The notes below the pieces were generated by a model. It saw only the letters and a program-made list of their open reading frames with translations. It had not been told where the DNA came from and ran no database searches. From Clostridiales bacterium (GTDB taxonomy: Bacteria > Bacillota > Clostridia > Lachnospirales > Lachnospiraceae), in assembly GCA_020860715.1 (NCBI GenBank), contig JAJBTU010000003.1:9726-48029 (forward strand): a DNA stretch of 38,304 bases. Reading direction: 5' to 3'. A program made the position numbers and the translations under genes. Positions 1-38,304 of this stretch are shown here, piece after piece; positions within the stretch are counted from its first letter, which is position 1; each line of letters begins with the position of its first letter.

Positions 1-939
1 TTTGGTATTAGAACTCGACCACGTCACAGATTTATTCGTTGCACTGTCAGGAGATATTTTGGCTGTCAACTGTGCCGTATACCCTTTAATAACAGGCAAA
101 CTTGTTTTATTAAGTGATACGCCTGTTACTTTCACTTTCGCAGCAGACTTAACAGTAACTTTACACGTTACGGATTTATCTGACGTATCGTTTGTTTTGC
201 AGGTGATAGTAACGGTTCCTGCTTTAATACCTTTTACAACTCCCGAACTGCTTACCGTTGCAATACTTGTATCAGAACTTTTCCAGGTAACACTGGCAGA
301 AGCTGCTTTTGGCAAAACAGCTGCACTCAATTTTACCGTAGAACCTGCATTTAATGACGCAGTTGATTTATTAAGTGTAACACTCGTTGCCAACGTTTGA
401 TGATGATAACCATAAAAGTTTGAAGTGCAATAAGTCTTAGTATCACTTTTATAAAGATAATATTTACCGTTCTTACTTACAATAGAATATCTGCTGCTGG
501 AAATACTGACCTGTTTTCTTCCGCCTGTTTTAAGAGCATAACTCCCTTCTGCGGTTTTCAGCTTATTCCCGCTTCTGGATAACACTACAAAATAATGATT
601 CGAATAATGGATCACATCCCCTGCCTGAATCTTGCTTACATCAGTAAAATAGGTTGCGTTTGCTTTATAGCTGCTATGGCCAAAAACTTCTTTTACAAAA
701 TCGCATGCGTACGCAAGACACCCCTGGGAAGGCCAGTTTGAACTCAGAGGCTCACTCCGAGGCTCCTGTTTTTCAGACCAGGTTACGCCATCCTTCCATT
801 TGCTGTTGCTTGTAAATGCGCTTACCTTACTGTTATAATTAATACTGGTTGCCGCGGATACTTCTTTGAAAGAAGTGAATGAAGATACCACGATCCATGA
901 TATTAATATTACAAGCAAAGATTTCATAGTTCTTTTCAT
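1..939 (-). CDS. secreted cysteine amidase/peptidase-like protein with Ig-like (Big_2) repeats, 3' end outside window
   Basis: The reading frame is open from an ATG at 939 to the window edge: 313 codons, no stop. Residues 1-30 are a Sec signal peptide (basic start, hydrophobic core, cleavage near VSAA). A CHAP/amidase-like domain follows at about residues 55-170, with likely catalytic Cys74 (motif QGCLAYACDF) and His115 (SNHYFVVL). From about residue 190 come Ig-like Big_2 repeats with the typical pattern SVTLNKSTASLNAGS... VTW.SSDTSIATVS; a second repeat is cut by the edge. Such proteins act outside the cell on peptidoglycan or other amide bonds, with Big_2 units as spacers or adhesion modules. 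A GGGAG ribosome site and a TTGACA promoter lie upstream. The gene is more AT-rich than the operons to its right, which fits recent acquisition. The exact catalytic family is inferred from motif spacing only. Confidence 0.75.
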   Translation of the reverse strand, partial: MKRTMKSLLVILISWIVVSSFTSFKEVSAATSINYNSKVSAFTSNSKWKDGVTWSEKQEPRSEPLSSNWPSQGCLAYACDFVKEVFGHSSYKANATYFTDVSKIQAGDVIHYSNHYFVVLSRSGNKLKTAEGSYALKTGGRKQVSISSSRYSIVSKNGKYYLYKSDTKTYCTSNFYGYHHQTLATSVTLNKSTASLNAGSTVKLSAAVLPKAASASVTWKSSDTSIATVSSSGVVKGIKAGTVTITCKTNDTSDKSVTCKVTVKSAAKVKVTGVSLNKTSLPVIKGYTAQLTAKISPDSATNKSVTWSSSNTK

Positions 940-974
940 AACTCAATTCTCCCTTTCTCTCCTTTTCTGACTCA

Positions 975-1003
975 TTTTTATCATAAGGAGATGTATCTGT
1001 CAA
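975..1003 (-). promoter_or_regulatory. sigma-A promoter of the amidase/Big_2 gene
   Basis: On the minus strand a perfect -35 box TTGACA (plus-strand 998-1003) is followed by a 17-base spacer and -10 TAAAAA (975-980). It lies 36 bases upstream of the ATG at 939 and downstream of the terminator at 1081-1116, so the gene is transcribed on its own. Confidence 0.65.
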
Positions 1004-1080
1004 GGCGCCTCCTGCACCTCTTAATGATAAGCAATCTTAAATCAGCAGCAAACATCTGGCCCGTATTCATTCCACATTTT

Positions 1081-1116
1081 TCTCATAAAAAATCGGAGGG
1101 CTTTTTGCCCTCCGAT
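1081..1116 (-). terminator. strong intrinsic terminator (minus strand)
   Basis: A perfect 10-bp stem (1092-1101 with 1107-1116, arm ATCGGAGGGC) closes a 5-base loop and is followed on the minus strand by a run of T (TTTTTTATGAG). It ends the transcript starting at about 1911 and insulates the gene at 939. Confidence 0.9.
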
Positions 1117-1752
1117 CTGTATGTTATTTGATTTTAATTTTTATCTGTACGTTCTGTACTATTATATATATGGAGAGTGCTTTTCCTGTTTATTTATAAA
1201 ATCCGATTTATCGTTTCTTTACACGAATAATCTGTTTTATAAATTCTGCGGCATAAATTTTATCTTTTGAAGATTCATTCTTTTTTCTCTGAATTCTTCT
1301 TCGAATGTGATTCTGATCTCCAGATTTCCCGATTCTTCAATGATATAATCTCTCAATCTTGTGATCTTTTCTCTGATTTCACCTCATAAATGAAATCTTA
1401 ATATGTTTTGTTTCGCGTGGATTCATTTCTCGTCTGAATCTCTTTTGTGAATGGAATCCGAAATCGGTATCGAATTTTTATAAATGACTTCTACTGAATC
1501 CTGTCAGCACAGGCCATTTTCTGATTCACATCTTTTACGCTGACTGGCTTTTTAAGGCCATCCGATTGATCCGGTCTGATTTCACATTCGATTTTATCGA
1601 TTGTATTGATCTGTCAATCTTTTTCTTTCAGTACTTTTTGTATTGTTCTTTACGAACCTGCGAGTCCGTATCTCTTCTTCCTGGGATAAATGTGCTCTGC
1701 CGGATGATTCTGTATACTCTCCACGGATCGTTCTTTTACGATATCTCTTGAA

Positions 1753-1836
1753 TCAGATTCGGCTGAGGTCTTTTCTACAGGAAACATTTATCCCGCCGCA
1801 ATTGTTTTGAAATAAAGAATGTGAGACTGTGTCCAC
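1753..1836 (-). CDS. 27-residue leader-like peptide with strong Shine-Dalgarno
   Basis: A GTG at 1836 is preceded by GAGGAGGT (plus-strand 1845-1852) at an ideal 8-base spacing. It opens a 27-codon ORF (begins MDTVSHSLFQNN, ends DLSRI) that stops at 1753. It is the first ORF of the transcript made from the promoter at 1918-1946. I do not recognise the peptide. It has two cysteines (CGGINVSC) and no obvious signal peptide or amino-acid run that would suggest attenuation. It could be a real small protein, a regulatory leader ORF, or the intact start of a gene that is otherwise destroyed. The ribosome site is the best evidence that something is translated here. Confidence 0.4.
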   Translation of the reverse strand: MDTVSHSLFQNNCGGINVSCRKDLSRI

Positions 1837-1917
1837 TGGAATCGACCTCCTCTCTTTCTTGTTATTGTCTATAGGTACTTGATCTATAGGAACAACAATT
1901 GGTTTGTTGATGGTTGT

Positions 1918-1946
1918 ACTATACCATGGCTTTTTCGATTTGTCAA
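1918..1946 (-). promoter_or_regulatory. near-consensus sigma-A promoter
   Basis: On the minus strand, TTGACA (plus 1941-1946), a 17-base spacer and TATAGT (1918-1923). Transcription should start near 1911. The early leader holds two copies of CCTATAG before the ribosome site at 1845-1852. Confidence 0.8.
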
Positions 1947-2049
1947 CACTATTTTTGAAAATTTATTTAATTTATTTTATTCAAACTGTTTTTATTTTAA
2001 TTGATGTCTTAATTTTATGAATATTATACAAAATTCAGACAATTATTTA

Positions 2050-2086
2050 TAAAAAAAGAGGGAAAGCCCTTGCTCCATGCTTTCCC
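2050..2086 (-). terminator. intrinsic terminator downstream of murA
   Basis: Stem GGGAAAGC/GCTTTCCC (2079-2086 with 2060-2067), 11-base loop, then TCTTTTTTAT on the minus strand, 40 bases past the murA stop. Confidence 0.85.
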
Positions 2087-2126
2087 CGTAAAACTGCTCT
2101 GTGCTCTTTTTTGATTCCCGGCCGTC

Positions 2127-3419
2127 TCAGCCTGTCCGCAGGCAGAACTTTCTCGCTTCTTTCTCGCTGCTGATCTTCTCGATCTCTGCGCCGAGACTCC
2201 GGAGTTTCTCGTCAAAACACTCGTAACCACGCTGGATATATGCGATGTCGTCTATCGTCGTGATGCCTTCAGCGGCCAGCCCCGCGATAACGAGCGCAGC
2301 GCCCGCCCGCAGATCCGGCGCGCTTACTCGTGCTCCGGTCAGTTTATCCACACCCGTGATGATTGCCGTATTGCCCTCCACGCGGACATCCGCTCCCATG
2401 CGGGTCAGTTCATCCATATATTTGAATCGGTTTTCAAAAATGCTTTCCGTCACAATACTTGTGCCGCGCGCCAGTGCCAGTGTCACGCCAATCTGCGGCT
2501 GCATGTCCGTCGGATAGCCCGGATACGGAAGCGTCTTAACGTTTGTGCTGCTTAAGCGCTTCGACGCCACAACACGCACCGCATTGTCAAACTCCTCCAC
2601 CTCACAGTCAATCTCAAGCAGCTTCGCTGTCGTCGCCTCCAGATGCTTCGGGATGACATTTTTTACCATCACATCACCCTTGGTCGCAGCCGCCGCGAAC
2701 ATAAATGTGCCCGCTTCAATCTGATCCGGAATAATGGAATACTCCGTCCTGTGCAGCTTCGGCACGCCGTGAATACGGATGACGTCCGTACCCGCACCGC
2801 GGATATTGGCCCCCATGCTGTTCAGGAAGTTTGCCACATCTACGACATGCGGTTCACGCGCGCAGTTCTCAATAATCGTATAGCCTTCTGCCATGGAAGC
2901 CGCCATCATGATATTGATGGTCGCGCCAACGGAAACGGTATCCAGGAAAATATGACTGCCATGCAGGTGCTCTGCGTTCGCTATGATAAACCCGTTGCGA
3001 ATCGATACCTTTGCACCAAGCGCCTTGAAACCTTTGATATGAAGGTCAATGGGTCTGCTGCCGATGTTACACCCGCCGGGAAGCGGCACTTCGGCCTTTT
3101 TGTATTTGCCAAGAAGGGCTCCGATCAGATAATAAGAAGCCCGGATTTTCTTAATATATTCGTAATCAACAATGAGGTCTCCAATATCTTTGCTGTTCAG
3201 CATAACCGCATGACGTGTAATCCGTTCTACCCGAACGCCAATGCTCTCCATTGCTTCCAGAAGAACATTGATATCCCGGACGTCCGGCAGATTGTCAATC
3301 AGCACGGTATCATCGGTCATAATGGCCGCCGCAAGAATACCGAGAGCCGCATTTTTTGCCCCGGAGATCTCCACCTCGCCTGCCAGCGGGATGCCTCCTT
3401 TGATGATATACTGTTCCAT
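2127..3419 (-). CDS. murA: UDP-N-acetylglucosamine 1-carboxyvinyltransferase
   Basis: 430 aa, the usual length for MurA. The cytoplasmic enzyme transfers the enolpyruvyl group from PEP to UDP-GlcNAc, the first committed step of peptidoglycan synthesis and the target of fosfomycin. Conserved marks are present: Lys22 in GAKNAALG, the PEP-reactive Cys117 in PGGCNIGSRPIDLH (Cys115 in E. coli; an Asp here would mean resistance), and the catalytic Asp in PYPGYPTDMQ. The ATG at 3419 follows AGAGGT. It has its own promoter (3568-3595) with a leader of about 140 bases, and its own terminator, so it is a single-gene unit. Firmicutes often have two copies (murAA and murAB/murZ); the window cannot tell which this is. 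Confidence 0.95.
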   Translation of the reverse strand: MEQYIIKGGIPLAGEVEISGAKNAALGILAAAIMTDDTVLIDNLPDVRDINVLLEAMESIGVRVERITRHAVMLNSKDIGDLIVDYEYIKKIRASYYLIGALLGKYKKAEVPLPGGCNIGSRPIDLHIKGFKALGAKVSIRNGFIIANAEHLHGSHIFLDTVSVGATINIMMAASMAEGYTIIENCAREPHVVDVANFLNSMGANIRGAGTDVIRIHGVPKLHRTEYSIIPDQIEAGTFMFAAAATKGDVMVKNVIPKHLEATTAKLLEIDCEVEEFDNAVRVVASKRLSSTNVKTLPYPGYPTDMQPQIGVTLALARGTSIVTESIFENRFKYMDELTRMGADVRVEGNTAIITGVDKLTGARVSAPDLRAGAALVIAGLAAEGITTIDDIAYIQRGYECFDEKLRSLGAEIEKISSEKEARKFCLRTG

Positions 3420-3567
3420 AAGTTACCTCTGCTATTTTTTATCCATACTCCCTGGGTATCATCCGACCTGCCGCGCTCCGGACCCGTCATTCAGGCTGTT
3501 TGATTTTCGATTCTCCCCTTCCGAAAATCACTGTCGGCAGAGCGGACCGCAAGACGAAATTAGTATC

Positions 3568-3595
3568 AGTATACCACATTTCATTAAATTGTAAA
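3568..3595 (-). promoter_or_regulatory. murA promoter
   Basis: Minus strand TTTACA (plus 3590-3595), 16-base spacer, TATACT (3568-3573). The predicted start near 3561 gives a leader of about 140 bases before the murA ATG. Confidence 0.65.
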
Positions 3596-3675
3596 CAAAA
3601 ATTCACAGGTTATCATTTTTTCGTCATAATGAACCAAACGTATATTCGAATTTTCTCCCCCCGGTTCCCATACGG

Positions 3676-4272
3676 TTATCTTTTTTTTCGCGCGGACGCA
3701 CCGTTCTCCCGCTTCTTTCGCACACTGTATCCAAAACTTCCCAGTGCCTTTCCAAGCTGATAATAGGTGCCGTGGGAATACACCATCAGTTCCGCGTCGT
3801 TCAGCTGAAGTTTGCCCTTATCGTCAAGATACCGGTCGTCCACATCTATGCCGAGCACTTCGGATAAAAACATGTGATGAGAGCCAAGCTCCAGCACTTC
3901 TTTGACACGGCATTCGATGTTGACCGGGCTCTCCCCGATCAGAGGGGCTCCGACATGCACCGCCGGTATGGCAGTCAGATGCGTTTCCCGGAATTTATCC
4001 ACGTCGCGCCCGGAACGCACGCCGCAGTAATCGGCAGCACGCACCAGGGTTTTTGTCGTCAGATTGATCACAAACTCGCCGGTCTCCCGGATTATGGAGT
4101 AGGAATAACGCTCCGGCTTTATGGAGATGGAAACCATAGCCGGATTCGTACAGACCGTCCCCGCCCAGGCAATGGTTATGATGTTCGGACGTTCATTCGG
4201 GCGCGCGCAGCTCACCATCACGGCAGGCAGCGGGTAAAGCATGTTGCCCGGCTTCCAGTTTTCTCTTCCCAT
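3676..4272 (-). CDS. flavin reductase-like (FMN-binding split-barrel) protein
   Basis: 198 aa from the ATG at 4272, which has AGGAGGTG five bases upstream; an upstream in-frame ATG at 4287 lacks such a site. The sequence is typical of the FMN-binding flavin-reductase-like family (N-terminal NMLYPLPAVMVSC, then NIITIAWAGTVCTNPAMVSISI, then GEFVINL). Members bind FMN and reduce flavins or act as small redox proteins; the substrate cannot be told from sequence. The C-terminal tail is very basic (RKKRENGASARKKR). It is the last gene of the minus-strand run that begins with deoD, 54 bases after the pyrophosphatase stop, so co-transcription is likely. No clear terminator was seen after it. Confidence 0.85.
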   Translation of the reverse strand: MGRENWKPGNMLYPLPAVMVSCARPNERPNIITIAWAGTVCTNPAMVSISIKPERYSYSIIRETGEFVINLTTKTLVRAADYCGVRSGRDVDKFRETHLTAIPAVHVGAPLIGESPVNIECRVKEVLELGSHHMFLSEVLGIDVDDRYLDDKGKLQLNDAELMVYSHGTYYQLGKALGSFGYSVRKKRENGASARKKR

Positions 4273-4326
4273 CCTGCACCTCCTCACAGACGCATCTGCT
4301 CATTTTTATTCCTCTGCACTGGAAGC

Positions 4327-6081
4327 TCACGCCCCCGTAATCTGGCTGATCCCGGTCATCAGAGATGGTACCAGCTGCTTTTTGCGGGAAACGATCCCCT
4401 TTAAATAGACACTGCCGTTTTCCAGCTTCTCATGAAAAGCGGCTTCGATGACGTCTTCAGCGTCCTTTCCGAAGCAGATCAGATCCGTTCCCTCCTCTAT
4501 AATGTTGGTCATCATAAAGCATACCAGATCCAGTTCCTTCGAGGAAACCAGCTTCTCAAGGAAGGGCGAAATGCGTTCTCTGATGCCCTGCAGTTCTTCC
4601 ATGCTCATAAATGTGATCTGACCGATGCCGATATTCCGGTCGCCCGCCTCGAATTTTTTGAAATCCTGATAGCAGATTTCTTCCGGGGTCTTTGAGGACA
4701 GGTTGCTGCCCGCGGTAAACATTTTCTTCGCAAAATCTTCGCACTCTATCCCGGCGATCTTTGCCAGCGCTTTCGCCGCCGCAACGTCGATCGGTGTACA
4801 AGTCGGCGAGCGGAAGATCAGCGTATCGGAAAGAATCGCGCTGCACATCAGTCCCGCAATATCCGGCGGAATCTCAACACCGTTCTCAAGGAACATCTGA
4901 TAAATGATCGTGCAGGTACAGCCGACCGGCTGATTGCGGAAATAGACCGGATTGATCGTCTCCAGAGAGCCAAGCCGGTGGTGGTCGATGATCTCCATAA
5001 TCTCAGCGTCGAGCACATTGTCCACGGCCTGAGAAACCTCATTGTGATCCACCAGGATCAGATTGCGCTTGCGCACACCCAGCAGGTTCCGTCTGGAAAT
5101 CATTCCTACATAATTGCCGCTTCGGTCGAGGATCGGGAAATCACGATAACGCTTTTTGGACATGGTATCGCGGATCTCCTCCGTGTAATCGTCAAGCCGG
5201 AAGGTCACAAGGTTCTCTTCTTCCCGCATAAAAAACTTCACCGGCATGCTCTGGTTGATCAGGCGCGCCACCGCATAGGTATCAAGCGGCGTCACGATGA
5301 TCGTGCAGCCGCGGTCCCTTGCCATGCTCTGAATCGTACGGGACACCGGCGCTCCCAGACAGACGATGATGCAGTCCGCCTGCATCTCAATTGCGCAGAG
5401 CTGCCCCTCGTACCGGTTGCCGAGAATAACCATGTCATGTTCATCGATATAGTTCTCCATCACATCCGGGTTGGCAGCCGCAATCACGACTTTGCCTCTG
5501 TCAAAAACTCCTTCGGGGTCGCCGACGATCATCTCCGCCTCCAGCGTCTCAAGGATATTCCGGTACGGCGTCTTCGCCGTAGAGACAATGGAACTGGAAT
5601 ATTCCTCCATATAGGATTTTGCGATGTCATTGATCGTGATCAGGCCCTTCAGCTTATTCTTGGAATTTGTGATCGGCAGCGTAAAAATATTCTGCTCCTG
5701 CATCAGCGTCCATGCCTGTTTCAGGGAAATGTTGCTTCGCACGCCCTCAACCTTGCGAATCTCCATGTCCTTGACCCGCGTCCCTATGTTATCGAGAAAA
5801 ATCGGCGCTTTCGCGTGAAAGCAGTTCAGCACATACTGTGTCTCGGCGCTGATGCGGCCGGCACGGGCCGGCACATAATTATAGGGCGTATCACCCGCAT
5901 CATTCAAACACGTTTCGCTTTGATTTTTCAGCCAGGCATACGAGATCGCGGAACAGATGGAGTCCGTATCCGGGTTTTTGTGTCCTATCACACAGACCGT
6001 CCTTTTGCGCTGTTTCTGACTGCCCAGCCCTGCCTGATCTTTTTTTACCTCAGCCGCAGTCATCTTTTCTTCATTTGCCAT
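4327..6081 (-). CDS. CBS/DRTGG-domain manganese-dependent inorganic pyrophosphatase
   Basis: 584 aa. This is a family II (DHH) pyrophosphatase with a regulatory insert, the architecture of clostridial CBS-PPases. The DHH catalytic part begins at residues 30-42 with GHKNPDTDS (metal ligands His34, Asp38, Asp40). It is interrupted by a CBS domain (about 85-145), a DRTGG domain (about 190-300) and a second CBS domain (about 300-350). It resumes with LVDHNE and IIDHHRLGS, and ends in the DHHA2 domain with the substrate-binding SRKK motif. It splits PPi into two phosphates in the cytoplasm; in characterised relatives AMP/ADP inhibit and ATP or diadenosine polyphosphates activate through the CBS pair. 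The first 27 residues are a charged extension of no known function. It lies 93 bases downstream of pdp. Confidence 0.93.
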   Translation of the reverse strand: MANEEKMTAAEVKKDQAGLGSQKQRKRTVCVIGHKNPDTDSICSAISYAWLKNQSETCLNDAGDTPYNYVPARAGRISAETQYVLNCFHAKAPIFLDNIGTRVKDMEIRKVEGVRSNISLKQAWTLMQEQNIFTLPITNSKNKLKGLITINDIAKSYMEEYSSSIVSTAKTPYRNILETLEAEMIVGDPEGVFDRGKVVIAAANPDVMENYIDEHDMVILGNRYEGQLCAIEMQADCIIVCLGAPVSRTIQSMARDRGCTIIVTPLDTYAVARLINQSMPVKFFMREEENLVTFRLDDYTEEIRDTMSKKRYRDFPILDRSGNYVGMISRRNLLGVRKRNLILVDHNEVSQAVDNVLDAEIMEIIDHHRLGSLETINPVYFRNQPVGCTCTIIYQMFLENGVEIPPDIAGLMCSAILSDTLIFRSPTCTPIDVAAAKALAKIAGIECEDFAKKMFTAGSNLSSKTPEEICYQDFKKFEAGDRNIGIGQITFMSMEELQGIRERISPFLEKLVSSKELDLVCFMMTNIIEEGTDLICFGKDAEDVIEAAFHEKLENGSVYLKGIVSRKKQLVPSLMTGISQITGA

Positions 6082-6174
6082 GTGCGTTATCCCTCATTCA
6101 TAACAGTTCCTGACTGTTTCCTGCTTTCACAGGCAGTCCCTGCGATTCCTTCTTATCCTGCCGGTCTGATTACT

Positions 6175-7488
6175 CTACCCCCCCCGCTCGGTCACCCGCG
6201 CAAAGATCAGAGGCTTTTTCTCCGGCGCCGTCCTTCCGACTGACACCGCTTCCAGAAAACGCTCTTTCGCGGATTCCACTTTAGCCGGGTCGGATGTCAG
6301 CAGCGTCGCGATGGGCTCTCCCTTTTTTATGGAATCGCCGGTCTTTTTCTTAAGGATAATGCCCGCAAGCGGGTCAATCTCACTCTCTTTTGTCTCGCGT
6401 CCCGCGCCGAGCAGCATGGCGGCGATCCCGATCCCCGCGGAATCCATCTTTCTAATATAACCGCTTTTTTCTGCCGTCACATCCACCTCTATCGGTGCAC
6501 GGCCGAGTTTCTCCGGATGACGGACACACTCCGCGTCACCGCCCTGCGCTTCAATCATGGCGGCCAGCTTCTCCAGAGCCGCTCCGGACTTCAGCGCATC
6601 CTGCGCAAGTCCTCTGCAGTAATCCAGTTCTCCTTTTCCCGCAAGAAACAGAAGCTGAGACGCGAGAGCGAGACTCACCTCCGTCAGATCCTCCGGTCCC
6701 TGTCCGCGCAGAGTGCGTACCGCTTCCTCAACTTCCAGTGAATTTCCGATCTGATACCCCAGCGGAATATCCATATTTGTGATCAGCGCGGCGATCTGTT
6801 TTCCGTTATGGACGCCGATCGCCACCATCTTTTCAGCAAGGCGGACAGAATCCTCAACCGTCTTCATGAATGCGCCGCTTCCCGTCTTGACGTCAAGCAC
6901 AATGCAGTCGCTCCCGGCCGCCAGCTTTTTGCTCATGATAGAAGCCGCAATCAGCGGAATACTGTCAACCGTGGCCGTCACATCACGCAGCGCATACAGC
7001 TTTTTGTCCGCAGGTGCCAGATTCGGCGACTGCCCCGTCACCGCGATCCCTGTGCGCCGCACCACATCAAGAAATTCCTCCTTTGACAGTGAGGTGCGTG
7101 TCCCCGGAATGGATTCCAGTTTATCAACGGTCCCGCCGGTATGCCCCAGTCCGCGGCCGGACATCTTAGCCACGGTACAGCCGCACGCAGCCACGACCGG
7201 CGCGACGATCAGAGTCGTCTTGTCGCCGACGCCGCCGGTAGAGTGTTTATCCACCTTTACTCCCGGCAGGCCGGACAGATCCAGCTGTTCCCCGGATTTG
7301 GCCATCGCGTCTGTCAGAAGCGCCGTCTCCTCATCTGTCATTCCCTTAAAATACACAGCCATCAGAAACGCCGACATCTGATAATCCGGAATGTCGCCCT
7401 TCGTGTAGCCCGCGATCATCCATCGGATCTCCTCTTCCGACAGCGCCTGGCCACTGCGTTTCTTCATAATAATGTCATACATTCTCAT
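6175..7488 (-). CDS. pdp: pyrimidine-nucleoside phosphorylase
   Basis: 437 aa from the ATG at 7488 (a TTG one codon earlier is less likely; AAGGGGGA lies upstream). It splits uridine, deoxyuridine or thymidine with phosphate into base and (deoxy)ribose-1-phosphate. The start MRMYDIIMKKR, the phosphate/nucleoside-binding KVDKHSTGGVGDKTT, AKMSGRGLGHTGGTVDKLE and SIMSKKLAAGSD all match the Bacillus Pdp family closely. Thymidine phosphorylase (deoA) is the same family; the Bacillus-like sequence favours the broad-specificity enzyme. It is the fourth gene of the nucleoside operon and makes the pentose-1-phosphate that DeoB then isomerises. Confidence 0.92.
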   Translation of the reverse strand: MRMYDIIMKKRSGQALSEEEIRWMIAGYTKGDIPDYQMSAFLMAVYFKGMTDEETALLTDAMAKSGEQLDLSGLPGVKVDKHSTGGVGDKTTLIVAPVVAACGCTVAKMSGRGLGHTGGTVDKLESIPGTRTSLSKEEFLDVVRRTGIAVTGQSPNLAPADKKLYALRDVTATVDSIPLIAASIMSKKLAAGSDCIVLDVKTGSGAFMKTVEDSVRLAEKMVAIGVHNGKQIAALITNMDIPLGYQIGNSLEVEEAVRTLRGQGPEDLTEVSLALASQLLFLAGKGELDYCRGLAQDALKSGAALEKLAAMIEAQGGDAECVRHPEKLGRAPIEVDVTAEKSGYIRKMDSAGIGIAAMLLGAGRETKESEIDPLAGIILKKKTGDSIKKGEPIATLLTSDPAKVESAKERFLEAVSVGRTAPEKKPLIFARVTERGG

Positions 7489-7600
7489 CAAAAATCGTCC
7501 CCCTTACACTTTGTTTATTTCTGTTTATTACAGACCTGATACCGGCAGATATCCGGTCTGGTGCGATCTACAGTCCGCTTCCGGTATTTTCTTCCGTCGC

Positions 7601-8095
7601 TCACAAATCCTTTGGCCCGAAATTCAGCGGCAGCAGCTCTTTCAGCGTATAGCTCTGATAATCCTTCAGGCTGCGTGCCAAAATGATCCGGAAACTCTCC
7701 GGATCACAAAACTCCGCCATCACCTGACGGCAAACGCCGCACGGCGGGGCAAAGCTGTCCAGTTCCATCTCCACATCAGCAGCCGCGCAACGCGCAGCGT
7801 TTTTTGCATCGCAGCTGCGTTCTGCCGCCGAAGCAACGCGACCATCTTTTTCTTTGGAATATCCCCCTACGATCGCAATCTGACGAAAGCTGCGGTACCC
7901 TTCCGATATGGCCTTGAAAAAGGCGGTGCGCTCGGCACAGACGGTCGGCGTGTAGCTTGCGTTCTCGATGTTGCACCCGGAAAAAATCTGCCCGTCCTCC
8001 GTCTCCAGCGCCGCTCCCACGGAAAAATGGGAATATGGAACATACGCGCGCTGCCGCGCCTCAAATGCTTTTTTTATTAATTCCTGATCCTGCAT
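7601..8095 (-). CDS. cdd: cytidine deaminase with an in-frame palindromic-repeat insertion
   Basis: 164 aa, about 30 longer than the usual small tetrameric Cdd. It deaminates (deoxy)cytidine to (deoxy)uridine, feeding pdp next door. The active site is intact: Cys53 and Glu55 in VCAERTAFF, and Cys119/Cys122 in PCGVCRQ bind zinc and perform catalysis. Normally only a few residues separate IAIVGG from the PCGVC motif. Here about 34 extra residues (79-113) intervene, including DAKNAARCAA, a peptide also present in DeoB two genes away. The extra DNA is GC-rich and palindromic (core 7778-7810). Because both flanks fit the family perfectly, I infer an inserted mobile repeat that is translated as a surface loop near the active-site edge. 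Confidence 0.93.
   Translation of the reverse strand: MQDQELIKKAFEARQRAYVPYSHFSVGAALETEDGQIFSGCNIENASYTPTVCAERTAFFKAISEGYRSFRQIAIVGGYSKEKDGRVASAAERSCDAKNAARCAAADVEMELDSFAPPCGVCRQVMAEFCDPESFRIILARSLKDYQSYTLKELLPLNFGPKDL
7778..7830. repeat. palindromic element inside cdd (copy A)
   Basis: The 33-bp core 7778-7810 is identical to 9137-9169 in deoB at 31 of 33 positions (two transitions). It is rich in self-complementary GCAGC/GCTGC and CGCAGC/GCTGCG arms. Both copies are read in the same frame, giving DAKNAARCAA. A 14-base piece (GCAAAAAACGCTGC on the minus strand) recurs in the intergenic element near 26330-26345. Confidence 0.8.
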
Positions 8096-8143
8096 ATCGC
8101 CTTATCTCCTGTTCCATCCCGGCCAATCTGTATCTTCCATATT

Positions 8144-9352
8144 TCATCCCTGGCGCTTTACTTCTTTCCAGAAGCTCCTGCCGTCCAGACTCTCCGGAAT
8201 GCCGAACATCTCCAGGACGGTCGCGGCGATATCCGCAAAACTGCTCCTTGTGCCGATAGAAACACCCGGCCGCACTCTTTTTCCGTACAGAAGCATCGGC
8301 ACATATTCACGCGAGTGATCCGTGCCCGGAAATCCGGGGTCACAGCCATGGTCAGCCGTAATCAGCACAACATCATCGTCATTTAATTTTTCCATCATCT
8401 GCCCCAGCTGCCGGTCAAAGAGCGTTGCTGCCGCGGCGTAGCCGTCGATGTCGTTGCGGTGCCCGTAGAGCATATCAAAATCCACCAGATTTACAAAACA
8501 AAGCCCCGTAAAATCCTCATCCATCAGGGTGATCGTCTTGTTCATCCCGTCTTCATTATCTGAGATCGGTGTTGTATGCGCAATGCCCTGGCCCGCGAAA
8601 ATATCGTTGATCTTTCCAATCCCGTACGTATCAAAGCCGTGCTCCATCAGGCTCACAAGCATCGTACGCTTCGGCGGGATCAATGAAAAATCATGACGGT
8701 TCCTGGTCCTCGTAAAATCGGAAGCAGTATTTCCCACAAAGGGACGGGCGATCACGCGTCCTACGCCGTGCTTCCCCTGCAGGATCGCACGCGCCTTCCG
8801 GCAGTCCTCATACAGTTCCTCAAGAGGAACGACCTCCTCATGCGCCGCAATCTGGAACACACTGTCCGCTGAAGTGTACACGATCAGATCACCGGTCTTC
8901 CTGTGCTCCTCGCCGTAATCGCGGATCACATCCGTGCCGGAATACGGCTTGTTGCAAAGCACGCCTCTTCCGGTCTGCTCCCGGAACGGGGCAAGCACTT
9001 CCTCCGGAAACCCCTCCGGATATACCGGCATCGGCTCCGGCGAGATCATCCCCGCGATCTCCCAGTGCCCGATCGTTGTATCCTTCCCCATCGAACTCTC
9101 CCGCAGACGCCCGTAGGCGGCAATCGGAGATTCCATAGCAGCCGCGCAGCGCGCAGCGTTCTTTGCATCACGGCAGGTCACGCCGTCAATATTAAACATT
9201 CCGAACCGCTCCAGATTCGGCGTATCATAACGTTCTGATTTAACGATCGAAGCCAGCGTATTGGCTCCGACATCCCCGAACAGATCCGCGTCCGGCTCGT
9301 AACCGATACCGAAGCTGTCAAGGACGATAAGAAACACTCGTTTGATATCCAT
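8144..9352 (-). CDS. deoB: phosphopentomutase with a short repeat-derived insertion
   Basis: 402 aa from the ATG at 9352 (GAGGAAGGA upstream); the frame extends 25 codons further but those residues do not fit the family. The Mn-dependent alkaline-phosphatase-fold enzyme interconverts (deoxy)ribose-1-phosphate and -5-phosphate, linking the phosphorylases to central metabolism. Metal-binding and catalytic motifs are present: LIVLDSFGIG, GKDTTIGHWE (phospho-Thr92), ADHGCDPGFPGTDHSREYVP. Between GVTC and ESPIAAYGRL, where relatives have a few variable residues, lies RDAKNAARCAAA (61-72). This is encoded by the same 33-bp repeat core found in cdd. It is just upstream of the active-site Thr, yet all motifs are intact, so the enzyme is probably functional. 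Confidence 0.94.
   Translation of the reverse strand: MDIKRVFLIVLDSFGIGYEPDADLFGDVGANTLASIVKSERYDTPNLERFGMFNIDGVTCRDAKNAARCAAAMESPIAAYGRLRESSMGKDTTIGHWEIAGMISPEPMPVYPEGFPEEVLAPFREQTGRGVLCNKPYSGTDVIRDYGEEHRKTGDLIVYTSADSVFQIAAHEEVVPLEELYEDCRKARAILQGKHGVGRVIARPFVGNTASDFTRTRNRHDFSLIPPKRTMLVSLMEHGFDTYGIGKINDIFAGQGIAHTTPISDNEDGMNKTITLMDEDFTGLCFVNLVDFDMLYGHRNDIDGYAAAATLFDRQLGQMMEKLNDDDVVLITADHGCDPGFPGTDHSREYVPMLLYGKRVRPGVSIGTRSSFADIAATVLEMFGIPESLDGRSFWKEVKRQG
9137..9169. repeat. palindromic element core inside deoB (copy B)
   Basis: Second copy of the 33-bp core seen at 7778-7810 in cdd, in the same orientation and reading frame. Flanking DNA is unrelated between the two genes, so this is transposition or copying rather than gene duplication. 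Confidence 0.8.
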
Positions 9353-9446
9353 GCGACATCCTTCCTCTCTGAACCTGTATGTCTGCCTGACTGAAGCCTT
9401 CACAGGTATCCACCGCAGACCTCTCATTTATACTGCTGCCCTCGAT

Positions 9447-10154
9447 TCAGGCGATCTCCATCGCGACCTTCACCATGTCATTGAAGCTGGTCTGGCGCTC
9501 CTCGGAGGTCGTCTCTTCGCCGGTCACCATGCTGTCTGAGATCGTGCAGATCGCCAGGGCATTCTTTCCGGCGCGGGCCGCGTTCATATAGAGCGCTGCC
9601 GCCTCCATCTCGACCGCCAGTGCTCCCATTTTCTGCCACTTCTCTGTCGTCGGACGGTCGCTGTAAAAGACATCCGCCGAGACCAGATTGCCGACCCGAT
9701 AGTTCACGCCCATCGCCGCTGCCGCCTCGGCCGCGTTTTTCAGCAGTTCATAGGATGCGATCGGTGCGAATGTACCCGGCAGTTCAAACTGCGCCGCATA
9801 GTTGGAATCCGTGCAGGCGCCCATGCCCAGCACCAGATCGCGGATCTTCAGATCCGGCTGCAATGCGCCGGCCGTGCCGATACGGATAATGTTTTCTACA
9901 TTATAAAAATGAAACAGTTCATAAGAATAAATGCCGATCGACGGCATTCCCATGCCGCTCGCCATTACGGATACCTTTTTCCCCTGATACAGGCCGGTAT
10001 AACCATTCACGCCGCGAACGTTGTTTACCAGTACCGCGTCCTCCAGAAACGTCTCCGCTATGTGCTTCGCACGCAGCGGATCTCCCGGCATCAGCACTGT
10101 CCTTGCAAAATCTCCCGGTTCTGCCGCAATGTGCGGGGTAGGTGTCTGGCTCAT
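9447..10154 (-). CDS. deoD: purine-nucleoside phosphorylase (DeoD type)
   Basis: 235 aa from the ATG at 10154. AAGGAGG lies 8 bases before this ATG but only about 2 before the in-frame ATG at 10160, so the later start is preferred. The hexameric enzyme phosphorolyses purine (deoxy)nucleosides. Motifs: VLMPGDPLRAK (phosphate binding), NNVRGVNGYTGLYQGK, IRIGTAGALQ, VEMEAAALY (nucleoside-binding Glu) and TISDS with the catalytic Asp. It is the first gene of the deoD-deoB-cdd-pdp run (gaps of 94, 48 and 112 bases), which gives a complete route from nucleosides to pentose-5-phosphate. Confidence 0.95.
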   Translation of the reverse strand: MSQTPTPHIAAEPGDFARTVLMPGDPLRAKHIAETFLEDAVLVNNVRGVNGYTGLYQGKKVSVMASGMGMPSIGIYSYELFHFYNVENIIRIGTAGALQPDLKIRDLVLGMGACTDSNYAAQFELPGTFAPIASYELLKNAAEAAAAMGVNYRVGNLVSADVFYSDRPTTEKWQKMGALAVEMEAAALYMNAARAGKNALAICTISDSMVTGEETTSEERQTSFNDMVKVAMEIA

Positions 10155-10220
10155 AATCATTTCCTCCTTAATCCTTATATTAGTTGTTAGTATTTTTTAA
10201 CATATCATTTCCCACCACAG

Positions 10221-10248
10221 TTTATCACTATATGTGCATAACAGACAA
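10221..10248 (-). promoter_or_regulatory. possible promoter/operator of the nucleoside operon
   Basis: Minus strand TTGTCT (plus 10243-10248), 16-base spacer, GATAAA (10221-10226). Between them lies an imperfect dyad, CACATATAGTG, that could bind a DeoR-type repressor. The rest of the AT-rich gap 10161-10424 shows nothing else recognisable. Confidence 0.35.
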
Positions 10249-10424
10249 CAGTTTTTTTAATTTTGGCCAATTTTATGTCATTTTAACTATGTTTTTACTT
10301 TTTGTTCATATTTTATTCATATTTCATTGTTATCATGTTTTCAGATTCAAACAGGAAGCCGTGCAAAAAAGTGAACATGCTGCTTCCGATGGAAATTGAC
10401 AGACAGATAAATTTTTTCATAATA

Positions 10425-10451
10425 GCCCCCGGTGTGCCAGATGCCGGGGGC
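10425..10451 (-). terminator. hairpin terminator after the TPR gene
   Basis: Perfect 8-bp GC stem GCCCCCGG/CCGGGGGC (10425-10432 with 10444-10451), 24 bases past the stop at 10475. The following minus-strand sequence (TATTATG) is only partly T-rich, so termination may be leaky. Confidence 0.6.
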
Positions 10452-10474
10452 ACTCCTCATGTTACAGGGTTTTT

Positions 10475-11593
10475 TCAGCTTCGCGTCTGCAGGAATTCCC
10501 ACTCCTTCTGTCCCGCTTCATCGGTCGGATAATTCTGCACATAAATCTCCGCCTTTGCTGCCGCGGTCGCGTAATCCAGTTTTCTCTCATAGGCAACGAT
10601 CTCGTTAAAATAAAGTTCCTGCTTTCCGTCTGTCCCGTCAAGGGCAAGTCCCAGGCTGATATAGGAGAGCGCCGCATCATAATCACCCTTCTGAATCGCG
10701 CACATCGCAAGACCATTGTAGCATTCTGCGCTTTCTCCGAATTCTTCCTGAATCTGCTGGTAAATACTGAGCGCGTGTGCGTAATCCTCCTGCGCCAGAT
10801 ATACCTTGCCGATGAGATACATGGCCGGCTCATACTTCTCTTCCACCGGGCCGATCAGCATCTGCTGTGCCTCGTCATAATTTCCGAGATAAAAATAAAT
10901 CCGCCCCTGATTATAATAATATTCGGTGTCGCTGCCTTTCAGACTCTGTGCTGCCTGCAGATAAGTCACGCCGACCGCCGAGAGGTTCGCGTCATCATAA
11001 CTCTCGTAAATATTCAGATACAGATCGTAATTATCGGAATCCAGAGCCACCGCCGCGTCAAAATCCGACGCCGCCTCCTCTGTCTGTCCTTCGGTCAGAT
11101 AGCTGGCGCCTCTTAAAAAATAAGCGTCGGCGTTCCCGTCCTCGGAATCCTCCAGAATCTGTGTACAGGTATCAATGACATCCTCATAATTTTCCAGACG
11201 GTACTGCGCCGTGGCCAGATAAAGACGGATATCTTCTGTATTTGAGGGCATACGGCTGTCCGTGTTCGCAAGCGCTTCTGTAAACGCCTCCGCCGCGCTC
11301 TCATATTCCCCAAGTCCCATATAGGCAAGACCAAGCCCGCGATATGCCAGCATCTGCTGCTCCCCCGCGTCAATCGCTTCCTCAAAAAGCTCCTGCGCTT
11401 CGCTGTAACTGCCCTCTTCCAGAGCAGCCAGTCCCGCTACCGTATTCTCTCCTGTCGCGCCGCCCATCGCGCAGCCGCCGGCAAATGCTGCAAGCAGCAT
11501 CGCCGCGGCACATACGAATGCACGGATCACCGTATGTACGGAAATGCCCGCTTTCAAATCCTTCCGGCCAACCGATCCTGTTCTCCACTGCAT
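10475..11593 (-). CDS. tetratricopeptide-repeat lipoprotein
   Basis: 372 aa. The N-terminus (about residues 1-41) has a basic start, a hydrophobic stretch (VCAAAMLLAAFAGG) and a lipobox-like AGGC, so it is probably a lipoprotein held on the outer face of the membrane; the -3 residue is not the usual Leu. The rest is about nine TPR units (for example AYRGLGLAYMGLGEYESAAEAF, ADAYFLRGASYLTEGQTEEAASDF) forming a protein-binding solenoid. No enzymatic domain is visible. The ribosome site AAGGGG precedes the ATG at 11593. It is divergent from the L,D-transpeptidase gene, so a joint role at the cell surface is possible but unproven. The 240-base gap 11594-11833 carries the transpeptidase promoter and nothing else I can identify. 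Confidence 0.8.
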   Translation of the reverse strand: MQWRTGSVGRKDLKAGISVHTVIRAFVCAAAMLLAAFAGGCAMGGATGENTVAGLAALEEGSYSEAQELFEEAIDAGEQQMLAYRGLGLAYMGLGEYESAAEAFTEALANTDSRMPSNTEDIRLYLATAQYRLENYEDVIDTCTQILEDSEDGNADAYFLRGASYLTEGQTEEAASDFDAAVALDSDNYDLYLNIYESYDDANLSAVGVTYLQAAQSLKGSDTEYYYNQGRIYFYLGNYDEAQQMLIGPVEEKYEPAMYLIGKVYLAQEDYAHALSIYQQIQEEFGESAECYNGLAMCAIQKGDYDAALSYISLGLALDGTDGKQELYFNEIVAYERKLDYATAAAKAEIYVQNYPTDEAGQKEWEFLQTRS

Positions 11594-11772
11594 GCTGTTT
11601 TCCCCTTATCTTTATATGATCCTGCGTTGTCGTGAACCACCCGTCATCCTAAGCCAATGGGACTGCGGTCGTCCTGTTCCCATGCAGAACGCAGACGGAC
11701 TTCCTTTTTCCCGTTGTTTCAAACCGACATTTCCATATTAGCACAGCCGCAAAAATTAGTAAAGTTTAAAGG

Positions 11773-11800
11773 TTGCAAAGTACCTGTTTTCTGCTATAAT
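11773..11800 (+). promoter_or_regulatory. promoter of the L,D-transpeptidase gene
   Basis: TTGCAA (11773-11778), 16-base spacer, TATAAT (11795-11800). The start would be near 11807, giving a leader of about 27 bases with CGGAGG before the ATG at 11834. Confidence 0.7.
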
Positions 11801-11833
11801 CCTTTCATAACAGCAGATATTCGGAGGTTTTCC

Positions 11834-13209
11834 ATGATTTTTTTCTTAAAAAAAAACTGCAGATTTGCCTGACCAGCTTTCTTTTCTGTCTCCTCTTTCC
11901 TGTCTGTGCAGGCGCAGCTTCCTTATCATCCGGACTGTATGAGATCACGAATATCACCAGCGATGAATTTGTGCTGGATGCCACGGCCTGTACGGTATCA
12001 GATACGGAAGAGGAACATTCCCTTCAGCTCTATGACCGGCTCGAAGTGAATCAGCAGAAGTTTTATCTGGAAGAACTGTCCGGTTCTGCATGGCGTCTCA
12101 GTGTATTGTCCTCCGGGGAGGCAGTTACCTGTTCCTTTGAACAAAGCACGGACGGCACAGATTCCGCGGATAATGCCGGAAATGCCGTAACCGGCAGCGT
12201 TCAGCTGTCCGAACTGATTCCGGATTCCTCTGCCTCCACCCGCGGGATACAGGCTTTTACTCTGACAGATGCCGGGGACGGCTGCTTCTATATTCAGGCG
12301 TCAGACGGTTCTTACCTGACTGTAAATTCCACTTTCGCGCACCGGGGAAGCAGCCTCGTCCTGAAGGGATTTACCGGGAGGGCCAATCAGAAGTGGCGGT
12401 TTGCAAAGACCTGGGTGAGCGATACGGACAACGCGGACACGGATCTTTCAAATCCTTACGCAAAGGGCAGCATCTATGAGGATTTCGTGCTTGCCATCCG
12501 GACGGATAAAGTGACAAGTGAACTGACCGCCGAAACAGCCGCCGCCTGGGTGTCCGTTTCTGATGATCACGAACTGGTTTATGACGAAGACGCATTAAAC
12601 GATTGGGTGCTGGAGCTCGCGGAACAATACAACACGCTGGAAAACGGACGGGAATTTACAACAAGTTCCGGAGAGACCATCACAATCACCGAGGGCACGT
12701 ATGGCTGGAGCATGGATGCGGACGCCACGGCAGAGCGGATTCTGGACCTGCTCAAAAAAGGCGGCAGCGGCAGGGTTCTGACGGAAGCGGTCTGGACGCA
12801 GACCGGAGAGGCCTTTACTGCCGGCGGTGATATCGGCGACAGTTACATTGAAGTCGACCTCACCAATCAGAAGGTATGGTTTTACAGGGACGGAGAACTT
12901 CTGGGCGAATCCGACTGTGTCAGCGGCGATTATTACGACGATGACTGCCGGACTCCGGAAGGCATTTATACGATTTATTACATGAAATCTCCCGCCACTT
13001 TACGAGGCGCGGATTATGTGTCCGAAGTGGATTATTTTATGGCTTATTACGGCAACTACGGCCTGCACGACGCTTCCTGGAGATCGGAGTTCGGCGGTGA
13101 TATTTACCTGACCGACGGCTCCCACGGCTGTGTCAATCTGCCGGATGAGATGGCACAGCTGCTTTATGAAAACGTTTATTACGGGTATGTAGTCGTCACG
13201 TATTATTGA
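11834..13209 (+). CDS. secreted L,D-transpeptidase (YkuD) with ricin-like and PG-binding domains; start out of frame
   Basis: The only well-placed start is the ATG at 11834 (CGGAGG six bases upstream). In that frame the ORF stops after 12 codons. Right after a run of 7 T and 9 A the other frame carries a good signal peptide (KKKLQICLTSFLFCLLFPVCAGAAS) that runs on to 13209. One extra A or T would join the two as MIFFLKKKLQICL. The long frame has no ATG, GTG or TTG of its own upstream. Mature domains: a ricin-B-like beta-trefoil segment (FYIQASDGSYLTVNS... NQKWRFAKTW), a PG_binding_4-like segment (ALNDWVLELAEQYNT) and a C-terminal YkuD domain with HDASW and the catalytic SHGCVNLP. It would make 3-3 peptidoglycan cross-links or attach proteins to the wall. 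Either expression depends on slippage, or the homopolymer is a sequencing error or phase-OFF state. Confidence 0.8.
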
Positions 13210-13249
13210 CGGCAATGGAACCTAACTACTTCATAAGGAGTCGATTTTC

Positions 13250-14104
13250 ATGTTTACAAACTGGTTTAACAGCCTGCAGGACTACATCAGCAGTTCGGTA
13301 CCGCTTGTTGTGGCCTTTTTGCTGAAGGTACTGCTGTGCATTGTTGTTTATCTGGTCGGCAGAAAAGTGATCGCCTGGGCGGTAAACGCGTTCCGCCGCA
13401 TGCTCACACGCACGAAAATGCAGGCCGGAGCGGTGACGTTCTCCTGCTCCATGTGCAAAATCCTGCTGTACTGTTTTCTGATCCTCTGGATCGGCATGCA
13501 GTTCGGCGTGACCGAAGCCTCCGTTGCGGCGCTGGTGGCATCCGCCGGTGTTGCGATCGGTCTGGCGTTTCAGGGCGGCCTCTCCAATCTGGCAGGCGGG
13601 TTTATGATCCTCGTCTTTCAGCCGTTCCATGTCGGCGATTATATCATCACGCAGGGGATGGAAGGCACCGTGCAGAAAATTGAAATCATGTACACCACGC
13701 TTCTGACGACCGACACCCGGCGCGTCATCGTCCCCAACGGCACGCTCGCTGACAATGTCATGGTCAATGTCACCGCCGCCAACCGGCGCAAGCTGGAGGT
13801 CAAGGCTTCCATTTCCTACGAGGACAGTCTGGAGACGGCCAAAAAAGTGCTGGAAGGGCTGATTGAGGAGAATCCGGACGTCCTGCACGAAGAAGAGCAC
13901 CTCGTCTTTGTCTCGGAGCTGGGAGACAGCGGCGTTGTGCTGGGACTGCGCTGCTGGGTACCCACGGACAGGTATTATCCGGTGCTCTGGTGGATGAACG
14001 AACGCATCAAGATCGAATTTGACGCGGCAGGACTGCACATTCCTTATCCGCAGATGGATGTGCATGTCACATCTGCGGCAGACCGTTCGCCTCTGCCGCG
14101 TTGA
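13250..14104 (+). CDS. mscS: MscS-family small-conductance mechanosensitive channel
   Basis: 284 aa, close to E. coli MscS. Three membrane segments lie at about residues 18-40, 60-82 and 86-110. The pore-lining TM3 is glycine/alanine-rich (ASAGVAIGLAFQGGLSNLAGGFMILVFQPFHVGDYI), followed by the beta domain (VQKIEIMYTTLLTTDTRRVIVPNG) and the C-terminal alpha/beta domain. It opens under membrane tension to release solutes during hypo-osmotic shock. The ATG at 13250 has AAGGAGT upstream and lies 40 bases after the transpeptidase stop, so the two may be co-transcribed as envelope-stress genes. A terminator-like hairpin follows. Confidence 0.93.
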   Translation: MFTNWFNSLQDYISSSVPLVVAFLLKVLLCIVVYLVGRKVIAWAVNAFRRMLTRTKMQAGAVTFSCSMCKILLYCFLILWIGMQFGVTEASVAALVASAGVAIGLAFQGGLSNLAGGFMILVFQPFHVGDYIITQGMEGTVQKIEIMYTTLLTTDTRRVIVPNGTLADNVMVNVTAANRRKLEVKASISYEDSLETAKKVLEGLIEENPDVLHEEEHLVFVSELGDSGVVLGLRCWVPTDRYYPVLWWMNERIKIEFDAAGLHIPYPQMDVHVTSAADRSPLPR

Positions 14105-14121
14105 TTTTTACTCAAGTATCT

Positions 14122-14187
14122 GGAAAAGCCTCATCGCAGCGCTAAGCAAAGCGGCAGCGGAGACGAGATTGTAAATCGGCTTTTTCT
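14122..14187 (+). terminator. large imperfect hairpin terminator after mscS
   Basis: Outer arms AAAAGCC/GGCTTTTT enclose further pairings (CTCATC/GACGAG, CGCT/AGCG), then TTTTTCTCG. The inner GC-rich part resembles the dispersed palindromic elements of this window but shares no clear core with them. Confidence 0.6.
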
Positions 14188-14242
14188 CGTAACAGGAAAG
14201 GTACTGAACAGTTAAGAACGGTTCAGAAAGGAGTTCTCAAAT

Positions 14243-14794
14243 ATGGAAAACCAGACACCCCAGCGCAAAGAGACCGGCCTCGTCCACATCTACTGCGGCG
14301 ACGGCAAAGGAAAAACGACGACCGGCATGGGATTGTGCGCCCGTGCGGCCGGGTATGGCCTGCATGTCCTGATTTATCAGTTTATGAAAGACAATTCCAC
14401 CAGCGAGCGGAATGTCCTGAAGCTGTCGGAAAATATCACCATCGTGGAGGGGCTTGCGCAGGAAAAATTCAGTTTTCAGATGACTCCTGCGGAAAAAGCG
14501 GAGCGCAAATCGTATTATGAGAATCAGCTGCGCGCCGTCACGCAAAAGGCCGTTGACGAAGACTACGACGTACTTTTTCTTGACGAAATCATCTATACCA
14601 TCCGCGCCGGGCTGCTCGATGAAAATCTGCTCCTTGCTTTTCTGAAAAAAAAGCCCGCGCAGCTCGAAGTCATCCTGACCGGCCAGGAGCCGGACGAGGC
14701 GCTGATCGAGTGTGCGGACTATGTCTCGGAAATCCGAAAAATAAAGCATCCGTTTGACAGGGGACTGCGGGCGCGGAAGGGTATCGAGAGCTGA
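14243..14794 (+). CDS. cobO: cob(I)alamin adenosyltransferase, CobO/BtuR type
   Basis: 183 aa. It transfers the adenosyl group of ATP to cob(I)alamin or cobinamide, making the coenzyme B12 form. The P-loop GDGKGKTTTG (residues 19-28), the FLDEI motif after YDVLF and the C-terminal HPFDRGLRARKGIE signature are diagnostic. The ATG at 14243 has AAAGGAG upstream. No other B12 genes are in the window, so it probably serves salvage. It is convergent with the gene ending at 14870, and no strong terminator was seen in the 75-base gap. Confidence 0.92.
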   Translation: MENQTPQRKETGLVHIYCGDGKGKTTTGMGLCARAAGYGLHVLIYQFMKDNSTSERNVLKLSENITIVEGLAQEKFSFQMTPAEKAERKSYYENQLRAVTQKAVDEDYDVLFLDEIIYTIRAGLLDENLLLAFLKKKPAQLEVILTGQEPDEALIECADYVSEIRKIKHPFDRGLRARKGIES

Positions 14795-14869
14795 AATACG
14801 TCCGTTGCCAACAGCAGCACCATGATGCGGACTCTGCTGACATCCTGTCCCAGGCAAGCCAGTCTGTCC

Positions 14870-16393
14870 TTACAATCCATTTACAATATTCGCGGGCCGC
14901 TCTCCGCGGCTCACCTGCTCAAACGCAAGCCAGATGCTGCGGTGCCCCTTTCGGAATACGCCTGTCGTCACGCCGCCGATGTGCGGGGAAAACAAAAGGC
15001 GCCTCTCCGCTTCCGCGGACAGCCCAAGCAGCGGATGGTCGGCAGCGACAGGCTCCGGCGCCACCGTATCCAGTCCTGCCCCGGCAATCCAGCCTTCGTT
15101 AAGCGCCCGTCCCAGTGCTTCATTATCCACCATCTCTCCGCGCGCCGTGTTGATGAGCAGCGCGTTCGGGCGCATCGCCCGCAGAAAAGTCTCATCGACC
15201 ATCCCGACTGTGTCCGGCGTCACCGGGACATGGATGCTGATGATGTCGCAGGCGGAAAGCATCTCCTTCCGCTCCATCCAGCTCACATGATACTTCTGTT
15301 CCTCCTCCGCTGATTTTCGATGGGCGGCATTGTAAAACACCTCACAGCCAAACGGCTCCAGTCTTTTTGCCACGGCTTTCGCAATATCCCCAAAGCCGAT
15401 CAGACCAACGCGGCACTCGCCAAGTTCTGTGATCCCGTTCACCATCATCAATTCTTTGCGCCGAATCTGTTCCCCGGCTCGGACCGCCTGATCGCCCGCC
15501 GTCACGCTCCGCAGCAGGCCCAGCATCAGCAGGATGGTCTGCTCCGCCACCGCATCCGCGTTTACGCCCCGGTTGTTGCAGACATAAATCCCCCTTTTGG
15601 CCGCCGCAGCGCAGTCAATCCCGTTATACCCCACACCTTCTGAGTGGATGATTTTTAAATCAGGCAGCAGCGCGAGCAGGCTCTCCGGCACTTTCGCGAT
15701 CGCGTCCGCCGCCAGAAACTGCGCATCCCGCGCCTCCATAAGCCGCTGCTGCGCGGCATTCATTGAAGGTTCCTGTCCGTGCAGCCCCGAAAGCGCCTGC
15801 CCGACTTCCTCCATCGTCAGATATATCTTTTCCACTGAGTCCGCAAACTCCGTATTCGGATAAAATTTTTCAAAGCGCTCCCGGTTCCCGATCAAAATCG
15901 CTTTGCGGACGGCAATCCGCTCATAAGCCAGCCTTGGGGATCCATCCTCCACATAGATCGTCCCACAGTACGTAAAACCATTTTTTTCAATCACATGCTG
16001 CATGATGAGATTATCCTTGTGTGTGTCAATACGGATATGTCCATATTTGCAAAAAGCCCAGTCCAGAACAGCCGACCCCAGCCCTTTCACAGTACCGTCC
16101 CCGGCAACGCGGTGAACCGCTGCGTACGGCCCGTCACTGATCCAGCTGCCGCCCTCGATATTCTGATAAGTCGGCTCCTCCCCCTCAATCAGGGCAAACG
16201 TGCCGACTATCCTGCCGGATTCCTCCAGCACGTAGCTGAAGCCCTGTGCGAGATCTGTCCGGATCAGTTCCTCCTGAGGGTAAGAATCGCCCCACTGAGT
16301 TGGGTTCCCATGCTCTTTTTGATAGTTCCGCGCAATCTCATAGATTTCCATGATTCGCGGCAGATCGCTGCTGTTTGCCTGACGAATTTCCAT
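14870..16393 (-). CDS. GNAT acetyltransferase fused to D-isomer 2-hydroxyacid dehydrogenase
   Basis: 507 aa from the ATG at 16393, which has GGAG seven bases upstream. The frame remains open to 16558, but those 55 codons are translated repeat DNA and do not fit the family. Residues 1-160 are a GNAT domain (acetyl-CoA loop VKGLGSAVLDW at about 102-112; ends EDGSPRLAYERI). Residues 163-507 are a D-2-hydroxyacid dehydrogenase: NAD fold VGLIGFGDIAKAVAKRL (329-345), catalytic Arg418 in NTARGEMVD, Glu447 in APEPV and His471 in SPHIGG. Both halves look complete and intact. Such halves are usually separate proteins; joining them suggests either one pathway or a fused operon. The substrates are unknown. 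The mRNA leader is about 310 bases of tandem palindromic repeats from the promoter at 16713-16741. Confidence 0.88.
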   Translation of the reverse strand: MEIRQANSSDLPRIMEIYEIARNYQKEHGNPTQWGDSYPQEELIRTDLAQGFSYVLEESGRIVGTFALIEGEEPTYQNIEGGSWISDGPYAAVHRVAGDGTVKGLGSAVLDWAFCKYGHIRIDTHKDNLIMQHVIEKNGFTYCGTIYVEDGSPRLAYERIAVRKAILIGNRERFEKFYPNTEFADSVEKIYLTMEEVGQALSGLHGQEPSMNAAQQRLMEARDAQFLAADAIAKVPESLLALLPDLKIIHSEGVGYNGIDCAAAAKRGIYVCNNRGVNADAVAEQTILLMLGLLRSVTAGDQAVRAGEQIRRKELMMVNGITELGECRVGLIGFGDIAKAVAKRLEPFGCEVFYNAAHRKSAEEEQKYHVSWMERKEMLSACDIISIHVPVTPDTVGMVDETFLRAMRPNALLINTARGEMVDNEALGRALNEGWIAGAGLDTVAPEPVAADHPLLGLSAEAERRLLFSPHIGGVTTGVFRKGHRSIWLAFEQVSRGERPANIVNGL

Positions 16394-16420
16394 AGCTTTC
16401 TCCAATCTGTTCTCCGATAA

Positions 16421-16712
16421 GTACGCAAGCGTCCTTCTACGCTTCGCTTCGGTCGGCGCTAAACGGACATCCACTGGATGTCCAGCGCCCTTCCGATAGG
16501 TCACACTATCGGAACTTCGTTCCTCCGTGTGACAAGTTCCAGACCTTCGGTCTGTCACTGACCTATCGGTTCCGAGTACGCAAGCGTCCTCTCCTTCCGA
16601 TAGGTCACACTATCGGAACTTCGTTCCTCCGTGTGACAAGTTCCAGACCTTCGGTCTGTCACTGACCTATCGGTTCCGAGTACGCAAGCGTCCTCTCCTT
16701 CCGATAGGTCAC
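16421..16712. repeat. tandem palindromic repeats, 104-bp period, plus a hairpin element
   Basis: Two identical 104-bp units (16491-16594 and 16595-16698) are followed by a 14-base partial third unit at 16699-16712. Each unit folds as a multi-arm structure: an outer perfect 11-bp stem CCGATAGGTCA/TGACCTATCGG (16493-16503 with 16559-16569 in unit 1) around hairpins GGAAC-TTC-GTTCC and CAGACC-TTC-GGTCTG. Just before unit 1 (16456-16490) is a nested hairpin, arms GGCGCT/AGCGCC around GGACATC/GATGTCC; the same hairpin recurs at 26268-26300. The sequence GTACGCAAGCGTCC occurs three times as a linker. It lies between a minus-strand promoter and the GNAT fusion start, so it is transcribed as the 5' leader. 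Confidence 0.9.
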
Positions 16713-16741
16713 ATTATACACGGCCGTAAAGCAAAAGACAA
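16713..16741 (-). promoter_or_regulatory. promoter of the GNAT/dehydrogenase fusion
   Basis: Minus strand TTGTCT (plus 16736-16741), 17-base spacer, perfect TATAAT (16713-16718). Transcription would start at about 16706, at the edge of the partial repeat unit. Confidence 0.7.
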
Positions 16742-16780
16742 CCGCCATCTTCCATATATATTTTTTAACACTTTCGCCTA

Positions 16781-16809
16781 TTGCAATCCCTGCTTTCGAT
16801 GCCTATAAT
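16781..16809 (+). promoter_or_regulatory. promoter of the TSUP remnant
   Basis: TTGCAA (16781-16786), 17-base spacer, TATAAT (16804-16809). It drives a leader of about 140 bases (16816-16958) containing a TGTCC/GGACA hairpin near 16875-16895; no known riboswitch is recognised there. Confidence 0.6.
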
Positions 16810-16958
16810 AGTGAAAACGGGCATGTAAAATTTAGCTGAGTTCCGTGTAAATTACCCGTAAAGCAGCATGGCTGTCCACAGCATTTGCGGACACTTTATC
16901 GCGGGAGTCCATGCAAAAATTCAGCATATAAAATGACAAAAAAGTACAGGTGATGATC

Positions 16959-17149
16959 ATGGAATACTTCTGGTATATTGTTGCTGCCATCGGCGCCGGA
17001 GTCGGCACCGGTCTGGCCGGATTGTCGGCAGCTACCGTCATGGTGCCGTCGTGGCCACGTTTGCGGAAGCGGTCACAAAAAACGGATACGATACCGTATC
17101 CGTTCCCTGCGCCGCCGCTGTGGTGATCTGGGCGGTACTGGCAGTATGA
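16959..17149 (+). pseudogene. composite gene remnant: TSUP-transporter start, then a dolichol/phytol-kinase-like tail
   Basis: From the ATG at 16959 (AGGTGA upstream) the first 30 residues, MEYFWYIVAAIGAGVGTGLA and on to LSAATVMVP, match the start of TSUP (TauE/SafE) anion exporters. Then the protein breaks down and stops at 17126. In another frame from about 17042, GAVVATFAEAVTKNGYDTVS followed by VPCAAAVVIWAVLAV runs to a stop at 17149. This resembles the last membrane segment of the dolichol/phytol kinase and CDP-diglyceride synthase families. The most likely story is a deletion that joined the start of one membrane-protein gene to the end of another, leaving a live promoter. The second assignment is tentative. 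Confidence 0.5.
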
Positions 17150-17175
17150 AATGTCTTTCTATTTCAATTGTCTGC

Positions 17176-17204
17176 TTGACAATGTCTAAACATTGTAATA
17201 CAAC
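17176..17204 (+). promoter_or_regulatory. candidate promoter with operator dyad upstream of the VWA/MoxR pair
   Basis: TTGACA (17176-17181) is followed at 17-base spacing by a weak TACAAC (17199-17204). A perfect inverted repeat ACAATGT-CTAA-ACATTGT (17179-17196) overlaps the -35 and spacer, the usual place for a repressor site. Confidence 0.45.
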
Positions 17205-17228
17205 GATGAAAAAGAAAAGAAGAAACGG

Positions 17229-18395
17229 ATGAACCTGTCAATGAATAAATATGCGCAGGCGGCACGCCTGATTCTGAGTCTGCTGCAGGAAAAAGCGATT
17301 GCTTCAGATGCGGATCATGCGGCCGCATTTGATCTTTCTTTATGGAAAGCATCTGTCTTGCCGCTTCACAAAGATCTGAATGCTGCTTCAACGCCCTGCG
17401 AAAACAAAGACGCTCTCTGGGCGGAAGATAACAGCCTTTTCTACGACCCGGAAATGCTCGCCACTTCCTTTCTGGAAAGTCCAAAAAATCTGGAAGAACA
17501 GTTCGTCTCGCTTTGTCTGGACAACTTTTTTCAAAAATATGGAACCAGCAGTCATAAAGCAGGCTTATGCTTTTCCGGCGGCGGGCACGGCGGGGATCAT
17601 GGCCGCGGATCAGGAAAGGAACCTGCTGCACGTCAGGAGACAGCCGTGCTCTCCCGCCGGGATGAGATCGATTACCGTACTCTTTTGCGCCGTTTCTGTG
17701 TACCCAGAGAGGAAGCGGTTCCGGATCTGGATTCGTTTGACTATGTTCCTTATCTGTACGGACAATCCTGCTCCCGGGAATGCTCTTCTACTCTGACAGA
17801 ACCGCAATTTCAGTCCAATCAAAGCGCTGCCGGATTGACCAGGCAGTTCCCGATTCGTCAAAGCAGCGAAAAGCCTCCGAATGCGCCGGCAGCATCCGCA
17901 AATATGCGGCTCTGCCTGATCGAGCCGTTAGAATACAGCGAAGTCAACCGTCTGGATGAACTGGCGATTGCGATCGATACCTCCGGCTCCTGCTCCGGAG
18001 AACTTGTGCAGCGTTTTCTGGAAGAAACATGGAGCATTCTGCGGCAAAGAGAGAATTTCTTTTCGCACATGCGCCTCCATCTCATCCAGTGCGATTCCAT
18101 GATACAGGAGTATCGGATCTTCACCAGCGCAGAAGAATGGGAAGAGGCGCTCGGCGACCTGAAAATTCAGGGTTACGGAAACACAGACTTCCGCCCGGTC
18201 TTTGAGCTGCTCGACGACCAGATAGCGAAAAAGGAAATTCGTACGCTGCGGGCGCTTTTGTATTTTACGGACGGGGACGGGATTTATCCGCGCGAGGCAC
18301 CGCCTTATGAAACTGCCTTTCTCTTTGTGAATCAGGATTCGATAAAGGGCAGGGTCCCGGACTGGGCGCACTGTATTGTGCTCGACGATATCTGA
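17229..18395 (+). CDS. VWA-like (DUF2201-type) protein, N-terminal metallo domain degenerate, with insertion
   Basis: 388 aa. The C-terminal half (about 226-388) is the VWA-like domain of DUF2201 proteins: LIEPLEYSEVNRLDELAIAI, the metal-site DTSGS (250-254), YGNTDFRPVFELL and YFTDGDG. Relatives pair with a MoxR ATPase, as here, and normally carry an N-terminal metallopeptidase-like domain with a conserved histidine motif. Here residues 1-110 keep only its general shape (WAEDNSLFYDPEMLATSF) with no HxxxH or HExxH. Residues 179-225 are an extra segment between DYVPYLYG and IEPLEY, where relatives have only a few residues; its DNA is full of hairpins. The start at 17229 has a weak ribosome site; the ATG at 17241 is an alternative. 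Function in the family is not settled; metal insertion or chaperoning is often suggested. Confidence 0.78.
   Translation: MNLSMNKYAQAARLILSLLQEKAIASDADHAAAFDLSLWKASVLPLHKDLNAASTPCENKDALWAEDNSLFYDPEMLATSFLESPKNLEEQFVSLCLDNFFQKYGTSSHKAGLCFSGGGHGGDHGRGSGKEPAARQETAVLSRRDEIDYRTLLRRFCVPREEAVPDLDSFDYVPYLYGQSCSRECSSTLTEPQFQSNQSAAGLTRQFPIRQSSEKPPNAPAASANMRLCLIEPLEYSEVNRLDELAIAIDTSGSCSGELVQRFLEETWSILRQRENFFSHMRLHLIQCDSMIQEYRIFTSAEEWEEALGDLKIQGYGNTDFRPVFELLDDQIAKKEIRTLRALLYFTDGDGIYPREAPPYETAFLFVNQDSIKGRVPDWAHCIVLDDI
17763..17909. repeat. palindrome-rich insertion inside the VWA-like gene
   Basis: It contains nested arms CGCTGC/GCAGCG (17825-17830 with 17863-17868) around TTGAC/GTCAA (17835-17839 with 17857-17861), then hairpin CCGCA-AATA-TGCGG (17896-17909). 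It lies within a protein segment absent from relatives as I know them. No identical copy elsewhere in the window. Confidence 0.5.
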
Positions 18396-18459
18396 ACAAC
18401 ATCATTGAACGATATTAAATGCAAAATATTATCCTGAAAATTACGGAGACCATACGATC

Positions 18460-20052
18460 ATGAATATCCAGGAAGCACGAGAAGAAATCATCCGCACGAT
18501 CCGTGCCTACACCGCACAAAAGAAGGACGGAACCTATGTCATTCCCTCCCTGCGGCAGCGGCCGCTGCTTTTGATCGGCCCGCCGGGCATCGGCAAGACA
18601 GCGGTCATGGAACAGGCCGCCAGAGAATGCCGGGTGGGCTTTGTTTCGTATACAATGACACACCATACCCGGCAGAGTGCGCTCGGCCTGCCTTATATTG
18701 AGCGGCGCAGCTTCGGCGGAGAGGAATACGCGGTTACGGAATATACGATGAGCGAGATTATTGCAAGCGTTTACCGCTGTATGGAGGAAACCGGCGTATC
18801 AGCAGGGCTTCTGTTCCTCGATGAGATCAACTGCGTCTCGGAGACACTCGCTCCCGCGATGCTGCAGTTTTTGCAAAATAAGACGTTCGGAAGCCACCGT
18901 CTCCCTGACGGCTGGGTGCTGGCCGCCGCCGGGAATCCGCCTGAATACAACAAATCCGTACACGAATTTGACATCGCAACGCTCGACCGCCTGAAATATA
19001 TCCCAGTCGAGGCGGATTACGATGCCTGGCGCGCTTACGCGCTCGGGGAAGCGGTTCACGGCGCGATCCTCGCTTATCTGGATACGCATCCCGATCAGTT
19101 TTATATCCTGAAGCAGACTTATGCCAGCCGCACCTTCGCGACCGCGCGCGGATGGGAAGACCTCTCCAGTATATTAAAGGAATATGAAGTACTGGATTTT
19201 CCGGTCGACGCAAAACTTGTATGCCAGTATCTGCAGGATCAGGAGCTTGCGGAGGATTTTTCTTATTTTTATCAGCTGTACCGCACAAAGGAACAGCATC
19301 TGCCGGTAGCGCAGATGCTCGCCGGAGAGGAAGCGGCTGTCGCTGCCTGCCAGGCTTTGTTTACTGACAATTCTTTTGAAGAGCAGCTTTATCTGGTGCA
19401 TCTGATGCTCTCCTGCATCAATGAGAAGCTGGATCGCTGGCGTGCGGCCAGTCGCCAAAAAATGAGGTTCGAGGACACGGCTGACCGGCTGATCAGGTTT
19501 CAGAAAGAACAAATTGCAAGACAGGACTCTCCGACAACACGACAAGGTTCTGTACAAATCATCGACGCTTTTCTGGTAAAAGAGCGGGAAATTCTCAAAA
19601 TACGCCGCGAGCACGGCCTTTCCCCCGATTCCGAGCTGGAAGAAATGCGGCAGGCGCTCACCGCCGTGCAGCGCATGGGCTATCGGCTGCGCGGAGACAA
19701 AGATGGTTTGGTAATGGATGCGCAAAAGGATAAGCAAACAAAAGAAGCAGAACAGCTTCTGCGTCAGGGCTGTGCGGATGAAATCAGACAATTGAAAAAC
19801 AACTGCGAGAGCATCGCGGCGGAAATTCTGGATATGCTAAAATATGGTCTCTGGACAATTACATTCGACAATTCAGGAAACCCGACCAGCACAGATAACG
19901 CGGCGCTGATCCTTTTCCTGAGTTCCTTGCAGCAGAATCCGGTCGCCGAACCATTTTTCAAACAATATCCGGACAATCCCTGTGAACCTTACTGGAATCG
20001 GCTGGATTTTTCGGCGCGGGAAAATGCAATCAGGGAGATGCTTACGCAGTGA
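18460..20052 (+). CDS. MoxR-type AAA+ ATPase, partner of the VWA-like protein
   Basis: 530 aa. An N-terminal AAA+ module carries Walker A GPPGIGKT (about 39-46), Walker B GLLFLDEIN (about 114-122), sensor-1 region LAAAGNPPEYN and an arginine-containing DIATLDRLKYI. The C-terminal 250 residues are helical with no recognised domain. MoxR ATPases work with VWA proteins as chaperones that remodel or load metals and cofactors; the partner is 64 bases upstream on the same strand. The ATG at 18460 has CGGAGA upstream. The downstream gap ends in a convergent gene, and a small AGTCAC/GTGACT hairpin there could end transcription. The cargo is not evident from neighbours. Confidence 0.85.
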   Translation: MNIQEAREEIIRTIRAYTAQKKDGTYVIPSLRQRPLLLIGPPGIGKTAVMEQAARECRVGFVSYTMTHHTRQSALGLPYIERRSFGGEEYAVTEYTMSEIIASVYRCMEETGVSAGLLFLDEINCVSETLAPAMLQFLQNKTFGSHRLPDGWVLAAAGNPPEYNKSVHEFDIATLDRLKYIPVEADYDAWRAYALGEAVHGAILAYLDTHPDQFYILKQTYASRTFATARGWEDLSSILKEYEVLDFPVDAKLVCQYLQDQELAEDFSYFYQLYRTKEQHLPVAQMLAGEEAAVAACQALFTDNSFEEQLYLVHLMLSCINEKLDRWRAASRQKMRFEDTADRLIRFQKEQIARQDSPTTRQGSVQIIDAFLVKEREILKIRREHGLSPDSELEEMRQALTAVQRMGYRLRGDKDGLVMDAQKDKQTKEAEQLLRQGCADEIRQLKNNCESIAAEILDMLKYGLWTITFDNSGNPTSTDNAALILFLSSLQQNPVAEPFFKQYPDNPCEPYWNRLDFSARENAIREMLTQ

Positions 20053-20065
20053 CCATATCTGCCTC

Positions 20066-20139
20066 TACTTCAGTCGGCTTAAAACGAACATCCGCCGAAG
20101 CCCAGAGTCTTCCGATTAGTCACAATATTCTGAGTGACT
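20066..20139. repeat. decayed copy of the dispersed palindromic element
   Basis: 20066-20092 (CTTCAGTCGGCTTAAAACG, then AACATCC) aligns with CTTCGGTCGGCGCTAAACG, then GACATCC, at 16446-16472. 20108-20130 (CTTCCGATTAGTCACA) aligns with CTTCCGATAGGTCACA at 16489-16505. The order of the two blocks is conserved, so this is an old, diverged copy. Its end carries an AGTCAC/GTGACT hairpin between convergent genes. Confidence 0.6.
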
Positions 20140-21438
20140 CTACAGCACAGACACCGGCACAAGCCAGGTGTTTCTGTTGTATGGAAAGATTTCATCACAC
20201 ATACAAAGCACAATCCCCGGCTGCACATCCAGATGGAACTTATCCAGAACGCCAAAGTTCTTATCCGGATGTGCCGGAGTTTTATTCTTTTTAATCTCGA
20301 TGGGATAGAGCTTATCTCCTTCCACAATCAAAAGATCCAGTTCTTTTTTGTCTGTATCTCTGTAATAATACAAATCCGGGCGTTTCCCCGCATTGTAATA
20401 GCTTTTTACAATTTCCGAAACCACCCAGGTCTCAAAAAAGGCGCCGTCCATGGCCCCGTGTTCAAGCGTTTCTGCATTCGGCCATCTGCAAAGATAAGCA
20501 GCCAGTCCGGTATCCATAAAATAAATCTTTGGTGTCTTCACCAGACGGCTGGTCACATTCGAGTAATAAGGCCGTAAAATATAGACCACACCGGAACGCT
20601 CCAGAATGGAAACCCAGGATTTGGCAGTCGGAGCAGACACACCGATCGCGTTTGCAATCTCATCATAACGCAGCTCGCCGGAAGTCCGCGCCGCGATAAA
20701 TACGAGAAAATCATAAAATGTACTGAGATTTCCTACCTGTGCAAGATCTTTTATATCGCGCTCCAGATACGTATTCACATAATCCATATAGTAGCGCTCA
20801 CGATCCATGTCCATCGCTATCAGCTTTGGCATTCCGCCGCGAAAAATCAATTCGAAAATCTGATGGATATTTTTTAATTTGCCATCTTTCATGCGCTCGC
20901 GCAGCGAATCCAATGAAGGATGAAACAACTGCGCAGGACGCTCCTCCACTTCTGACACCGAAAGGCCCGACAAATCAAATACCGCTACCCGGCCTGCCAA
21001 CGATTCAGATATAGATCCGCCCATCGCGTAGCGATTCTGCATGGGCGGATCGATCTGCCGCCGAGCTTCGCGAGGGGGCGCTTCCATCCGCATCATAGAA
21101 AACTTCTGTGAACCGGTCAGCCAGTATCTGCCGTTCGCATCTTCTCCATCTAAAACCGCCTGATCCACGATTCGCTTCATTTCCAGCAGCAGAGAAGGTA
21201 CGCGCTGAAATTCATCTATCAAAAGCGGTGAACCGTATGTCTCAAAAAACAGCCCCGGATCCTGCTCTGCCAGTCGACGCGCATTCATATCATCCAATGT
21301 GACATATCTTCGTCCGCTTTCACGCAGCTGATTCAGCATCGTTGATTTTCCTACCTGGCGCTGTCCGCACACCATGACAACCGGATAGTACCTCGAAGCT
21401 TCCAGAATCTGTGCTTCTAAATGTCTTTTTATATACAT
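20140..21438 (-). CDS. AAA_14/DUF4143 ATPase with an in-frame hairpin-encoded insertion
   Basis: 432 aa from the ATG at 21438, which has GGAGGA about 11 bases upstream; ATGs at 21459 and 21486 lack such sites. Order: AAA_14 domain with Walker A GQRQVGKST (25-33) and Walker B LLIDEFQR (72-79), then DUF4143 with a C-terminal nuclease-like fold (KKELDLLIVEGDKLYPIEIK). The family is widespread and poorly characterised. In relatives TGSQ.F..M leads almost directly to SESLAGRVA. Here about 27 residues (117-143, RMEAPPREARRQIDPPMQN and on to GGSI) are inserted, encoded by a perfect 11-bp hairpin plus flanks (21014-21090). The flanks match the family, so the protein is otherwise intact. Convergent with the MoxR gene. 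Confidence 0.88.
   Translation of the reverse strand: MYIKRHLEAQILEASRYYPVVMVCGQRQVGKSTMLNQLRESGRRYVTLDDMNARRLAEQDPGLFFETYGSPLLIDEFQRVPSLLLEMKRIVDQAVLDGEDANGRYWLTGSQKFSMMRMEAPPREARRQIDPPMQNRYAMGGSISESLAGRVAVFDLSGLSVSEVEERPAQLFHPSLDSLRERMKDGKLKNIHQIFELIFRGGMPKLIAMDMDRERYYMDYVNTYLERDIKDLAQVGNLSTFYDFLVFIAARTSGELRYDEIANAIGVSAPTAKSWVSILERSGVVYILRPYYSNVTSRLVKTPKIYFMDTGLAAYLCRWPNAETLEHGAMDGAFFETWVVSEIVKSYYNAGKRPDLYYYRDTDKKELDLLIVEGDKLYPIEIKKNKTPAHPDKNFGVLDKFHLDVQPGIVLCMCDEIFPYNRNTWLVPVSVL
21014..21051. repeat. hairpin element inside the DUF4143 gene
   Basis: Perfect 11-bp stem GATCCGCCCAT/ATGGGCGGATC (21014-21024 with 21041-21051). The loop continues into a second short hairpin ATCGC-GTA-GCGAT. The intergenic element at 26353-26388 has the same layout with different but still complementary arms. 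Confidence 0.8.
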
Positions 21439-21613
21439 ATCTGAATTTTCCTCCAGCATCCACTTTTCTGCTTTTTCATTTATCATCTATTTCTGTATTC
21501 CGGTAATTCTAAAATATGATTTTATTTTATTCGCTTCTAGCTATGCTGTCAAGATGCAAGAGCAATAATTGTTTGAATTTCCAGCACTTTGTAACTGAAA
21601 TCATGCTTGTAAA

Positions 21614-21659
21614 TACGCGAAAAATCAATCGTAAAAATTTACGATTGATTTTTCGCGTA
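21614..21659. terminator. 22-bp perfect palindrome, probable bidirectional terminator
   Basis: Arms 21614-21635 and 21638-21659 are fully complementary around a central AA. Each arm carries an A5/T5 run, so either strand forms a hairpin with T-rich descending arm. It lies 19 bases past the stop of the ABC ATPase at 21678 and before the DUF4143 gene start. A terminator is likely; the length and perfection are unusual, and a protein-binding site is possible. Confidence 0.6.
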
Positions 21660-21677
21660 CAAATCCCTGATTTTCTA

Positions 21678-22484
21678 TTATTCCACTTTCGAAAACAGGA
21701 TCCGGTCGTTGTCAAGATCCTTGCCCGCTCCGGTGCGGAATTTTTCCAGAAGGCCGTCGACGGTCAGTCCGGCGCGCTCCTCGCCGCTGATATCGAGAAC
21801 GATATGACCGTCGTCCATCATCAGGGTGCGGTTGCCCAGTTCCAGAGCGGAGTGCATGTTGTGCGTGATCATCAGGCAGGCCAGATGATTTTCTTCAACC
21901 ACGCGCTTTGTGAGTGCGATAACCTTGTCGGCCGTGGCCGGATCAAGCGCCGCCGTGTGCTCGTCGAGCAGCAGAATTTTCGGAGGAACGAGAGTCGCCA
22001 TCAGCAGAGTGAGCGCCTGCCGCTGTCCTCCGGAGAGCAGGCCGACCGGCTGCTTCATGCGGTCTTCGAGTCCCATATCCAGAAGGGCCAGCCGTTCACG
22101 GAACATTTTGCGCTCGGCGGAGCTGATTCTGGAAAATACGGCTTTCTTTTTTGCCACACGCAGGTAGGCAAGCGCCAGATTTTCCTCGATGGTCATGTGG
22201 GGGGCGGTGCCTTTCATCGGATCCTGAAACAGGCGGCCGATCTCTACCGCGCGCTTATGCTCCGGCACATACGTGATATCGCGGTCGTCCAGATACACAT
22301 GCCCCTCATCCGGGAAAAAACTTCCGCCGATGCAGTTGAACAGGGTCGATTTTCCGGCGCCGTTGCTGCCGATGATCGTGGCGAAATCGCCGTCGTTCAC
22401 AGTCAGGCTCACGCCCGCAAGGGCGACCTTTTCATTGACTGTGCCGGGGTTGAAAACCTTTTTTATATTTGTAATCTTAAGCAT
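21678..22484 (-). CDS. ABC transporter ATP-binding protein (TrpX-type import system)
   Basis: 268 aa. Walker A GSNGAGKST (38-46), signature LLSGGQRQA, Walker B KILLLDEHTAALDP and H-loop MITHNMHSAL are all present; note DEHTAALDP with His in place of the usual Pro, common in this subfamily. It powers import of the ligand bound by the product of 23709-24722, through the permease just upstream. In Firmicutes this three-gene set (ABC_sub_bind receptor, LivH-like permease, one ATPase) includes the tryptophan transporter TrpXYZ; the ligand here is not proven. The ATG at 22484 has AAGGAGC upstream; the gap to the permease is 85 bases. Confidence 0.88.
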   Translation of the reverse strand: MLKITNIKKVFNPGTVNEKVALAGVSLTVNDGDFATIIGSNGAGKSTLFNCIGGSFFPDEGHVYLDDRDITYVPEHKRAVEIGRLFQDPMKGTAPHMTIEENLALAYLRVAKKKAVFSRISSAERKMFRERLALLDMGLEDRMKQPVGLLSGGQRQALTLLMATLVPPKILLLDEHTAALDPATADKVIALTKRVVEENHLACLMITHNMHSALELGNRTLMMDDGHIVLDISGEERAGLTVDGLLEKFRTGAGKDLDNDRILFSKVE

Positions 22485-22569
22485 ATTCTGCTCCTTATAT
22501 TCGCTATAACAGTTCAGAACAGCATCGAAAGAAGGCGGTCTGCGTCCTGCTGTTCCAGACAGTCACATT

Positions 22570-23484
22570 TCAGGCTGCGTTCGCGGCCTTTTGTCTCTGC
22601 AGCGCCACGCGCGACTTCAGATACGGTGCGGCAATGGCGATGGCTACGATCACCGCGGACACCAGCTTCATCGCTTCCGCCGGTACATGCAGGCGCAGGG
22701 CGATGGCAATGACAAAACGATACACACAGCTGCCGACGATAACGCCGACGATGCGCCGCGGGATGGAATGTTTGCCGAGCAGCGTCTCTCCGATGATCAG
22801 GCTGGCAAGCGCGATGGTCACCATACCGGTCCCCATGTTGATGTCGCAGGATTTCTGGTACTGTCCGATCAGGCAGCCGGAAAGTGCCGTCAGCGAACCG
22901 GAGATGCAAAGCCCCACCGTGATGGTAAAGCCCGGATTGATGCTTGAAGCGCGCACCATGTCCTCATTGTCGCCGGTCGCACGAATCGAAAGCCCAAGTC
23001 TGGTTCCCAGAAACCACCCAAGGAGCAGGCAGACGATAAGGACGATAATCGCCGACAGGATCAGCTTATACCAGGTCGCCCCAAAGAAATCCTTGCACAG
23101 GCTGTAAATTGTATCTTTTTTGAAAATGGACAGATTGGACGAGAAGCCCATCACTGCCAGATTGACCGTGTAAAGGCCGGTATTTACAATGATTCCGGAA
23201 AGAATCGGTTCCACACCCAGCCGGGTCTGCAGGGACGCCATGATAAATCCGGAACAGACTCCTGCTGCCATCGCCGCGAAGATTGCCAGGATCGGATGCC
23301 CCAGGATCGTCACCTGCGCGCCGACCGCGCAGCCCAGCGTAAAGCAGCCGTCTGTCGAAAGATCCGCAATATTTAAAATCGAATAACTCAAAAACAGAGC
23401 CAGCGCGATCAGACCGTAGATGATGCCCAGCTCCAGGGCATTTATCACGACCGAGAGGGAAATGAGTGAGGTAAGGAAACTCAT
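22570..23484 (-). CDS. ABC transporter permease (TrpX-type import system)
   Basis: 304 aa from the ATG at 23484 (AAAGGAGC upstream); the frame extends 22 codons further without a ribosome site. About eight to nine membrane segments with the LivH-like pattern (GIIYGLIALALFLSYSILNIADLSTDG near the start, then RLGLSIRATGDNEDMVRASSI as the cytoplasmic coupling loop). It forms the channel for the ligand delivered by the upstream receptor. It follows the receptor gene by 224 bases that contain a stable hairpin at 23627-23658. Confidence 0.88.
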   Translation of the reverse strand: MSFLTSLISLSVVINALELGIIYGLIALALFLSYSILNIADLSTDGCFTLGCAVGAQVTILGHPILAIFAAMAAGVCSGFIMASLQTRLGVEPILSGIIVNTGLYTVNLAVMGFSSNLSIFKKDTIYSLCKDFFGATWYKLILSAIIVLIVCLLLGWFLGTRLGLSIRATGDNEDMVRASSINPGFTITVGLCISGSLTALSGCLIGQYQKSCDINMGTGMVTIALASLIIGETLLGKHSIPRRIVGVIVGSCVYRFVIAIALRLHVPAEAMKLVSAVIVAIAIAAPYLKSRVALQRQKAANAA

Positions 23485-23626
23485 ATGGTTTCTGCTCCTT
23501 TCTGTCTTTTGTCTTTCTTTTTTATGCCTTTCATGTGAAATGCGAAACACGCATGCACCGGGAATGCACGCGCGGACTTACCATAAAAACTTCTTTCGCA
23601 GCACAAATCAAAGGCATATCCACCTG

Positions 23627-23658
23627 ACAGCCGGGCAGAAAACATCCTGCCCGACTGT
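23627..23658 (-). terminator. intercistronic hairpin between receptor and permease
   Basis: Stem ACAGCCGGGCAG/CTGCCCGACTGT (23627-23638 with 23647-23658; one G-T pair). On the minus strand no T-run follows, so it is more likely an mRNA-stability or partial-termination element that keeps receptor levels above permease levels. The plus strand does have a T-rich tail. Confidence 0.5.
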
Positions 23659-23708
23659 TTTCTTTTTTCATTTCAGATGGTCTGGTTCAGAATCAATCCT
23701 GTATGATT

Positions 23709-24722
23709 TTACTCCATATCTTCAGAAGTCACAACCTCTACGATCTGTGTCGCTACCTCTTCGAATCCGCTGTAGTCGATGCCGAGTGCTTCCGCAGTCT
23801 CCGTGTTGACGGTGACAATACCATTGTCAAAGGTCACGATCGGAGTGGTCGCCGGGTCTGCGCCCTGCAGAATCTCAACCGCCAGGTCAGCCGTCTCTTT
23901 GCCGAGCAGCTCATAGTCTACGCCGAAACCTACAAACGCGCCGTTCGCCGCGAAAGAGTCCGCGCCGGTGTAATGCGCGATGCCGTTCTCGATCAGAGTC
24001 TCATAGATGGAAAGCTCTGCTGCCATAACCGTGTTGTCGGTCGGGGTGAAGATGGCCTGTACGCCGTCCGCCGCCAGAGACTCCACTGCCTGCTGAATCT
24101 CGGAGGTGCTGGTACCGGTTGCTTCTACGTACTCGATGCCCTTCTCATCCAGATAAGCCTTTGCGTCCGCGATCGGCTGTGTGGAGGAATCCTCAGACAG
24201 GCTGTACAGCAGACCTACCTTGTCGAGATCCGGATTCGCGATAAACATCAGATCCAGGATCGCTTCGGTATTCAGCGCATCGCTCGTACCTGTAATGATG
24301 CCGCCCGGCTCTTCCATGGAATCCACCAGTTCAGAGCCAACCGGATCGGAAACAGCCGCGAATACGATCGGAATGTCCTTGCCGGAATCCTCGATCTCTT
24401 CCTGCAGAATGCTTACCGGCATCGTCGCGATCGGGATCACGATATCTACTTCATCGTCATTCACCAGCTGGGACGCCTGCTGCATCATTGTTGAAGAATC
24501 CGCGTTGCCGCTGTACACATAGCCCTCATAGACATAGGTGTCCTCGCCTTCCTCGGAAAGTGCGTCCAGTTCCGCGAGGATCGCGTTCTCAATCTGATCC
24601 AGGGAAGCGTGATCCATGAGTTTCAAAACACCTACCTTGTACTCCTCTGCCATTGCTGTGCCTGATACAGACATCGCTGCCATTGCCGCCGCAATTGCGC
24701 ATACTGCAAATTTCTTTTTCAT
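23709..24722 (-). CDS. ABC transporter substrate-binding protein (ABC_sub_bind, TrpX-like)
   Basis: 337 aa from the ATG at 24722 (AAAGGAGAAACC upstream). A Sec signal peptide (MKKKFAVCAIAAAMAAMSVS, cleavage after AMA) precedes a two-lobed binding protein (EYKVGVLKLMDHASLDQIEN... IPIATMPVSIL... VFAAVSDPVGSELV... GITGTSDALN-like segment). There is no lipobox cysteine, so in a Gram-positive its anchoring is unclear, although Ala-cleaved receptors of this kind are common in Lachnospiraceae. The family includes TrpX; the ligand may be an aromatic amino acid. Unlike typical trpX genes no T-box leader was found in the 136 bases upstream, only a weak CTTCC/GGAAG hairpin. Confidence 0.87.
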   Translation of the reverse strand: MKKKFAVCAIAAAMAAMSVSGTAMAEEYKVGVLKLMDHASLDQIENAILAELDALSEEGEDTYVYEGYVYSGNADSSTMMQQASQLVNDDEVDIVIPIATMPVSILQEEIEDSGKDIPIVFAAVSDPVGSELVDSMEEPGGIITGTSDALNTEAILDLMFIANPDLDKVGLLYSLSEDSSTQPIADAKAYLDEKGIEYVEATGTSTSEIQQAVESLAADGVQAIFTPTDNTVMAAELSIYETLIENGIAHYTGADSFAANGAFVGFGVDYELLGKETADLAVEILQGADPATTPIVTFDNGIVTVNTETAEALGIDYSGFEEVATQIVEVVTSEDME

Positions 24723-24858
24723 TTTGGTTTCTCCTTTCATTTTACCATTATTTCTAATTCAGTCCCCTGCACCTTTTGCAAAGCACTGAACAGTTACCTG
24801 TTGCCATTTCCGCACCCTTCCCGGCAGAAAAACTGTCGGAAGTGGGAAATATCGTTCC

Positions 24859-26130
24859 TCACACCGGCACAACGCTCCCCGCGTAAGGCAGCACATATAC
24901 CTTTTTCCCGGTGAAATCAATCTTTTTCACTAATTCCGCCAGATCAGAGGACGCCTCCATCCCCATCGGGCGTACCATTTCCGGATCCAGCTCAGTCAGT
25001 GTGTAGACATGACCGGCCTTGTTCAGCTGTTCCACCGTCAGATAAAAGATATAGCCGCCGATGGTAAAATCCGCCCGCAAAGAAGCATCCAGATGTCCCT
25101 CCTTAAGCGGCTTCAGCCAGTTGAAATAATCCGGCGCGCCGCCGCCCTCCGGGCATTTGCAGGTCCAGAGCATGGTGCCGCCCGGCTTTAAGGCCCGCAT
25201 GGCGTTCAGCATGCCCTTGCAGCCCTGATAGAGGTTCATATCCTTCGGCGCGCCGCCGCTGGAACAGAGCACGATATCCGCCGGTTCTTTCACCTCGATC
25301 TCGTAGCATTTTCTCTGGAAGTCGCAGCTCGCCTCCCAGGCAGCGTCCATCTCGCCGGAAAAAATACCGCTGTGCACGCCGCTCGCGGCCACCACAAGGT
25401 TGATGCCGAAGTCCGCGTGAACCAGATGCGCAGCCTCCATCATATCTTCGTGGATCGGATTGTCGGTCAGCTTGCAGCAGCCGACGCGGGCATCCGTCAT
25501 CGCTTTTTCCGGGTCAAGCGCACGCCGGTGATTCTGCCGGATCGAATCGCGGCCCGATACGCCCGGCAGCAGGTTTTTCCGTCCTCCGCCGAATCCGGCC
25601 ATCATGTGGTGGACCGTGCCGCCCATGACAATGACTTTGCGCCCCACCACCAGCGGGTTCACTCGCACCTCGGTACCCCGGGACGTCGTCCCGACATAAA
25701 CGAGGTCCGGCGCGTCGCAGTCGTGATCGACCACACGCACCCGGTCAACGACCTCCTGCGAGCAGATCTTCACAAGCTCCTGCCGCGTGGAATGCCGGTG
25801 CGTCCCCACCGCGATCAGGACAACCATCCGCTCATATGCCACGCCAATCTTATCATGCAAATAATCAACCAGCAGCGGCATCACCTGATCCTGATGCATC
25901 CAGCTTCTCGTGACGTCGCTGACCACGATCGTTACTTCATCTTCTCTCCCGATCACTTCGGCCAGCGGCTTCCCGCCGATCACACCGTCCTCGATGGAAT
26001 GTACAAACGCCGCCTTCAGATCGGTGATCTCCTCCATCGGATTCGGGAGGATCATCTCGACCGAAGCCGTCCCGCTGATCTCAAATCCCACCTGTTCCTC
26101 GCCATAGCCGAGGGAAATTTTTGCGTCCAT
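24859..26130 (-). CDS. LarA-family nickel-dependent lactate racemase-like protein
   Basis: 423 aa, the family length. LarA enzymes use a nickel-pincer cofactor bound to a lysine to racemise or epimerise 2-hydroxyacids. Key residues fall at near-canonical positions: Asp72 and Arg75 (SDVTRSW), His111 in VGTHRHST and His174 with Lys185 in HHMMAGFGGGRKNLLPG. No cofactor-synthesis genes (larB, larC, larE) are in the window, so they must be elsewhere if the enzyme is active. Many homologues act on substrates other than lactate. The ribosome site at 26130 is weak. The upstream 260 bases are a string of palindromic repeats; the downstream neighbour is the TrpX-like receptor, 136 bases away. Confidence 0.88.
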   Translation of the reverse strand: MDAKISLGYGEEQVGFEISGTASVEMILPNPMEEITDLKAAFVHSIEDGVIGGKPLAEVIGREDEVTIVVSDVTRSWMHQDQVMPLLVDYLHDKIGVAYERMVVLIAVGTHRHSTRQELVKICSQEVVDRVRVVDHDCDAPDLVYVGTTSRGTEVRVNPLVVGRKVIVMGGTVHHMMAGFGGGRKNLLPGVSGRDSIRQNHRRALDPEKAMTDARVGCCKLTDNPIHEDMMEAAHLVHADFGINLVVAASGVHSGIFSGEMDAAWEASCDFQRKCYEIEVKEPADIVLCSSGGAPKDMNLYQGCKGMLNAMRALKPGGTMLWTCKCPEGGGAPDYFNWLKPLKEGHLDASLRADFTIGGYIFYLTVEQLNKAGHVYTLTELDPEMVRPMGMEASSDLAELVKKIDFTGKKVYVLPYAGSVVPV

Positions 26131-26179
26131 TCGCTGCCCGCTTTCTTTCTGTAAAGTCCACCTACTATATGATACACGG

Positions 26180-26391
26180 ATTGCTGCGTGCTTCGCACTC
26201 TCGCATCTCCGCTGCCGCTCCGGTCGGCGAGTATCCCATCCAGAGGATGGGATTCCACCCGGCGAGGGCTAAACGGACATCTACTGGATGTCCAGCGCCC
26301 TAACAACATTCGGAATCCGCTCATTTGAGCAGCGTTTTTTGCTGCGATGCAGGCCGCGCCAATCGCGAAGCGATTTTCAATTGCGCGGCTT
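26180..26391. repeat. string of intergenic palindromic elements (largest copy)
   Basis: Hairpins in order: ATCCCATC/GATGGGAT (about 26233-26252); AGGGC/GCCCT around GGACATC/GATGTCC (26275-26281 with 26287-26293); GCTC-ATTT-GAGC (about 26319-26330); GCAGC/GCTGC (about 26330-26345); and a nested CCGCGC/GCGCGG around ATCGC-GAA-GCGAT (about 26353-26388). The second shares 34 of 35 to 32 of 35 bases with 16456-16490, the fourth a 14-base piece with the cdd insert, and the fifth the layout of the DUF4143 insert. It fills the gap between ecfT and the larA-like gene; no gene is present. Confidence 0.85.
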
Positions 26392-27165
26392 TCATTTTAT
26401 CAATATCATCCCTGCCACCGACACGGCCAGCACCGCCGCCAGAAACAGCAGGCACACCGCGTCACACCTGTGGAACGGGTACTCGTGATAGCCGCTCTGC
26501 GTCGTCCGCAGGTTAAACCCGCGCAGCTGTGCGCTCATCGCTCCTGCGTCCACCTTTTTCATGCTGGAGATCAGAAGCGGCACAAACAGCGGCACGATCA
26601 GCTTCAGCCTCCGGAAAATGTTTCCGGTATCATATTCCACACCACGCGCTTTCTGCGCGTCCTCGATATCATGAAATTCCGTCGTAAAAAGCGGAACAAA
26701 GCGAAACGCTGTCGTGACGATAAACGCGTAACGGTACGGCACATGCAGCCGTTTCACCAGCGCTCCGCACAGGTCGTTCATCCGCGTGATCGCAAAAAGC
26801 AGCATCAGCGGAAGCATGGTAGCCACAATGCGGAGGCTTAAGAGCAGCGCGCTCATCAGGCCGCCGACTGTAAACACGCAGAACCCGCCGATCACCAGAA
26901 GCGGATCGCCGGTCCGCACAAACAGCAGCTGCAGTACAAACATGATCAGACCCAGAACCAGCAGGTTCTTCGTCAGGCGCAGCGCCCGTTTCTGCAGACC
27001 CGCAAACGAGGAAATCAGGATCATCAGCAGGATAAATACCAGTTCCATGATCACATTGTTGCAGATGATGCAGGCAATTCCGTACAGAAACGCCGCCAGC
27101 AGCTTCATTACCGGATTCAGTTTATGCAGAAAGGAGTCTCCGGGTACATAATCGAGTAAATTCAT
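26392..27165 (-). CDS. ecfT: ECF transporter transmembrane component EcfT
   Basis: 257 aa with about five to six membrane helices and the two coupling-helix motifs that grip the ATPases, AQKARGVEYD (XARG-like) and AMSAQLRGFN. The start MNLLDYVPGDSFLHKLNPVMK is typical. It overlaps the stop of the upstream ATPase by 4 bases (ATGA), so translation is coupled. Together with the two ATPases and the S component of the same operon it makes a dedicated (group I style) ECF importer. Confidence 0.92.
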   Translation of the reverse strand: MNLLDYVPGDSFLHKLNPVMKLLAAFLYGIACIICNNVIMELVFILLMILISSFAGLQKRALRLTKNLLVLGLIMFVLQLLFVRTGDPLLVIGGFCVFTVGGLMSALLLSLRIVATMLPLMLLFAITRMNDLCGALVKRLHVPYRYAFIVTTAFRFVPLFTTEFHDIEDAQKARGVEYDTGNIFRRLKLIVPLFVPLLISSMKKVDAGAMSAQLRGFNLRTTQSGYHEYPFHRCDAVCLLFLAAVLAVSVAGMILIK

Positions 27166-28097
27166 GACCGCGCTCCTTTCTCATCGGGTGCGTTCCCGCT
27201 TTTGTCACCTGCTGCAATGGCATTTGCTCCCTGATGCTTCGTATCGGCTATCGTATTCGCATCAGCCCTGCCATTCTTCATTGCGGCAGCTTCGGCGGCT
27301 TTCTCGCGATGAATCGCCTCCGCCATCTCCTCCACCGTATAGACATCGGAAAACTTCTCCCCGAACCGCAGCGCCAGCATCGGGATCTGCGCGGGCAGCA
27401 CATGCGCCTGCCCCAGCACCGACATGTCTTTCATGATCCGGCCGGTCGGGCCTTCCCCCACGAGACGCCCGTCCGTCAGCACAAGAACTCGCTGGGCATA
27501 TTCCTGCACCAGTTCCATATCGTGGCTGACCATCAGCACTGTCAGTCCCTGTTCCCGGCTAAGTCCGGTGATATAATCCATGATGCGGATGCATTCCCGA
27601 TAGTCCAGTCCGGTCGTCGGCTCGTCCAGAATGACCAGTTCCGGACTGCAGGCCAGCACACTCGCCAGCGCGATCCTCTGACGTTCGCCTCTCGACCTCG
27701 TAAACGGAAACCAGTCCCCGTCCAGTTCAAAGGTCTGAAGCATCTCTTCCGTGCGCTTTTCCGTCTCGTCCTGCGGCACTCCCTGCACCTGCGGGCCGAA
27801 CGCGATCTCCTCGCGCACGGTGTTCTGGCAGATCTGGCGGTCCGGGTTCTGAAACAGGAAACCGACCTTTTTCGCAATCACGCTGGTGCGGACCTTCCCG
27901 GTATCCTCCCCGTCCACATAGACATGACCGGAATCCGGGCGCAGCAGGCCGTTTGCCAGGCGGCTCACGGTGGACTTGCCCGCGCCGTTGCTGCCGATCA
28001 TGGCCACGACCTCACCCGCATGCACCTCAAACGAGAGATCCTTCACTGTCTGTGTCATGCCCGGATAAGAGAACGATACATGGTCAAATTTCAGCAT
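27162..28097 (-). CDS. ecfA2: ECF transporter ATP-binding component (second), unusual signature and tail
   Basis: 311 aa. Walker A GSNGAGKST (34-42) and Walker B LVILDEPTTGLD are normal, and Q-loop FLFQNPDRQICQNTVREE matches EcfA. The ABC signature, normally LSGGQ, reads RSRGERQRIALA, so the Ser-Gly-Gly is lost at one of the two ATP sites. The last 45 residues (after AIHREKAAEAAAMKNG) form a low-complexity, Ala/Asp/Asn/Lys-rich tail absent from typical EcfA proteins. The partner ATPase has a canonical signature, so the pair would have one consensus and one degenerate site. It overlaps the partner by 7 bases; GGAGGTG precedes the ATG at 28097. Confidence 0.9.
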   Translation of the reverse strand: MLKFDHVSFSYPGMTQTVKDLSFEVHAGEVVAMIGSNGAGKSTVSRLANGLLRPDSGHVYVDGEDTGKVRTSVIAKKVGFLFQNPDRQICQNTVREEIAFGPQVQGVPQDETEKRTEEMLQTFELDGDWFPFTRSRGERQRIALASVLACSPELVILDEPTTGLDYRECIRIMDYITGLSREQGLTVLMVSHDMELVQEYAQRVLVLTDGRLVGEGPTGRIMKDMSVLGQAHVLPAQIPMLALRFGEKFSDVYTVEEMAEAIHREKAAEAAAMKNGRADANTIADTKHQGANAIAAGDKSGNAPDEKGARS

Positions 28098-28933
28098 CCC
28101 AGCACCTCCCTCACCATCACTTCTGCCTGATCAACATCCGTGGGAACCGGCCCGCTATAAAGCCCTTCGTCCTTCAGACGGTTCCCCAGACGGACGACCC
28201 TCGGCACACTGATACCGAGCGAATCAAACAGCGGCTGCTGGTCGACGATCTCACTGCTCTTTCCGTCAAAGACCAGATTCCCCTCATCCAGCACCGCAAT
28301 CCGTTTCGCGTACTGGCTTAAGATCATAATCTTCTGCTCCACAACGATGATCGTCTTGCCAAATTCCTCGTTCAGCCTCTTTAAAATGTCATAGATCATG
28401 ATCGTGCTCTGCGGATCCAGTTCGCCGGTCGGCTCATCCAGCACAATGATCTCCGGCTGCATCGCCAGGATTGAGGCGATCGCCACCTTCTGCTTCTGTC
28501 CGCCGGAAAGCGAGCTGATCTGGCGGTGCCGCAGGTCGCTGATCTGCAGCATTGACAGCACCTCGTCCAGTCTCTGCCCGATCTGATCATGAGGCAGCCC
28601 GAAATTCTCCAGGCCGAACAGAATCTCATCCTCCACCTCGGAAGACACCATCTGGCTGTCGATGTCCTGAAAGACCTCCCCGACAAACCGCGCCAGCTCC
28701 TCCGTCTGCACGTCCACGGTGTCCCTGCCGTTGACCTTCACCGCCCCGTAAAAATCTCCGGGAAAATGATGCGGCACAATACCGGAAAACGCGTAGGTCA
28801 GCGTGGATTTTCCTGCGCCGGAATTGCCCGTGATGCCGAGAAAATCCCCGTCCTCGATCACAAGGTTGATATTGTTCAGGGCATTCTGTTCCTGCCCCTT
28901 ATAGCAAAAGCTGAACTCCTTACATTCGATCAT
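28091..28933 (-). CDS. ecfA1: ECF transporter ATP-binding component (first)
   Basis: 280 aa. Walker A GNSGAGKST (36-44), Q-loop VFQDIDSQMVSSEVEDEILFG, canonical signature SSLSGGQKQKVAIA, Walker B IIVLDEPTGELDP and H-loop-region VVEQK (His replaced by Gln/Glu-type residues, as in other EcfA proteins of this class). It drives substrate uptake with EcfA2 and EcfT. The ribosome site is weak (GTCAGGT). A 127-base gap with a 14-bp hairpin (28994-29050) separates it from the S component. Confidence 0.92.
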   Translation of the reverse strand: MIECKEFSFCYKGQEQNALNNINLVIEDGDFLGITGNSGAGKSTLTYAFSGIVPHHFPGDFYGAVKVNGRDTVDVQTEELARFVGEVFQDIDSQMVSSEVEDEILFGLENFGLPHDQIGQRLDEVLSMLQISDLRHRQISSLSGGQKQKVAIASILAMQPEIIVLDEPTGELDPQSTIMIYDILKRLNEEFGKTIIVVEQKIMILSQYAKRIAVLDEGNLVFDGKSSEIVDQQPLFDSLGISVPRVVRLGNRLKDEGLYSGPVPTDVDQAEVMVREVLGC

Positions 28934-28993
28934 ACCTGACTCTGCCTTTATTTCTGTTTGTGTTTATTTCTGTCTACAACACTGTGATTCTAT

Positions 28994-29050
28994 ATGCTCC
29001 GGCAGCCATTCAAAACCTGTTCCGCATCTTTTTCGGCTGATCCGGAGCAT
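28994..29050 (-). other. long stem between the S component and ecfA1
   Basis: Arms ATGCTCCGG/CCGGAGCAT and CAGCC/GGCTG pair across a 27-base loop (28994-29007 with 29035-29050, one 2-base bulge). No T-run follows on the minus strand. Probably an mRNA-stability or translation-spacing hairpin that sets the S to A ratio. Confidence 0.5.
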
Positions 29051-29060
29051 CTGCCGTTTT

Positions 29061-29606
29061 TCACTCTTTGTTGATAATCTTATCCACCGGAATGCTTAAG
29101 ACCGTAACGATCACGCAGTTCAGCGCCGCGGTCACCACCGTGACAAGCGACATGTTCAGGAACTGTGCCATCGGCATCGGGTTCGCGTACGTCAGTGCCG
29201 CCAGTCCGACAAACGCAAAGCCGGAAACCAGCGTTGTGATAAACGTATATACCAGCGCTTTTCCTGCCTTCGGGATCGGGTTCGGAATGGTCACCAGCAG
29301 GCACATCACGATCGCGCCCAATGTCTCACTGCCAAGTCCGAGCCACGCCATGGAAGTACCGATCTGGCTGATACAGCCGGAGATAAACCCGATGATCGCC
29401 GCTTCCTTTACATTCGGGCGAACCACCAGAATGGAGAGGCAATATGTCGCGATCAGGAAATTCGGGTGCATATTTCCCAGCACCAGAAAGCCCGCGCACA
29501 GGCGCAGCACCACGCCCACTGCCATCATGATCCCCACCAGAATCAGATTGTTGATGTTCTTTAAGCCGGTTTGGTTGTCATTCGTGACCTGTCTTTTCTC
29601 TGCCAT
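29061..29606 (-). CDS. ECF transporter S component, probably tryptophan-specific (TrpP-like)
   Basis: 181 aa, six predicted membrane helices. The pattern LVLGNMHPNFLIATYCLSIL, then VKEAAIIGFISGCISQIGTS and LGSETLGAIVMCLLV parallels Bacillus TrpP (GGMKPDMMLTMMF...). The substrate-binding subunit captures its ligand in the membrane and is energised by the ECF module encoded just downstream. A T-box leader whose specifier reads UGG (Trp) lies upstream, supporting tryptophan. The start MAEKRQ at 29606 has AAAGGG upstream. TrpP similarity is from memory, not alignment, so the ligand rests mostly on the T-box. Confidence 0.8.
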   Translation of the reverse strand: MAEKRQVTNDNQTGLKNINNLILVGIMMAVGVVLRLCAGFLVLGNMHPNFLIATYCLSILVVRPNVKEAAIIGFISGCISQIGTSMAWLGLGSETLGAIVMCLLVTIPNPIPKAGKALVYTFITTLVSGFAFVGLAALTYANPMPMAQFLNMSLVTVVTAALNCVIVTVLSIPVDKIINKE

Positions 29607-29832
29607 GATTTTTCCCTTTCCGTGCTTGTTTTAAACCCATCCCCCGCCGCACTCGCAAGGGAAGGAAAATGTGTCATTTCCCACAGATATCGGACTGGTC
29701 AAACCGTTATTATTATCAACCACTGCCGATATTCTGCTTTTACAGGAGCAGGAAAATACCCTGGCACAGTCATTCATTAAGAATGCACCCTTGTGGAGCG
29801 TTTTTACTTTAATCACAAAAATATCTGTAAAG
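29607..29832 (-). other. untranslated leader between T-box terminator and S-component gene
   Basis: 226 bases with no convincing gene. Read-through transcripts cross it. It holds a GGAAA/TTTCC hairpin near 29660-29690 and a 61-codon minus-strand ORF (29631-29816) with no ribosome site, which I do not call as a gene. Confidence 0.4.
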
Positions 29833-29862
29833 TAAAAAATCTGCCCCTATATAAGGACAGAT
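29833..29862 (-). terminator. regulated terminator of the T-box leader
   Basis: Stem ATCTGTCC (29855-29862) with GG-GGCAGAT (29839-29847), then TTTTTTACTTT on the minus strand, directly downstream of the T-box sequence. Confidence 0.85.
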
Positions 29863-30218
29863 CATTCTTCTGCGGTACCACCTTACTTGCCATCTTTGTC
29901 TCATCGAGCCAGCCGGAACCGGTCATTCACAAACCGTGCTCCCGCTTTTCTCCGGATAAAACACAGAACAGCCACTCTGCGAAATGCGAACACATTTCCG
30001 GCCTTTAACGCAGGCATGCGTCTCGGCTACTGGCCGTGCCTCCTGCGCCGCTGCAATACGGATAATATTGCTCCGGCATCAGGCTCCACACGCGGTGTTC
30101 ACCTCACCCTCCGTGACCCATTTGCAGGCTGCTTACTGCGGGTATCCCAGCACCACCCGCTCTCTGTGAGCGCATCTCCTGTTTGACCTTCACATCATCG
30201 GTTTTTCTGAAATAAATT
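29833..30218 (-). promoter_or_regulatory. T-box leader with UGG (tryptophan) specifier
   Basis: The invariant T-box AAGGTGGTACCGCA lies at 29871-29884 (minus strand). It is followed by a terminator stem ATCTGTCC/GGGGCAGAT with a T-run (29833-29862) that competes with the antiterminator. Upstream, stem I shows the AGAGAG bulge (CACAGAGAGCGGG), an apical arm GCGGGT/ACCCGC, a helix CTCAC/GTGAG and a base helix CAGG/CCTG. The trinucleotide TGG at 30086-30088 is followed by AG and then the CCTG of the base helix, the expected place of the specifier. Uncharged tRNA-Trp would therefore switch on the ECF genes. The specifier call is my hand folding. Confidence 0.85.
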
Positions 30219-30224
30219 ATCATT

Positions 30225-30253
30225 ATTTTGGCATACGAGTGCGGATTTGTCAA
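30225..30253 (-). promoter_or_regulatory. promoter of the T-box/ECF operon
   Basis: Minus strand TTGACA (plus 30248-30253), 17-base spacer, CAAAAT (30225-30230); AATAAT three bases on is an alternative -10. It begins 8 bases past the stop of the AroE-like gene, so the ECF operon has its own control. Confidence 0.65.
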
Positions 30254-30260
30254 CCCGGTT

Positions 30261-31115
30261 TTATGCAAATTCTTTTTTCAGGGCTTCGTACATGACATCG
30301 TAGGGCGCTTCCCTGCCCGTCCAGATGGTAAAATTCAGCGCTCCCTGGCAGACCAGCATCCCAAGTCCGCTGACCGTCTTTGCCCCGCGCTTCGCGGCCG
30401 CCTTCAAAAACTCTGTGATATCGGGGTTGAATACCACGTCGGATACAATCATATCCGGTGTGATCGTGTCATAGTCAATCTGCGGCCGGTCGGTCACATT
30501 CGGTGCAAAGCCGATCGGTGTCGCGTTGATCAGGATGTCCGTCCCTGCCGGAACCGGCTGCCCGTCTTCCCAGGGAAGATATGCAGCCTCCGCTTCTGTA
30601 TGCTCCCGGATGGTCTGCACCAGCTCTTCCCCGTGTGAACGTCCGCGGTTGATCACGATAACGGAAGCAGCTCCGGCCAGCGCGCATTCCACAGCGATCG
30701 CTTTCGCAGCGCCTCCTGCTCCAAGCAGGGTGATCTTCTTATTTTTTAAAGCAACGTCTTCCATTTTCAAAGCCTGTACAAAGCCTTTGCCGTCCGTATT
30801 GTCCCCGATCAGTTTTCCATCACGGTTCACGACCGTATTCACGGCGCCGATGATTCCGGCTGCCTCTGAAATCCCGTCAAGATAAGGAAGCACCGCAATC
30901 TTGTGGGGCATCGTCAGATTGATGCCTTTCATATGGAGCGCTCTCAGACTTTTCATCGCAATATCAAAATCCTCCGGCGTCACCTTCATGGTAATATAGC
31001 GGTAATTCAGTCCAAGCGCCTTAAACCCGGCCTCTTCCAGAACACCTGTGGGGTTGTCGTCCACCGGATCGCCAAAAACACCGACCAGCTCCGCGCGATA
31101 ATTTTTCTCCATCAT
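30261..31115 (-). CDS. AroE-like (shikimate dehydrogenase family) NAD(P)-dependent dehydrogenase
   Basis: 284 aa, AroE-like length and fold order. The catalytic Lys (GINLTMPHK) and Asp (GDNTDGKGF) are present, as are the dinucleotide loop LGAGGAAKAIAVE and NATPIGF. The N-terminal substrate motif differs: AroE normally has a Ser-x-Ser-Pro that holds the shikimate carboxylate, but here the sequence is FGDPVDDNPTGVLEEAGF. Position (last gene after a sugar operon) and this change suggest oxidation of a different polyol or sugar acid. A genuine shikimate or quinate dehydrogenase is the alternative, and the tryptophan transporter next door fits an aromatic theme. A strong hairpin (31165-31212) separates it from the receptor gene. 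Start: AAAGGAG precedes the ATG at 31115. Confidence 0.8.
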   Translation of the reverse strand: MMEKNYRAELVGVFGDPVDDNPTGVLEEAGFKALGLNYRYITMKVTPEDFDIAMKSLRALHMKGINLTMPHKIAVLPYLDGISEAAGIIGAVNTVVNRDGKLIGDNTDGKGFVQALKMEDVALKNKKITLLGAGGAAKAIAVECALAGAASVIVINRGRSHGEELVQTIREHTEAEAAYLPWEDGQPVPAGTDILINATPIGFAPNVTDRPQIDYDTITPDMIVSDVVFNPDITEFLKAAAKRGAKTVSGLGMLVCQGALNFTIWTGREAPYDVMYEALKKEFA

Positions 31116-31164
31116 CCTTTTCTCCTTTCCTTTTTTACAATAACCGGGACGGCTTCAGCCGCAA

Positions 31165-31212
31165 AACAGCAGCCCGGCAGAACCTTTCGGTCCTGTCGGG
31201 CTGTCGCTGCTC
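31165..31212 (-). terminator. strong hairpin after the sugar receptor gene
   Basis: Stem AGCCCG-CAG-ACC/GGT-CTG-CGGGCT with single mismatches, GAAA tetraloop (31171-31184 with 31189-31202) and outer AGCAGC/GCTGCT pairs, then TGTTTTG on the minus strand. The short T-run suggests partial termination, lowering expression of the AroE-like gene relative to the receptor. Confidence 0.7.
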
Positions 31213-31317
31213 CGTAGAGCAAAAGTTCAAATGATTCATATAGAACAAGAATATCTCAGGGAATTTGATATCAGTTCTTATTCAGTTCTTTTTAAACTTT
31301 TATCTGTTCTGTATTGA

Positions 31318-32343
31318 TCAGTCTTTGAAGTCCGCTACGTTGTCGATCGTTACGGTCGAAACGCCGGTATCTACGACTTCGCCGCCAAGGTCTTCGCCAT
31401 TCTCAAGACGAACAACCGCGTCGATTGCGTCAATACCCATGATGTTCGGGTTCTGTGCCATGAAAGCAAGGAGTTCGCCGCTCTCTACATGAGCGATGTT
31501 GGAATCAGACTTATCCCAGCCAACACAGTAAACTGTGGTGCCGTTGCTTGCCGCATCCGCAACTGCTGCAGCAGCTCCGTTGGTAGCGCCGTCATTTGTG
31601 CCGTAGATTGCTACAACGCCGTTTGCGATCAGAGTGTTCGCAAGCTCCTGAGCCTTGGAGTTGTCGCCGTCAGAGTACTGTCTCTCACCAAGTTCGAAGT
31701 CTGTGCCTTCGAATACGGAAGCGAAGCCATCATAACGGTTCTGGCAGGAATCAACACCAGCCTGTGCATCAACGATGCCGATGGTTCCCTCAGTGATACC
31801 AGCGTCGGTCAGAACCTGAAGCATATACTCACCGGCTACAACGCCGCCCTGATAGTTGTCTGTTGCATAAGTTGCGGAACCTTCCAGGTCAGCCGGAGAG
31901 TCAACATAGATGATCTGGATGCCGGCATCCAGTGCTTCCTGAAGAGCCATGTTGCAGGAAGTAGCGTCGTTGCATGCGATGATGATGTAGTTTACGCCAT
32001 CAGCGATAGCAGCTTCGATCTTCTGGATCTGCTGTGCGTTGTCCTTGGTCTCCGGAGCAAGCCATGTCAGCTCAATGTTGCTTCCTGCTTCGTTGTATGC
32101 AGCAACTCTCTCTTCTGCAGCTGCTTCCAGACGTACCCAGTGTACATCCATCTGATCCATCGTGATCAGAGCAACCTTTGTCTCTACTGTAGCGTCGATC
32201 AGGTCGCTGGTCGCCGCGTCATCTGTTGCTTCTGCTTCTGTAGTAACTTCCGCTGCTTCGGTCTCTTCCTCTGCGAAAGCAACCGTGCCAAGGCTGAGTA
32301 CCATTGCCGCGCTCATGAGCATTGCCATTACTTTTCTTTTCAT
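31318..32343 (-). CDS. sugar ABC transporter substrate-binding protein (RbsB type)
   Basis: 341 aa from the ATG at 32343 (GGAGGAAAC upstream); the frame runs 69 codons further but without family match. Signal peptide MKRKVMAMLMSAAMVLSLGT, cleavage near AFA, then an acidic Glu/Thr/Ala linker (about 25-45), then a periplasmic-binding-protein type 1 domain (KVALITMDQMDVHWVRLEA, DGVNYIIIACNDATSC, YVDSPAD, YGTNDGATNGAAAAV). No lipobox Cys is present; the linker may allow surface attachment. It captures a monosaccharide for the RbsA/RbsC pump upstream. The operon's isomerases suggest a pentose or hexose such as lyxose, mannose or allulose. Confidence 0.88.
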   Translation of the reverse strand: MKRKVMAMLMSAAMVLSLGTVAFAEEETEAAEVTTEAEATDDAATSDLIDATVETKVALITMDQMDVHWVRLEAAAEERVAAYNEAGSNIELTWLAPETKDNAQQIQKIEAAIADGVNYIIIACNDATSCNMALQEALDAGIQIIYVDSPADLEGSATYATDNYQGGVVAGEYMLQVLTDAGITEGTIGIVDAQAGVDSCQNRYDGFASVFEGTDFELGERQYSDGDNSKAQELANTLIANGVVAIYGTNDGATNGAAAAVADAASNGTTVYCVGWDKSDSNIAHVESGELLAFMAQNPNIMGIDAIDAVVRLENGEDLGGEVVDTGVSTVTIDNVADFKD

Positions 32344-32405
32344 GTTTGTTTCCTCCATTTTAGATTTTTTGATTGTTTCATGGATCCCTGAGATTTTGTT
32401 GCCGG

Positions 32406-33407
32406 TTATTTTTTCTTTCCGCCAAACTTTACACCGTTGCGGCGCATGATATCCAGAAGTACGCACGCTACTACGATGATACCGATAATGATATTTCGCA
32501 TAGCCACAGGAACGTTTGCCAGTGTCAGGCCGTTCTGCAGGATCGCCCATACGGAAGCACCCGCGATGACGCCGACCAGAAGGCCGCTGCCGCCTAAGGT
32601 GGAAATACCGCCGATAACGGCTGCCGCAACACCGTACATCTCGTAACTCAAACCTGCCTGCATGGAGCCCATGCCTGCCGCCGCCATGGTCACCAGACCT
32701 GCGATGCAGGAGCAGAAAGCGGAAATGCAGTACGCTACGGTCGTCGTCTTGTATACGTCAACACCGGAAAGGCGGGCCGCGTCAACATTGGAACCGATGG
32801 CGTAAATATGCCGTCCTGTGCGGGTATAATTCATAATATAGTTAAATATGCACCAGATGATCAGTGTCACGATAACGCCGTAATAGATAACGCCGATCCT
32901 TCCGTAGTAGAAAAGCTGTCTGACAGCGGTAGCCAGAGGCGCCGTCCCGATGTCGCCTGTGTTGTAGTTGCCGTTCACTACCTCCGCAAGACCGCGGCAG
33001 ATAGTCATCGTGCCCAGTGTGCCGATGAAAGGCGGAAGTTTAAACTTGCCGACCAGCAGGCCGTTTACGATGCCAACCGCCAGACAGGCAATGATATCAA
33101 CAATAATCGCAACGATCGGGTTCACGCCGTTGCAGATCAGGGTCGCTGAGATCATGGCGGACATACCGAGCACAGATCCGATGGACAGGTCGATGTTGCC
33201 CGTGATACACACAATGCCCTGCCCGATTCCAACCAGCAGATAAGGGCAGATGGACCGTGTCAGTGACATAAGATTTGTTTTGGAAGCAAAGTTTCCGTTC
33301 ATAAATGTGAAGATGATCATCAGTATAACGACGCCGGCAAACGCTGTCAGTACAGATGCCATTCCCGGAATCGCCAGAAACTTTCTAAAACCTGATTTTT
33401 CTTTCAT
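32406..33407 (-). CDS. sugar ABC transporter permease (RbsC type)
   Basis: 333 aa with about ten membrane helices. The RbsC/LivH-like signature is clear: GIGQGIVCITGNIDLSIGSV, GKFKLPPFIGTLGTMTICRGLA and YAIGSNVDAARLSGVDV (the cytoplasmic coupling loop), then GISTLGGSGLLVGVIAGAS. It dimerises to form the channel. AAAGGAG precedes the ATG at 33407. It lies 62 bases before the receptor gene and 76 after rbsA; the latter gap has a GTAACTGT/ACAGTTAC hairpin (33442-33468). Confidence 0.92.
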   Translation of the reverse strand: MKEKSGFRKFLAIPGMASVLTAFAGVVILMIIFTFMNGNFASKTNLMSLTRSICPYLLVGIGQGIVCITGNIDLSIGSVLGMSAMISATLICNGVNPIVAIIVDIIACLAVGIVNGLLVGKFKLPPFIGTLGTMTICRGLAEVVNGNYNTGDIGTAPLATAVRQLFYYGRIGVIYYGVIVTLIIWCIFNYIMNYTRTGRHIYAIGSNVDAARLSGVDVYKTTTVAYCISAFCSCIAGLVTMAAAGMGSMQAGLSYEMYGVAAAVIGGISTLGGSGLLVGVIAGASVWAILQNGLTLANVPVAMRNIIIGIIVVACVLLDIMRRNGVKFGGKKK

Positions 33408-33441
33408 AGCAGCTTACTCTCCTTTATTGATCTGAATTCCT

Positions 33442-33468
33442 GTAACTGTTCCGTGTTTTCACAGTTAC
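33442..33468 (-). other. 8-bp intercistronic hairpin between rbsA- and rbsC-type genes
   Basis: Perfect arms GTAACTGT/ACAGTTAC around an 11-base loop. No T-run; likely an mRNA-processing or stability stem within the operon. Confidence 0.4.
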
Positions 33469-33483
33469 GCATCCGTATTTTCA

Positions 33484-34992
33484 TCACTCAGCATTGTCGC
33501 CAAACTGAGTCGCGTATGTCATGATCTCTTCCTCGGTCGTCGCGCGCGGATCCACCTCTCCGGTAATCTTACCATTGCACATGACAATGATCCGGTCTGC
33601 AATGCCCATGACCTCCGGCATTTCAGAGGATACGATGATGACGCCGACGCCCTGCTTCTTAAGGTCGTTGATGATCTGGTAAATCTCTACCTTCGCCGCA
33701 ACATCGATACCGCGGGTCGGCTCGTCGAAAATCACCACCCGGGATTCTCTTGCCAGCCATTTTGCCACGACCACCTTCTGCTGATTGCCGCCGGAAAGGC
33801 TTCCTGCCTCGATCTCCGGTCCCGCCATCTTGATGGTAAGGGAATTCTTTCCCTTTTCAATCATTTCATTTTCCACTTTTTTATTGATTTTTCCACCGGC
33901 GCCGCAGATGATATCCAGATTCGGAAGCGCGATATTGTCGCGGATGGAGAGTTTTGTGCACAGGCCCTCTTTCTTCCTGTCTTCCGGTGCAAGCACGATG
34001 CCCTGCCGGATCGCTTCTTCCGGACTGCTGATCTTCAGGGTCTTGCCGTCCAGAATGATCTCGCCGGATTCCTTCGGATCCGCTCCGAAGATGGCCCGCA
34101 TGGTCTCGGTACGTCCTGCGCCTACCAGACCGGAGAAGCCGAGAACCTCGCCTTCATAAACGTCAAAGCTGACGTCGCGCACCATACGGCCGGCATTGAG
34201 ATTCTTTACCTCCAGGATCTTCTTGCCCTTCGGCACCTGATCCCGCGGGAACTGATTGGTGATCTCACGGCCAACCATGTTGGCAATGATCTGGTCCATG
34301 GTAAAGTCCGTAAATTTGCCTTCCGTGATGTACTTGCCGTCACGCATGATGGTAACGCTGTCAACAATGTGATGCAGTTCCTGCAGACGATGGCTGATAT
34401 AAACGATCGCCGTACCCATTGCCTTCAGTTCATGGACAATGCGGAACATCTCCGTAATCTCCGCGTTGGACAGAGACGAGGACGGTTCATCCATCACAAG
34501 GATCTTCGCGTTGATCAGGAGTGCCTTGCCGATCTCAACCATCTGCTGGCGGCCGACCGTCAGATCGCCTACGGTAGCCTCCGGATCCAGATCCGTGATG
34601 CCCAGCTTTGCGAGCTGTTCTTTGGCCTGACGGTTCATTTCCTTTGTATCAAGCCGGCCATTTTTTACAAGTTCACGTCCAAGGAACATGTTGTTCGCAA
34701 CCGTCAGGTGCTGGCACATATTCAATTCCTGATGAATGATCGCAATTCCCAGATCCTGTGCCTGTTTGGTGTTCAGGTCGCCGGTGATTTTTTTCCCGAA
34801 CACTTCAATGTCGCCTGAATCCCTCGTGTAAACACCGGAAAGAATCTTCATCAGGGTTGATTTGCCTGCGCCATTCTCGCCCAGCAACGCCATGACTTCT
34901 CCTGATTTCACATGGAGCTGAACATCGTCCAACGCCTTTACGCCGGGGAATGTCTTTGTAATATGCTCCATAGAAACAGCATACTCACTCAT
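33484..34992 (-). CDS. sugar ABC transporter ATP-binding protein (RbsA type, two ABC domains)
   Basis: 502 aa, the usual length for the double-ABC sugar ATPases (RbsA, XylG, MglA). Domain 1: Walker A GENGAGKST (37-45), signature-region LTVGRQQMVEIGKA, Walker B ILVMDEPSSSLS. Domain 2: Walker A replaced by GLVGAGRTE as is normal in this family, signature SLSGGNQQKVVVAKWLA, Walker B VVIFDEPTRGIDV. It energises sugar import with the RbsC and RbsB proteins. AAAGGAG precedes the ATG at 34992; 53 bases separate it from the isomerase upstream. Confidence 0.93.
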   Translation of the reverse strand: MSEYAVSMEHITKTFPGVKALDDVQLHVKSGEVMALLGENGAGKSTLMKILSGVYTRDSGDIEVFGKKITGDLNTKQAQDLGIAIIHQELNMCQHLTVANNMFLGRELVKNGRLDTKEMNRQAKEQLAKLGITDLDPEATVGDLTVGRQQMVEIGKALLINAKILVMDEPSSSLSNAEITEMFRIVHELKAMGTAIVYISHRLQELHHIVDSVTIMRDGKYITEGKFTDFTMDQIIANMVGREITNQFPRDQVPKGKKILEVKNLNAGRMVRDVSFDVYEGEVLGFSGLVGAGRTETMRAIFGADPKESGEIILDGKTLKISSPEEAIRQGIVLAPEDRKKEGLCTKLSIRDNIALPNLDIICGAGGKINKKVENEMIEKGKNSLTIKMAGPEIEAGSLSGGNQQKVVVAKWLARESRVVIFDEPTRGIDVAAKVEIYQIINDLKKQGVGVIIVSSEMPEVMGIADRIIVMCNGKITGEVDPRATTEEEIMTYATQFGDNAE

Positions 34993-35045
34993 TTCATTAC
35001 TCCTTTCTTATTTTATTTTAAGCGAGCGTGAAAGCACGCCTGAAA

Positions 35046-35735
35046 TCAATCTTTTGCTGCCGGATACTCGTTGCACAGCAGGCGGTACGGCGGCTCATCC
35101 TCCTCGATCGTCGGGAAACGTCCCAGCGGCTCATAGAAGCGGTTGTCTGTATTGTCATCGTTGCACATCGATACCTCACCCACGAGAACCTTTGTGCCGT
35201 CTTTCGGAATAATAAATTCATGATAATAATAAGGATAAAGCGTGAGACTCTGGCCCGGCTTTAAGATAATGTCGGAGCCCGCCGGCACCTTGTAGCAGCG
35301 GCCATCCGAGAAAATCTCAACATCCGTGTCAAGCAGTTCGCCTTCATTCTCGCGGTTCGCGTTCCACAGATGGAAGATCAGGTCTCCGCCGCCGCGGTTG
35401 ATGATATCCTCCATCTTATTCCAGTGGAAATGATTCGGAGAAATCTGTCCCGGATACAGCATCATGATCTTTTCTGCGTAGCATTTTGTGTATTTCGGGT
35501 TGTGCGCGTTGCCGTTGCGGATCGTAATCAGGGAAAGGCCTTTCTCCGCAAAATTGCCCTCGCCATAGTCCGTGATATCCCAGCCTAAGGCATTGTCGCG
35601 GATCTCGTCGTATTCGTGGCCCTTTGTCTGCCATTCTTCCGGAGTAAAGCTAAGGAACGGCGGCAGAGCAAACTTATACTCTTTCAGCATTGCCTCAAAA
35701 TCCTTGATGATCGCGTTGATCTGTGAACGTTTCAT
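35046..35735 (-). CDS. D-lyxose/D-mannose ketol-isomerase (cupin type)
   Basis: 229 aa, matching the cupin-fold D-lyxose isomerase family that interconverts D-lyxose and D-xylulose or D-mannose and D-fructose. Metal ligands are visible as His-x-His...Glu in PNHFHWNKMEDIINRGGGD and a later His in LTLYPYYYHEF. The N-terminal MKRSQINAIIKDFEAMLKEY and GWDITDYGEGNF are family hallmarks. The imported sugar is probably isomerised here, but no kinase is in the window. AAAGGAG precedes the ATG at 35735. Confidence 0.9.
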   Translation of the reverse strand: MKRSQINAIIKDFEAMLKEYKFALPPFLSFTPEEWQTKGHEYDEIRDNALGWDITDYGEGNFAEKGLSLITIRNGNAHNPKYTKCYAEKIMMLYPGQISPNHFHWNKMEDIINRGGGDLIFHLWNANRENEGELLDTDVEIFSDGRCYKVPAGSDIILKPGQSLTLYPYYYHEFIIPKDGTKVLVGEVSMCNDDNTDNRFYEPLGRFPTIEEDEPPYRLLCNEYPAAKD

Positions 35736-35788
35736 TTTTGTATTCTCCTTTCCTCTTTCAAAGCGAACGCTTCCTCATTCGCCATATT

Positions 35789-36844
35789 TTATAAGCCATA
35801 TGTTTTCTGATACGAGGCAACTGCCTTCGTAATCTCTTCTTCTCCATCCAGCACCGTAAAAGTCAGCTGATTTTTTTCCTTCGCAAAAGGCGCCAGCTTA
35901 TGTACGTTCCCGTGCTCCTCATGATACGGACGCCCGTAGACACTGGAGTTGGACGGCTCCAGCCCGATCACGTAATCGCCGGAGGCCGTAGACTTCCACT
36001 CCATAAAATATGGGAGAAATTCTGTATTCCACGCCACCCTTAATCCCAGGCCCAGAGGTTCATTGATCACCAGAACCTCCGTATTCCCCTTCGCGTCCTT
36101 CTTCATGTCGTGGATAAAGACGTATTCCGCCTCATTGTCCTTCGGCGCGTCCATCCGGTCATATTCCGCCTCATGTCCCTCGGCGTCGCTGTCCCGTGCC
36201 GTCACGCTTTGGGTCGGCACATACAGCCTTGTATTTTCATCCAGGAACGGATATCCCATGTTGATATGATACAGGAGCATCAGCGGCTCTTCCCGGTAAG
36301 ACTCATTCTCAATCTCGTCTGTAACCGTGATCGTCTTCTCCCCAAAGATACTGACGATCTCGCGCCGCAGCACCATATTCTCACCAAACAGTGCCGCCTC
36401 GCGCATCTCGCCTTTCACAGAAAGGCGATAACCATCCTCTTCCCAGTGCGCGTCCGCGCTTAAATGCTCGCCCGGCGTCGTCCGGATCCGTCCGTGCATC
36501 GGATACTCCACGCCGTCTATCGTACACGGCGCGCAGATATTTTCCAGACCCGACGTAAAAAACAGGCCGCCCATGATGCTGCGGATCGCTTCCTCACCAT
36601 TCGTATCGTAATGATTTCTTCCCTGCATTCCGGGCTTGGAGAGGAAGTTCATATTGATCCCCTTATAACTCAGATTGCAGATATCCAGGCATTTGTCTGC
36701 AAGTATCTGATAAGACATCCTGCCGTTTTTGACTTCGTAGGCCTTCAGTCCGGAGGAGCGTCCCTCCATATAGGTCACCGGCCGGACATATGCAACCTGC
36801 TGCATACTGCCGAGATATTTCATCAAATCCTGCCTGCTGCTCAT
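35789..36844 (-). CDS. DUF4432 (aldose-1-epimerase-like) protein
   Basis: 351 aa from the ATG at 36844 (AGGAGAAGAG upstream); an upstream ATG at 36973 would overlap the neighbouring gene and adds a segment with no family match. The fold is galactose-mutarotase-like: LKAYEVKNGRMSYQILADKC LDI region, then MNFLSKPGMQGRNHYD, YPMHGRIRTTPGEHL and LYHINMGYPFLDE. Members probably epimerise or bind sugars at C1; catalytic residues for this subgroup are not firmly known. Within the operon it could speed anomer exchange of the imported sugar. Confidence 0.85.
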   Translation of the reverse strand: MSSRQDLMKYLGSMQQVAYVRPVTYMEGRSSGLKAYEVKNGRMSYQILADKCLDICNLSYKGINMNFLSKPGMQGRNHYDTNGEEAIRSIMGGLFFTSGLENICAPCTIDGVEYPMHGRIRTTPGEHLSADAHWEEDGYRLSVKGEMREAALFGENMVLRREIVSIFGEKTITVTDEIENESYREEPLMLLYHINMGYPFLDENTRLYVPTQSVTARDSDAEGHEAEYDRMDAPKDNEAEYVFIHDMKKDAKGNTEVLVINEPLGLGLRVAWNTEFLPYFMEWKSTASGDYVIGLEPSNSSVYGRPYHEEHGNVHKLAPFAKEKNQLTFTVLDGEEEITKAVASYQKTYGL

Positions 36845-36887
36845 GTTCTCTTCTCCTGCCTTCTTGCACTGTTTTTCTATCCTGCTT

Positions 36888-36927
36888 CCGTATGCCGTCT
36901 CCCTCTCACAGGGGCTGCCGCATACGG
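36888..36927 (-). other. intercistronic hairpin in the sugar operon
   Basis: Arms CCGTATGC/GCATACGG around a 24-base loop in the 121-base gap between the SIS and DUF4432 genes. No T-run. The gap is otherwise empty. Confidence 0.4.
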
Positions 36928-36965
36928 TATTCCCCGCCAAAGCAACCGCATCCGCAGTCATCCGG

Positions 36966-37538
36966 TCACTCAAGGTTCGCGTGATACTGCCATAAGGACT
37001 TCATATCCAGCTGCTTTTCCTCAATGATCATCTTTGCCAGAATATCTCCAAGAAGAAGCACGCTCTGCTCAAACAGGGAGGTCATGGGCTGGCAGGAATC
37101 AATCTCATCCTCCAGATAAAACTTCGTGCGGACCGGGATCCGTACCATAAAATCACAGATGTCTTTCATTTCACTGTTCGGGTTCGAACCGATATGTACG
37201 ATCCTGCAGTCCACCGCTGCCCTTGCTTTCTTTGCAATCCCCAGCGGGAACAGAGAACCGCCGGAGCCGGAGCCCACGATCAGCAGGTCATTCTTTGTGA
37301 TGGCCGGCTCTGTAATCTCTCCCACATAATGCGCCTTAATGCCCAGATGCGCGAGACGCTTGCATACGCACTGCAGCGCCAGCATAACGCGTCCAACACC
37401 CACAAAAAATACCTGATCTGCCTTCAGTATCTCCTCCGTCAGCTGTTCCAGCGACTTCGGATCAATGCTGGCCATGGTCCTGCGCAGTTCATCAAATACA
37501 TCCTCACATGCCTTGTCGTAATTCTCTTTAAATGCCAT
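36966..37538 (-). CDS. SIS-domain sugar-phosphate isomerase (6-phospho-3-hexuloisomerase-like)
   Basis: 190 aa, a single SIS domain. It contains VFFVGVGRVMLALQCVCKRLAHLG and LLIVGSGSGGS, the phosphosugar-binding Ser/Gly loop, followed by VHIGSNPNSEMKDICDFMVRIP. Length and pattern fit 6-phospho-3-hexuloisomerase (hexulose-6-phosphate to fructose-6-phosphate), but arabinose-5-phosphate isomerases are related. The overlap of 11 bases with the epimerase gene upstream shows tight coupling. The two enzymes together could convert a ketose phosphate to fructose-6-phosphate or a pentulose phosphate. Confidence 0.85.
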   Translation of the reverse strand: MAFKENYDKACEDVFDELRRTMASIDPKSLEQLTEEILKADQVFFVGVGRVMLALQCVCKRLAHLGIKAHYVGEITEPAITKNDLLIVGSGSGGSLFPLGIAKKARAAVDCRIVHIGSNPNSEMKDICDFMVRIPVRTKFYLEDEIDSCQPMTSLFEQSVLLLGDILAKMIIEEKQLDMKSLWQYHANLE

Positions 37539-38226
37539 TGTATTCTCCCTGTATCTTCTTTAATCTCTGAAGGCTTCCTGCCATGTCATTCCTGTCAATG
37601 CAGGTGCTTCCTGTCACAAAAATATCTACGTCTTCTTTTCCGTAATCGATCAGATTCTGCACGGAAATGCGCCCGTCCACCTCGATCTTCGTATCGAGTC
37701 CTCTCTCATCGATCATCCTGCGCAGATCCCGGATCTTCCGGGCCGCGTAGGAAACCTGCTTCTCACCCTTTACAAACGCGTAGCCGGGATTGATGAGCAT
37801 CAGCAGAACCGTATCGCATTTCTCCAGAACATAATCAACGGTCGAGAGAGGGGTCGCCGGCCGCAGTGCCACACCGGCTTTCACGCCCTTTGCGTGTATG
37901 CGGTTCAGCATGCCGTCAATATGCGGCTGTGTCTCCGCGTGAAAAACGATCTGTTCCACTCCGATGTCCAGAAGCTCATCTACAAAATAATCCTGCTCCG
38001 TCACCATCACATGGCAGTCAAACTGCAGATCTGTCTTTGCCCGGAGCTGCCGCACCGTGTCCAGTCCCAGCGGCATGCTCGGACTGAAATGCCCGTCCAG
38101 GATATCCACATGGAGCATTTCTATCCCGCAGGACTCCAGGACGCGGATCTGGCTTTCCAGATTGCACATGTCCAGGCAGATCAGAGACGGTGAAATGATA
38201 CATTTTTTGTCCCAAACCGACTTCAT
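37528..38226 (-). CDS. ribulose-phosphate/allulose-6-phosphate 3-epimerase family protein
   Basis: 232 aa TIM barrel. Motifs: IISPSLICLDMCNLESQI (start), MLHVDILDGHFSPSMPLG (metal-binding His and Asp), FDCHVMV, FHAET, GVALRPATPLSTVDYVL, LLMLINPGYA and KIEVDGRISVQNL. The phosphate loop is FVTGSTCIDR. It epimerises C3 of a ketose phosphate; pairing with a PHI-like SIS protein and a non-housekeeping operon points to allulose-6-phosphate-type epimerase rather than the general Rpe. GAGGAGGA precedes the ATG at 38226. No terminator or clear -10 box is visible in 38227-38304, so the operon may begin upstream of the window. Confidence 0.88.
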   Translation of the reverse strand: MKSVWDKKCIISPSLICLDMCNLESQIRVLESCGIEMLHVDILDGHFSPSMPLGLDTVRQLRAKTDLQFDCHVMVTEQDYFVDELLDIGVEQIVFHAETQPHIDGMLNRIHAKGVKAGVALRPATPLSTVDYVLEKCDTVLLMLINPGYAFVKGEKQVSYAARKIRDLRRMIDERGLDTKIEVDGRISVQNLIDYGKEDVDIFVTGSTCIDRNDMAGSLQRLKKIQGEYNGI

Positions 38227-38304
38227 ATTCTGTCCTCCTCAGATGCCATGGTAGTGTCAAATCCTACCCGTTTTTTAATGCCTAAATCCTATAGAAACCT
38301 TGAT

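Follow-up and report, generated by a model that had tools for sequence, protein, structure and literature searches.

The description of the Rickettsia palindromic elements (RPEs) reportedly goes back to Ogata in 2000. According to two reviews, RPEs are small palindromic repeats of 105-146 bp with terminal inverted repeats and a coding frame, which are found in Rickettsia, in frame within unrelated conserved protein genes and also between genes (PMC10969869, PMC2229807). Their effect on the host enzyme is described there as neutral or slightly harmful (PMC10969869, PMC2229807). Small repeats whose open frames are fused in frame to genes are also known as the protein-coding palindromic repeats of Wolbachia and Methanocaldococcus jannaschii and as ERIC, YPAL and Correia, while bacterial MITEs are primarily intergenic and several of them show target duplications (PMC2229807, PMC2996958).

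The cytidine deaminase gene cdd and the phosphopentomutase gene deoB studied here contain parts of a 78-bp element which shares with the RPEs a palindromic sequence with a coding frame that invades unrelated conserved genes. The element works like the RPEs, from which size, structure and host set it apart: it is smaller, has two hairpins and resides in Lachnospiraceae-type genomes, outside Rickettsia. The repeats of Wolbachia and M. jannaschii, ERIC, YPAL and Correia belong to other taxa and are set apart from it by their descriptions. No description of the 78-bp element was found among open-licence papers. NCBIfam includes RPE models, and four insert peptides (33-37 aa) matched none of the NCBIfam models at E ≤ 1. 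The general features of protein-invading palindromic elements are present, namely a dispersed hairpin repeat, in-frame insertions and insert-free orthologues. The reading favoured here, with a probability of about 0.88, is that of a non-autonomous mobile palindromic element that has spread by copying to numerous sites within a genus of Lachnospiraceae type, with tolerance of its peptide and recognition of its hairpins as putative components.

Copies in cdd, deoB and a third gene

The window (the whole stretch of DNA analysed, 38,304 nt) contains two copies in the adjoining cdd and deoB genes and a third in an ATPase frame:

7601..8095, minus strand: cdd, cytidine deaminase, 164 aa (TIGR01354, 140.6 bits, cut-off 113.65; PF00383)
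7778..7834, minus strand: copy of the element in cdd, 57 nt, with the main hairpin and part of the left hairpin, encoding about ASAAERSCDAKNAARCAAA
7778..7810, minus strand: 33-bp core in cdd named by the initial annotation, 31/33 identical to 9137-9169
8144..9352, minus strand: deoB, phosphopentomutase (NF003766, 513 bits, cut-off 256; PDB relatives, e.g., 3m8w), with the start placed by eye at MDIKRV
9137..9169, minus strand: copy in deoB, hairpin half only, DAKNAARCAAA (from the orthologue alignment)
20143..21486, minus strand: AAA_14/DUF4143 ATPase, open frame from stop to stop (Pfam), host of the third copy
21013..21084, minus strand: third copy, a 72-nt full-length variant in frame in the ATPase (EAPPREARRQIDPPMQNRYAMGGS; R1, RF02987, Pfam)

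The cdd and deoB pair is flanked by frames that resemble, by eye, deoA and a purine nucleoside phosphorylase.

The core shared by cdd and deoB, on which the initial annotation was built, is real: 31 of 33 bases agree in the same frame, both copies read DAKNAARCAA and the minus strand is the coding strand. A 20-nt pattern of the core (at most 3 mismatches) has two occurrences in the window, where shuffled sequences give 0.01 on average. The same pattern is found at 16 places of the 2.67-Mb genome, compared with 0 for a reversed-pattern control. At most of the 15 places also found by the model described below, a longer unit encoding ETPPRxASAADRASDAENASRFAGA has the core at its 3′ end. The proposed 33-bp element forms only the 3′ end of a palindromic element whose full unit is 78 bp (26 codons), a family in which the copies of cdd and deoB are incomplete or decayed members. 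The accompanying interpretation, that a protein-invading element had entered variable loops in frame, stands in a modified form, as a 78-bp GA-cis-related family found across a Lachnospiraceae-type genus.

Copies were searched for with R1, a 75-nt model built from 23 aligned copies, 12 from the window's genome and 11 from Lachnospiraceae/Clostridiales MAG contigs. The cdd copy belongs to the alignment of the model (A1), hence its match (7778-7852, 76.9 bits) is by construction. The deoB copy (9139-9176, model positions 36-73, 23.4 bits, E 0.00011) and the third copy (63.2 bits) are both absent from that alignment. The deoB copy is without the 5′ element sequence present in the cdd copy.

Structure of the element

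The consensus of the element, 78 bp in length, is RTG GAAACGCCCCCTCRC-NNNN-GYTCGGCGGCARRTC-GCnnnnnnSA-TGCARAAAACGCTKCGCGTT-TSnnnnnnGC-T. According to the empty sites described below, the inserted unit measures 78 nt, three bases beyond R1 at the left, and tandem arrays have the same period. Each element contains two hairpins, left and main, and the arms of the main hairpin vary among copies yet remain complementary. In an alignment that had been fitted to the model, 278 cells show two-sided changes, the shuffles giving 63.6 ± 5.7, and the paired share of cells is 91.3%, compared with 72.6% for shuffled alignments and 24-48% after sliding of one arm. Two of the five covariation measures were at shuffle level (8 pairs with two-sided change vs 8.0; further pair types, with 24/500 shuffles as high). 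The outer nine pairs of 108 distinct copies comprise 970 cells, 917 of them Watson-Crick, 8 G.T, 13 A.C and 32 other. Because G.T and A.C pairs are both rare, these counts pick no RNA strand, and the choice of a strand by wobble counting (8 vs 13) was rejected. Pairing is weak further inside, at alignment columns 46-48/65-67. Inspection by eye suggests an inner hairpin, AACGC-TKC-GCGTT, and the minimum-energy fold of one copy pairs this inner part differently. As RNA, neither the cdd nor the deoB stretch of the window folds better than its shuffles, of which 38/200 and 112/200 equal or exceed it.

The element also occurs in tandem, as arrays of two to four copies whose arms are similar and whose period is mostly 78 bp, at L190, L242, L249, L259 and L262, as well as at G063:C103:16154-16384 and G000:C31:39775-39918. 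They suggest growth by slippage following insertion.

Copy number and spread

R1, 12 of whose 23 training copies come from the window's own genome, gives 53 matches there at E ≤ 0.1, and 42 at E ≤ 0.001 with stricter filters. It also finds 15 of the 16 core-pattern places, and the sixteenth (L010) looks like a chance match. In a first survey of 60 genomes, 15 of the 36 members of the genus had a match, followed by 7 of 11 additional members. Overall, the genus has matches in 22/47 genomes (16 with 20-86 matches and six with 1-8), counts which are lower bounds because 81 or 150 candidates were scored per genome. Among the 24 genomes from other families of the order, none had an R1 match. Draft genomes were used, many of which had been assembled from metagenomes; those with named records are MAGs, and the records matching the element are Lachnospiraceae/Clostridiales MAGs.

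In two genomes of the genus, G068 and G069, the ten copies examined sit inside a different, longer repeat, and the single match of G034 has similar flanks. Because of this context, G068, G069 and G034 may lack the 78-bp form. The longer repeat (L292-L301) is dispersed, reaches about 510 bp, has inverted ends (CCCGGACGCC...GGCGTCCGGG) and contains a hairpin resembling GA-cis. G068 and G069 have it in opposite orientations at one orthologous site.

REP elements are short extragenic hairpins that occur in many copies and are mobilised by Y1 (RAYT) transposases. The 78-bp element resembles them as a many-copy short hairpin and differs in that REPs are extragenic and that Y1_Tnp does not track copy number here. 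As a candidate mobiliser the Y1 transposase was rejected, being found in 10/16 high-copy genomes vs 14/31 others, with no association. No Y1 transposase match was obtained in 6 of the 16 genomes with at least 20 copies, including the window's genome.

Orthologues with and without the insert

Within the genus, the insert peptide appears in 2/30 aligned Cdd and 4/30 aligned DeoB proteins, the aligned orthologues being the loci returned from 45 genomes with a match. The cdd site is filled in the window's genome (G000) and in G062, and has no insert in G008 and G013, which are 90-91% identical; the edges of the insert were set by aligning these filled and empty genes. Cdd residues 78-112 occupy the place of three residues in 1mq0, and DeoB is nine residues longer than 3m8w around its insert. 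Of the 30 aligned DeoB orthologues, 24 show a short loop at the site, G063 and G026 carry another, longer insert, and the 3′-half copy is common to G000, G062, G008 and G013. This copy adds a net 27 nt relative to orthologues having CCCGGCGTG at the site. Both host proteins are still recognisable, Cdd scoring above the TIGR01354 and NF004064 cut-offs and DeoB above those of NF003766 and TIGR01696. Half copies recur, because ArgJ of G062, G008 and G013 also contains the 3′ half of the element only. In the Cdd of G064, G035, G065 and G010 (L114-L117), long loops are seen at the same place as the insert. Judging from their METD..PSPAERSERDARS-like sequences, those of G035 and G010 may be decayed independent copies of the element.

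The cdd and deoB cores are mutually the best match among 180 copies compared (31/33; next best 29 for cdd and 28 for deoB). Since the two genes are neighbours and the 78-bp tandem arrays show that the unit can multiply locally, gene conversion or slippage between cdd and deoB could be invoked without any mobile element. The initial annotation accordingly spoke of recent and local copying. The data do not establish this: the two copies differ in extent and in species spread, with the deoB insertion in four species and the cdd insertion in two, and about 40 or more further copies lie elsewhere. As a full account, local copying is contradicted by the 53 genome matches and by the empty sites, and it is improbable, being conceivable only as the source of one core.

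Orthologues without the insert, a check proposed by the initial annotation, were found at 11 distinct sites. Each of these has a precise, ungapped empty counterpart in a relative, with a flank identity of 0.86-1.00 over 80 nt. For this comparison, the flanks of 171 copies were joined and compared with fetched loci, among which most copies have no orthologue. The net length is exactly 78 nt at ten sites and 77 at one, which is intergenic. Five of the 11 sites fall in one group of related loci. The site in the HflX gene, outside this group, is filled in G000 and empty in G062, G008 and G013.

No target-site duplication was seen at the 11 empty sites, ten of which add exactly 78 nt, and its absence (78 copies; 11 empty sites) distinguishes the element from classical MITEs. 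A duplication suspected from a -3/+1 base match in the first copies was rejected, as 78 independent copies gave 37 matches against 32.0 expected, with 59/500 shuffles as high. Two of the 64 offset pairs stand out, (-2, +4) with 19 vs 9.2 (0/500 shuffles) and (-5, +4) with 27 vs 17.7 (1/500).

Reading frame and host proteins

Flank frames are concordant in 73 of the 93 independent full-length copies and not in the other 20. The sense frame encoding ETPPRxASAADRASDAENASRFAGA is used by 68 of these 73, a preference with P about 4e-36 when frames are weighted by openness, the weights deriving from copies already sifted by selection. Before homologous sites were removed, 101/120 concordant copies used this frame and 60/180 copies were not concordant (codon statistics, 300-nt flanks). 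Frame +0 is open in 119/123 copies, with a mean charge of -0.2 and 14% bulky residues. The other five frames are open in 44-91 of 123 copies, with charges of +1.6 to +6.4 and 18-33% bulky residues. Among the six frames, the ETPPR peptide thus comes closest to neutral and has the lowest share of bulky residues, although two others are more hydrophilic. The openness of its frame is partly a product of selection, since most of these copies are located in genes. Antisense reading is seen in a few cases, such as L032, in a frame resembling by eye a sugar ABC transporter ATPase.

The hosts are mostly conserved enzymes, unrelated to one another. In the window's genome, Pfam identifies an HflX-type GTPase, NAD synthase (NadE), a class III aminotransferase (ArgD-like), ArgJ, a radical-SAM protein, an Orn/Lys/Arg decarboxylase, RibF, two class I aminoacyl-tRNA synthetases, RsmF, an arylsulfotransferase and a beta-galactosidase. 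A PurF-like host has a weak Pfam match (E 0.02). As judged from the reading frames, many ordinary enzymes probably gain an extra loop of up to 26 residues from in-frame copies, provided that the insert is translated.

A hairpin-forming insert in a conserved enzyme gene might alternatively be skipped by ribosome bypassing or removed from the RNA. This is highly improbable: the net length is a multiple of three at 10/11 empty sites, and skipping would have no need of an open, strongly preferred frame (119/123).

In the mobile-element reading, the element would be copied to many genome sites, adding 26 codons without target duplication. Insertions in the sense frame would be tolerated, as harmless extra surface loops, because the frame is open and the peptide near-neutral and poor in bulky residues. 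Insertions in other orientations or frames would mostly be purged by selection. A putative mobilising enzyme would recognise the hairpins in their folded form, either in single-stranded DNA or in GA-cis RNA.

GA-cis RNA on the opposite strand

The source of the GA-cis RNA family is reportedly a paper by Weinberg in 2017; among open-licence papers, only the Rfam 15 paper was found to deal with it. The Rfam model of this RNA, RF02987, matches the reverse strand of full copies with both hairpins aligned. The coding insertions of the genus are therefore antisense relatives of GA-cis. In eight loci, 12 of 13 matches reach the cut-off of 34.7 bits (37.6-50.5 bits), and the thirteenth scores 31.8. 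The third window copy (21013-21084) is also above the cut-off, with 45.8 bits at G000:C32:30735-30814. Window positions 7500-9500 gave no RF02987 hit at E ≤ 5. The copies in cdd and deoB are too incomplete for Rfam to call them, and their sequences tie them to GA-cis through the 78-bp family.

GA-cis was detected in 6 of 295 genomes sampled from the order, all six in the family of the window's genome (for the listed positives of this family, 14 candidates were scored in each genome), and in none of 14 control genomes. Five genomes of other genera of the family contain nine copies, 1-5 each, which lie between genes or touch the end of the upstream frame. By eye, eight of the nine have a Shine-Dalgarno-like site and a same-strand frame downstream, while the ninth, L276, does not fit. 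These eight (L263, L269, L264, L265, L267, L268, L272 and L274) are directly upstream of genes that include, by eye, ferredoxin-like, FAD-dependent oxidoreductase-like, desulfoferrodoxin-like and XRE-type regulator frames; a shared redox theme is possible. The two-hairpin sequence and structure of GA-cis are the same as those of the element, on the opposite strand. They differ in that the Rfam type of GA-cis is an sRNA gene with 1-5 copies in other genera, mostly upstream of genes, whereas the genus has 20-86 R1 matches per genome in 16 genomes, mostly antisense within coding sequences.

The upstream position of eight of the nine copies, just before a Shine-Dalgarno-like site and a same-strand gene, together with the Rfam type, would fit a genuine cis-regulatory RNA whose in-gene copies are regulatory modules retained for function. 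Such a role is doubtful as an explanation of the genus copies, which lie mostly within coding frames of the opposite strand in unrelated genes and are missing from close relatives at 11 sites. Furthermore, 46 copies are not spanned by any well-scoring frame, and for 6 of these a candidate gene start lies at most 60 nt downstream on the GA-cis strand.

The GA-cis strand could also be transcribed and copied back to DNA, in the manner of a small bacterial SINE-like retroelement, the coding insertions being antisense copies. The opposite strand exceeds the cut-off of a structured-RNA family, with both hairpins and the GA/GA internal loop aligned, and the absence of target-site duplication would agree with this route. 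However, wobbles are few on either strand (8 G.T and 13 A.C of 970 cells), which looks more like complementarity at the DNA level, and this route is considered unlikely, if less so than the regulatory one.

Within the mobile-element reading, it is tentatively proposed, at a little under even odds, that GA-cis is fundamentally mobile DNA, and its role as a cis-regulatory RNA not the whole story or no part of it. The position before genes in other genera would then reflect insertion or later domestication, its two hairpins would be the substrate of the mobilising system, and in one genus it would have adapted to life inside proteins, one strand giving a structured RNA and the other a benign peptide frame.

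Other repeats nearby

A second palindrome is present at window positions 16458-16489 and 26268-26299 (GCTAAACnnnCRTCCACTGGAYGnnnAGCGCC), with covarying trinucleotides (GAA/TTC, GGA/TCC, GAT/ATC). The genome contains it at 12 places, vs 0 in a reversed control, and few of these have a coding frame that scores well. Four loci searched against Rfam gave no hit. The argD gene has an in-frame fusion of this palindrome with the left end of a copy of GA-cis type (DRPLDDQRP), and the same chimera is seen in L222, L230 and L247. Directly after the palindrome at 16458, a 104-nt tandem repeat spans window 16489-16717, with two identical units followed by the beginning of another.

Significance

Published accounts of protein-invading palindromes concern mainly Rickettsia and Wolbachia (PMC10969869, PMC2229807). 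With the element presented here, an Rfam structured-RNA family would be recast as mobile DNA. Loop inserts in predicted proteins of the genus need not represent evolved domains and call for caution. The precise empty and filled sites provide a basis for working out the mobilising enzyme and its target rule. In addition, a large and recently mobile family residing in conserved enzymes would allow in-frame insertion, tolerance and loss to be traced site by site.
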